Shown here: positions 1 to 39,968 of the stretch, one piece after another | Layout of the letters: each line of letters starts with the position of its first letter | How positions within the stretch are numbered: the first letter of the stretch is position 1 | Origin: Novacetimonas hansenii JCM 7643 | GTDB taxonomy: Bacteria; Pseudomonadota; Alphaproteobacteria; Acetobacterales; Acetobacteraceae | DNA: 39,968 bases | NCBI RefSeq assembly: GCF_000964405.1 | Contig: NZ_BANE01000334.1 | Location: 1 to 39,968 of the forward strand | Reading direction: 5' to 3' | The notes under the pieces: generated by a model | The model's input: the letters and a program-made list of their open reading frames with translations, nothing else | Databases searched by the model: none | Told to the model about the DNA's origin: nothing | Program-made: the position numbers and the translations under genes

Positions 1-56
1 CCAAAAACTTTTCTTATTTTTTATCAATGAGTTGTTTTCAAATAATCTTTTAGAAC

Positions 57-235
57 TGGCGGAGTCAAGGGCGGAGCCTTTGCCTTGTTTCCATCTTCTG
101 CCAGGCGTGTGATATCCGGGCGCTGCCCGGACCCGGCAGGGATTGCGATCCCTGCACCCTGATCTGTTAAAAGTTATGGTTTCCAAAGGTCTGTGATCTT
201 TGGCGGGTCAAGGGCAGAGTCCTTGCCTTTCCCCT
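57..235. repeat. Dispersed multi-hairpin intergenic repeat, copy A (with partial tandem unit)
   Basis: This is a run of short inverted repeats between the window edge and petA. From about 113 it carries a CCGGGC/GCCCGG hairpin, a GCAGGGAT/ATCCCTGC hairpin and a CCAAAGGT/ATCTTTGG-type hairpin. The same blocks, in the same order and nearly identical, recur at 25285-25410. The last block (about 203-235) also resembles 57-93, so the element is partly tandem here. The first 14 bases of the window match the right arm of the palindromic element at 21553-21635. The repeat runs to about 235, so the reading frame upstream of the petA ATG at 298 is repeat DNA rather than coding sequence. Confidence 0.75.
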
Positions 236-297
236 GTCGCCCACCGGTAATGCGATATGCCCTTTCCGTCGCCGCCATCTGCGGATATGAAATCCTC

Positions 298-942
298 ATG
301 ACAGACAATACCGACGACAGCGCAACGCCTGCGTCAGGCGGTGGGCGACGTGACTTTCTGGGCATGGTGACAGCCGCGACCGCCATCACCGGTGCGGGTG
401 CGTGCCTGTGGCCGTTCCTGCAAAGTCTGGCGCCGCGTGACAGTGCGGCGGCGCATATGCCGGTCAATGTCGATATCTCGCACCTGCAGGCGGGGCAGCA
501 GATCGTCGTGACATGGCAGGGGCGACCCGTCTTCATTACCCATCGTACACCCCAGGCACTTGCGCGGATGCAGCAGCCCGACCTGGCGCGGCGCCTGCGC
601 GATGAACATTCCACCGACCGGCAGCAGCCCGCCTATGCCACCAACTGGCATCGTTCCCTTGTGCCTGAATATGGGGTTGTAGTGGGGATCTGTACGCATC
701 TGGGCTGCATCCCGGCCTATCGTCCCCTGCCGGAGGGAACGGGGGGGGATGACTGGCCCGGTGGTTATGCCTGTCCCTGCCATGGGTCGATGTTCGATCT
801 TGCAGGGCGTGTATTCAAGGGCGCGCCCGCACCTTACAACCTGCCTGTCCCGCCTTATTCCATGCCGACGCCCACAACCATTCGGATCGGGGCGAATCCT
901 GATGGGCAGGAGTTTGATTTTACGACGATATTGCAGATATAG
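298..942 (+). CDS. petA: Ubiquinol-cytochrome c reductase Rieske iron-sulfur subunit
   Basis: The 214-residue protein is the [2Fe-2S] subunit of the cytochrome bc1 complex. It accepts electrons from ubiquinol and passes them to cytochrome c1 at the inner membrane. Rieske box 1 is CTHLGC (132-137; ligands C132 and H134) and box 2 is CPCHGS (159-164; ligands C159 and H162), with C137 and C161 as the expected disulfide. The N-terminus has an RR-x-F-L motif at 17-21 followed by a hydrophobic stretch (about 21-45), typical of a Tat-exported, membrane-anchored Rieske protein. I chose the ATG at 298 because the frame upstream lies in an intergenic repeat. Length is normal. petB and petC do not follow: the next gene is the convergent rfbA only 9 bp away, so this copy is detached from the usual petABC operon, at least on its downstream side. 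Confidence 0.93.
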
Positions 943-951
943 GACGTGGTT

Positions 952-1860
952 TCAGGGCGCGATGCAAAGTCCCTGCTGTCCATCGGCAATAGCATGCAAA
1001 GTGCGTCCCAGTTCGGTCTTGATCATACGCCCCGCCCAGTGGCGGAGTTGCTGTGCATTGATGTATCCCATCCTGAATGCGACTTCCGCAGGGGAGCCGA
1101 CCAGCATTCCCTGACGTGACTGTATCGTCTGTACGAAGGTGCCGGCCTGCATCAGGCTGTCGGGCATGCCCGCATCCAGCCAGGCACAGCCGCGACCCAG
1201 CGGCTCCACCCGCAGCGAATGTTCCTGCAGATAGATTTTGTTCAGGTCGGTGATTTCCAGTTCCCCGCGTGGCGATGGCCGGAGGCGGCGGGCAAATTCA
1301 CTGACCCGTGCATCATAGAAGTAAAGCCCCGTCACGGCCCAGTTGGAATGGGGGATGGGGGGTTTTTCAACGATATCAACGGCTGTTCCATCCGGGGCAA
1401 AGGATACAACGCCATAGCGTTCAGGATCACGTACCTGATAGGCAAAGACCGTGGCCCCATGTTCCTGTTGGGCGGATTTTTGCAGGATCTGCGACAGGTG
1501 ATCGGCAAAGATCAGGTTATCGCCAAGGATCAGGGCACATGGCGCATTGTTGATCCAGTCTTCGGCAATCACGAAGGCCTGGGCAATCCCATCGGGGGAG
1601 GGCTGCTCGCGATAGGAAAAGGAGACGCCATATTGTGATCCATCCCCCAGCAGGCGTTGGAACTGTGGCAGGTCCAGCGGCGTGGAAATGACCATGATGT
1701 CACGGATACCCGCAAGCATCAGGGTCGAAAGCGGGTAGTAGATCATGGGTTTGTCATAAACCGGCAGCATCTGTTTGCTTGATGCCAGTGTCATGGGATG
1801 CAACCGGGTGCCCGACCCGCCGGCCAGCAGGATGCCCTTCATTGGCTGGGAAATGGTCAT
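952..1860 (-). CDS. rfbA: Glucose-1-phosphate thymidylyltransferase
   Basis: The enzyme makes dTDP-glucose from dTTP and glucose-1-phosphate, the first step toward dTDP-rhamnose and other dTDP-deoxysugars. The 302-residue protein starts [15 protein letters not shown] and has the nucleotidyltransferase signature GGSGTRL near residues 14-20. It also has the family segments [26 protein letters not shown] and the C-terminal AWLDAG typical of RmlA. The start at 1860 overlaps the rfbB stop by 4 bp (ATGA) and has a strong GGAGGTGA ribosome binding site inside the end of rfbB, so translation is probably coupled. The ORF is open further upstream, but that part is the rfbB shadow. rfbC and rfbD are not in the window. 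The gene converges on petA with a 9 bp gap and no visible terminator. Confidence 0.96.
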
Positions 1861-2927
1861 GTCACCTCCATGATGGGCGCGCGGCCCAGGCGTTGTCCCG
1901 CGTAACGTTGTGCGCGCAGACCCCGCCACCATGCGGCATTGTCCAGGTACCATTGGATCGTTTTACGCAATCCCTGCTCGAAACTGTGCCGTGCCCGCCA
2001 TCCCAGCATGTTTTCCGCATGGGATGGGTCGATTGCATAACGGAAATCATGTCCCGGCCGGTCCTGTACGTGATGGATCAGGCGTGCATGTGGACCTGTC
2101 GGATCGGGATGGAGTTCATCAAGGATGGCGCACAGGGCCTGTACCACCTCCATGTTGGTACGTTCCTGCCGTGCGCCGATGGCATAGGTTTCGCCGGGTC
2201 GCCCCTGTTCCACCGCCAGCACCAGGGCCTCGGCATGGTCCTCCACAAACAGCCAGTCGCGGATGTTCTGTCCCGCGCCATAGACCGGCAGGGGTTTGCC
2301 CTCCACGGCGTTGATGATCATCAGGGGGATCAGCTTTTCCGGGAAATGCCAGATGCCATAATTATTTGTCGTGTTCGTTACAAATGTCGGCAGGCCATAG
2401 GTGTGATGCCATGCCCGTACCATATGGTCCGATGCCGCCTTGCTGGCGGAATAGGGGCTGCGCGGGTCATACGGGGTTGTTTCCGTAAAGGGCGCGTCCT
2501 GCGCGCCAAGTGCGCCGAATACTTCGTCGGTGGAGATATGGTGGAAGCGAAAGCGTGCCTGCGCCGCCCGGTCCAGTGCCTGCCAGTAGTGTCGTGCCGC
2601 ATCCAGCAGGACCGACGTGCCCATCACGTTGGTGCGGACAAAGGTGTCCGGCCCGTCGATGGAGCGGTCTACATGGCTTTCTGCGGCCAGGTGCATGACC
2701 GCATCCGGCTGGTAATGTGCAAACAGGCGTGCCATGGCGGCAGGATCGGTAATGTCGTGCCGTTCAGAGCGATAGCGTCGGTTCGTGGCCGAATCCTCCA
2801 GTGCTTCACTGCTTGCGGCATAGGTCATGCAGTCCACGTTGATGATTTCATGTGTGGTATGTCGGATGACGTGGCGCACAACCGCCGATCCGATAAAGCC
2901 ACATCCACCAGTCAGGAGAATTCGCAT
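1857..2927 (-). CDS. rfbB: dTDP-glucose 4,6-dehydratase
   Basis: The enzyme converts dTDP-glucose to dTDP-4-keto-6-deoxyglucose using bound NAD. The 356-residue protein is an extended short-chain dehydrogenase: GGCGFIGS (7-14) binds NAD, TDE (133-135) supplies the catalytic Thr/Asp/Glu, and YSASK (159-163) holds the catalytic Tyr and Lys. The stretch [17 protein letters not shown] corresponds to the usual [15 protein letters not shown]. An AGGA ribosome binding site lies 8-9 bases before the ATG at 2927. It is first in a two-gene unit with rfbA (4 bp overlap). Together they feed a dTDP-deoxysugar, probably rhamnose for exopolysaccharide or LPS, although the last two enzymes of that pathway must lie elsewhere. 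Confidence 0.96.
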
Positions 2928-3385
2928 GTATAATCCTGCATGTATGCATATACTGTTAAAATATTTCTGATAAATATGCTTTCAACTAAGCAGGGAAAGC
3001 ACGGGGGATATGAATGTTTTTTATCCCGTAATTCATAATATATCGTTACTTTTTAGGGGGCGTTCAAAAACGGCCGATTGATAAAAAGTACGAACATTTA
3101 AGGCGTTATCTTATGTTTTTGGAAATATGAAGATATTCAAAGACATTTTGAAGATATTTACCAAAAAACTTTATTATTCCAGCAGGTTACTGGCCGCCCC
3201 TCTGCTCAAACAGCCTGCTTGGCGTAGGCACAGATCGGGTCTTCATGCGACCATAATGAAAATATCTGTCTGGATAAGGAATGGTTGGAAAAACAGGTGC
3301 TGCAAGACATGCCGCGATCACACAGGCACCTGTGGCAAGGTGCCTGTGTCGCTGCCCTGCAGACTGCCCCGGCCGGAAGGGTCTG
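2928..3385. other. Intergenic region, AT-rich, upstream of rfbB
   Basis: No convincing gene is present in these 458 bases. The part next to rfbB (about 2930-3200) is AT-rich and presumably holds the rfbB promoter. I could not settle on one -35/-10 pair. A short imperfect repeat of TGAAGATATT occurs around 3125-3165, and CCAAAAAACTTT near 3160 resembles the arm of the dispersed palindromic repeat. The right end carries the hairpin described at 3320-3349. Confidence 0.5.
3320..3349 (-). terminator. Strong stem-loop after the AGE-family gene (possible terminator)
   Basis: An 11 bp perfect stem (ACACAGGCACC with GGTGCCTGTGT) closes an 8-base loop, 37 bases past the stop of the epimerase-family gene. 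No T-run follows on the minus strand, so it may end transcription poorly or protect the 3' end rather than act as a classical intrinsic terminator. Confidence 0.45.
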
Positions 3386-4522
3386 TCAGCGTGATGCAAG
3401 GAGCTCCATGGCGCCCCCATAGATGTGATACAGCGAACTGGCAGGCATATGGTCGGTCAGGGCCACGCCATGTACATCAAGGCGGTCAATCCATCCCCCC
3501 CGCAGGCGCGACGGGGCATAATGTTCGAAGAAAAATGCGCTCTGCCGTTCAATGAAACCAGCGGCCTGCGTGTCCCCCCCCCGTGCGCGCAAGGCCAGGA
3601 TGCGCAGGAATTCGGTCTGTGGCCAGATGCGGGTAGAGGTTTCAAGTTGCGTACCATTTTCGGTTATCGCGTCGCAAACCACCAGGGTGCGGGTATTTAC
3701 CCCATATGCCATGGCGGTTTCCGCCAGCCTGTCTTTCGCATCCAGCACCCGGTCAATATTGGGGTCATCGGGGGCAAGGCGGGCAAATTCGCAAAAGAGC
3801 CATGACCATTCCAGCAGGTGTCCCGGCTCAACCCGGTTATGTCCCGTCGCCTGCAGGGGGGCCCATGTGCTATCAAGGAATTCGAGCAGCATGCCGGTGC
3901 CGGGCAGGATGAAATGATCCAGCGCCAGAGAGGCGACGCGTCGTGCGTGGTCCAGATAGAAACTGTCGCCCGAGACATCAAAAAGCGCCAGATAGGCTTC
4001 CAGCAGGTGCATATGCGGGTTCTGCCGGTGGATACTGTCGGCAGGGGGGAGGGTATCGCGATACCCGCCATGTTCCATCAGGAAAATCCGGTCGATTTCC
4101 AACGAAGTTTCCCGCGCGACGGCAAGGTACTGACGATCCTGCGATACGTGATAGGCCCAGCCATGGGCCAGCAGGATAAAGGCATGGGCATACAGGTCAC
4201 GCCGCCTGTCCGCCGGACGCCCATCCGGCCCGAGGGAGAAGATCCACCCCGGCGCATCATCACTGCGCCAGTAACGGCGCTTCACTTCATGCAGGCAGCG
4301 CAGGGATCGGGCCGCCGTGTTGCCAAAACCATCAAGTTCCGCGCGGCAGTAGGTGGATACCTGACGTGCCTGTACCATCAGGCGCAATTCCGGCAGGGCA
4401 ATGGGCTGATGGTCAAAGGTCAGGCGTTCATGGAACAGGGACCGATCAGTATCGAACCCGTTTTCCGACCATAGGGGAAGTGCGCTTTCCGATAGCCAGC
4501 GGCGCCACGTATCGTGTGACAA
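3386..4522 (-). CDS. N-acylglucosamine 2-epimerase (AGE) family sugar isomerase/epimerase
   Basis: This is an (alpha/alpha)6-barrel enzyme of the AGE superfamily, about 378 residues, the usual length. Family hallmarks are visible in order: YAHAF with a following AxxGWAY helix, the HMHLLEAYLALF segment, an EPGH-x-LEWSWL motif with putative catalytic His and Glu, TR-x-WPQTE, and the C-terminal ASSLYHIYGA-like end. Members act on N-acylglucosamine, mannose, glucose or mannose-6-phosphate, so the substrate cannot be fixed from sequence. The frame is open back to a GTG at 4579, but those residues are unlike the family. I prefer the TTG at 4522, which has AAAGGG about 7 bases upstream. The gene lies immediately after hldE on the same strand, suggesting co-transcription and a role in envelope sugar supply. 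Confidence 0.82.
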   Translation of the reverse strand: MSHDTWRRWLSESALPLWSENGFDTDRSLFHERLTFDHQPIALPELRLMVQARQVSTYCRAELDGFGNTAARSLRCLHEVKRRYWRSDDAPGWIFSLGPDGRPADRRRDLYAHAFILLAHGWAYHVSQDRQYLAVARETSLEIDRIFLMEHGGYRDTLPPADSIHRQNPHMHLLEAYLALFDVSGDSFYLDHARRVASLALDHFILPGTGMLLEFLDSTWAPLQATGHNRVEPGHLLEWSWLFCEFARLAPDDPNIDRVLDAKDRLAETAMAYGVNTRTLVVCDAITENGTQLETSTRIWPQTEFLRILALRARGGDTQAAGFIERQSAFFFEHYAPSRLRGGWIDRLDVHGVALTDHMPASSLYHIYGGAMELLASR

Positions 4523-4579
4523 TTCAATACCCTTTATCTTATTTATTATTGGGCAGTTTACACAAATGCAGGGCCACAC

Positions 4580-6097
4580 TCATGTCGCGGTGGCGCTTTG
4601 GGGCGTGGTGGCCTCGTCTCCCTGCGCCTTTTTGACAAGCGATGAGGTCGAGCGCCCCTGTACGATGTTCACCAGTGCCACACGGCCGCCATGCTGTTTG
4701 ACGAAATCACCGCCGATCACCTGATCTTCGGTATAATCCGCACCCTTGACCAGTACGTCGGGGCGCAACTCCTGGATAAGGTCAAGGGGAGTGTCCTCAT
4801 CAAACAGGATCACCAGATCCACATCACGCAGGGCGCCCATGACCGTTGCGCGTGCGATTTCGTCCTGGATCGGGCGACTTTCTCCCTTAAGACGTCTTAT
4901 GGAACTGTCGGTGTTCAGTGCGACAATCAGCTTGTCACCTTCCTTTGCCGCCGCACGGATCAATTCGATATGGCCGGGGTGGATCAGGTCAAAACAGCCA
5001 TTGGTAAAGACCACCTGCGCCCCATGGCGGCGCCAGTTGGTGACGATGTGACGGGCCTGTTCGACGGGTACCAAAGCGCCCGCATCATTCATTTCACTAT
5101 GCAGTTCGGCGCTCAGTTCCGCGCGTGAGACTGTGGCCGTGCCCAGCTTGCTGACGGAAACCGCCGCCGCTGCCGCCGCGATCACGACCGCCGTTTCCAT
5201 GGATTGCCCCGCGGACAGGGTGCTGGCGATGGTTGCAACGACGGTATCTCCTGCGCCGGAGACATCGCTGACCTCTGAACGGCGACCGGTCACATGCAGG
5301 CATTCGCGATCCCGCCGCCACAGGGTCATGCCCTCTTCGGACCGGGTAAGCAGGACATCCCCGCCGAACTGTCGTGATGCGGCCTGTGCGGCCTTTTCTA
5401 TCTGCTGTTCCGTCACCAGTGGCAGGCCGGTGGCGCGCGTCAGTTCCGACCGGTTGGGCGTGATCAGGTCTGCACCGCGATAGGCCGCGAAGGTGGGGCG
5501 CTTGGGGTCCACGATGACGGGAATACCCCTTTTGCGGCCTGCCCGGATCACGGCATCCAGGACTTCATCCGACAGCACGCCCTTGGCGTAATCGGAACAG
5601 ACCAGCGCGTCGGCTTCCGTCAGCGCATCAAGCGTGGCGGCAATCAGATGTTGGGGGGTCGTGGGGGACAGGGTGCCGACATGTTCTTCATCAATGCGGA
5701 CGATCTGCTGGCGGCCGCTGATGATGCGTGTCTTGGTAATGGTCGTCCATGCGGGGTCTGTGACGAAATGGCGCAGGTTCACGCCGGGCCAGGGCGCCAT
5801 GATGTCGCGCAGTGTATCGGCCGTACGATCCTGTCCCACCACGCCGATCAGGTCCACCGTACAGCCCAGTGCGGCCGCATTGGCGGCAACATTGGCCGCG
5901 CCGCCGGGAACCGCGACCTGATGGGAATGAAGGAGGACCGGCACGGGGGCTTCGGGCGAAATACGGTTGACCGTGCCGAAGACATATTTGTCCACCAGCA
6001 GGTCCCCGATGATGCACAGGCGGCCAAATTTAAAATTCTCAATCATTCCACGTCGCATGTCCATGGATTGGGGAAAGGAAGCAGGTCGTTGTAGCAT
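4580..6097 (-). CDS. hldE: Bifunctional heptose-7-phosphate kinase / heptose-1-phosphate adenylyltransferase
   Basis: The enzyme makes ADP-heptose for the LPS inner core. It phosphorylates D-glycero-D-manno-heptose 7-phosphate at C1 and, after dephosphorylation by GmhB, adds AMP. The 505-residue protein has an N-terminal ribokinase-type domain (about 18-340) with the PGGAANVA motif and the DVSGAGDT anion hole. A C-terminal cytidylyltransferase-like domain (about 360-495) has NGCFDLIHPGH, with the HxGH nucleotidyl-transfer motif, and the downstream GRSTSSLV segment typical of HldE. Family members usually begin close to the MIENFKFG segment, so M12, M14 or M18 (6046-6064) may be the true start. 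No ribosome binding site clearly decides. It appears co-transcribed with the AGE-family gene. No other heptose genes are nearby. Confidence 0.94.
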   Translation of the reverse strand: MLQRPASFPQSMDMRRGMIENFKFGRLCIIGDLLVDKYVFGTVNRISPEAPVPVLLHSHQVAVPGGAANVAANAAALGCTVDLIGVVGQDRTADTLRDIMAPWPGVNLRHFVTDPAWTTITKTRIISGRQQIVRIDEEHVGTLSPTTPQHLIAATLDALTEADALVCSDYAKGVLSDEVLDAVIRAGRKRGIPVIVDPKRPTFAAYRGADLITPNRSELTRATGLPLVTEQQIEKAAQAASRQFGGDVLLTRSEEGMTLWRRDRECLHVTGRRSEVSDVSGAGDTVVATIASTLSAGQSMETAVVIAAAAAAVSVSKLGTATVSRAELSAELHSEMNDAGALVPVEQARHIVTNWRRHGAQVVFTNGCFDLIHPGHIELIRAAAKEGDKLIVALNTDSSIRRLKGESRPIQDEIARATVMGALRDVDLVILFDEDTPLDLIQELRPDVLVKGADYTEDQVIGGDFVKQHGGRVALVNIVQGRSTSSLVKKAQGDEATTPQSATAT

Positions 6098-6539
6098 GGG
6101 GGCACCGCAGTGGGTTCCATGTATGTATGACCGCTTATATGGCGTTGCTGGCTATGCGGTATGGGGGGCGCAGTGTTTGTGATGTCATGCATGAATCACA
6201 GGCCCCCAACGTGACGGGGCTTTCCCCCGTGCATATTGATGATGCCGTTACGATTCAGGGAAACGGCAGAGCTCATTATTCCTTCAAACCCGCCTGTGGA
6301 GATATGCCGCTGTAGCATAGGCCAAAATCACGGGGAAACAATAAGGGCGGCAACGGGGGCCATCATGACGAAACGCATCGCGCGGGCATCTGGCGGCGTG
6401 TGTCATGTTCGGGCCGACTGGCGCAGGGCGCTGCGTAACCGGTGACGCCCGGCGTCATCGCAGCCTTGGTGCGGCAATCGAACGGTCGGCATCACATCCA
6501 TGCCATGGGCATATGAAGCAAGCTGCATTTTAAGGAAAG
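6098..6539. other. Intergenic region between hldE and tRNA-Arg
   Basis: No gene could be supported in these 442 bases. Short open frames here have no ribosome binding site or recognisable protein. A TGACGCC-C-GGCGTCA inverted repeat near 6441-6456 is the only compact symmetry seen. It lies about 85 bases past the tRNA 3' end. The hldE promoter is presumably near 6100-6200. Confidence 0.5.
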
Positions 6540-6616
6540 TGGCGCACCCGAAAGGACTCGAACCTCTAACCCCCAGATTCGTAGTCTGGTGCTCTATCCA
6601 GTTGAGCTACGGGTGC
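6540..6616 (-). tRNA. tRNA-Arg (anticodon ACG), CCA encoded
   Basis: The minus strand reads GCACCCG-TA-GCTC... and folds into a full cloverleaf. The 7 bp acceptor stem GCACCCG/CGGGTGC is followed by discriminator G and an encoded CCA (6540-6542). The anticodon stem is CCAGA/TCTGG with loop CTACGAA, giving anticodon ACG, which is read as inosine-containing ICG for CGN arginine codons after TadA deamination. The T-arm has GGTTCGAGTCC. Total length is 77 nt including CCA. Confidence 0.97.
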
Positions 6617-6646
6617 GCTGTGAGGCGGCTTTTAACCTGACCTCCT

Positions 6647-6668
6647 GGGGGCCGCAAGCCCCTTTTTT
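6647..6668 (+). terminator. Intrinsic-terminator-like hairpin, plus-strand polarity
   Basis: GGGGGC, a CGCAA loop and GCCCC are followed by six T residues, which is the classical shape on the plus strand. No plus-strand gene lies upstream within 6 kb. The neighbours, the RND gene and tRNA-Arg, are on the minus strand, where the T-run would precede the stem. It could stop antisense transcription or serve the RND transcript only as a 3' stem. Confidence 0.45.
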
Positions 6669-6674
6669 CATTTT

Positions 6675-9600
6675 TTACGCCTTGATCGCATTATTTTTTC
6701 TGCGCAGCCGCAGGACCATACGCTTGCTCCAGGCCCGCAGCCGGTCGAGATAGATATAGATAACCGGCGTGGTGTAGAGCGTCAGCAACTGGCTCATCGC
6801 CAGCCCCCCCACCACGGCAATCCCCAATGGGCGGCGCAGTTCGATGCCGTAGCCATCGCTGATGATCAGCGGGACAGCCCCGAAGGCCGCTGCCAGCGTT
6901 GTCATGACGATGGGGCGGAAGCGTTTGACGCAGGCTTCCCGGATGGCTGCTTCCGGCTGCATGCCGCCATCGCGTTCGGCATGCAGGGCGAAATCCACCA
7001 TCAGGATGGCGTTCTTCTTCACGATCCCCACCAGCAGGATCATGCCGATCATTGCGATCAGGGAGAATTCCTGTCCCGTCAGCCACAGCGCCAGCACCGC
7101 CCCCACGGCTGCGGAGGGCAGGGTGGAGAGGATCGTCAGAGGGTGGATGTAGCTTTCATACAGGATGCCAAGCGTGACATACATGGTCATCAGCGCCGCG
7201 ATGAACACCAGAATTTCATTGACGATGGCCTTCTGGAACTCTGCCGCCTGTCCTGAAAATCCACCCTGGATGGAGGACGGGACACGCAGCTTGACCATGG
7301 TCGTGCGGATTTCGTCCGTGGCGTCACTAAGTGCCTTTCCTGGGGCGAGGTTGAAGGAAATCGCGGCGGAGACGAATCCGTCACGGTGCGACACCGTGAT
7401 CGCGGTGGGATGGCGTTCCAGCCTGGCGACCACCGACAGGGGCACCATCGTTTCGCTGCTTGATGACACGGCGGAACCGTTCGACGCCCCGTTCCCCCCC
7501 GCAAGCCTGTTGGCGACGGAGTTGCGGAAGGACTGCTGGCTCAACTGCGTTTCCTTGCTGGCGGTGCCGCTCGGGTCCGTGACGCGCACTGTGTTCGACA
7601 CTGTCCCGCCACCTGCCGAACCGCCCGCCGTGGACAGGCGAAAGGCGGACAGGATGTCCGGCGTCGTGCGGAACCGGTCTTCCACCTGCATGACGACATG
7701 GTAGGTCGTAAGCGAAGTCGAGATGTTGGAGGCCGAGCGCTGCCCGAATGCATCATAGAGCGTGTTGCTGACCAGTTGGGGCGTAATCAGGTAACGGGCG
7801 GCCGCGTCGCGTACGATGTTGGCATGCACGGCGGCACCATTGTTCATGACATCGGTCGTGACATCCTTCAGCACCGGATCATCATGCAGCGCCGCCGTCA
7901 GGCGCGGCACCCATGTATAGATGTCATCGGCATTGTCGCTGGTCAGGATATAGCGATAGGCCCCTTCCTTCTGCCGCCCACCGCCACCGCTGATGTCGCC
8001 TGCGGAAAACATCGACAGGTCCAGTCCCGTCACATCATGCAGGCGGTCATGGATACGGGCGATCATGGCATCGGGGCCGTCACGACGTTGCGTCCGGTCG
8101 ATCATCTGTGCGAAGGCCTGCCCCTCGATGGTTGAATCCCCGGAAAATGCAAGGACGTCCTGCGTATCCTTGTCTGCCATCATGGCCTGGCTGATCTGGC
8201 GGATCTTGCTGGTCATGACGGGAAAGGACGTGGTCTGGTCAGCGCGGAAGAAGCTCATGACCAGGGCAACATCTTCCTTGGGCAGGATTCCCTTGGGCAT
8301 GATGACCAGAACGCCGATCATCAGGAGGAAACTGGCCGGAAGCGTCAGGGCCGTGATCACATGATGGCGCAATGCCCATTCAAGCGAGCGCCCATAGATC
8401 CGCAGCACCATGGCGAACAGGGTTTCGAACCCGTCTGAACAGGCCCGCATGGCGCGTTGCCATAATGGTGCGGTCGCTGGCAGGGGGGCGTCGTGGTTCA
8501 CCTCCAGCATCAGGCTGCACATCATTGGCGTCAGACTGAGTGACAGGAATAGCGAGACGATGACCGTGATTGCCAGGGTCATGGAAAATTCGAAAAATAT
8601 CTTCCCCGCCGTGCCCCCCATCAGCAGCAGCGGCAGGAACACCGCGACCAGCGAGATGGTGATCGACAGAACCGTAAAGGAGATCTCGCGCGAGCCCAGC
8701 AAGGTGGCTTCCATACGGCCCATGCCTGCTTCCATGTGGCGTGCGATGTTTTCCAGCACGACAATCGCATCATCCACCACAAACCCGGTGGCGATCGTCA
8801 GCGCCATCAGCGACAGGATATCGAGCGAAAAGCCGAACAGATACATCACCGCCAGCGTCCCCGCGAGCGAGATGGGCACCGTGATCGCCGGGATCAGGGT
8901 AGAGCGGGGCGTACGCAGGAAAAACAGCACCACCAGCACCACGAGCGCCACGGAAATCACCAATGTCCATTGTGTATCCGCCAGCGATGCGCGGATCGTC
9001 ACCGAACGGTCCATCGCGGGTGTCAGCGTGATACCCTGCGGAAGGGCGGCACGCAGGGTGGGAACGCGTTCCTTGATCTGGTCGATCACATGGATGACGT
9101 TTGCCCCTGCCTTTGGCCGCACAATGGCCATGACGGCGGGATGGCCGTTGAAAAAGCCTGCCTTGTGGTCATTTTCCACCCCGTCATGCACCTTGGCTAC
9201 ATCCGACAGGCGCACAGGCCGCCCGTTGCGATAGCCAATGACAAGGTTGCGGTATTGTGCCGCGTCACGCGCCTGATCATTGGTGGCCAGCGTGTAACGG
9301 ATCGGCCCTTCCTGGATGAATCCCTTGGGCGTGTTGGCATTTGCCGAGGCCAGGGCAGAGCGGATATCCTCGAACCCCAGCCCGTACTTGAACAGTGGAA
9401 AGGGATTGATGTCCACGCGTACGGCAGGGGCGGAACTGCCGACGATATCGATCCAGCCCACCCCCTGGATCTGTGACAGCAGTGGCTGCAGGCGCGTCTT
9501 GGCGATATCATACAGGTGGGAGACCGGTTGCGTATCCGATGTCAGTGCAAGGATGATGATCGGGTTATCCGACGGGTTCGCCTTCCAGTATTCGGGTGGG

Positions 9601-9974
9601 GTGCGCAAGGTGGCGGGCATGTCGCCGCGTGCGGCCTGAAGTGCGGCCTCCACGTCATTGGCAGCAGAGTCGATGTTCACTGAATCATTGAATGTCAGCA
9701 AGATGAAGGCGGAATCCTGGCTGGAATCCGATTCGATCGTACTGATGCCTGCGATCTGCCCCAATCTGCGTTCCAGCGGCGTTGTGACCGAACTTGCCAT
9801 CTGTTGCGGAGAGGCACCGGGTTGGGTCGCTTCCACATAAATAATGGGCACAGAGATGTTGGGCAGGTCGCCCACCGGCAGGATGCGATAGGCGAACACC
9901 CCCGCCAGCAGCAGCGCAAGCGAAACCAGTGTCGTGGCCACCGGGCGCAGGATGAAGATTCGGCACAGGTTCAT
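6675..9974 (-). CDS. RND multidrug efflux permease (AcrB/MdtB-MdtC-like, HAE1)
   Basis: This is an inner-membrane proton-driven pump subunit of a tripartite efflux system. The 1099-residue protein begins with the typical [16 protein letters not shown] first helix. It has the periplasmic porter sequence with GDLPNISVP (35-43), a first transmembrane bundle from about 335, and the proton-relay Asp pair in [10 protein letters not shown] (D401 and D402). The second bundle near the C-terminus has the [20 protein letters not shown] and [14 protein letters not shown] signatures. At 1099 residues it is longer than the roughly 1030 usual for the family. The excess is mostly a Gly/Ser/Thr-rich stretch at about 781-841. 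No membrane-fusion protein or outer-membrane factor is adjacent: downstream is tRNA-Arg and upstream the divergent gmk. Substrate is unknown. Confidence 0.93.
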   Translation of the reverse strand: [1099 protein letters not shown]

Positions 9975-10150
9975 GCAACGCCCATTATGGAACTGGAATG
10001 ATCAGGGGGGCGACCGACCGGCGGACAGCCTGTCCCGCGTCGCATGGGGGTGGGTTTCATATTCGCAGAATACTCTTCGCCTGATAAAACATCGAAAACC
10101 CGGCGCCCCGCCGGGGCAGACCATGGACCACCAAGCAAGGATTCAAGCCA

Positions 10151-10810
10151 ATGACCACGACGCGCGCGCCTGTGCCTTCATCCTGTCCCCCGGTGTCGCG
10201 TCGTGGGGTCTGCCTTGTCATTTCCGCCCCATCGGGGGCGGGGAAATCTACCATCGCCAATGCGTTGCGTGCATCAGAACCCCAATTGCTGCATTCCGTG
10301 TCCGTCACCACCCGCCAGCCCCGTCCGGGGGAGACGGATGGCGTCCATTATCACTTTCGCACCATGGAACGTTTCACGCAAATGGCCGAAGCGGGTGAAC
10401 TTCTGGAATGGGCGACAGTGTTTGGCCGGGGCTATGGCACGCCGCGTGCGCCGGTGGAGCAGGCCCTGGCGGAGGGACGCGACATGGTGTTCGACATCGA
10501 CTGGCAGGGGCATCGCCAGATCCGCAAGGCGTTGCCCGATGACGTGATCGGCCTGTTCGTGCTGCCACCTTCCATCAAGGAGCTGGAGCGCAGGTTGCAT
10601 GGCCGCGGTTCTGACGAGAAGGAGGAGATCGAACGTCGCATGCAGGCGGCCCGGGACGAAATTTCGCACTGGAACGAGTTCGACCATGTGATCGTCAATG
10701 CCGACCTGGATACCGCTATCGCGCAGGCGCGTGCCATCCTGATGGCGGCCCGGCTGGAACGCCATCGGCAGTTCGGGCTGGCGGACCTTGTCGCGGGTTT
10801 CGGGGTCTGA
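10151..10810 (+). CDS. gmk: Guanylate kinase
   Basis: The enzyme phosphorylates GMP to GDP with ATP. The 219-residue protein has the P-loop SAPSGAGKST (25-34) and the GMP-binding SVSVTTRQPRPGETDGVHYHF segment (about 49-69). It also has the E-x-GELLEWATVFG-x-YGTPR motif and FDIDWQGHRQIR, followed by the lid with R-GSDEKEEIERRM. The ATG at 10151 has AAGGA about 10 bases upstream. The N-terminus is some 18 residues longer than E. coli Gmk. It is followed 39 bp later by dnaB on the same strand, so the two may be co-transcribed. Confidence 0.97.
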   Translation: MTTTRAPVPSSCPPVSRRGVCLVISAPSGAGKSTIANALRASEPQLLHSVSVTTRQPRPGETDGVHYHFRTMERFTQMAEAGELLEWATVFGRGYGTPRAPVEQALAEGRDMVFDIDWQGHRQIRKALPDDVIGLFVLPPSIKELERRLHGRGSDEKEEIERRMQAARDEISHWNEFDHVIVNADLDTAIAQARAILMAARLERHRQFGLADLVAGFGV

Positions 10811-10849
10811 GGTCATTTTGCCCGTCCGTCCCCCTCCTGCTTTGCCGCG

Positions 10850-12385
10850 ATGTCGGATAGAATGGACCCCGTGAATACGATCAATCCCACCCCCGACGAG
10901 TCCCCTGCATCAGGTTCCCTGATCGGGATTTCCCAGCGTACGCCTCCTGCCAACCTCCAGGCAGAACAGGCGTTGCTTGGTGCCATCCTGACGAATAACC
11001 GCGCTTATGACCGTGTCTCCGACTTCCTGACAGGTGCCCATTTTGCCAATGAAGTGAATGGTGTTGTCTATGACACCATTTCCCGGCGGATTGAGGCCGG
11101 GTTACTGGCCGACCCGGTGACGCTGCGCGCGGAGTTCGAGAATTCCGACGCGCTGGGCGCTGTTGGGGGGACAGGCTATCTGCTGAAGCTGGCGGGCGCG
11201 ATGGTCGGCATCATCAATGCCGCCGATTATGGTCGTGCCATCCATGACGCGTGGGTGCGCCGTCAGTTGATCGATATTGGCGAGGATGTCGTCAATACCG
11301 CATTCGGTTCCACCACCGGCATGACCGGTGTGGACCAGATTGCGGCAGGGGAAGAAGCACTGTTCCGCCTGGCCACAGAAAAGGGGCAGGATGGTGGGTT
11401 CCTTGCCTTTGACAAAGCTCTGGCCGAAGCACTTGACGTAGCGCAGCAGGCTTTCAGCCGGGCAGGTGATGTCGTGGGTCTGACTACGGGCCTGCGTGAC
11501 CTCGACAAGAAGACGGGTGGCCTGCATCCGTCGGACCTGCTGATCCTGGCTGGACGTCCCGCCATGGGCAAGACGGCGCTGGCGACCAAGATCGCATTCA
11601 GCGCCGCGCGTGCCCTGATGCGCGAGGTACAGGAAGGTCCGCCGGGTACACAGCCCAAAGGCTCGGTTGCGATTTTCTCACTTGAAATGTCAGCCGAACA
11701 GCTTGCTACCCGTATTCTGTCCGAACAGGCCAGCGTGTCGGGCGAGCGCATCCGCCGCGGCGAGATCGGACAGAAAGAGTTCGATCGTTTCGTGCAGGTC
11801 AGCCGCGAGTTGTCGCAATTGCCGCTGCATATCGACGATACGCCAGCCATTTCTCTGTCGGCCATGCGTACACGCTGTCGCCGCCTGGCGCGTACCAAGG
11901 GGCTGAGCCTGGTGGTGGTTGACTATCTGCAACTGATGCGGCCGTCAGTCGGTACGCGCCCGGAAAGCCGTGTGTTGGAAATCTCCATGATTACGCAGGG
12001 GCTCAAGGCGCTGGCAAAGGAACTGTCGGTGCCGGTCATCGCGCTGTCACAGCTGTCGCGCCAAGTCGAAAGCCGTGAGGACAAGCGCCCGATGCTGTCG
12101 GATCTGCGTGAATCCGGCTCCATTGAGCAGGACGCCGATGCCGTCATGTTTGTCTATCGCGATCAGTATTACCTGCAGCAGCGTCAGCCCAAGGAGACGT
12201 CCTTCGACTCACAGGATAAGTACCAGACTGCGCTTGAGGAATGGCAGCGCAAGATGGACCTTGCCCATAACCGCGCGGAACTGATCCTTGAAAAACAGCG
12301 TCATGGCCCGACCGGCACGGTTCATCTGTTCTTCGAAGGTGAGTTCACGCGGTTCGCGGACCTTGATATGGTCCATGACGGTTGA
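10850..12385 (+). CDS. dnaB: Replicative DNA helicase DnaB
   Basis: This is the hexameric 5'-3' helicase that unwinds DNA ahead of the replisome. The 511-residue protein has the DnaB N-terminal domain (about 28-130; NLQAEQALLGAIL and later YGRAIHDAWVRRQLI). The RecA-like C-terminal domain has Walker A GRPAMGKTAL (about 236-245), the FSLEMSAEQLATRIL segment, Walker B LVVVDYLQLM, the ALSQLSRQVE motif and DLRESGSIEQDAD. The C-terminal end GPTGTVHLFFEGEFTRFADL is typical. No intein is present. M5 (10862) is a possible alternative start. After its stop base composition changes sharply to AT-rich. Confidence 0.97.
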   Translation: MSDRMDPVNTINPTPDESPASGSLIGISQRTPPANLQAEQALLGAILTNNRAYDRVSDFLTGAHFANEVNGVVYDTISRRIEAGLLADPVTLRAEFENSDALGAVGGTGYLLKLAGAMVGIINAADYGRAIHDAWVRRQLIDIGEDVVNTAFGSTTGMTGVDQIAAGEEALFRLATEKGQDGGFLAFDKALAEALDVAQQAFSRAGDVVGLTTGLRDLDKKTGGLHPSDLLILAGRPAMGKTALATKIAFSAARALMREVQEGPPGTQPKGSVAIFSLEMSAEQLATRILSEQASVSGERIRRGEIGQKEFDRFVQVSRELSQLPLHIDDTPAISLSAMRTRCRRLARTKGLSLVVVDYLQLMRPSVGTRPESRVLEISMITQGLKALAKELSVPVIALSQLSRQVESREDKRPMLSDLRESGSIEQDADAVMFVYRDQYYLQQRQPKETSFDSQDKYQTALEEWQRKMDLAHNRAELILEKQRHGPTGTVHLFFEGEFTRFADLDMVHDG

Positions 12386-12719
12386 TGAGAGATGGATGGA
12401 GGCAGGATGACGGTCAGGCTTAATAAGGGTGATCCGCTTCCCATCAGGATTATGAGACAAAACATCATCCCCCGTCATTTCTGGAATAATATTCATTTCC
12501 AGATGTGAAATGTTGGGGGATGAATATTCCGTCGTAGCGCCTCATGTTTTATGGAAGGTGCGGGATAATACTTGGAGTCTCAGGACATGCTATTTTGTCT
12601 TGAGACTTGATGTAGTTGTGAAACTACAGATGTTTCTATCTGGCAGGCTACATCAGCTATTTTATGAATGTTCATACAGGCATCGGAGTATCCGGATGTC
12701 GGAATTCAGGAGGATAATA
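12386..12719. other. AT-rich intergenic region with three stem-loops downstream of dnaB
   Basis: No gene is supported in these 334 bases. Three local inverted repeats stand out. TCTGGAA/TTCCAGA (12480-12503) has a 10-base loop. A 12 bp stem with one G-U pair (12576-12587 with 12596-12607) has an 8-base loop. GTAGTT/AACTAC lies around 12612-12627. None is followed by a long T-run. The high-GC to low-GC transition falls here. Confidence 0.55.
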
Positions 12720-13433
12720 TCATTGAGTGGAATGATAATTTATCGAAAACCACTCTATAAATCTGTTTTCAAGTTCGGTCTTCTTGAGGCTTTCATATGG
12801 TTTCAATTTTGGTTCTTCGATCTGTAGTCTGGAGATATCAAACGGCATATCAAGTTTGGTAATGACGTCGGTCACAGATTGTTTTTGTGCCTCAAGGGCA
12901 TCCTCATAAAAAATTTCAATATAATTTTTAAAGTTTTTCGAGAAACACTTCAGATATTCATCAGATATGGCTATTGCTTTCAGGGCACGATCAATATCCT
13001 CCATGGATACGGTGTCTGCTTTTGAGACTTTCATATCCGCATCGTATGAATGGTAGATATTGCTCTTTCGTGCCATGGCAAGACTTATGGCCTGCTTTAT
13101 CTTGTTTTTTCTGCGGAAGACAATCCAGTATGTATTGTCTCCGAAGAAAATGTCCTTAATTTCTTGGTCTTTACGTGCTTCGCGACTGATGATTGATAAC
13201 TGTGCGCACATAATTTTGCATGATCTATATCCAGATTTGTTTAGATATAGATTTCTTGTTATCGAAAGCATCTCGTCACGTGTAGAGGAGTCTTTAAGAG
13301 TGCTCAATAACTCCCGTGACAGATCCCAGAATTCCTCACCATAAGATTTATGGAATGAGTAAGAAATAAGTTCCGCAAAGAACGTGCTTCCACTCCGCAC
13401 TTCCGATGCCATAAACAGAAATTTCTCACTCAT
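12720..13433 (-). CDS. Stf0-like sulfotransferase
   Basis: This is a probable PAPS-dependent sulfotransferase of the Stf0 type (trehalose 2-sulfotransferase-like), 237 residues. The N-terminal MASEVRSGSTFFAELI (about 8-23) is the 5'-phosphosulfate-binding loop found at the very start of this fold. The segment FRRKNKIKQAISLAMARKSN near residues 106-125 matches the family's R-x-n-QA-x-S-x-x-RA region for the 3'-phosphate. The acceptor is unknown. The neighbours point to a sugar of a surface glycan rather than a trehalose lipid. The ATG at 13433 has GGAG about 11 bases upstream. The gene is the last of a low-GC minus-strand group, 25 bp after the glycosyltransferase stop, so probably co-transcribed with it. 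Family assignment is by motif only. Confidence 0.68.
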   Translation of the reverse strand: MSEKFLFMASEVRSGSTFFAELISYSFHKSYGEEFWDLSRELLSTLKDSSTRDEMLSITRNLYLNKSGYRSCKIMCAQLSIISREARKDQEIKDIFFGDNTYWIVFRRKNKIKQAISLAMARKSNIYHSYDADMKVSKADTVSMEDIDRALKAIAISDEYLKCFSKNFKNYIEIFYEDALEAQKQSVTDVITKLDMPFDISRLQIEEPKLKPYESLKKTELENRFIEWFSINYHSTQ

Positions 13434-13458
13434 TCATTAACACTCCAACGAAATAATA

Positions 13459-15717
13459 TTATGAATGCACGACCTTTGAAGACTCTGTTAGCATTGACTG
13501 TTTATCAGGTGAGGATGTTGGGACATAATCGTCCAGAATTTTAATCAGGTCACTTACCATAACCTGATCAGTGAAACGATTCACATAATCTTTACGTGCT
13601 TGTGTTCCCATTTTTTTGCAGGCGTCAGGGTTGCGTAGGAGATATTCCAGCGTAGATCGCAAGCCTTCCGAATCTCCTGGCTTTATCAGGAAACCGCTTA
13701 CACCGTCTGTTACAACTTCAGGTCCGCCACCTGCATCGCAACCGATGACAGGTTTGCCGAACATCATCGCTTCAAGAAAAACTAGACCAAAGGATTCATA
13801 CCGCGAGGGCGCTATGAATACGTCACAATCCCGATAAAACTGTTTCAGTTCATATTCTTCAACACGCCCATGGAAAATAACCCTGTCCCTGATATCCACC
13901 GGAAGCTCAAGGGCAAGAAATTCCTCTTTATACGTCATCATGTCTGGCCGAAGGATAGTATCGTCACCAACGATATCCAAGATCGCATTAGGGAAATCAT
14001 GCAGTATTTCAGGCACAATTTTCAGGAGAACGTCTATACCTTTTCGGGATTCCAGTCGTCCGACGAAAAGCAGACGGAACGCTTCATCATTCCGGTCCGA
14101 GGGCGGCATGCCTGCAGCCCAGTCTTCCAGTCCATGAGGCGAATAGTAAACCCGGTTTTGGGGTATTTGGATTTTGTATCTTTTTTCAATGTCACGGACG
14201 ATTGCGTGGCTGTTCGCATGCAGGAGCGGTGTATGAGAAATAATGAATTTTTCCATTTCCATAATAGGATGGCCATAGGCCCGCATCCATTCGGTATCTA
14301 TCGCCTTTAATGGCTGGCTGTCGAGCCAGAAGCTCATTGTTGTTTGCAAGGCCACAATCAGCGGGAATGTACTATCAAGGACAAAGGCGATCGGTTCGCA
14401 ATCCCATAGTGGACAATATACGACGTCTATCTTGCGCTTCTCATTGAGATCGCGGATCTCCTGCAGCATGGTTTGGCTATAATCCCAGATATGCTGGGGG
14501 ATATTGCAATCTGCGAGAGGTGAGACAAGAGGGGGTTCGTGATGGTTGATTGCAACGCGATGGACCCATACGCCGTCTTCATAATCCACGGCTGGTGCAA
14601 TGCGCATTTTCGTAAATACATGAACATAATGGCCTAATGCCGCCAGTGACCGTGCGAACTGGGCAATATTACGTGCAATACCGCCATTCTGGCCTGGCGG
14701 ATAATCCTGCGTTACGAAACATATGACACGTCTGGTGCCGGAAGGATAAAGCCGCGGATACTGTAGAAACTTTGAATGGCACTTCTCAAGCGTTTCTTTG
14801 CGCAGATACTTCGCAGGCTGGGTACCTCGTGTCAGGCCATCAACGATAGCCTTATCAGCCTGGGCTAAAAAGCGCTCGACGTCGTCTTTGGTATAAATTC
14901 CTTCACTTTCGCCCCATTCTACGGATTTTGTCCAAGATTTAACATCATCAATACCAGCTTGAACTGTATCTGCGACCGTATGATGATACAGGCCATTGCG
15001 CATGCCAAAATAGACGCGATTCTTAATCAGGGGATACCAGTTTTTGGTAATCTTTTTCTCATCGCGAAGATGGCTGGGGGCATATTTATGATGCACGAAT
15101 GCATCGGGTCTTTGTACGATGGTGTAACCTGCATCGTTTATGCGGCAGCACACATCCGTTTCATCGAGAAAATATTCGTACTCTTCGTCAAATCCACCAA
15201 TTTTCAGAAGAGCCTTGCGACTGAAGGAGCAGTTTGTGCCCAGCAGGTGGGGGACATCCAGACTGAAAGGAAAATTCAGGTGGGGGGTGGGGACATCCCA
15301 ATCGCTTGCATATGCCCGGCGGTTTGTCGTTACATAGCGTGCCTGAAATTCAATGCCGGTATGGTCGTAAACGAACCCTCCCACCGCGCCAACGCTGTCG
15401 TCAGTATAGGATTTGGCCAGATCCGCAAGCCATTCCGGCTCTGGCACGGAATCATCGTCGATAAAGGCGACAACATCGCCATTCGACATGGCGATTCCGA
15501 TATTGCGCGATATCGACAGATTAAATTCTGGACAATGCTCTATCTTTATTTGTCCTTGCAGGCTTTGCAGATATTCTACGGTTCCGTCCGCCGTGGGGCC
15601 AGCAACGACACAAACTTCAAAATGGGGATAAGTCAGGTATTTAAGGCCAGATAATGTGCGCTTGAGATACTCCAAGCGCCCATTGGTGTTGATGACCACT
15701 GAAAAGGTAAGGGGCAT
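13459..15717 (-). CDS. Two-domain glycosyltransferase (GT2 N-terminal, GT4 C-terminal)
   Basis: This protein of about 752 residues appears to carry two sugar-transferase domains. Residues 1-250 form a GT-A fold: FSVVINTNGRLEYLKRTL, then SRNIGIAMSNGDVVAFIDDDSVPE with the DxD-type metal site at about 87-89, and GGFDEEYEYFLDETDVCCR. Residues 330-730 form a GT-B/GT4 fold: FVTQDYPPGQNGGIARN, then LFVGRLESRKGIDVLL and APSRYESFGLVFLEAMMFGKPVIG with the E-x7-E motif. The frame is open upstream to 15810, but that part overlaps the preceding methyltransferase gene by 86 bp. The ATG at 15717 starts 7 bases after that gene's stop and directly at the GT2 domain, so I prefer it. It is likely cytoplasmic, adding two successive sugars to a glycan or lipid-linked acceptor. 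Confidence 0.88.
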   Translation of the reverse strand: MPLTFSVVINTNGRLEYLKRTLSGLKYLTYPHFEVCVVAGPTADGTVEYLQSLQGQIKIEHCPEFNLSISRNIGIAMSNGDVVAFIDDDSVPEPEWLADLAKSYTDDSVGAVGGFVYDHTGIEFQARYVTTNRRAYASDWDVPTPHLNFPFSLDVPHLLGTNCSFSRKALLKIGGFDEEYEYFLDETDVCCRINDAGYTIVQRPDAFVHHKYAPSHLRDEKKITKNWYPLIKNRVYFGMRNGLYHHTVADTVQAGIDDVKSWTKSVEWGESEGIYTKDDVERFLAQADKAIVDGLTRGTQPAKYLRKETLEKCHSKFLQYPRLYPSGTRRVICFVTQDYPPGQNGGIARNIAQFARSLAALGHYVHVFTKMRIAPAVDYEDGVWVHRVAINHHEPPLVSPLADCNIPQHIWDYSQTMLQEIRDLNEKRKIDVVYCPLWDCEPIAFVLDSTFPLIVALQTTMSFWLDSQPLKAIDTEWMRAYGHPIMEMEKFIISHTPLLHANSHAIVRDIEKRYKIQIPQNRVYYSPHGLEDWAAGMPPSDRNDEAFRLLFVGRLESRKGIDVLLKIVPEILHDFPNAILDIVGDDTILRPDMMTYKEEFLALELPVDIRDRVIFHGRVEEYELKQFYRDCDVFIAPSRYESFGLVFLEAMMFGKPVIGCDAGGGPEVVTDGVSGFLIKPGDSEGLRSTLEYLLRNPDACKKMGTQARKDYVNRFTDQVMVSDLIKILDDYVPTSSPDKQSMLTESSKVVHS

Positions 15718-15724
15718 GGCAGGC

Positions 15725-16873
15725 TTATGGCTTACGGGCTGTAACCCGGAATTCGAAACACTTTCCGTTTCGTTTTCCTGAATATTCAACTTTGACATCT
15801 GAAAATCCAACGTGATTGAGCAGCGCAGAAAAACTATCTACTGTCAGCATATTATAGTGAAAATCATTATCGTATTCCTGGCCGCCGAACAGGACTTCCC
15901 GGAAATCATCATAGCTCATTGTACCCGCATTCACGGCTTCAAGCATGGCCCCACCATCTGGTGCGACAGTTACCAGCGTCCCGCCTGTTTCCAGTAGATT
16001 GAACCAATGTGGTAAGATGACGGATTTCAGTATATTGCAAGAAAAATGCTCTACAAGGTGTGCAGAGAGTATTTCTTTTATACTGCCGTTCTCGAACGGT
16101 ATTGAATTCGCATCGCAAACGATATCAATACCAGGTAACTCCCTGCCATCAATGTTTAAATAACCATCAAGAGGGATATGGCCACAACCAACATTGAGCC
16201 GTATGCCGTCTGGCTTCATGGCATCAAGTTTTGCCTGATTGATAATTTTGGGGGCAACAGCTGAATGATCTGTCTTGTGTAGTTTCGCCTGAACCTCGTA
16301 TAGGGTTTCCATGCGCACGAACTCAAGGCGTGAAGATAGTTTTTGTAAATTTTCTTCTAATTCATGATATTTTTTGGAAATATCATTATGTATTTTGGGT
16401 ATTTCACTGGTTTTGTCTTGCAGGTCTTGCTTCAGTTCAGAAAACACCTTGCTTATAGCGTGAAGGTGCATATTTATCTTCTCAAGGGTCTCGTTATGAC
16501 CGGTGATTTCGTCTTGAGTTTTTTCTATTTTTCTGGAACTGGCCTGGAAATTCTGCTGCAGTTCAGAAATTGCCTTGCCAAGAGCACGAAGGTTGGCGCT
16601 TACTGCTTCCACATTCTGGTCAAAGAAGCCCTGCATTTCAAGCACAGATAGTTTTACACGCCGCTCTACATATGCTTTGTCCGGAAGTTCGGAAATAAAA
16701 CCCTGTAATGCGGCCTGAATTTCAGAACCGAATTCTGAAAGCTGCTGTTTGCTCTCATGATGTGCTTGTGCAACTGACTCGGCAATCGCGAACTGGATCC
16801 TTTTTTCCACCCATTCCCGTATGGGCAGGTTTGGCATGATTTGGGTAGTTTTTTGGAATATTTTTTTCATCAT
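15725..16873 (-). CDS. Coiled-coil protein with C-terminal SAM-dependent methyltransferase domain
   Basis: In this 382-residue protein, residues about 20-200 are strongly helical with heptad-like spacing (for example ELKQDLQDKTSEIPKIHNDI and ELEENLQKLSSRLEFV), suggesting a long coiled coil. The C-terminal domain (222-382) is a class I methyltransferase: motif I is RLNVGCGHIPLDGYLNID (about 225-242), the acidic motif II region is IDIVCDANSIPF, and LVEHF follows. Similar domains occur in polysaccharide-cluster methyltransferases that methylate glycan ends, and chain-capping enzymes such as WbdD combine methyltransferase activity with a coiled-coil ruler. A chain-length or capping role here is inference. 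It sits between a small beta-rich gene (9 bp upstream) and the fused glycosyltransferase, in one apparent operon. Two Met codons begin the frame; the first is used. Confidence 0.8.
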   Translation of the reverse strand: MMKKIFQKTTQIMPNLPIREWVEKRIQFAIAESVAQAHHESKQQLSEFGSEIQAALQGFISELPDKAYVERRVKLSVLEMQGFFDQNVEAVSANLRALGKAISELQQNFQASSRKIEKTQDEITGHNETLEKINMHLHAISKVFSELKQDLQDKTSEIPKIHNDISKKYHELEENLQKLSSRLEFVRMETLYEVQAKLHKTDHSAVAPKIINQAKLDAMKPDGIRLNVGCGHIPLDGYLNIDGRELPGIDIVCDANSIPFENGSIKEILSAHLVEHFSCNILKSVILPHWFNLLETGGTLVTVAPDGGAMLEAVNAGTMSYDDFREVLFGGQEYDNDFHYNMLTVDSFSALLNHVGFSDVKVEYSGKRNGKCFEFRVTARKP

Positions 16874-16882
16874 GCCCTCACA

Positions 16883-17296
16883 TTATGCCGTCCAGCGACG
16901 GGCACGCATTGGAATAATTACCAGTTCTTCAATTTCTATCATGATACCGGCAGGGACAAATACCCGAATCTGAAGGTTACTGGCTTCCCCGTAAAGCGAA
17001 AAAGGAACCGCAACTATACCAGCGACTTTATCGAGTATCTCGCGATGGGGAATATTGAGATGGGCGACTTCGATTTCACCAGGATCGGTTACGACATCAA
17101 TTGTAATATTCGCCGGTTTCGCTGGACCAACCCGGCGCATATATATTCCAGCGACGTAGTCTCCCGCTTCCAGCGTGATATAAGGACCAAAGCTTAAATG
17201 GCCCTCCTGTCCGTCTGCAACGCGGAGGCTGCCTTTCTCGTTACGACCAACTGCATTAGGCAATTCAGAGCCTAGAAACCTTCTATAGCGAGTCAT
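16883..17296 (-). CDS. Small beta-rich protein of unknown function in the glycan operon
   Basis: I do not recognise this 137-residue protein. It has no signal peptide or membrane segment and alternates short hydrophobic strands with Gly/Asp/Asn turns (LSFGPYITLEAGDYVAGIYM, ANITIDVV, LQIRVFVPAGIMIEIEELVI). This pattern suggests a jelly-roll/beta-sandwich like carbohydrate-binding modules, including those attached to polysaccharide-export ATPases and glycosyltransferases. It lies 9 bp before the coiled-coil methyltransferase and is the first gene of the low-GC glycan group, so it may be a glycan-binding partner of those enzymes. The fold is inferred from sequence pattern only. Confidence 0.62.
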   Translation of the reverse strand: MTRYRRFLGSELPNAVGRNEKGSLRVADGQEGHLSFGPYITLEAGDYVAGIYMRRVGPAKPANITIDVVTDPGEIEVAHLNIPHREILDKVAGIVAVPFSLYGEASNLQIRVFVPAGIMIEIEELVIIPMRARRWTA

Positions 17297-17719
17297 CTTG
17301 TGACATTCCTTACATATACGTTTTTCAAGATTATCATCGGGTAGAAAAATGTCTAGTCTCTATATGGGATGTATATTTATTTGGAGTTATTTGCTATGAA
17401 AAATAAATTTCATGTAAATAATTAAATTTATAGCGTATGATGATGGAAATTATTGCCATTAACAGACGGCAACATTGTTGCAGATTTGACAAAGGTTATC
17501 GCTCTTACGTCGGTGGTGTGTATGAACTGTTCTGGTGGTTGCCTTGCTTGAAGCCTGTATATATGGGGCAGGCGATATCCCACGAACATTTCTGGTGAGG
17601 GTCTGGTAAGTATGGACAAATATTCTTGCACTGTAATGCATCATGATCGTAACGTATCGCAAGAAAAAGTCTGTATTTCTGCTTTTGTCGACCCAACACC
17701 CAAAATCAGGAGTGTCGTT
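17297..17719. other. AT-rich gap upstream of the glycan operon, containing a possible protein relic
   Basis: These 423 bases hold no intact gene. About 17300-17440 is very AT-rich and probably carries the promoter of the operon that begins at 17296. The minus frame of 17459-17662 is open for 67 codons and includes RNVRGISPAPYIQASS. This weakly matches RDFREPPAPYMSSH in the relic on the other side of galE. At the DNA level the 16 bases from 17557 (ATATATGGGGCAGGCG) recur at about 18950, followed by further patchy identity. It looks like a decayed partial duplicate. Confidence 0.45.
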
Positions 17720-18703
17720 TTATTTCCTATAACCACCAGGGTTCGCAACTCTCCATTGATAGGCATGCTTGATAAGCGTTTCTATATCGCTATATTTAGG
17801 GGACCATCTCACCTCTTTTTTGATTTTCTCTGGATTGGCAATCAGGATCGCGGGATCTCCCTGCCTGCGCTCTCCCACCGACCATGGCACTGGAATACCC
17901 GTTACTTTTTCAACGGTGTGTATGAGTTCCAGATTGGAATGGCCTTGTCCTGTGCCTATATTATAGGAAACGCTTTTTTCATTCAGGCTTGTCATGACAT
18001 CCAGATGTGCGGATGCCAGATCCGTTACATGGATATAGTCACGTATACATGTTCCATCCGGTGTGGGATAGTCATTCCCGAACAATACCAAGGGGGGGCG
18101 ACGCTTTAACCCGGCATCAATTATCAGGGGTAATAAATGCGTTTCCGGGTTATGATCTTCCCCCAGTCGCCCTAATGGGTCGGCCCCGGCGGCATTGAAG
18201 TAGCGCAGGCAGGCACTTTTCAGGCTATGGGCACGATCTGCCCAGTGCAACGCCCTTTCCACTACGAATTTACTCTCTCCGTAGGGAGACGCGGGATCGA
18301 TGGCACAGTTTTCGTCAATCAGGCTATCATCCATGTTGCTGAACAGCGACGCAGTGGAGGACAGGATGAATCTGGGAATTTCGTGTCGCACACAGGCATC
18401 AATTATGACAAATCCACCCAGCCCATTATTGCGCATATATTCAATGGGATTTCGCATGCTGTCGCCAACAAGGGATAGGGCAGCAAAATGTAGCACACCG
18501 TCCCACTGTCCATCGGAAAGTACCTTGTTGATCAGTTCGGAATCAAGCACACTTCCTTCGATAAATCGTGCGCCTTTGGGAACGGCGGATCTGTGGCCGG
18601 TGCTGAGATCATCAAGAATAACAATTTCATGTCCGGCCTCAAGAAATTCCAGACATACATGACTGCCAACGAAGCCTGCTCCACCGGTTACGAAATAACG
18701 CAT
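17720..18703 (-). CDS. galE: UDP-glucose 4-epimerase
   Basis: The enzyme interconverts UDP-glucose and UDP-galactose (or the N-acetyl forms) with tightly bound NAD. The 327-residue protein is an extended SDR with GGAGFVGS (7-14), LDDLSTGHR (30-38), the catalytic SST (115-117) and YGESK (141-145). It also has RYFNAAGADP, a GTCIRDYIHVTDLASAH segment and the late YNIGTGQGHSNLEL motif typical of GalE. The usual SSTAAVYG is SSTASLFS here. Base composition is low GC like the neighbouring glycan genes. The gene is separated from them by a 423 bp gap and preceded by noncoding or relic sequence. It probably supplies UDP-galactose for the glycan made by this island, or serves general galactose metabolism. 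Confidence 0.94.
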   Translation of the reverse strand: MRYFVTGGAGFVGSHVCLEFLEAGHEIVILDDLSTGHRSAVPKGARFIEGSVLDSELINKVLSDGQWDGVLHFAALSLVGDSMRNPIEYMRNNGLGGFVIIDACVRHEIPRFILSSTASLFSNMDDSLIDENCAIDPASPYGESKFVVERALHWADRAHSLKSACLRYFNAAGADPLGRLGEDHNPETHLLPLIIDAGLKRRPPLVLFGNDYPTPDGTCIRDYIHVTDLASAHLDVMTSLNEKSVSYNIGTGQGHSNLELIHTVEKVTGIPVPWSVGERRQGDPAILIANPEKIKKEVRWSPKYSDIETLIKHAYQWRVANPGGYRK

Positions 18704-19464
18704 AAATCAGAATCCATCACTTTACGTTGTTTATATTTACTTTCGGGCAACCTGTGGATTTATCTTGGCCTTATGCCCATATTTACGAGGTGGTCCAGTA
18801 TCGGGGGCATGGAATCATCAGGCTGTACAAGCAGGTTGTTATGGGATGGTCCTCTGCCTTGAACTGTGCATTCATAATGTTCATCCTGTTTGACAGTGAA
18901 GAACCATCCACCCTGTCTGGTATGGCTATCATGGTGCATGTGGGACGACATATATGGGGCAGGCGGTTCACGAAAGTCCCGGTGACCCTGACCGGAATAA
19001 GGGAGTCTTTCCCGCATGCCGCTACATAATACAACAGGAAGGCCGAGAAGCCGCGTATATGGAAAGACCTTGGCCATTTCATTCCGATCGCAGATGATTC
19101 CGTCGGCGAGAATGATATTCATTAGCCCGTTCCGGTTAGTTACAATACCTAATACATAGTTACGATGAACGCATACGAAAATCTGTTTTTGGAATCAATA
19201 GCTACCTGCTGAACGTCAGAAAGAACCGCCATTTTGGCGTGATATATGTTCCGGCCGTTTGCCTGTTGTCCAGCTTCTGATATCTTCATTTCATAATCCG
19301 AAATAATTTTCGGATGTGATTGGTCGTGATTAACGTATTTCGTGATATTATGGTATGGAATCATGGTAGATTTATGGTCATGGCACGGAAAAATTTCTGG
19401 AAAATGCAATATTTTCTGATTCTGTGATGGCTGTAATCTGGCATATATTTTCCAAACGTGCCGC
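18704..19464. pseudogene. Possible decayed coding sequence between galE and the YigZ-family gene
   Basis: These 761 bases contain no intact recognisable gene. On the minus strand a frame is open from about 19198 to 18760 (VTNRNGLMNIILADGIICDR... to the stop). Another frame covers 19149-19366 (from MIPYHN to FIVTMY) and stops where the first continues, which would fit a frameshifted old gene. Within it, RDFREPPAPYMSSH (about 18940-18980) resembles a stretch on the far side of galE, supported by a shared 16-base DNA block. I cannot name the family. There are no strong ribosome binding sites. The low-GC segment ends here, at the 3' end of the YigZ-family gene. The galE promoter should lie just above 18703. 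Confidence 0.35.
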
Positions 19465-20064
19465 CTAATCTTCCACTGCCCGGATAACGGCCTGCCCGCG
19501 CGTGATGTCGGTGATCCGCGCCCGCGCTTCTTCTTCGCGCACCTGCGGCAGGGTGATGCGCAGGTCCACGCCACCCGCGCCGAATGTTTCCTCATCAATC
19601 GTGGCGTCCATCGCCAGAAGGCGCGCGCGGATCAGGGCATGGTCGGAAAAGCCGCAGTGGAACCTCAGCCCCACCATCGGCACGATGGGCCGTGACGGCG
19701 CGGTACGCAGACATTCCGCCGCCGTCCCGCCATAGGCCCGGACCAGCCCGCCCGCGCCCAACTTGATGCCCCCGAACCAGCGCGTGACCACGACCACGGT
19801 GTGGTCGAAGCCCTGTCCCTCGATCACCTGCAGGATGGGCCGCCCCGCCGTGCCGCCGGGTTCGCCGTCATCATCGCTGCGATAGGCCTGCCCGATGCGA
19901 TAGGCCCAGCAGTTATGGGTGGCATCGGGATCGCTGACATCGGCGATGAACGCCATCGCCGCCTCGGCCGAGGATACGGGGGCCGCCTGCGCCAGGAACA
20001 GGCTTTTTCGGACTTCACGTTCCAGCATCACCTGCTGTGTCAGGATCAGGGATGTCCCGCTCAC
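19465..20064 (-). CDS. IMPACT/YigZ family protein
   Basis: This is a conserved cytoplasmic protein of the UPF0029/IMPACT family, about 199 residues. The hallmark DDGEPGGTAGRPIL (about 76-89 from the ORF start) is present, followed by VVVVTRWFGGIKLGAGGLVRAYGG, the most conserved block of the family. The C-terminal half is the variable RNA-binding-like domain. E. coli YigZ has no settled role; eukaryotic IMPACT regulates GCN2. The frame is open back into radA, but the GTG at 20064 starts 8 bases after the radA stop with GGGGAG upstream, which fits a short-spaced operon. A start at the downstream ATG (MLEREVRKSL, 20028) is possible. Confidence 0.88.
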   Translation of the reverse strand: MSGTSLILTQQVMLEREVRKSLFLAQAAPVSSAEAAMAFIADVSDPDATHNCWAYRIGQAYRSDDDGEPGGTAGRPILQVIEGQGFDHTVVVVTRWFGGIKLGAGGLVRAYGGTAAECLRTAPSRPIVPMVGLRFHCGFSDHALIRARLLAMDATIDEETFGAGGVDLRITLPQVREEEARARITDITRGQAVIRAVED

Positions 20065-20071
20065 GCCGGGG

Positions 20072-21466
20072 TCACTCCCCCTCTGTGGCGAACAGGCTGA
20101 CCAGATCGCCAAGGTGGCCTATCTCATGCAACTGCATGCCTTCGGGGGCACTGGGACGGCGGTTCCCCCGTGCAATGCGACGCGGCAGGTAGGCGCTCTC
20201 GAACCCTAGCTTGTGCGCTTCCTTCAGGCGTGTATCGGCCAGCGAGACCTGACGCACTTCCCCCGACAGGCCGACTTCGCCGAAATACACTGCGCCCGCA
20301 TGCGTCGGCTGTCCCGTCGCCGCCGAAACCAGCGCCGCCGCCACCGCAAGGTCGGCGGCAGGCTCCATCACCCGCAGTCCGCCTGCAATGTTCAGGTGGA
20401 CATCCATGGCGTTCAGCTTCATCCCGCAACGTGATTCCAGCACCGCAAGCAGCATGTTCAGCCGCGCCGTCTCCCACCCGACCACGGCGCGACGTGGTGC
20501 GCCATCGCCTGCTTTGGGCGACAACAGTGCCTGCACCTCCAGCAGGACGGGCCGCGTGCCCTCCATCCCGGCAAAGACCGCCGATCCCGCGATATGCCCG
20601 CGCCGTTCAGCCAGGAACAGGGCGGAAGGGTTGGGCACCTCCACCAATCCCTGATCGGTCATGGCGAAGACACCGATTTCATCTGTCGCACCAAAACGGT
20701 TTTTTGCCGCGCGCAGGATGCGGAACTGATGCCCGCGATCGCCCTCGAAATACATCACCGCGTCAACCATATGTTCCAGCACGCGTGGCCCCGCCAGCGC
20801 GCCTTCCTTGGTCACATGGCCCACCAGCATCAGGCAGAAACCGCGCTGCTTGGCCAGGCGGATCAGTTCAAAGGCGGAGGAACGGACCTGGCTTACGGTG
20901 CCCGGCGCGCTTTCGACCGTTTCCATCCACATCGTCTGGATGGAGTCGATGACCACCAGCGCCACGTCGCGCTCACCTTCCAACGTCGCGGTGATGTCCG
21001 CGACGTTGATCGCCGCCGCCAGTTCCAGTCCCGGCGTGTCCAGCCCAAGGCGGCGCGCGCGCAGGCGGATCTGGTCCACCGCTTCCTCGCCAGAGATATA
21101 CATGACCCTGCGCCCCATCGCGGCCAGTGCGCAGGCCCCCTGAAGCAGCAGGGTCGATTTGCCGATGCCCGGATCACCGCCCACCAGCACGACAGAGGCC
21201 GGGACCATACCACCGCCCAGCACGCGGTCGAGTTCGCTGATCCGTGTCTCGATCCGTTCGGGCGGCGGCGTGTCCCCATCCAACCCGACCAGTTCGATGC
21301 GTTTGCCCCGGCTGCGGCGGGGGGCGACGGCACCGCCTGCCGTGGGTTCGACCGTTTCCTCCACGATGCTGTTCCATGCGCCGCACGCGTCGCACCGACC
21401 CGACCATTTCGGAAAAACCGCGCCACAGGACTGGCATACGAAACGGTTGGCAGGGCGGCGGGCCAT
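20072..21466 (-). CDS. radA: DNA repair protein RadA (Sms)
   Basis: This is a DnaB-like ATPase that drives branch migration during recombinational repair. The 464-residue protein has the N-terminal C4 zinc finger C-x2-C-x10-C-x2-C (C11, C14, C25, C28) and Walker A GGDPGIGKST (96-105). It has the RadA-specific KNRFGATDEIG motif at about 246, and a C-terminal Lon-protease-like domain with the conserved MDVHLNIAGGLRVMEPAADLAVAAALVSA stretch. The length is standard. It is followed 7 bp later by the YigZ-family gene. Upstream lies a palindromic dispersed repeat that separates it from mlaF. Confidence 0.97.
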   Translation of the reverse strand: MARRPANRFVCQSCGAVFPKWSGRCDACGAWNSIVEETVEPTAGGAVAPRRSRGKRIELVGLDGDTPPPERIETRISELDRVLGGGMVPASVVLVGGDPGIGKSTLLLQGACALAAMGRRVMYISGEEAVDQIRLRARRLGLDTPGLELAAAINVADITATLEGERDVALVVIDSIQTMWMETVESAPGTVSQVRSSAFELIRLAKQRGFCLMLVGHVTKEGALAGPRVLEHMVDAVMYFEGDRGHQFRILRAAKNRFGATDEIGVFAMTDQGLVEVPNPSALFLAERRGHIAGSAVFAGMEGTRPVLLEVQALLSPKAGDGAPRRAVVGWETARLNMLLAVLESRCGMKLNAMDVHLNIAGGLRVMEPAADLAVAAALVSAATGQPTHAGAVYFGEVGLSGEVRQVSLADTRLKEAHKLGFESAYLPRRIARGNRRPSAPEGMQLHEIGHLGDLVSLFATEGE

Positions 21467-21552
21467 CTTGATTCCTCAGCTTGTGAAAAGGCGGCGGATC
21501 TGTCGTGCCGGGACTGTCTGAAAAGATCGGGCCGACAATATACTGAAATCAT

Positions 21553-21635
21553 AAAGGTTTTTGGTGAAGCTTTTTGCAAAAAGCTTCAAAGACGCCGCCG
21601 TTTTGAAAAAAGGCGGCACCCAAAAACTTTTAACA
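21553..21635. repeat. Nested palindromic intergenic element
   Basis: Three symmetries nest in about 80 bases. Outer arms AAAGGTTTTTGG and CCAAAAACTTT lie at 21553-21564 and 21620-21630. A perfect 24-base palindrome lies at 21565-21588 (core AGCTTTTTGCAAAAAGCT). A GCCGCC/GGCGGC stem with an A/T-rich loop lies at 21594-21617. The window's first bases (CCAAAAACTTTT) match the right arm, so this is probably one copy of a dispersed family. It lies in the 185 bp between mlaF and radA and could also act as a terminator for mlaF. Confidence 0.7.
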
Positions 21636-21651
21636 TTTTACAGACAGTCCC

Positions 21652-22443
21652 TCAGACGCGGACATCCACCTTGATCGGTCCCTCGCGGCGACCATGGGTG
21701 AACTGGTCAACAATCGGGTTGCCACTGGCAAGCAGCGATGTCGCCGCCCCCTGCCAGATCAGCTTGCCTTCATACAGCATCGCCGCCTGATCGCCGATCC
21801 GCTGGGCGGAGGCCATGTCATGGGTGATCGCAATCGCGGTCGAGCCCAGCTTGCGCACGCAATCGACGATCAGTCCGTCAATCACCGCCCCCATGATGGG
21901 ATCAAGGCCGGTGGTCGGTTCGTCAAAGAACAGGATTTCCGGCCGTGCCGCGATTGCGCGCGCAAGGCCCACGCGCTTTTGCATTCCGCCTGACAGTTCA
22001 GCAGGCGACAACGCGCCAACACCCGGGTCCATGCCCACCTGTTCAAGCAGCTCTCCCGCGCGTTTCTTTGCATCCGCGCGGCTGATTTTATGTTTGTGCT
22101 GCCGTCCTGCCGCCATCAGGCCGAACGCCACATTTTCCCATACCGTCAGACTGTCGAACAGGGCGGCATTCTGGAACAGCATGCCGATCTTTTCCATATA
22201 TGGTTCACGGTGGCGTGGCGACAGTGCGGTGACATCCACGCCGTCGATTTCGATCGTACCTGCATCCGGCGTCACCAGCCCGAGGATACAGCGCAGCAGC
22301 ACCGACTTGCCGGTGCCGGACCCGCCGATGATGACGAAGGACGTCCCCTCCATCACATCAAGGTCCACCCCGTTGAGCACCACCTTCGGGCCAAAGGATT
22401 TGCACAGGCCGCGAATGCGGATTTTCGGTGTCGGTCCGGTCAT
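21652..22443 (-). CDS. mlaF: MlaF-type ABC transporter ATP-binding protein
   Basis: This is the ATPase of an Mla-like system that moves phospholipids between inner and outer membranes. The 263-residue protein has Walker A GGSGTGKS (40-47), the Q-loop MLFQNAALFDSLTV, the signature LSGGMQKR and Walker B/D-loop ILFFDEPTTGLDP. It also has the switch THD. LFDSLTVWENVAF and the LSGGM(Q/K)KRVGLARA form are characteristic of the MlaF/Ttg2A branch. Its start overlaps the mlaE stop by 4 bp (ATGA), so the two are translated as a unit. mlaD, mlaC and mlaB are not found beside it. Confidence 0.92.
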   Translation of the reverse strand: MTGPTPKIRIRGLCKSFGPKVVLNGVDLDVMEGTSFVIIGGSGTGKSVLLRCILGLVTPDAGTIEIDGVDVTALSPRHREPYMEKIGMLFQNAALFDSLTVWENVAFGLMAAGRQHKHKISRADAKKRAGELLEQVGMDPGVGALSPAELSGGMQKRVGLARAIAARPEILFFDEPTTGLDPIMGAVIDGLIVDCVRKLGSTAIAITHDMASAQRIGDQAAMLYEGKLIWQGAATSLLASGNPIVDQFTHGRREGPIKVDVRV

Positions 22444-23225
22444 TGCGAAAAGAACACATCCGTCAGGAGGTAATCAAAGGTCAGCAGCAGGATCGACGCC
22501 GCGACAACCGCCGCCGTCGTGGCTGCCCCCACGCCCTCGGCCCCGCCACGGCTGTGATAGCCGTGGTAGCACCCCATCAGCGCGATCAGGAAGCCGAAGA
22601 TCGCGGCCTTTGCCAGTCCCACGGTCACGTCCATCATCCTGAACGACGCGATGGTGGCGGAGATATAGGCCTGTGGTACGAAGTTGAGCTTCATGACACA
22701 GACGATGAAGCCCCCCATGACGCCAAGGATATCGGCGATGATGACCAGGAACGGCAGCGCCAGCGTCCCGGCCAGAAGACGTGGGGTGACAAGGTATTTG
22801 ATCGGGTTGGTCGAAAGTGTGCTGAGCGCGTCGATCTGGTTGGTCACCCGCATCGTGCCGATTTCCGCCGACATTGCGGCGCCGACGCGCCCCGCCACCA
22901 TCAACCCCGCCAGCACCGGGCCAAGTTCACGCGTGACGGCCAGGATGACAATGCCTGCGATCGCGCTTTGCGCATGGTACTGCGCAAAACCGGTATAGGA
23001 TTGCAGTGCGATGACGCCGCCCGAAAACAGCGCCGTCAGCGCGACGACGGGAAGGGAGAAATACCCGATCTCGATCAGTGACCCGCAGAAGGTCCGCCAG
23101 TAGAAAGGGGGGCGCACAAGGTGTGAAACCGCCAGCAGCCCGAACAGTGCCACCTGCCCCGCCATGCGGACCATGTCGAGCAGTGTACGGCCGATGCCTG
23201 CGATGAAATCGAGGATTTTATCCAT
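22440..23225 (-). CDS. mlaE: MlaE-type lipid ABC transporter permease
   Basis: This is the membrane subunit partner of the adjacent MlaF ATPase. The 261-residue protein has about five or six hydrophobic segments. It has the conserved MlaE sequence TRELGPVLAGLMVAGRVGAAMSAEIGTMRVTNQIDAL in the middle (about 118-155) and GAEGVGAATTAAVV near the C-terminus, both diagnostic of this permease family. It is first of the two-gene mlaE-mlaF unit. The substrate-binding MCE protein MlaD, usually just downstream, is absent; a dispersed repeat and radA follow instead. Confidence 0.92.
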   Translation of the reverse strand: MDKILDFIAGIGRTLLDMVRMAGQVALFGLLAVSHLVRPPFYWRTFCGSLIEIGYFSLPVVALTALFSGGVIALQSYTGFAQYHAQSAIAGIVILAVTRELGPVLAGLMVAGRVGAAMSAEIGTMRVTNQIDALSTLSTNPIKYLVTPRLLAGTLALPFLVIIADILGVMGGFIVCVMKLNFVPQAYISATIASFRMMDVTVGLAKAAIFGFLIALMGCYHGYHSRGGAEGVGAATTAAVVAASILLLTFDYLLTDVFFSQ

Positions 23226-23377
23226 GCGCGCGCTCCCGACGGGGCTGCGGCACGGAGCGGGAGAGGAAAGCGGACATCTTCCTGCCGTAGCGCGGGATTG
23301 TCATGGCGTCAAAGCCAAACCGCGTGAGCCCCATGGCCCCGACGATGGCCGCGACGGTTGTATCGGGGCCCCGCGCC

Positions 23378-23407
23378 AAAAAAAAGGCGGCGTCGTGAGA
23401 CGCCGCC
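23378..23407 (-). terminator. Intrinsic terminator of the MFS gene
   Basis: On the minus strand GGCGGCGTC and GACGCCGCC form a perfect 9 bp stem around a TCAC loop, followed directly by eight T residues. It lies 82 bases past the MFS stop codon and matches the direction of that gene. It is the clearest intrinsic terminator in the window. Confidence 0.85.
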
Positions 23408-23488
23408 AGAGTTTAGGGAGGAAACGTCCATGAAGCACACACGTCATGCGGCTTCGCCCCCAAGGATGGAAAAAGCGATCGACCGGTG

Positions 23489-24769
23489 TCAAGCAGAAGT
23501 GCCAGAAAGGGATGCATGTGATACTTTTTTATCACATATATGCCGCCAGATATTGCACGCCACCATCGCGATTACCCCCGCCATCATCGTGACCGCCAGA
23601 GGCACGGGCGTATGGAATGTCACATGTCCCAGCACAAATCCGCTGAATGCCGCGAGTGAGAATTGGATCGTGCCCATCAGTGCCGATGCGCTTCCGGCCT
23701 GATGTCCATGATGGGTAAAGGCCAGAACCATCGCGTTCGGTCCGATAAAGCCAAGCGTGCTGGTAATCCCCATGATCAGCAGACAGATCACGACCGGATG
23801 TTGCGGCCCGGCAAAACCCGACAGCGACAGCGCAAGGCACAGCGTGCTGGTACACAGGCACACCACGATGCCAGCGTTCAGCAACCGCGTCAGGGAATGG
23901 TGATGCACCAGCCATCCGTTAAGCTGCGCCCCGGCGATGAAGAATGCGGCGTTGATGCCGAAAAACATCCCGAACTGTAGCGGTGTGAAGTGCAGCAGCT
24001 TTTCAAACAGTATGGGCGACGCCGTAAGGTAGGCGAACATGACGAATGACGAAAAGCTGGTGATCAGCGCGCTGGACATAAAGACCGGTTCACGCACCAG
24101 CCCCATATAGCGCGAGGCGATGCCCGATGCAGATAGCGGGATGCGCCGTGCGTGGGGCATGGTGTCGGGCATTGCCGCGGCCACCGCCACCAGCCCCAGC
24201 GCGGAATAGAGAACCGCAATCCAGAAAATCCACCGCCAATGCCCGACCGACAGCACAAGACTGCCTAAGGAGGGGGCAAGGATCGGCATAAGGCCGAAGA
24301 CCAGTGTCAGTTGCGACATGATTTTCGCGCCCTGCTGCCCTGTTGCGACATCCCGCACGATGGCGCGCGGTACTACCGAACACGCGGACCCGCCCAGTGC
24401 GGCGACAAAACGACATACGCAGAACAGGTCCAGCGTGGTGGCGCAGGCACACCCGATGGAGGCCAGCATAAATACGGCAAGTCCCCCGATCAGGGGAATC
24501 CGCCGTCCCAGCCGGTCAGACAGTGGCCCCATGCTGAACTGTCCCACCGCCAGCCCGGCGAACCATGCCGCCAGCGTGATCTGGCTGGCCCCATTGCGGC
24601 CATTCGCAAGTTCGAGGTCCAGCACGGGGAAGGCGGGCAGGTACATGTCGGTCGAAAGCGGCCCGATCGCGGTCAGCATTCCCAAAAGCCCGATCATCCA
24701 CATCGGCATGAGTGGCGGCAGGGCGGACAGGACAGGACGGGAGGATGTGGTCGGGGCGGCAATGGGCAT
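23489..24769 (-). CDS. Bcr/CflA-type multidrug MFS transporter
   Basis: This is an inner-membrane drug:proton antiporter of the 12-helix DHA1 group. The protein is about 426 residues, the usual size. The first helix region GLLGMLTAIGPLSTDMYLPAFP (about 40-60) is the Bcr/CflA signature. The GPLSDRLGRRIPLIGG segment is MFS motif A between helices 2 and 3, and RFVAALGGSACSVVPRAIVRDV is the helix 4-5 region typical of the family. A GTG lies upstream at 24802, but the ATG at 24769 gives the more normal N-terminus. Neither has a strong ribosome binding site. The gene stands alone with its own terminator. Substrate is unknown. Confidence 0.9.
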   Translation of the reverse strand: MPIAAPTTSSRPVLSALPPLMPMWMIGLLGMLTAIGPLSTDMYLPAFPVLDLELANGRNGASQITLAAWFAGLAVGQFSMGPLSDRLGRRIPLIGGLAVFMLASIGCACATTLDLFCVCRFVAALGGSACSVVPRAIVRDVATGQQGAKIMSQLTLVFGLMPILAPSLGSLVLSVGHWRWIFWIAVLYSALGLVAVAAAMPDTMPHARRIPLSASGIASRYMGLVREPVFMSSALITSFSSFVMFAYLTASPILFEKLLHFTPLQFGMFFGINAAFFIAGAQLNGWLVHHHSLTRLLNAGIVVCLCTSTLCLALSLSGFAGPQHPVVICLLIMGITSTLGFIGPNAMVLAFTHHGHQAGSASALMGTIQFSLAAFSGFVLGHVTFHTPVPLAVTMMAGVIAMVACNIWRHICDKKVSHASLSGTSA

Positions 24770-25017
24770 TGGAACGTGGCTCTGGGGCAGGGCGGGCGGC
24801 ACAGCGAATGTGACGGTCGGCGTGACTTCGGGTTTTCATATCCGTGGTTTCGGGGGTGTTTGTCCATGTTTTCATGCACCGCGATATGTTCCGGTGCGAC
24901 ATGACGGAGGGGCGCTGCATGCATGTCCACCATGGTCTTATCCGCTGCTTGGATTACCGGGGCGAAGCCGCTATGTCAGGCACGCTTGAAGTTCCTGCAT
25001 ATTGAAAGAGAACGCAC

Positions 25018-25254
25018 ATGACCGAGACCGTTCCCGATCGCCTGTCGGCCAATCCCTCCAGCCCGTTTTATAACGAAGCCCTGCTTGAGCGCGGTATTGG
25101 CGTCCGCTTCAAGGGGATCGAGAAGAACAATGTCGAGGAATACTGCATCAGCGAAGGCTGGGTCCGCCTTGCCGTGGGCAAGAGCACGGATCGCCATGGC
25201 AATCCGATGACCATGCTGGTGCGCGGCCCGGTCGAGGTCTGGATCAAGGATTGA
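25018..25254 (+). CDS. DUF3297 family protein
   Basis: This small conserved protein of 78 residues is of unknown function and widespread in alphaproteobacteria. The sequence fits the DUF3297 pattern throughout: an N-terminal PDRLS-x-NPSSPFYNE, then RGIGVRFKGIEKNNVEEYC, then SEGWVRLAVGKS and a short C-terminal strand ending VEVWIKD. There is no signal peptide or membrane helix, so it is probably cytoplasmic. The ATG at 25018 follows an AGAGAA stretch. It stands alone on the plus strand and converges with hpnN across a repeat-rich gap. Confidence 0.8.
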   Translation: MTETVPDRLSANPSSPFYNEALLERGIGVRFKGIEKNNVEEYCISEGWVRLAVGKSTDRHGNPMTMLVRGPVEVWIKD

Positions 25255-25284
25255 TTTGCTGCCCCCGCGAAGGAAGTTCCGCGC

Positions 25285-25410
25285 GGGCGACGTCCGGGCT
25301 CTGCCCGGACCCGGCAGGGATCACGATCCCTGCACCCTGATTCGTTTATAAAGTCATGGTTTCCAAAGGTCCGTGACCTTTGGCGGGGTTTCAGGGGCAG
25401 AGCCCCTGAG
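25285..25410. repeat. Dispersed multi-hairpin intergenic repeat, copy B
   Basis: This element contains four successive inverted repeats: GTCCGGGC/GCCCGGAC, GCAGGGAT/ATCCCTGC, CCAAAGGT/ACCTTTGG and CAGGGGC/GCCCCTG. Order and sequence closely match 113-235. It fills the gap between the convergent DUF3297 and hpnN genes and ends 3 bases before the hpnN stop. The stacked stems may terminate transcription from both sides. Confidence 0.78.
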
Positions 25411-25412
25411 GC

Positions 25413-28007
25413 TTATTCCTCGTCAATTGCCCGTTTGGGCAGAAGTGCTGGCACAAAAACCAGCGTCGCGACCAGCGTGCATGCCAGTGACAGCAGCAGG
25501 AGCCGCCCCATGCTGGCGGTGCCCGGGTGGTGCGACGCGGCGAGTGAACCGAACGCCGTACCGGTTGTCAGGGCGGAAAACAGCACCGCGCGTGCCGTGG
25601 GACTCGACAGCGGCATCTTCACGCCCGCACGCCAGTTCATGACGAAATAGATGTTGAACGACACGCCGACACCCAGCAGCAGGGGCAGGGCGATGATGTT
25701 GGCAAAGTTAAGCTGTTCGGGCACGAACACGATCAGGATGACCGTCATCAGCGCCGACAGCAGCAACGGTGCCAGCACCAGCGCCGAATCCAGCAGGCGG
25801 CGCAGGGCGACCGACAGGATGATGCCGATCATCACGATCGCGGCGCACGCGGCCATGACAAAGGCATGGACCATGGTTGCCGCGCTTTCGACGATGTCGA
25901 TGGCGCTGCCTGCCGCCGTGGGGGCGACCTTCTGGATTTCGCCCACATACCGGTGCAGCGCTGCGTTGCCGGTCATTTCCTTGGTGGGGTGGACCTCCAC
26001 CAGGGCGCGCCCGTCAGGCAGCAGGTAATCGTTGGCAAGGATGGGCGGCACGTCGGAAATGGATACCGGCTTGGCCTGCAGCATGGTGCGCAGCATGTCC
26101 AGTTGCATCGGCAGGAAATGGACCAGTGCCTCGTTGGTGGCAAGGATCGTCTGGTCATCCGCGTGCGACAGACGTGCAAGCGTGGACTGGATCTGGCGCA
26201 GCGGGTCGTTCGGGGCCAGTTTGTCCAGCACGCCGCCAAGGTCCGCCGCCGTTTTTGCCGCCGCTTCACGCAGGGCGTTGGCGTCCGGCGCGGGCTTGGG
26301 ATTGGGGACGATCAGGGTGGGCAGCATGATGTTCGCCGCATCCTGGATCATCGGCAGCTTGGTGGTCTGGTCTGATGGCACCAGCGATCCCAGCCACAGC
26401 GCGTCATGCACCAGTGGCAACTGCGACAGCCTGTCCGACATGGCATGCGCCTGGTCCAGGCTGGGCATCAGCACATCGACGGAATAGGGCGAATATTGCG
26501 GTTCCGACATCAGCATGCCCAGCGTGACCATGCCCTCGGACCTGGGGTTCTTGGTATGCAGCGGGTCGGCGTCGAATGTCAGGGTCGGGATCAGGCCCGC
26601 GCCCAGCAGGGCAAGGCAGGCGAATACGCCCAGGATGGGCTTGCGATGATGGCGGATGCTGATGTCGATGGGCCGTGCGGCGACGAACCCGACCGCCCCA
26701 TGGCCGGAGGTCGGGCGAAAGATCCGCAGCAGCGCAGGCAGCAGCGTCAGCGTGCAGACGAAGGCGAAGATCATGCCAAAACCGGCGATCAGGCCCAGTT
26801 GCGCCACGCCGACAAAGGCGGTGGGCGTAAAGGCAAGGAACCCGGCGGAGGTCGCGGTCGCGGCCACAAGGATCTGGTGCCCGGTTTCGTTTCCGGTCCG
26901 CTCCAGCGCGTCATGCAGGCTTGGCACGCCCCCATCGGGCAGCGACTGTGCGCGGAAACGTACGCAGAACTGGATGGCGAAATCCACTGCGATGCCGACG
27001 AACAGGATGGCGAACGCCACGGAAATCAGGTTCAGCTTGCCCACCGCCAGCGCGGCGAAACCCGTGGTCAGCAACAGGCCAGCCACCAGCGTGATGATGA
27101 TCGGTGCGATCAGCCGCCACGTATGGACCGCAAGCACCAGCCACAGCGTCACCAGCACCAGCGACCCCAGCAGGCCCGCGACCATACCTTCGGCCACAGT
27201 GGCGAATTCCTCGTCCGCGATCTGGATGTCGCCGGTGATATGGATGTGCGCGCGCCCGGACTTGACGAATGGCAGGTCACGCGCGGCGTCACGCATGGCG
27301 TCGGCGGCGGCGCCACCGGGTTGGAACGAATCGTAATCAAGCTTGGGCTGTGTCACGACGAACTGGTACTTGCCGCCAAGGTCGGCAAGGTCGCCCGCAA
27401 GCAGACGCTCCCACGACATCGTCTCTGGATGGCCCTGCGCGGCATGCTCCAGCGTGGTGGCAAAGCCCGAGAGCGCGGACTGGAACCCTTTGAGGTCGCC
27501 TTCACCATGCTCGATACCCAGTGCGATCATCGACAGGGCACCGAACAGGCCGCGTCCCGACGGGTCCGCTGCAAGCTGCCCCAGGAAGGGTTGCGCGGTG
27601 ATCGTGGTATCCAGCACCCGGTCCAGCGCCTTGGGGTCAAGGAACATCAGCCCGTTGCGTACAAGGTAGGGATCGGTCTGCGGGGTGGTGACGTAATTGA
27701 AATGTACGTGGTCGTTCTTCAGCCGCGCGGCAAGGTCTATGGCGGTCTGCTGCGCCTCTTCGGGCAGGACCGCGTCGATCACCGCGACAAGCTGGTCCTG
27801 TTTTTGCGGGAACAGCCGCCCCATTTCATCCGAACGCTGTTTCCATGGCAGGTCGGATGAAAACATCATGCCCGTGTCGGTGGTGACGCCCAGTTGCGTA
27901 TAGCTTGCAAAGACTGCCCCCCCGACCAGAATGGCAAAGGCCAGGACCACCGTAATGGCCCGGTTGGAACAGAACGCGACAAGACGCCCAAGGGGTACCG
28001 ATAGCAT
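25413..28007 (-). CDS. hpnN: Hopanoid-associated RND transporter HpnN
   Basis: This inner-membrane MMPL/RND-type protein moves hopanoids toward the outer membrane in bacteria where it has been studied. The 864-residue protein has an N-terminal helix (about 17-37), a large periplasmic loop, and a first helix bundle (about 275-420) containing AILFVGIAVDFAIQFCVRFRA. A second periplasmic domain and a second bundle near 710-860 follow, with LPLLLGVGVSFNIYFVMNW. This two-fold layout and the overall length fit HpnN rather than a drug pump. It lies 233 bp downstream of hpnL on the same strand, supporting the hopanoid assignment. The squalene-hopene cyclase genes are elsewhere. The 3' end abuts a dispersed repeat. 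Confidence 0.9.
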   Translation of the reverse strand: MLSVPLGRLVAFCSNRAITVVLAFAILVGGAVFASYTQLGVTTDTGMMFSSDLPWKQRSDEMGRLFPQKQDQLVAVIDAVLPEEAQQTAIDLAARLKNDHVHFNYVTTPQTDPYLVRNGLMFLDPKALDRVLDTTITAQPFLGQLAADPSGRGLFGALSMIALGIEHGEGDLKGFQSALSGFATTLEHAAQGHPETMSWERLLAGDLADLGGKYQFVVTQPKLDYDSFQPGGAAADAMRDAARDLPFVKSGRAHIHITGDIQIADEEFATVAEGMVAGLLGSLVLVTLWLVLAVHTWRLIAPIIITLVAGLLLTTGFAALAVGKLNLISVAFAILFVGIAVDFAIQFCVRFRAQSLPDGGVPSLHDALERTGNETGHQILVAATATSAGFLAFTPTAFVGVAQLGLIAGFGMIFAFVCTLTLLPALLRIFRPTSGHGAVGFVAARPIDISIRHHRKPILGVFACLALLGAGLIPTLTFDADPLHTKNPRSEGMVTLGMLMSEPQYSPYSVDVLMPSLDQAHAMSDRLSQLPLVHDALWLGSLVPSDQTTKLPMIQDAANIMLPTLIVPNPKPAPDANALREAAAKTAADLGGVLDKLAPNDPLRQIQSTLARLSHADDQTILATNEALVHFLPMQLDMLRTMLQAKPVSISDVPPILANDYLLPDGRALVEVHPTKEMTGNAALHRYVGEIQKVAPTAAGSAIDIVESAATMVHAFVMAACAAIVMIGIILSVALRRLLDSALVLAPLLLSALMTVILIVFVPEQLNFANIIALPLLLGVGVSFNIYFVMNWRAGVKMPLSSPTARAVLFSALTTGTAFGSLAASHHPGTASMGRLLLLSLACTLVATLVFVPALLPKRAIDEE

Positions 28008-28240
28008 GACGAGTTATTCAGCCCTTCAGAAACCGTTGCCGATGCGTATTTCGTCCTGGCACCGGGTGGAAGAGCCTCGGTTTGGCCCATGAAGCACGTG
28101 TGATGCAAGGCGGTTCTTTGTTACCGTGGCCGCCATCCGTGTCATGAACATGGCGGTGTGACGCACGTAATGGTGGCCTGGGCTTTTGTCATGCCCCCGC
28201 GCCGCCCCCGCCAGAGGCGGCGGCCCGCCGGATGACGCCA

Positions 28241-29257
28241 TTATGACTGTTCGGGAATCTCTTTTCCCCGTGCGGGGTTTTTCGTATTCGTGGGGATAAT
28301 CCAGTGCAGCTCCATCCATTGCCATCCCATCAGAGACGGCAGGCCCCATGCGATCTCACGCAATCGTTTGATCAGTGACAGCGCAATGGCCACCTGTGGT
28401 GACACCCCGAACAGGCCGGCGATGATGATATACCCGCCTTCGGATACACCAAGCGCGCCGGGCACGGCAAAGCCGGCGGATTTCGCCGCCTGTCCCACGC
28501 TCTCGATCACCAGGCACTGCCCCAGTGACAGCGGGTGGCCCACGCCGTGCATGATGATGCTGACCTCAAACGTGCCCAGTGACCATCCCAGCAGTTGCAG
28601 CGCCCCCGCGCGAAGCGCGCTTGACCGTGTTTTGTACAGCGTGATGATTTCATGATGCAGGCCGCGGATATCCTCCATCCCGCCCCAGCCAAGATGCGAT
28701 GCGATGCGCATCAGCAGCCCCTCGATCAGGGAAACCGCGCCCAGATACTGGCTGCCAAGGAATACCGCGCCAAGCAGCAGGGCAGCGCCCGCGCTTTCCA
28801 TCAGTTCGTCCGTCACGGCGGAACGGTTGACGAGGCAGAACAGGGCCCCCAGCCCGATAAGCGTGAATGTCACCTGGCTGAGCAGTTCGATCGTCAGGTC
28901 GCAGATGGTCGAGGCCGCCGCACGGCGCAGGCCCACCCCATGACGGCGTGACAGCAGGCGTGCGGTAATGACCTCGCCCCCTACCTGCGCCACCGGCAGC
29001 AGGTTGTTGATCCCCTCGCGCGCGCAGCGCAGGACAAGGAAATCACCCAGCGGCAGGGGGCGACGATGGCTTTCGGCAAGGATCTTCCACGCCAGGGCGG
29101 AGGCGCAGACCTGTGTGGCGTGAAAGATGATGACGGCGGCAAGGCTCCACCCGCCCGTGGCGATCAGGGCAAGGATGTCATGCAGGCCGAAACGGGAGAG
29201 CATCCATACCGTCAGCCCGATCCCGAATGTCCCGGCGATGAAAGTGATCAGCCTCAT
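28241..29257 (-). CDS. hpnL: HpnL-like membrane protein (hopanoid-associated, LPG synthase TM family)
   Basis: The 338-residue integral membrane protein has about eight hydrophobic helices and belongs to the lysylphosphatidylglycerol synthase/flippase TM superfamily (UPF0104-like). The segment GINNLLPVAQVGGEVITARLL (about 84-104) and the late KSAGFAVPGALGVSEGGYIIIAGLFG (about 262-287) are the conserved parts. HpnL proteins share this form and often sit in hopanoid gene clusters. The position directly before hpnN makes that identity likely. The biochemical role is not established. The start at 29257 has GGGGACGG just upstream. It follows ribH by 71 bp on the same strand, so read-through from the riboflavin operon is possible. 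Confidence 0.82.
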   Translation of the reverse strand: MRLITFIAGTFGIGLTVWMLSRFGLHDILALIATGGWSLAAVIIFHATQVCASALAWKILAESHRRPLPLGDFLVLRCAREGINNLLPVAQVGGEVITARLLSRRHGVGLRRAAASTICDLTIELLSQVTFTLIGLGALFCLVNRSAVTDELMESAGAALLLGAVFLGSQYLGAVSLIEGLLMRIASHLGWGGMEDIRGLHHEIITLYKTRSSALRAGALQLLGWSLGTFEVSIIMHGVGHPLSLGQCLVIESVGQAAKSAGFAVPGALGVSEGGYIIIAGLFGVSPQVAIALSLIKRLREIAWGLPSLMGWQWMELHWIIPTNTKNPARGKEIPEQS

Positions 29258-29328
29258 CCGCCGTCCCCTTGTCGCGCGCCGTTGTCCATGTCGCGCGCGG
29301 GGCCGCCGCGCGCGAAGATGCTACGACC

Positions 29329-29814
29329 TTAACAGCCTCTTATTTTCTGTATCAATGCAAGACTTTCGACACAGGCAGCCACGGCCTCGCGTCCCTTGTT
29401 ATGCACGTCGTCACGCGAACGCACGATCGCCTGTTGGTCGGTATAGGTTGTCACCACCCCGAACGCGACCGGTACTTCTGTTGACAGCGATGCCTGCATC
29501 AGGCCGACAGCAGCGCCAAGGCTGATGAATTCGAAATGCGCGGTTTCACCCTTGATGACGCAGCCAAGGCAGACAACCCCGTCGTAACGTCCGGTTTTCG
29601 CCAGCGTCTGCGCCAGCAGCGGCAGTTCGTACGCACCGGGGGCATACATGACATCGTCATCGCGCATGGCAATATCATGTTCACGCAGCCACGCCAGCGC
29701 GCCGTCACGCAGGCCATGCGTCACATTTTCATTGAACCGGCTGACCACGATGGCAAGGCGTGGCGGATGTGCGAAGGTCAGGTCCACGGTGGTGGAGGGA
29801 ATGTTTGTACTCAT
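29329..29814 (-). CDS. ribH: 6,7-dimethyl-8-ribityllumazine synthase
   Basis: The enzyme condenses 5-amino-6-ribitylaminouracil with 3,4-dihydroxy-2-butanone 4-phosphate, the penultimate step of riboflavin synthesis. The 161-residue protein has SRFNENVT (25-32) for substrate binding, the PGAYELPLLAQ stretch (59-69), and CVIKGETAHFEFI (85-97) with the catalytic His at 93. PVAFGVVTTYTDQQAIVRS follows. It is the fourth rib gene of the operon, 24 bp after ribBA, and its two substrates come from the operon's other enzymes. Confidence 0.97.
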   Translation of the reverse strand: MSTNIPSTTVDLTFAHPPRLAIVVSRFNENVTHGLRDGALAWLREHDIAMRDDDVMYAPGAYELPLLAQTLAKTGRYDGVVCLGCVIKGETAHFEFISLGAAVGLMQASLSTEVPVAFGVVTTYTDQQAIVRSRDDVHNKGREAVAACVESLALIQKIRGC

Positions 29815-29838
29815 GGGAACAGGTTCCTGAAGGGGCCT

Positions 29839-31122
29839 TTATTCCGCGACCGGGGCAGTCACGGGCAGGCAGAGCTTATGGCCCATGCGGGTGCGCTTGG
29901 CATCCAGATAGGCACGGTTGAAGGGGTTGGGCGCGATGTCGAGCGCCACGCGGTGACGCACGGTAAAGCCGCGCTGCGTCAGGGCGCTGACCTTGTCTGG
30001 ATTGTTGGTCATCAGGTCCAGTGTCCCGATTCCCAGCGCACGCAGGATGTCGGCCGCCACGTTCCAGTCGCGTGTATCCGTGTCGAAGCCAAGGCGGTGG
30101 TTCGCATCCACGGTGTCGAGTCCCATGTCCTGCAGTGCATAGGCGCGGATTTTGTTCGCCAGCCCGATGCCGCGTCCCTCGTGCCCCTGCAGGTACACCA
30201 GCACGCCGGCATCCGCGCGGTCGATCCGTTCCAGCGCCGCCTGAAGCTGCGCCCCGCAATCGCAGCGCAGCGAACCAAGCGCATCGCCCGTGACGCATTC
30301 GGAATGCAGCCGCACCAACGGCACGCATCCCGCCGCGTCCGGCTGGCCCTTGACCATTGCCACATGTTCCGTGCCATCGGGCGCGCGGAAGGCATGGATA
30401 ATCATGTCCTCCCCGCCAAAGCGACTCGGCAGCTTTGCCTGCGCCACCTGTTCGACGCGGGGCAGGGGCGTATCGGTTCCGTCCGGTGTGGCGGCCGCGT
30501 CGGCCCGTGCGCGCAGCCACGCCGCAAGTTCGGCGATGGAAAGGATCGGCAGCCCGTGCCTTTCGGCATAGGGGCGCAGGTCGTCCATGCGCGACATGGT
30601 GCCGTCATCGTTCGTAATTTCGCAGATCACGGCGGCAGGCATCAGCCCGGCAAGGCGTGCGAGGTCCACCGATGCCTCGGTATGGCCATCACGTTCCAGC
30701 GTTCCACCCGGCTTGGCGCGCAGGGGAAAGATATGCCCGGGGGAGACAAGGTCCGACGGCCGTGCATCCGGGGCCACGGCGGCAAGGATGGTGCGTGCGC
30801 GGTCGGCGGCTGAAATGCCGGTGGTCACGCCCTCGCGCGCCTCGATGGAGACGGTGAACGCCGTGCCGCGCGGGCAGGTATTGACCTGCGTCATCATCGG
30901 CAGGCCAAGCTGTGTGATCAGGGCGGGGGCAAGTGGCATGCACACCAGGCCACGGGCATGGGTGATCATGAAATTGATCGCCTCTGGCGTGACGAGTTCC
31001 GCCGCCATCACAAGGTCGCCCTCGTTCTCGCGGTCTTCATCATCGACAAGGATGACCATTCCGCCACGCCGTATGGTCGCGACCGCGTGTTCCAGCCGGG
31101 GGGGCATCAACGGTACTGGCAT
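29839..31122 (-). CDS. ribBA: Bifunctional 3,4-dihydroxy-2-butanone-4-phosphate synthase / GTP cyclohydrolase II
   Basis: The protein supplies both branch precursors of riboflavin: DHBP from ribulose-5-phosphate and diaminopyrimidinone from GTP. It has 427 residues. The N-terminal RibB domain (about 8-205) has VDDEDRENEGDL (26-37) and the HTEASVDLARLAG segment. The C-terminal RibA domain (about 225-420) has LVRLHSECVTGDALGSLRCDCGAQL, with the three zinc-binding Cys, and GHEGRGIGLANKI. Both halves look intact. I chose the ATG at 31122 because GGAGACATT precedes it; it overlaps the end of ribE by 16 bp. The internal ATG at 31107, overlapping the ribE stop as ATGA, is an alternative. Confidence 0.95.
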   Translation of the reverse strand: MPVPLMPPRLEHAVATIRRGGMVILVDDEDRENEGDLVMAAELVTPEAINFMITHARGLVCMPLAPALITQLGLPMMTQVNTCPRGTAFTVSIEAREGVTTGISAADRARTILAAVAPDARPSDLVSPGHIFPLRAKPGGTLERDGHTEASVDLARLAGLMPAAVICEITNDDGTMSRMDDLRPYAERHGLPILSIAELAAWLRARADAAATPDGTDTPLPRVEQVAQAKLPSRFGGEDMIIHAFRAPDGTEHVAMVKGQPDAAGCVPLVRLHSECVTGDALGSLRCDCGAQLQAALERIDRADAGVLVYLQGHEGRGIGLANKIRAYALQDMGLDTVDANHRLGFDTDTRDWNVAADILRALGIGTLDLMTNNPDKVSALTQRGFTVRHRVALDIAPNPFNRAYLDAKRTRMGHKLCLPVTAPVAE

Positions 31123-31721
31123 AATGTCTCCACGTATTTTGCGATGACATCCACTTCCACGTTCACGTCCGCGCCGGGCGTCAGTGTGCCCAGCGTCGTG
31201 TGTTCCCATGTATGGGGGATGATCATGAGTTCGATGCGAAAGGCGTCCGGCCCTGCGTCTTCGCCCGGTGCGCCGACGGCGTTGAGGGTCAGGCTGATGC
31301 CGTCAAGGGTGATCGACCCCTTGTCCACGAGATAACGGCGCAGGCGCACGGGGACGGCGAATGCGATATGACGCGCCTCCCCTTCGGGTGTGACCGACAG
31401 CAGGCGGGCGGTGGCGTCCACGTGGCCCTGCACGATATGGCCCGACAGGCGGGTGGCAGGTGTCACCGCGCGTTCCAGGTTGACGCGACGCCCCGGCGCA
31501 AGCTGGCGCAGCGATGTACATTCCAGCGTCTCCGGGCTGATGAAGAACGTGGCGTTACCTGCCGTGTCGAATGCCGTCACCGTCAGGCACACGCCATTGA
31601 CCGCGATGCTTTCGCCCAGCGACAGGTCCGTGATCCCGGTCGCCACCTGCACCTCAAGGTCGCGTTCGCCCCGCTGTGTGGTGGTGATGGTGCCCAGATG
31701 CTCTATGATCCCTGAAAACAT
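31107..31721 (-). CDS. ribE: Riboflavin synthase, alpha chain
   Basis: The enzyme dismutates two molecules of 6,7-dimethyl-8-ribityllumazine into riboflavin. The 204-residue protein starts with the invariant MFSGIIEHLG and consists of two lumazine-binding barrels. The first carries GESIAVNGVCLTV and the second GHIVQGHVDATARLL with GSITLDGISLTL. An AAAGGAG ribosome binding site precedes the ATG at 31721. Its start lies inside the end of ribD (19 bp overlap) and its end overlaps ribBA, so the operon is tightly packed. Confidence 0.97.
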   Translation of the reverse strand: MFSGIIEHLGTITTTQRGERDLEVQVATGITDLSLGESIAVNGVCLTVTAFDTAGNATFFISPETLECTSLRQLAPGRRVNLERAVTPATRLSGHIVQGHVDATARLLSVTPEGEARHIAFAVPVRLRRYLVDKGSITLDGISLTLNAVGAPGEDAGPDAFRIELMIIPHTWEHTTLGTLTPGADVNVEVDVIAKYVETLCQYR

Positions 31722-32797
31722 GTCGCTCCTTTCGGGATATCCAGTTCGGGGAACAGGCACAGCGGCGTGTCCCCGCCCGTGCGTACGCTGACCTCCATGG
31801 CCTCCGTCCCGTCGGGGCAGACCGTAACCGTCAGCCAGTCATCCCATGTTGCATGTTCACGTATTGCCGACAGCAGGCCCGGCCCGGCCTCCACCAGCGC
31901 CCACATCGCCCCGGCCCGGCCCAGCAGGTCCGGCAGGTGGCGGATGTCGGTGCAGGTCCGCACATCGAACCCGCGCGCGCGGGCCTGCGTGGCATACTGT
32001 TCATCGACCTGCCCGCGTGTGGTGCATATCACCAGCAGTCGTGACGCGCGGCCCGGATGGTCGGGTACGCGCCGGACATCGAGTCCCGGGCGGTCCGCCG
32101 TGATCGTGCCGGTGGCGGTGACGACCGCATCCGTCGCGCGGCGCAGGCGGTGTGCAAGGTCGAGTGCTGTGGCGGAGGTAAAGGTCGTGCGTCCGGCGGG
32201 CGGGCGCATGGACCCCGTGGCGTCAACGGCCTGTTTGACCGTGACCCATGCGCGGCCCGTGCGTGCCAGATGGGCAAAGGGCGTAATCAGGCCCCGGCAC
32301 AGCCGGGCCAGTTCTGCTGCGTCATATGTGCCCATATCGGACAGGAGGCGTACATCGCACCCGTGGTCACGCAGGAAATCCGCCCCGCCACCCGCGACAT
32401 TGGGGTTGGGGTCCGTCGCCCCGATCCAGACGGTGCGGATGGGGGTATGCATGATGGCCTGCGAACACGGGCCGGTGCGCCCGGTGTGGTTGCACGGCTC
32501 CAGCGTCACGACGATGGTATGGGCACGTTCGATCAGGCCGCGTTCACGGCACAGGGCGATGGCCCGTGCCTCCGCATGGGGGGTGCCCGCGCGGTGATGC
32601 GCGCCAGTGCACAGGATCGTTCCCGCAGCGTCGAGGATCGCGCAGCCCACGGGCGGGTTGGGGGCGGTCGCGCCGACATGGCGCACCGCGTCCGCCACCG
32701 CCGCGCGGAAGGCCCGTTCGATATGGGGGGGAAGCCCGCCTGCCCTTGTCCCCGTGCGTGCATGTCCAGCCGACATGTCCACGACGATACTCTCCAT
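31703..32797 (-). CDS. ribD: Bifunctional diaminohydroxyphosphoribosylaminopyrimidine deaminase / uracil reductase
   Basis: The protein performs the second and third steps from GTP to riboflavin: deamination of the pyrimidine ring and NADPH reduction of the ribose side chain. The 364-residue protein has a cytidine-deaminase-like N-terminal domain (about 25-165) with zinc site HAEARAI and LEPCNHTGRTGPCSQAI. The C-terminal reductase domain (about 185-350) has VTVKQAVDATG and DAVVTATGTITADRP. It is the first gene after an FMN riboswitch. Start choice is uncertain: M1 (32797) or M8 (32776). Neither has a strong ribosome binding site, which fits riboswitch control of translation initiation. Confidence 0.93.
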   Translation of the reverse strand: MESIVVDMSAGHARTGTRAGGLPPHIERAFRAAVADAVRHVGATAPNPPVGCAILDAAGTILCTGAHHRAGTPHAEARAIALCRERGLIERAHTIVVTLEPCNHTGRTGPCSQAIMHTPIRTVWIGATDPNPNVAGGGADFLRDHGCDVRLLSDMGTYDAAELARLCRGLITPFAHLARTGRAWVTVKQAVDATGSMRPPAGRTTFTSATALDLAHRLRRATDAVVTATGTITADRPGLDVRRVPDHPGRASRLLVICTTRGQVDEQYATQARARGFDVRTCTDIRHLPDLLGRAGAMWALVEAGPGLLSAIREHATWDDWLTVTVCPDGTEAMEVSVRTGGDTPLCLFPELDIPKGATCFQGS

Positions 32798-32877
32798 CCA
32801 CTATGCGGACGGACCCAGGGCGCACGACGCCTGCATGCCGCACCCGTTAACGGGTACGGACATCCTGACATGCGTTC

Positions 32878-33032
32878 GTTCTCTATCATCCGGACTGTAA
32901 CCGTCGGTTCCGGGGTCTCACCGGATCTGCTGACCCTGTCGGCTGATGCCGCCAGGCGCTCGCGGACTGATGGCGGGACTGTTACGCCCCGTCAAACACC
33001 GCCGGTGGGGAATTGCACCCCGCCCCGAGAAC
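32878..33032 (-). ncRNA. FMN riboswitch (RFN element)
   Basis: The minus strand contains the conserved RFN blocks in order: GTTCTCGGGGCGGGGTG, then AATTCCCCACCGGCGGT, a variable hairpin, CAGTCCGCGAGCG, GCAGATCCGGTGA, CCGGAACCGACGGTTACAG and TCCGGATGATAGAGAAC. The P1 closing stem is GTTCTC/GAGAAC. This aptamer binds FMN and shuts off downstream riboflavin genes. It ends about 80 bases before the ribD start. The 14-base palindrome ACCCGTTAACGGGT at 32842-32855 in that gap may form part of the expression platform. No strong intrinsic terminator is visible, so translational control or Rho-dependent control is more likely. Confidence 0.96.
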
Positions 33033-33072
33033 GTCTGCGGGCCGGTTCCCATGAACCGACCCATCAACTTGG

Positions 33073-33100
33073 CCTATAGTTTGGGAAGAATGACAGGCAA
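33073..33100 (-). promoter_or_regulatory. Predicted sigma-70 promoter of the rib operon
   Basis: On the minus strand TTGCCT (33095-33100) and TATAGG (33073-33078) are separated by 16 bases, about 40 bases upstream of the FMN riboswitch. Position and spacing fit a housekeeping promoter driving the riboswitch-ribD-ribE-ribBA-ribH transcript. This is a pattern-based call only. Confidence 0.45.
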
Positions 33101-33244
33101 TTGCAAGCCCTGTCCCCGATCACATTCCCCAAGAGGCGTTTTCACACGGATTCACCCGGACCTGCTGTCGTGAAACCCACCCCACAGGCATGCCCCTTTG
33201 CCGCCATGGGGCAGAGGCGGTGCAAGATCCCCCACCGTGCCTTG

Positions 33245-34171
33245 CTATCCTTCTTTTCCCTGTATCTTCGCTTCCTGCCTCTCTGCGTGTCGGCGCATTG
33301 GGTGGAACAGGGAGGGGACACGCCCATGGTGGCCGAAATTGACCAGACGCGCTTCTTCCACCTCCAGATGACCGAACAGGCGCATACGGATCGCCAGCAC
33401 AGACAGGGATGCGCCCACGAACGGCCCGATGGCATAGATCCAGAAAGACGTCCATTGTCCCGAAAACAGGGCGGGCGCAAAACTGCGCGCCAGATTGGAA
33501 CTGTTGCCCGACAGCCATGCGGAGACGGGATTGAGCAAGAGGAAGAACAGGCCCCCCGCCCATGGCGTCAGTTCCTTGAAACGCGGATGCCCCGCCAGCC
33601 CGTAAAGCATGAGGATCAGCAGCGCCGTCAGCACCAGTTCCGTCATCAGCGGCCACATGATGGAGACATGGGGCGCAGGCACCGTTGCCGCGTATCCCGC
33701 TGTCGTCACCAGATGCCCCCATGACGGGAACAGTACTGCCGCGTATGCCAGAAGCCATGTGCCAAGGCATGCGCCAACCATCTGTGCGATGACATAACCG
33801 CACAGGTCCACCCACCCCAGCTTTCCCGACAGGGCAAATGCCAGGGAGACCGACGGGTTCACATGCGCGCCGCTGACCCTGCCAAACGGGGTCATGGCCG
33901 CGACCGTGCCCGACAGGCCGAAAAACAGGCCGCACAATGCAATCTGGATGATCGGATGGGGGGCAAGGAATGCCCCCACCGCACCCTGTGGCGCCGTCAG
34001 GACCGCGACCGAGATGACGCCGCATATCATCAGGGTCGCGGTGGCCACCATTTCACACCCATACAATGTCCAGTGCAGGGGATGGTCGGGGTGGGCCGCA
34101 CCTGACAGGGGGCGGTCCTCCTGTGTGTGGGGGGCTGTCGCGGGGGATGATGAAGCAGGAAGGGTGTTCAT
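33245..34171 (-). CDS. Aquaporin/glycerol-facilitator (MIP) family channel
   Basis: This inner-membrane channel protein has 308 residues and about six helices between residues 35 and 265. The first pore loop is SGAHVNPSVSLAFAL (NPS at 105-107) and the second is GNSSNLARSFAPALF (NLA at 226-228, with the selectivity-filter Arg at 229). Both NPA boxes are thus variant. Glycerol, water or another small neutral solute is possible, and the sequence does not decide. The ATG at 34171 has GAAGGCGG just upstream, better than the ATG at 34186. There is a hydrophilic N-terminal extension (about 30 residues) and a basic C-terminal tail of about 40 residues beyond the last helix. Confidence 0.88.
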   Translation of the reverse strand: MNTLPASSSPATAPHTQEDRPLSGAAHPDHPLHWTLYGCEMVATATLMICGVISVAVLTAPQGAVGAFLAPHPIIQIALCGLFFGLSGTVAAMTPFGRVSGAHVNPSVSLAFALSGKLGWVDLCGYVIAQMVGACLGTWLLAYAAVLFPSWGHLVTTAGYAATVPAPHVSIMWPLMTELVLTALLILMLYGLAGHPRFKELTPWAGGLFFLLLNPVSAWLSGNSSNLARSFAPALFSGQWTSFWIYAIGPFVGASLSVLAIRMRLFGHLEVEEARLVNFGHHGRVPSLFHPMRRHAERQEAKIQGKEG

Positions 34172-34469
34172 GCCGCCTTCTTCCATGGCTGTGACAGGGC
34201 TGTACCCCGGAAAATGGGCGTAGGCCCCTTGTCTACAGGAAGAAATGTTATGAAATATATATAATCATGTGAATATAAGATGCTGAATCCAATAATAATT
34301 AAATAACAGTTCTTCTTATTTTTATTGATGAGGCAACATGCTGCAAAGTGTATGCGAAAAAAAACACTTTCATGGCATGAAATACTCGTGCGCGGCCATA
34401 TCCATCTGTGGCTGTTGTCACGATGCGATGATGTTCTTGTATCTGCTTTAGGGACTGCGTGCCGGAACG

Positions 34470-36347
34470 ATGTGCTGTTGGCAGAAAATACATGATCCTG
34501 TCCGCCACCGCGATGGCGGGTGCGTCCACCGGTGCGCCCACCGGACGGCGGCGCGGGGCGTGGCCATGGTGCTGTCCGGGGTGTTCGCGGCCTGTATCGC
34601 CCTTCCGGCCCGTGCCGATGACCTGAGCGAAATCCAGGCCATCCGCGAGGAGATGCGCAGGCTGGAGGCCAAGGTCGAACGGCTGGAATCGCACCATGCC
34701 CATGCGGCGGGCAATGGGGGGGGGCACCTGTTCGCACGCCATGGCACACGGCAGAACAGCCTGTCGGATGGCGGTGCGCACACGCATCCCATCGACCCCG
34801 GTGCCGTGCCCGACCTGCGCCACCTGTCGATCGGCGGTCCCGCCGTTTCCGCCGACAGCCAGACCGCGGCGGAGGAAGCCAACGCGGCGCTTCAGGACAC
34901 CAATGCGCAGCAGCAGCCGCAACTGAACATGGATTCCTCCAGCCCCCTGTCGATCACCCAGACCGGTGTGGACAGCCTGCCGCCCGTGTTCCGCATCGGC
35001 GGCGTGTCGGTGCGGCTTGGCGGGTTCATCGACTTTTCCAACATCTACCGCAGCAAGAACCTGACCAGCGGACCCGCCACAAGCTGGGGCAGCTTTCCCT
35101 ATGCCAACAGCCCCAACGCCCATACCGGGGAATACCGTCCCTCCGCACAGCTGACGCGCCTGAGTGTGCTGCTGCAGGGAACGCCGACGGACCACCAGGT
35201 GCTTTCGGCGTATATCGAGACCGATTTCGGTGGTGCCGCCGGTACCGCCAACAGTTATCAGACCAACAGCTATACCCCGCGTATCCGCCAGGCCTACATG
35301 ACCTATAGCGATACGAAATGGGGGTTCCATGTCCTTGCCGGACAGGCGTGGAGCCTGACGACCGGCTATACACAGGGGCTTTTGTCGCGGCATGAGCAGT
35401 TGCCCCCCGTGGTGGATAACAACCAGATCCCCGGTATCGTGTTTACCCGCGTGCCCCAGATCCGCTTTATCAAGGATTTCGGGCGCAAATGGTGGGTGGG
35501 CCTGTCGATCGAGGCCCCGCAGGTCGCCTTTGCGGAATCTGACGGCATGCTGGACGATGGCACGTTGCAGCCGGGCGTGGGCATGCGTGGCGGCACGGAT
35601 GTCCTGTATAACAATACCGGGACAGGTATGCTGAACCCCAATGCCAAATACAGCATGGATGTGGCGCCGGACCTTGTGCTCAAGGGCGCGCTGGATACGA
35701 AACTGGCCCATTATGAGGTGTACGGCCTGGCGCGCTGGTTCAAGGCACTGGAAAAGGCTTATGGCAGCAATTCGATCCGCGAACGGATTTCCTTTGCTGG
35801 GGGTGTCGGTGGCGACATCACCGTTCATGCCATTCCCAAATACCTGCAGGTGACGGGCAATGTCCTTGCGGGGAAGGGAATCGGGCGCTATGGGCCATCC
35901 ATGATTTCCGACGCCACGTTCAAGGCTGATGGCACGCCCGCGCCCATTCCCGAACTGATTGGCAGCCTCGGGCTGATCGGGCATCCGACGGATAATGTGC
36001 TGCTCTATCTGTATGGTGGGATCGAAACGGCGGGCCGACGCAGCTATCGTGGTCTTGATGGACGCCAGTACGGCTATGGCGTCAGTGACCTTGATCTCGC
36101 CTCATGCGATATCGAACAGATCACGACCAGCACCTGTAATGCGCAAACGCGCACCGTGGCCGACATGACGGTGGGGGGCTGGTGGCATATGTTGCAGGGC
36201 CGTTATGGCGCGGTAATGACCGGTGTGCAGTATACCTATGTGCAGAAGATCGCATTTTCCGGCACCAATGGTGCGGGGGGCAGGATCGACCCGAAAACCG
36301 GGGGCAACACGATCTATGTCACTTTCCGCTATCTGCCATTTCAGTAG
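34470..36347 (+). CDS. Outer-membrane porin with N-terminal coiled coil (DcaP-like)
   Basis: This is a probable trimeric outer-membrane beta-barrel of up to 625 residues. A signal-peptide core (VLSGVFAACIALPARA, about 34-49) precedes a short coiled coil, LSEIQAIREEMRRLEAKVERL (about 52-72). A low-complexity linker and a long barrel region follow from about 175, beginning RIGGVSVRLGGFIDFSNIY. Strand-like alternation runs to the C-terminal YVTFRYLPFQ, a near-typical aromatic end for outer-membrane insertion. N-terminal coiled coil plus barrel is the DcaP-type layout. The start is uncertain: the ATG at 34470 gives a long, basic leader, while the ATG at 34566 gives a short signal peptide lacking basic residues. 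The upstream gap (34187-34469) is AT-rich and likely holds the promoter. Confidence 0.82.
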   Translation: MCCWQKIHDPVRHRDGGCVHRCAHRTAARGVAMVLSGVFAACIALPARADDLSEIQAIREEMRRLEAKVERLESHHAHAAGNGGGHLFARHGTRQNSLSDGGAHTHPIDPGAVPDLRHLSIGGPAVSADSQTAAEEANAALQDTNAQQQPQLNMDSSSPLSITQTGVDSLPPVFRIGGVSVRLGGFIDFSNIYRSKNLTSGPATSWGSFPYANSPNAHTGEYRPSAQLTRLSVLLQGTPTDHQVLSAYIETDFGGAAGTANSYQTNSYTPRIRQAYMTYSDTKWGFHVLAGQAWSLTTGYTQGLLSRHEQLPPVVDNNQIPGIVFTRVPQIRFIKDFGRKWWVGLSIEAPQVAFAESDGMLDDGTLQPGVGMRGGTDVLYNNTGTGMLNPNAKYSMDVAPDLVLKGALDTKLAHYEVYGLARWFKALEKAYGSNSIRERISFAGGVGGDITVHAIPKYLQVTGNVLAGKGIGRYGPSMISDATFKADGTPAPIPELIGSLGLIGHPTDNVLLYLYGGIETAGRRSYRGLDGRQYGYGVSDLDLASCDIEQITTSTCNAQTRTVADMTVGGWWHMLQGRYGAVMTGVQYTYVQKIAFSGTNGAGGRIDPKTGGNTIYVTFRYLPFQ

Positions 36348-36873
36348 GGGGCGCATGCAGCGCGGCCAGACAGTCTGACACCTGATGGTTCAGGTGTATG
36401 TCATGCATGGCGCGCAGCCCCGTGATCACGCCGGTGCGCCAGCGCCGGGTCATGCCGGTATCCACGCAGATGCGCCCCCCACCCAGCAATGCCCCATTGC
36501 CGGGATCAAGGATCTGCATCACCGCGCGTGGATTATGCGCAAGCCCCCGCCGCAGCGCGGCCTGCAGGGCGCTGACATGTGCGCTGTCGGTGTTGGCGAT
36601 CAGGTCGGGCACCAGTGCGATCCATCCCCCCCATCCGGCGGAAACGGCGCGGATCACATGTGGCCATGCCTGCTGCCGTTCAAGCTGCCTTACACTTTCA
36701 CGTGCCCCCGTATCGCGGATGCGCGTCGCCAGCCCGCGTGCCGTCAGGACGCGCGATGCCTCCACCGGGGCGCCGGGCGTCGTGGGTGTGCCGGCCGCCA
36801 GCGCGGTCAGCCCGATGGGCAGCGCAAGAAGCAGCCAGAACAGCACAAGGCGTGGGAGGGAGCGTAGCCGCAA
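36319..36873 (-). CDS. Small exported protein of unknown function
   Basis: I do not recognise this 184-residue protein. It has a clear signal peptide: basic RLRSLPR, a hydrophobic core LVLFWLLLALPIGLTALAA, and probable cleavage near residue 27. The mature part is helical in character and has just two Cys (in GRICVDTG and VSDCLAAL, near 136 and 168), which could form a disulfide in the periplasm. It contains repeated ALRRGLAHNPRAVMQIL and GVITGLRAMHDIHL-type helices. Its 3' end overlaps the convergent porin gene by 29 bp. Confidence 0.68.
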   Translation of the reverse strand: MRLRSLPRLVLFWLLLALPIGLTALAAGTPTTPGAPVEASRVLTARGLATRIRDTGARESVRQLERQQAWPHVIRAVSAGWGGWIALVPDLIANTDSAHVSALQAALRRGLAHNPRAVMQILDPGNGALLGGGRICVDTGMTRRWRTGVITGLRAMHDIHLNHQVSDCLAALHAPPTEMADSGK

Positions 36874-37140
36874 ACTTTTTTCCTATGGCGTTGTTGTTGA
36901 ACCCGTAAGTGGCAAAAGACCGGGACTTCGTGGCAATCACGGGGCAAGGATGGGGTAAATCATGGGCACGGGGCGGTTGCGGGGAAAACGCCATGTGCCT
37001 ATAGCGTGCGGCAATATCCGTATTTCATCATCTGGTATCGGACGCGGTCCGGCGGGCTGGGGGCCCGGTTTTGCATCCGGCCCCGTTAAGGGCATGTTTG
37101 TGACCCCGCCATATCCGTCCCCCAAGGAGAGACAAGAGCA

Positions 37141-37368
37141 ATGAGCGCCATTTCCACATCCGAGATCAGTCGCCTTCAGACCTGCCTGCGCCGCCTGCTG
37201 GGGTCGCCCGGCCTGACGGTCAATGCCCCGCCGCGCGCGGGCCTGTCGGTCGAACTGGCCGTCAATGGCGAAGTGGTGGGAACCATCCATCGTGACGAGG
37301 ACGAAGGCGAGGTGTCCTATGCCGTGCATATGACAGTACTCGAAGAAGACCTGCCGCCCGCGCGCTGA
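37141..37368 (+). CDS. DUF3126 family protein
   Basis: This small conserved alphaproteobacterial protein has 75 residues and an unknown role. It shows the expected pattern: an N-terminal helix EISRLQTCLRRLLGSPGLTV, a central strand with VELAVNGEVVGTIHRDEDEGEVSYAVHM, and a short acidic end. There is no signal peptide. A strong AAGGAGAG ribosome binding site lies upstream of the ATG at 37141. It converges with the DUF2939 gene 57 bp away. Confidence 0.8.
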   Translation: MSAISTSEISRLQTCLRRLLGSPGLTVNAPPRAGLSVELAVNGEVVGTIHRDEDEGEVSYAVHMTVLEEDLPPAR

Positions 37369-37425
37369 TCCCTGCGCCCCGGCATCAGGCCCCGCGCCAC
37401 CAGCCCTGCCTCTGGCCCGCGCGGG

Positions 37426-38046
37426 TCAGTGCCGGGTAATGGCAGGGGGCTGTGCCTGCGTGGCGGAGGCTTCCATCAGCGGCTGGCGCGATGTTGGCAG
37501 GTCAATGCGATGGATCTGCCACTGGAACGCGTGAATGCGCATTTGCACGCGCAACGGTGTCTCGCCTTCATGGCCGGGCATGACGATGCTGGTTTCGAAC
37601 AGGCCGGGCTTGACGAATCGCGCATGCACGCGCTGCACGAATGCCAGTGGGGTGAAGGTCGCCGCCTGTCCCTGCGGGACAAGGTGGTCGACGATATCGC
37701 CAAGGTTGTTTTCGTTCACGCGTGTATCAATCGCGTTCGACACGGCGGTACTGGCGAAGGAAGCACCGAAGGCCGGCAGGTCGTCTTCGGCGGGCCTGGG
37801 GCCAAGAAGTTCATCCACCGCCTGTGTCTTGAGGCTGTCGCGTACGGAATTCCATCGCATGCTTTCGCCCAGTTCATGCATGTCATGGTTCTGGATGGCG
37901 GATGAAATCGACCACAATGTGACAAAAGGCGATGCGGCATACAGTGATGTTGCCGCAGCGAACGTCCCGGCACATATCCAGCGCGCCTGCTGCCTGCGCA
38001 TTTCCGGTAGCGACGACGGGATTTTCATGCGGGAAAGAGAAGACAT
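37426..38046 (-). CDS. DUF2939 domain-containing membrane-anchored protein
   Basis: This 206-residue protein has a single N-terminal hydrophobic segment (about 24-45, WICAGTFAAATSLYAASPFVTLW), likely a membrane anchor. A DUF2939-type region follows: SISSAIQNHDMHELGESMRWNSVRDSLKTQ, then a poorly conserved middle and VHARFVKPGLFETSIVM. The function of the family is unknown. It probably faces the periplasm. The ATG at 38046 has GGGGGA about 11 bases upstream and is preferred over 38064. It is divergent from moeB. Confidence 0.72.
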   Translation of the reverse strand: MSSLSRMKIPSSLPEMRRQQARWICAGTFAAATSLYAASPFVTLWSISSAIQNHDMHELGESMRWNSVRDSLKTQAVDELLGPRPAEDDLPAFGASFASTAVSNAIDTRVNENNLGDIVDHLVPQGQAATFTPLAFVQRVHARFVKPGLFETSIVMPGHEGETPLRVQMRIHAFQWQIHRIDLPTSRQPLMEASATQAQPPAITRH

Positions 38047-38207
38047 TGTTTTATATTCCCCCATGGTGGTTTGCGGTCAGCCCGCATTATACTGGAAACA
38101 TATCGGGCATGCATTGGTTTCATGAAATGGCACCCATGGCATCACGAAATTGTGATTTCATGCAGGGGCCCGTGGGCCTTGAAACAACACCAGGCCGGGG
38201 GTGACGG

Positions 38208-39056
38208 ATGGATTTTTCCGAAGACGAGATACAGCGCTATGCGCGCCATATCCTCCTGCCGGAGGTGGGGGGCACGGGGCAGGAAACCCTGCTGAAGGCC
38301 CGTGTCCTCATCATCGGGGCCGGCGGTCTTGGGTCCCCGCTTGCCCTTTACCTTGCCGCCGCTGGCGTGGGGCGGATCGGTCTGGTGGATGATGATGTGG
38401 TGGACCTGTCGAACCTGCAACGCCAGATCGCCCACGTCACGGCGCGGGTCGGCCATGCAAAAGTCGAATCGGCGGCGGAGGCGATGCGTGCGCTCAACCC
38501 CGGTGTGACGGTCGATTGTCATAACATCCGCCTTGGCCCGGATAACGTGCGCGAACTGGTGCGTGGATACGATATCGTGTGCGATGGGTGCGACAATTTC
38601 GCCACCCGCTACCTACTGGCTGATGCGTGCGTGTTGGAACGCCGGACGCTGGTTTCGGCGGCGGTGCTGCGGTTTGAGGGACAGCTTTCGACCTTTCGCC
38701 CGCATGACGGGGGGCCGTGCTATCGCTGCCTGTATCCATCCGCCCCGCCTGCCGGGATGGTGCCGTCATGCGCGCAGGCCGGGGTGTTTGGCGCCGTGAC
38801 CGGCGTGATGGGTACCCTGCAGGCGACAGAGGTGCTCAAGGAAATCCTGGGCATCGGCGAAGGGCTGTCGGGGCGCCTGCTGGTGTGGGACGCGCTGGCG
38901 ATGCGGTTTCATACTATCCGCCTGTCCCGCGACCCGGACTGCCGCCTGTGTGGGGAGCATGCGACCATCCATGACCTGTCGGGCCATGCCCCTGCCGCCG
39001 CCTCTGCCGCCGTCCATGGCGCGGCTTGCGGGCATGAGGCGATGGCGCCGTCATGA
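38208..39056 (+). CDS. moeB: MoeB/ThiF-type adenylyltransferase (HesA/MoeB/ThiF family)
   Basis: This E1-like enzyme activates the C-terminal Gly of a ubiquitin-like sulfur carrier (MoaD or ThiS) by adenylation. The 282-residue protein has GAGGLGSP (37-44) for ATP, DDDVVDLSNLQRQ (61-73) with the conserved Arg, and DGCDNFATR (126-134). The zinc Cys pairs are C171/C174 and C245/C248, and C188 in PSCAQAGVFG is at the expected position of the conserved catalytic-loop cysteine. It cannot be told from sequence whether it serves molybdopterin or thiamine synthesis. It has a His/Ala-rich C-terminal tail of about 25 residues. A GGGGGTGACGG ribosome binding site precedes the ATG. It overlaps the following DsrE-like gene by 4 bp (ATGA). 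Confidence 0.93.
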   Translation: MDFSEDEIQRYARHILLPEVGGTGQETLLKARVLIIGAGGLGSPLALYLAAAGVGRIGLVDDDVVDLSNLQRQIAHVTARVGHAKVESAAEAMRALNPGVTVDCHNIRLGPDNVRELVRGYDIVCDGCDNFATRYLLADACVLERRTLVSAAVLRFEGQLSTFRPHDGGPCYRCLYPSAPPAGMVPSCAQAGVFGAVTGVMGTLQATEVLKEILGIGEGLSGRLLVWDALAMRFHTIRLSRDPDCRLCGEHATIHDLSGHAPAAASAAVHGAACGHEAMAPS

Positions 39057-39478
39057 GTGACGCCGTAAACGGGACGACATCGGCGTGCGACAATGCGTCC
39101 GCGTCGGGGGATCTTGCGATCCTGCTGCTCGACGGGGGGTATGAACGGGCACATTATGCGCTGGTCCTTGCGGCGTCCGGCCTTGCGCTGGGGCGGTCGG
39201 TCGTGCTGTTCGCGGCCGGGCGGGGCGTGCATGCGCTGGCGCGGGACTGGCAGGGGTTGCGTGATGTGCGACAGGATGCGGAAATGGCCGCGCGCGGTGT
39301 CGCCACGTTTGCAACACTGCGCGATGCGGTGGTGGAACTGGAATGTACCCTGCTGGCGTGCGAGGCGGGACTGAGGCTATGTGGTCTGGGGCATGAGGCG
39401 CTGTTGCCATCGGTGCGTGTCGCGGGGGTGCCGACATTCCTGGATGCCGCCCGTGGGCGGCAGGTCATAACGTTATAA
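39053..39478 (+). CDS. DsrE-like sulfur-relay family protein
   Basis: This 141-residue protein has a DsrE/DsrF-like fold pattern: an N-terminal strand LAILLLDGGYERAHYALVLAASGLALG (about 21-47), a following VVLFAAGRGVHAL strand-loop, and the late TLLACEAGLRLCGL segment (about 98-111) with two Cys at spacing C-x8-C. That late segment is where DsrE-type proteins place their active cysteine. Members carry persulfide sulfur in relay systems. The start codon overlaps the moeB stop (ATGA), so it is translationally coupled to an enzyme that activates a sulfur carrier, which supports a role in sulfur transfer. Confidence 0.75.
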   Translation: MSDAVNGTTSACDNASASGDLAILLLDGGYERAHYALVLAASGLALGRSVVLFAAGRGVHALARDWQGLRDVRQDAEMAARGVATFATLRDAVVELECTLLACEAGLRLCGLGHEALLPSVRVAGVPTFLDAARGRQVITL

Positions 39479-39495
39479 AAGGATTGAGGAACGCG

Positions 39496-39968
39496 ATGGC
39501 GCAAGGCACGCGGCATGTTTGTGCACCGCATGTTTCCACCGCGCGGACGGTGGGCAATCGGGCGGCTTCCCCCATCGGGATGCGTTCGCGTCACCTGTGG
39601 GGCGCGGCGCGGGCTGCCACCATGCTGGCCCTGTGCGGTGGGGGCGTGATGGCAGGTGTCCATGGGGCGCAGGCGGCGGTCACTGCCCCGGCGGCACAGG
39701 CGGGCGCACATCATGCCCCGCATCACGGCGCACACCATCACAAGGGGGGCGCGGCGGAAAAGAAAGGCGCACAGGCCAGCAAGGCCCATGCGGCCCATGC
39801 CGGGCATAAGGGCAAGGGCATATCCGCCGCCCACAGGCATGAACACGCTGCCGCCATGCCTGTTGCGCCGGCACATCATCACGCCCATGCCGCCGCCGTG
39901 GCGGCCCCCGTCGCGGCGGGGGCCGCGGTTGCGGCCACGGCAGCGGCAGGTACCACTGCTGCTGCGGC
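39496..39968 (+). CDS. Histidine/alanine-rich secreted protein, N-terminal part (runs off window)
   Basis: This open reading frame starts at the ATG at 39496 with GAGGA 6 bases upstream and stays open to the last base (157 codons seen). A long N-terminus leads into a signal-peptide-like hydrophobic segment (about 36-60: basic RSRHLWGAAR, then ATMLALCGGGVMAGV, ending AQA). The following region is low complexity: Ala, His and Lys dominate, with 17 His between residues 72 and 131 (HHAPHHGAHHHK and HHHAH, for example), then an Ala/Val tract. Such His-rich linkers often bind metals or tether a C-terminal enzyme domain, which would lie beyond the edge. It begins 17 bp after the DsrE-like gene and is probably in the same transcript. 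Function is not assigned. Confidence 0.72.
   Translation, partial: MAQGTRHVCAPHVSTARTVGNRAASPIGMRSRHLWGAARAATMLALCGGGVMAGVHGAQAAVTAPAAQAGAHHAPHHGAHHHKGGAAEKKGAQASKAHAAHAGHKGKGISAAHRHEHAAAMPVAPAHHHAHAAAVAAPVAAGAAVAATAAAGTTAAA

Follow-up and report, generated by a model that had tools for sequence, protein, structure and literature searches.

The dnaB-yigZ interval of Novacetimonas hansenii JCM 7643 contains a block of glycan-related genes whose composition departs from that of its surroundings. It raises the questions of where these genes came from, whether they act together, and what kind of glycan they might assemble. We addressed these questions in a window of 39,968 nucleotides, the whole stretch of DNA analysed, and in related loci of other bacteria.

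A low-G+C block between dnaB and yigZ

The block comprises 7,079 bp with 45% G+C between flanks of 62% G+C, and fills the space between the dnaB stop codon, which ends at position 12,385, and the yigZ stop codon at 19,465 (window coordinates). In line with the preliminary description, the frame list contains five intact genes, all on the minus strand, coding for GalE, a CBM-fold protein, a coiled-coil methyltransferase (MT), a GT2-GT4 glycosyltransferase and an Stf0-like sulfotransferase.

12386..19464, no strand assigned: inserted low-G+C block between dnaB and yigZ (G+C 0.452; homology to the congener G001 ends at 12,387 and restarts at 19,469)
12720..13433, minus strand: Stf0-like sulfotransferase, 237 aa (Pfam PF09037, E 2.6e-7, 30.8 bits against a cut-off of 22)
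13459..15810, minus strand: putative polymerase with two glycosyltransferase modules (GT2-GT4), 783 aa in the listed frame (PF00535, E 8.3e-24; PF00534, E 1e-40)
15725..16873, minus strand: protein of 382 aa with a predicted N-terminal coiled coil and C-terminal class I methyltransferase, a possible chain terminator or ruler (structure model, fold matches)
16883..17296, minus strand: putative stand-alone CBM-fold (jelly-roll) protein, 137 aa (predicted structure, fold matches)
17559..17574, minus strand: first copy of an exact 16-bp direct repeat flanking galE (repeat search)
17720..18703, minus strand: galE, UDP-glucose 4-epimerase (TIGR01179, 370.6 bits against a cut-off of 262.3)
18950..18965, minus strand: second copy of the exact 16-bp direct repeat, across galE from the first (repeat search)

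Plotted in 500-bp steps, G+C was 0.60-0.62 in dnaB, 0.38-0.52 from 12,501 to 19,500 and 0.63-0.69 from 19,501 to 21,500 (yigZ and radA), which sets the block clearly off from its flanks. With the boundary windows (12,001-12,500 and 19,001-19,500) excluded from both sets, the 13 windows inside the block (12,501-19,000) had a mean of 0.454 and a maximum of 0.520, compared with a mean of 0.617 (sd 0.041, minimum 0.480) for the 64 windows outside (Mann-Whitney p = 2.5e-8). Codon use, compared as GC3 and, like G+C, with the flanks within the window as reference, was 0.42-0.49 in the five block genes versus 0.68-0.81 in six flanking genes. The previously noted fall in G+C after the dnaB stop and its recovery at the 3' end of yigZ both coincide with the points where homology to G001, a congener with an empty site, ends (12,387) and restarts (19,469).

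Horizontal acquisition of the block, as proposed in the preliminary description, is supported by sequence comparison, because two of three congeners have just 88 and 146 bp between dnaB and yigZ, and the third has other cargo there (the site is filled with other cargo in G002 and in G141). None of the five genes was found in the dnaB-yigZ stretches of the congeners, except for a beta-like domain of 27% identity in G002, and no MT match was detected genome-wide in any of the three. Strong MT matches occur in three of 299 Acetobacteraceae genomes, that of N. hansenii included. Neither the site comparison nor the G+C content thus agrees with the same five genes being present at normal composition in most relatives. 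A role of the site as a family-wide hot spot found no support outside a few genomes, as dnaB lay within 1.5 kb of yigZ in only four of 29 stretches and, among longer stretches, both genes were in the same stretch in one of ten. Plasmid origin was considered and rejected: a DNA search returned 19 records, all matching the galE part only, and protein searches yielded GT matches below 60% identity, none spanning 80% of the query, one weak partial MT match and no CBM-fold match. The sole tRNA in the window is located at 6,540-6,616, and an RNA family search of positions 12,000-19,800 returned none. The block ends share nothing beyond a 14-nt repeat that has a single mismatch and lies at 12,484 and 19,110, no second genomic copy of 18,704-19,464 was found, and on a plain reading of the block no frame stood out as a transposase or integrase.

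Predicted properties of the encoded proteins

The GT2-GT4 protein contains DDD at residue 118 and ESFGLVFLE at residue 672, which we take to be the expected glycosyltransferase motifs. Its listed frame (TTG start at 15,810) overlaps the end of the MT gene, so the true start may lie downstream. The closest match is from Sphingomonas immobilis (62% identity over 764 columns), and the window GT clusters with sphingomonads in a tree that omits L017, L023 (one stop) and L033 as well as L028 (split frame). The Stf0-like protein carries RSGST near its N-terminus, presumably the expected sulfotransferase motif, and shares 45% identity with a Burkholderia sp. BCC1644 protein that itself scores above the PF09037 cut-off. 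It shares this Pfam family with the Stf0 trehalose 2-sulfotransferase but falls far under the corresponding NCBIfam equivalog cut-off (23.5 bits versus 400), and matched no PDB sequence up to E 0.1. An APS kinase match points to a possible supply of PAPS.

The 137-aa protein matches nothing in Pfam or NCBIfam up to E 0.1 and is predicted to adopt a jelly-roll CBM fold (pLDDT 89.9); its best PDB fold matches in Foldseek include many CBMs (CBM6, CBM4, CBM22, CBM29 and others), mixed with non-CBM jelly rolls. The MT model (mean pLDDT 79.8, pTM 0.49, first 60 residues poor) consists of a helix at residues 66-202 (137 residues) and a mixed alpha/beta domain from residue 213, with a glycine motif at residue 226. 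This putative catalytic domain has a predicted class I SAM methyltransferase-like fold, the type that dominates the 50 of 1,317 fold matches listed.

The MT has a heptad-like periodicity (period 3.52) that was reached in none of 500 shuffles. This signal is also strong in the proteins of L014 and L034 (0 and 11 of 500) and weak in L012, L015, L021 and L030 (42, 41, 60 and 103 of 500; 94 for a control GT stretch). As the periodicity in L015 is unremarkable, the putative coil in that protein is assigned from its appearance and weak family matches. A basic N-terminal pattern recurs in alignment A2, and between 157 and 757 residues precede the MT motif across 20 proteins, with starts taken as the longest frames and some proteins having other N-terminal regions. 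The 757-residue stretch, in L012, includes a 201-bp tandem repeat present eight times. L015 and L034 instead have a protein lacking the MT domain (205 and 187 residues) in the slot that separates the CBM-fold gene from the GT. The MT query gave no match to these two slot proteins, which resemble the window's coil by eye only. In L034, the GT is followed by a gene with an FkbM methyltransferase domain, and a gene of the same similarity cluster follows the GT in L015.

A recurring MT and GT2-GT4 pair and its exporter neighbours

In 19 of 25 full-length loci, a match to the MT precedes the GT on the same strand, no more than 1.5 kb upstream (19 of 27 if L046 and L047, which show scattered matches of ~30%, are kept). 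In 18 of these 19 the two genes are within 60 bp or overlap, and in L013 they are 793 bp apart. The pair occurs in alpha-, beta- and gammaproteobacteria. CBM-fold homologues were identified near the same GT in six relatives, and in sphingomonads the CBM-fold gene recurs together with MT (or slot protein) and GT. One of 45 GT loci had the sulfotransferase nearby, and a second galE-like gene is encoded elsewhere in the N. hansenii genome (55% identical over 325 aa); the earlier notion of a five-gene system is therefore too strong. Regular co-occurrence is limited to MT and GT2-GT4, joined in one clade by the CBM-fold gene. As judged from gene neighbourhoods, the recurring unit is this pair rather than all five genes. 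A keyword search of open-licence PMC papers, in which the pair may bear other names, found no description of it.

The block itself contains no exporter gene. Elsewhere in the genome, contig C296 encodes KpsT, KpsC, KpsS, KpsM and Wza-like proteins, together with putative KpsE and ManC named by position; of the proteins scanned, all except KpsE have Pfam support. The same kps set is present in all three congeners (in G002, KpsM is cut by the stretch end), and because these lack the island, the link between island and exporter is one that we infer. A KpsT/Wzt-like ATPase is encoded in the flanks (up to ~11 kb) of 14 of the 25 full-length loci, and in one of 18 partial-GT loci (L041, 23% identity), although these make a weak control because they come from other taxa and often from short contigs. 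In six relatives (L014, L015, L030, L031, L034 and L038) the exporter is Kps-type, with KpsT, KpsM and KpsE-like genes near the GT and KpsT 48-54% identical to that of N. hansenii; KpsC and KpsS are also present in L030 and L031, and KpsS in L038. Pfam scans, which left out L024 and covered the ATPase alone in L026, detected Wzt_C in L017, L020, L021, L029 and L037 and ABC2_membrane in L017, L018, L020, L021 and L034. A single 22-kb stretch of Burkholderia sp. BCC1644 (L030) encodes Stf0-, ManC-, KpsC-, Wza-, MT-, GT2-GT4-, KpsT-, KpsM-, KpsE- and KpsS-like proteins. BLAST with one KpsT query found no exporter ATPase in the remaining 11 loci, six of which have a clearly cut flank.

A possible chain-terminating cassette and its alternatives

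The surface-glycan role suggested in the preliminary description is supported, with the amendment that it requires an exporter encoded elsewhere. Our leading reading, to which we give close to an even chance, is that the block represents an acquired cytoplasmic assembly cassette whose surface polysaccharide exits via the cell's own Kps-type ABC exporter at another locus. GalE would supply UDP-hexose, and the GT2-GT4 fusion could polymerise a chain with two alternating linkages. The N-terminal, membrane-near end of the coiled-coil protein would recruit this polymerase, and the coil would keep the methyltransferase domain at a fixed distance, such that only chains reaching it are methylated. Methylation at the non-reducing end would then stop growth. 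The CBM-fold protein may bind the glycan, the Stf0-like enzyme may add sulfate, and the finished glycan would be exported by the resident Kps-type system. The methyl and sulfate decorations proposed in the preliminary description are possible, but instead of decorating the glycan the coiled-coil MT may terminate its chain. These steps are derived from the anatomy of the proteins; that anatomy, the acquisition, the MT-GT pairing and the frequent closeness of ABC exporters in relatives are the direct results.

By analogy, the GT and the MT could constitute a transferable polymerase and coiled-coil chain terminator, WbdD-like in action. According to PMC11231755, coiled-coil chain terminators have been described for enterobacteria, and sequence-based reports extend them to other bacteria, among these an acetic-acid bacterium; PMC11231755 and PMC3482155 also describe ABC-dependent O antigens with a dual-GT polymerase and a coiled-coil terminator. 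WbdD/WbdA of Escherichia coli O9a (Klebsiella O3) likewise combine a separate dual-GT polymerase, a coiled-coil terminator with a methyltransferase and ABC-dependent export, according to PMC3482155 and PMC11231755. In contrast, the window protein has an N-terminal coil and C-terminal MT (reversed polarity) and no kinase, and is accompanied by a GT2+GT4 polymerase and a separate CBM-fold protein. No homology to WbdD was found by sequence: an MT profile search of PDB sequences (E <= 0.01) gave only two matches, both nucleoporin coiled-coil stretches, and WbdD is absent by name among the 50 of 1,317 MT fold matches listed. Terminator traits of the MT are its methyltransferase-like domain as a putative cap, its long predicted coil and its gene position beside a multi-GT polymerase, in the window and in 19 of the 25 loci. 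The assembly system of Klebsiella O7 ORF6 likewise brings together a methyltransferase, a coiled coil, a CBM-like domain and two GT modules, but in one polypeptide with N-terminal MT, kinase, CBM, coil and then two GT2 modules, as described in PMC11231755. Compared with that description, the window has separate proteins, a coil before the MT, GT2-GT4 and no kinase. The same source reports ORF6 relatives in alphaproteobacteria and ORF6/ORF7 homologues in the acetic-acid bacterium Gluconacetobacter diazotrophicus. Kps (group 2-like) capsule loci resemble the system in having Kps genes near the GT in six relatives and in trans in N. hansenii. Since the ABC-exported Haemophilus influenzae type b capsule has no chain-terminating residue according to PMC11231755, the presence of a terminator does not follow from a Kps partner.

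The MT could instead be an ordinary side-group O-methyltransferase, its coil serving to oligomerise or to tether it to GT2-GT4, in a cassette that would act on a glycan already present (LPS O-chain or EPS), decorating or extending it without controlling its length. This is a serious alternative, carrying perhaps a third of our expectation. It agrees with the generic class I domain lacking a kinase, with four relatives (L022, L025, L028 and L032) in which ~10 kb on both sides contain no exporter ATPase by the same BLAST search, and with a candidate EPS locus on contig C258, which we take by eye to be acetan-type. It does not readily account for the widely varying pre-MT length with its tandem-repeat extension in L012, the retention of an MT-less protein in the slot of L015 and L034, or the recurrence of ABC exporter genes near the MT-GT pair.

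Glycan genes gathered by separate events at an insertion site, with no joint product, are unlikely. The galE gene ends 423 bp upstream of the CBM-fold gene start and is flanked by the 16-bp direct repeat (two matches in the window versus 0.03 expected by chance), neither galE nor the sulfotransferase gene is a regular neighbour of the MT-GT pair in relatives, and the site takes other cargo in G002 and G141; against this, the CBM-fold, MT, GT and sulfotransferase genes are closely packed with intact frames, and the first three recur together in sphingomonads. A silent or relic cassette would agree with G+C and GC3 values unlike those of the flanking genes and is very improbable given five open frames and retained motifs.

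More tentatively than for the chain-terminating cassette itself, we suggest a widespread family in which a GT2-GT4 polymerase is combined with a reversed-polarity coiled-coil ruler and a swappable cap (its own MT, or an FkbM-type enzyme in trans where the coil is alone), with a CBM-fold partner in one clade, moving as an exporter-less cassette into a resident Kps exporter. If correct, this would represent a second layout for coiled-coil terminators (coil first, cap last, GT2-GT4 polymerase), and the pre-cap lengths would offer a natural series for a direct test of the ruler model. It would also mean that a surface polymer can be changed by uptake of a short cassette using the resident exporter. 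We take the Pseudomonas aeruginosa CPA locus (PA5455-PA5459) to be a possible relative.

Acquisition of the island at the dnaB-yigZ site

Mean G+C, calculated in 500-bp steps, was 0.454 within the block (12386-19464; 13 steps) versus 0.617 outside it (64 steps), and GC3 was 0.42-0.49 for the five island genes versus 0.68-0.81 for six flanking genes, in line with the sharp, clearly delimited G+C drop of the preliminary description. As also described there, all five genes have intact frames on the minus strand. Family scans confirmed the identities of galE, the GT2-GT4 fusion (a dual glycosyltransferase, GT) and the Stf0-family sulfotransferase, gave weak, mostly coiled-coil-type matches under the curated cut-offs for the methyltransferase, and returned no match for the beta-rich protein, hereafter the CBM-fold protein. 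A 16-bp exact direct repeat (17559-17574 and 18950-18965; chance expectation 0.03 matches) flanks galE, which may be a sign that galE was captured separately.

Homology of the window to congener G001 ends at the dnaB stop and picks up again at the yigZ stop, and the dnaB-yigZ gap measures 88 bp in G001 and 146 bp in congener G003. By comparison with these genomes, the block is an insertion, and the horizontal acquisition proposed earlier is supported. We hold acquisition with high confidence and regard the block as a genuine acquired glycan cassette. The third congener, G002, carries other cargo of at least ~9 kb, spread over two contigs taken as belonging together (L159 and L060, adjoining dnaB and yigZ). 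It encodes a beta-helix protein and a GT4 enzyme identified by Pfam, a third protein that has no Pfam match and shares 27% identity, over its C-terminal part, with the CBM-fold protein of the window, and two additional frames. In another genus, the gap is 24 bp in both G231 and G262, and a 4.0 kb cargo in G141 contains, by the look of the sequence, a putative GT and a putative methyltransferase. Flanks were relatable in seven genomes, four empty and three with different cargo, the G002 case resting on an assembly gap. We do not claim this site pattern family-wide, since dnaB lies away from yigZ in most other genomes examined (within 1.5 kb in 4 of 29 stretches; both genes on the stretch in 1 of 10 longer ones).

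Strong methyltransferase matches were found in three of 299 Acetobacteraceae genomes, including the window's own (G000) and G128 and G113, whose matches begin at model position 81 of 379; matches in 33 further genomes were weak or partial. Judged by these searches, few Acetobacteraceae carry the island genes. The GT tree, built from 24 rows, groups the window with loci of sphingomonad/Erythrobacteraceae type, four in number (97/99), and with a MAG from the gammaproteobacteria (100/100); G128 and G113 are placed outside this clade. G128, from another genus, carries a methyltransferase-GT-GT trio ~3 kb upstream of dnaB (L113, 8051-12573), and its homology to the same-genus genome G022 stops between this trio and dnaB.

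A recurring methyltransferase and dual glycosyltransferase pair

The five genes had been proposed to form one system, a view that the joint search did not sustain. Scanning the genome collection for GT relatives yielded 45 loci, 25 of them full-length, and the methyltransferase lies just upstream of GT2-GT4 in 19 of these 25. Of the other three genes, the CBM-fold gene is present in six of the 45 loci (L012, L014, L015, L019, L034 and L036; two partial), whose GTs are 55-63% identical to the window's, GalE-like genes (E < 1e-50) just upstream of the methyltransferase in four (L021, L025, L026 and L037), and the sulfotransferase in one (L030). The recurring unit is therefore the methyltransferase plus GT2-GT4.

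In the structural model of the methyltransferase (mean pLDDT 79.8, pTM 0.49), a single long helix spans residues 66-202 and leads into a domain resembling class I methyltransferases. Heptad-like periodicity of the coil was 3.52 (0/500 shuffles); among relatives it was distinct in L014 (0/500), weaker in L034 (11/500) and not clearly above a control GT stretch in L012, L015, L021 and L030. Across 20 proteins, the stretch ahead of the methyltransferase motif measures 157-757 residues when each is counted from the start of its longest frame; some of these proteins have other N-terminal regions. In Sphingomonas glacialis (L012, 1261-2874), the long N-terminal part of the gene holds eight tandem 201-bp copies, and in L015 and L034 the slot is filled by proteins of 205 and 187 residues lacking the methyltransferase. 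Extra N-terminal regions before the coil in L013, L030 and L031 appear, by the look of the sequence, similar to DUF4214 repeats.

These features are consistent with a possible ruler or scaffold like that of WbdD, the E. coli O9a chain terminator, and its relatives (PMC11231755, PMC3482155). A profile search of PDB sequences did not identify the methyltransferase as a WbdD homologue, so we do not class it with WbdD, although it may work in an analogous way. PMC11231755 reports that alphaproteobacteria have coiled-coil terminators bearing a methyltransferase and that Gluconacetobacter diazotrophicus has homologues, which lowers the novelty; the difference here appears to lie in the layout rather than the principle. 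The polymerase-terminator mechanism for GT2-GT4 and the methyltransferase is put forward tentatively, at just short of even chances. Of greatest interest in the cassette is that a dual GT is paired with a coiled-coil methyltransferase of reversed polarity, which yields a testable ruler-type hypothesis.

Accessory functions and exporters

The CBM-fold protein was modelled confidently (pLDDT 89.9), and carbohydrate-binding modules were many among its best PDB fold matches (E from 1.5e-4, TM-scores reaching no more than 0.4-0.7); interspersed with them were jelly rolls of other kinds, including Cry toxin domains and a plant hinokiresinol synthase. The genome also has an APS kinase match for PAPS supply and, on contig C258, a second galE-like gene 55% identical to the island galE, which may thus be dispensable.

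A KpsT/Wzt-like ATPase was found in the flanks (up to ~11 kb) of 14 of the 25 full-length loci versus a single weak match in the 18 partial-GT loci, which serve as a rough control. Six of the 14 are Kps-type, and five others have Wzt_C by Pfam; those in L018, L024 and L026 are BLAST-based, with Pfam adding an ABC2_membrane permease in L018 and an ATPase alone in L026. No exporter ATPase was found in the remaining 11, of which six clearly have incomplete flanks and four do not. In the window's own genome a kps set is located on contig C296, and all three congeners have such a set too. Of the four ABC2_membrane matches in the own genome, the one observed in a capsule setting is on C296, and two are on C299. 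Besides the own genome, in the two Acetobacteraceae with the methyltransferase-GT pair, Capsule_synth (KpsC/KpsS-family) matches occur in G113 and were not found in G128 (genome 84% complete). Near the kps locus on C296 (L084, 399-4209), two low-G+C GT-like genes (0.45 and 0.51) adjoin a second Wza-like gene.
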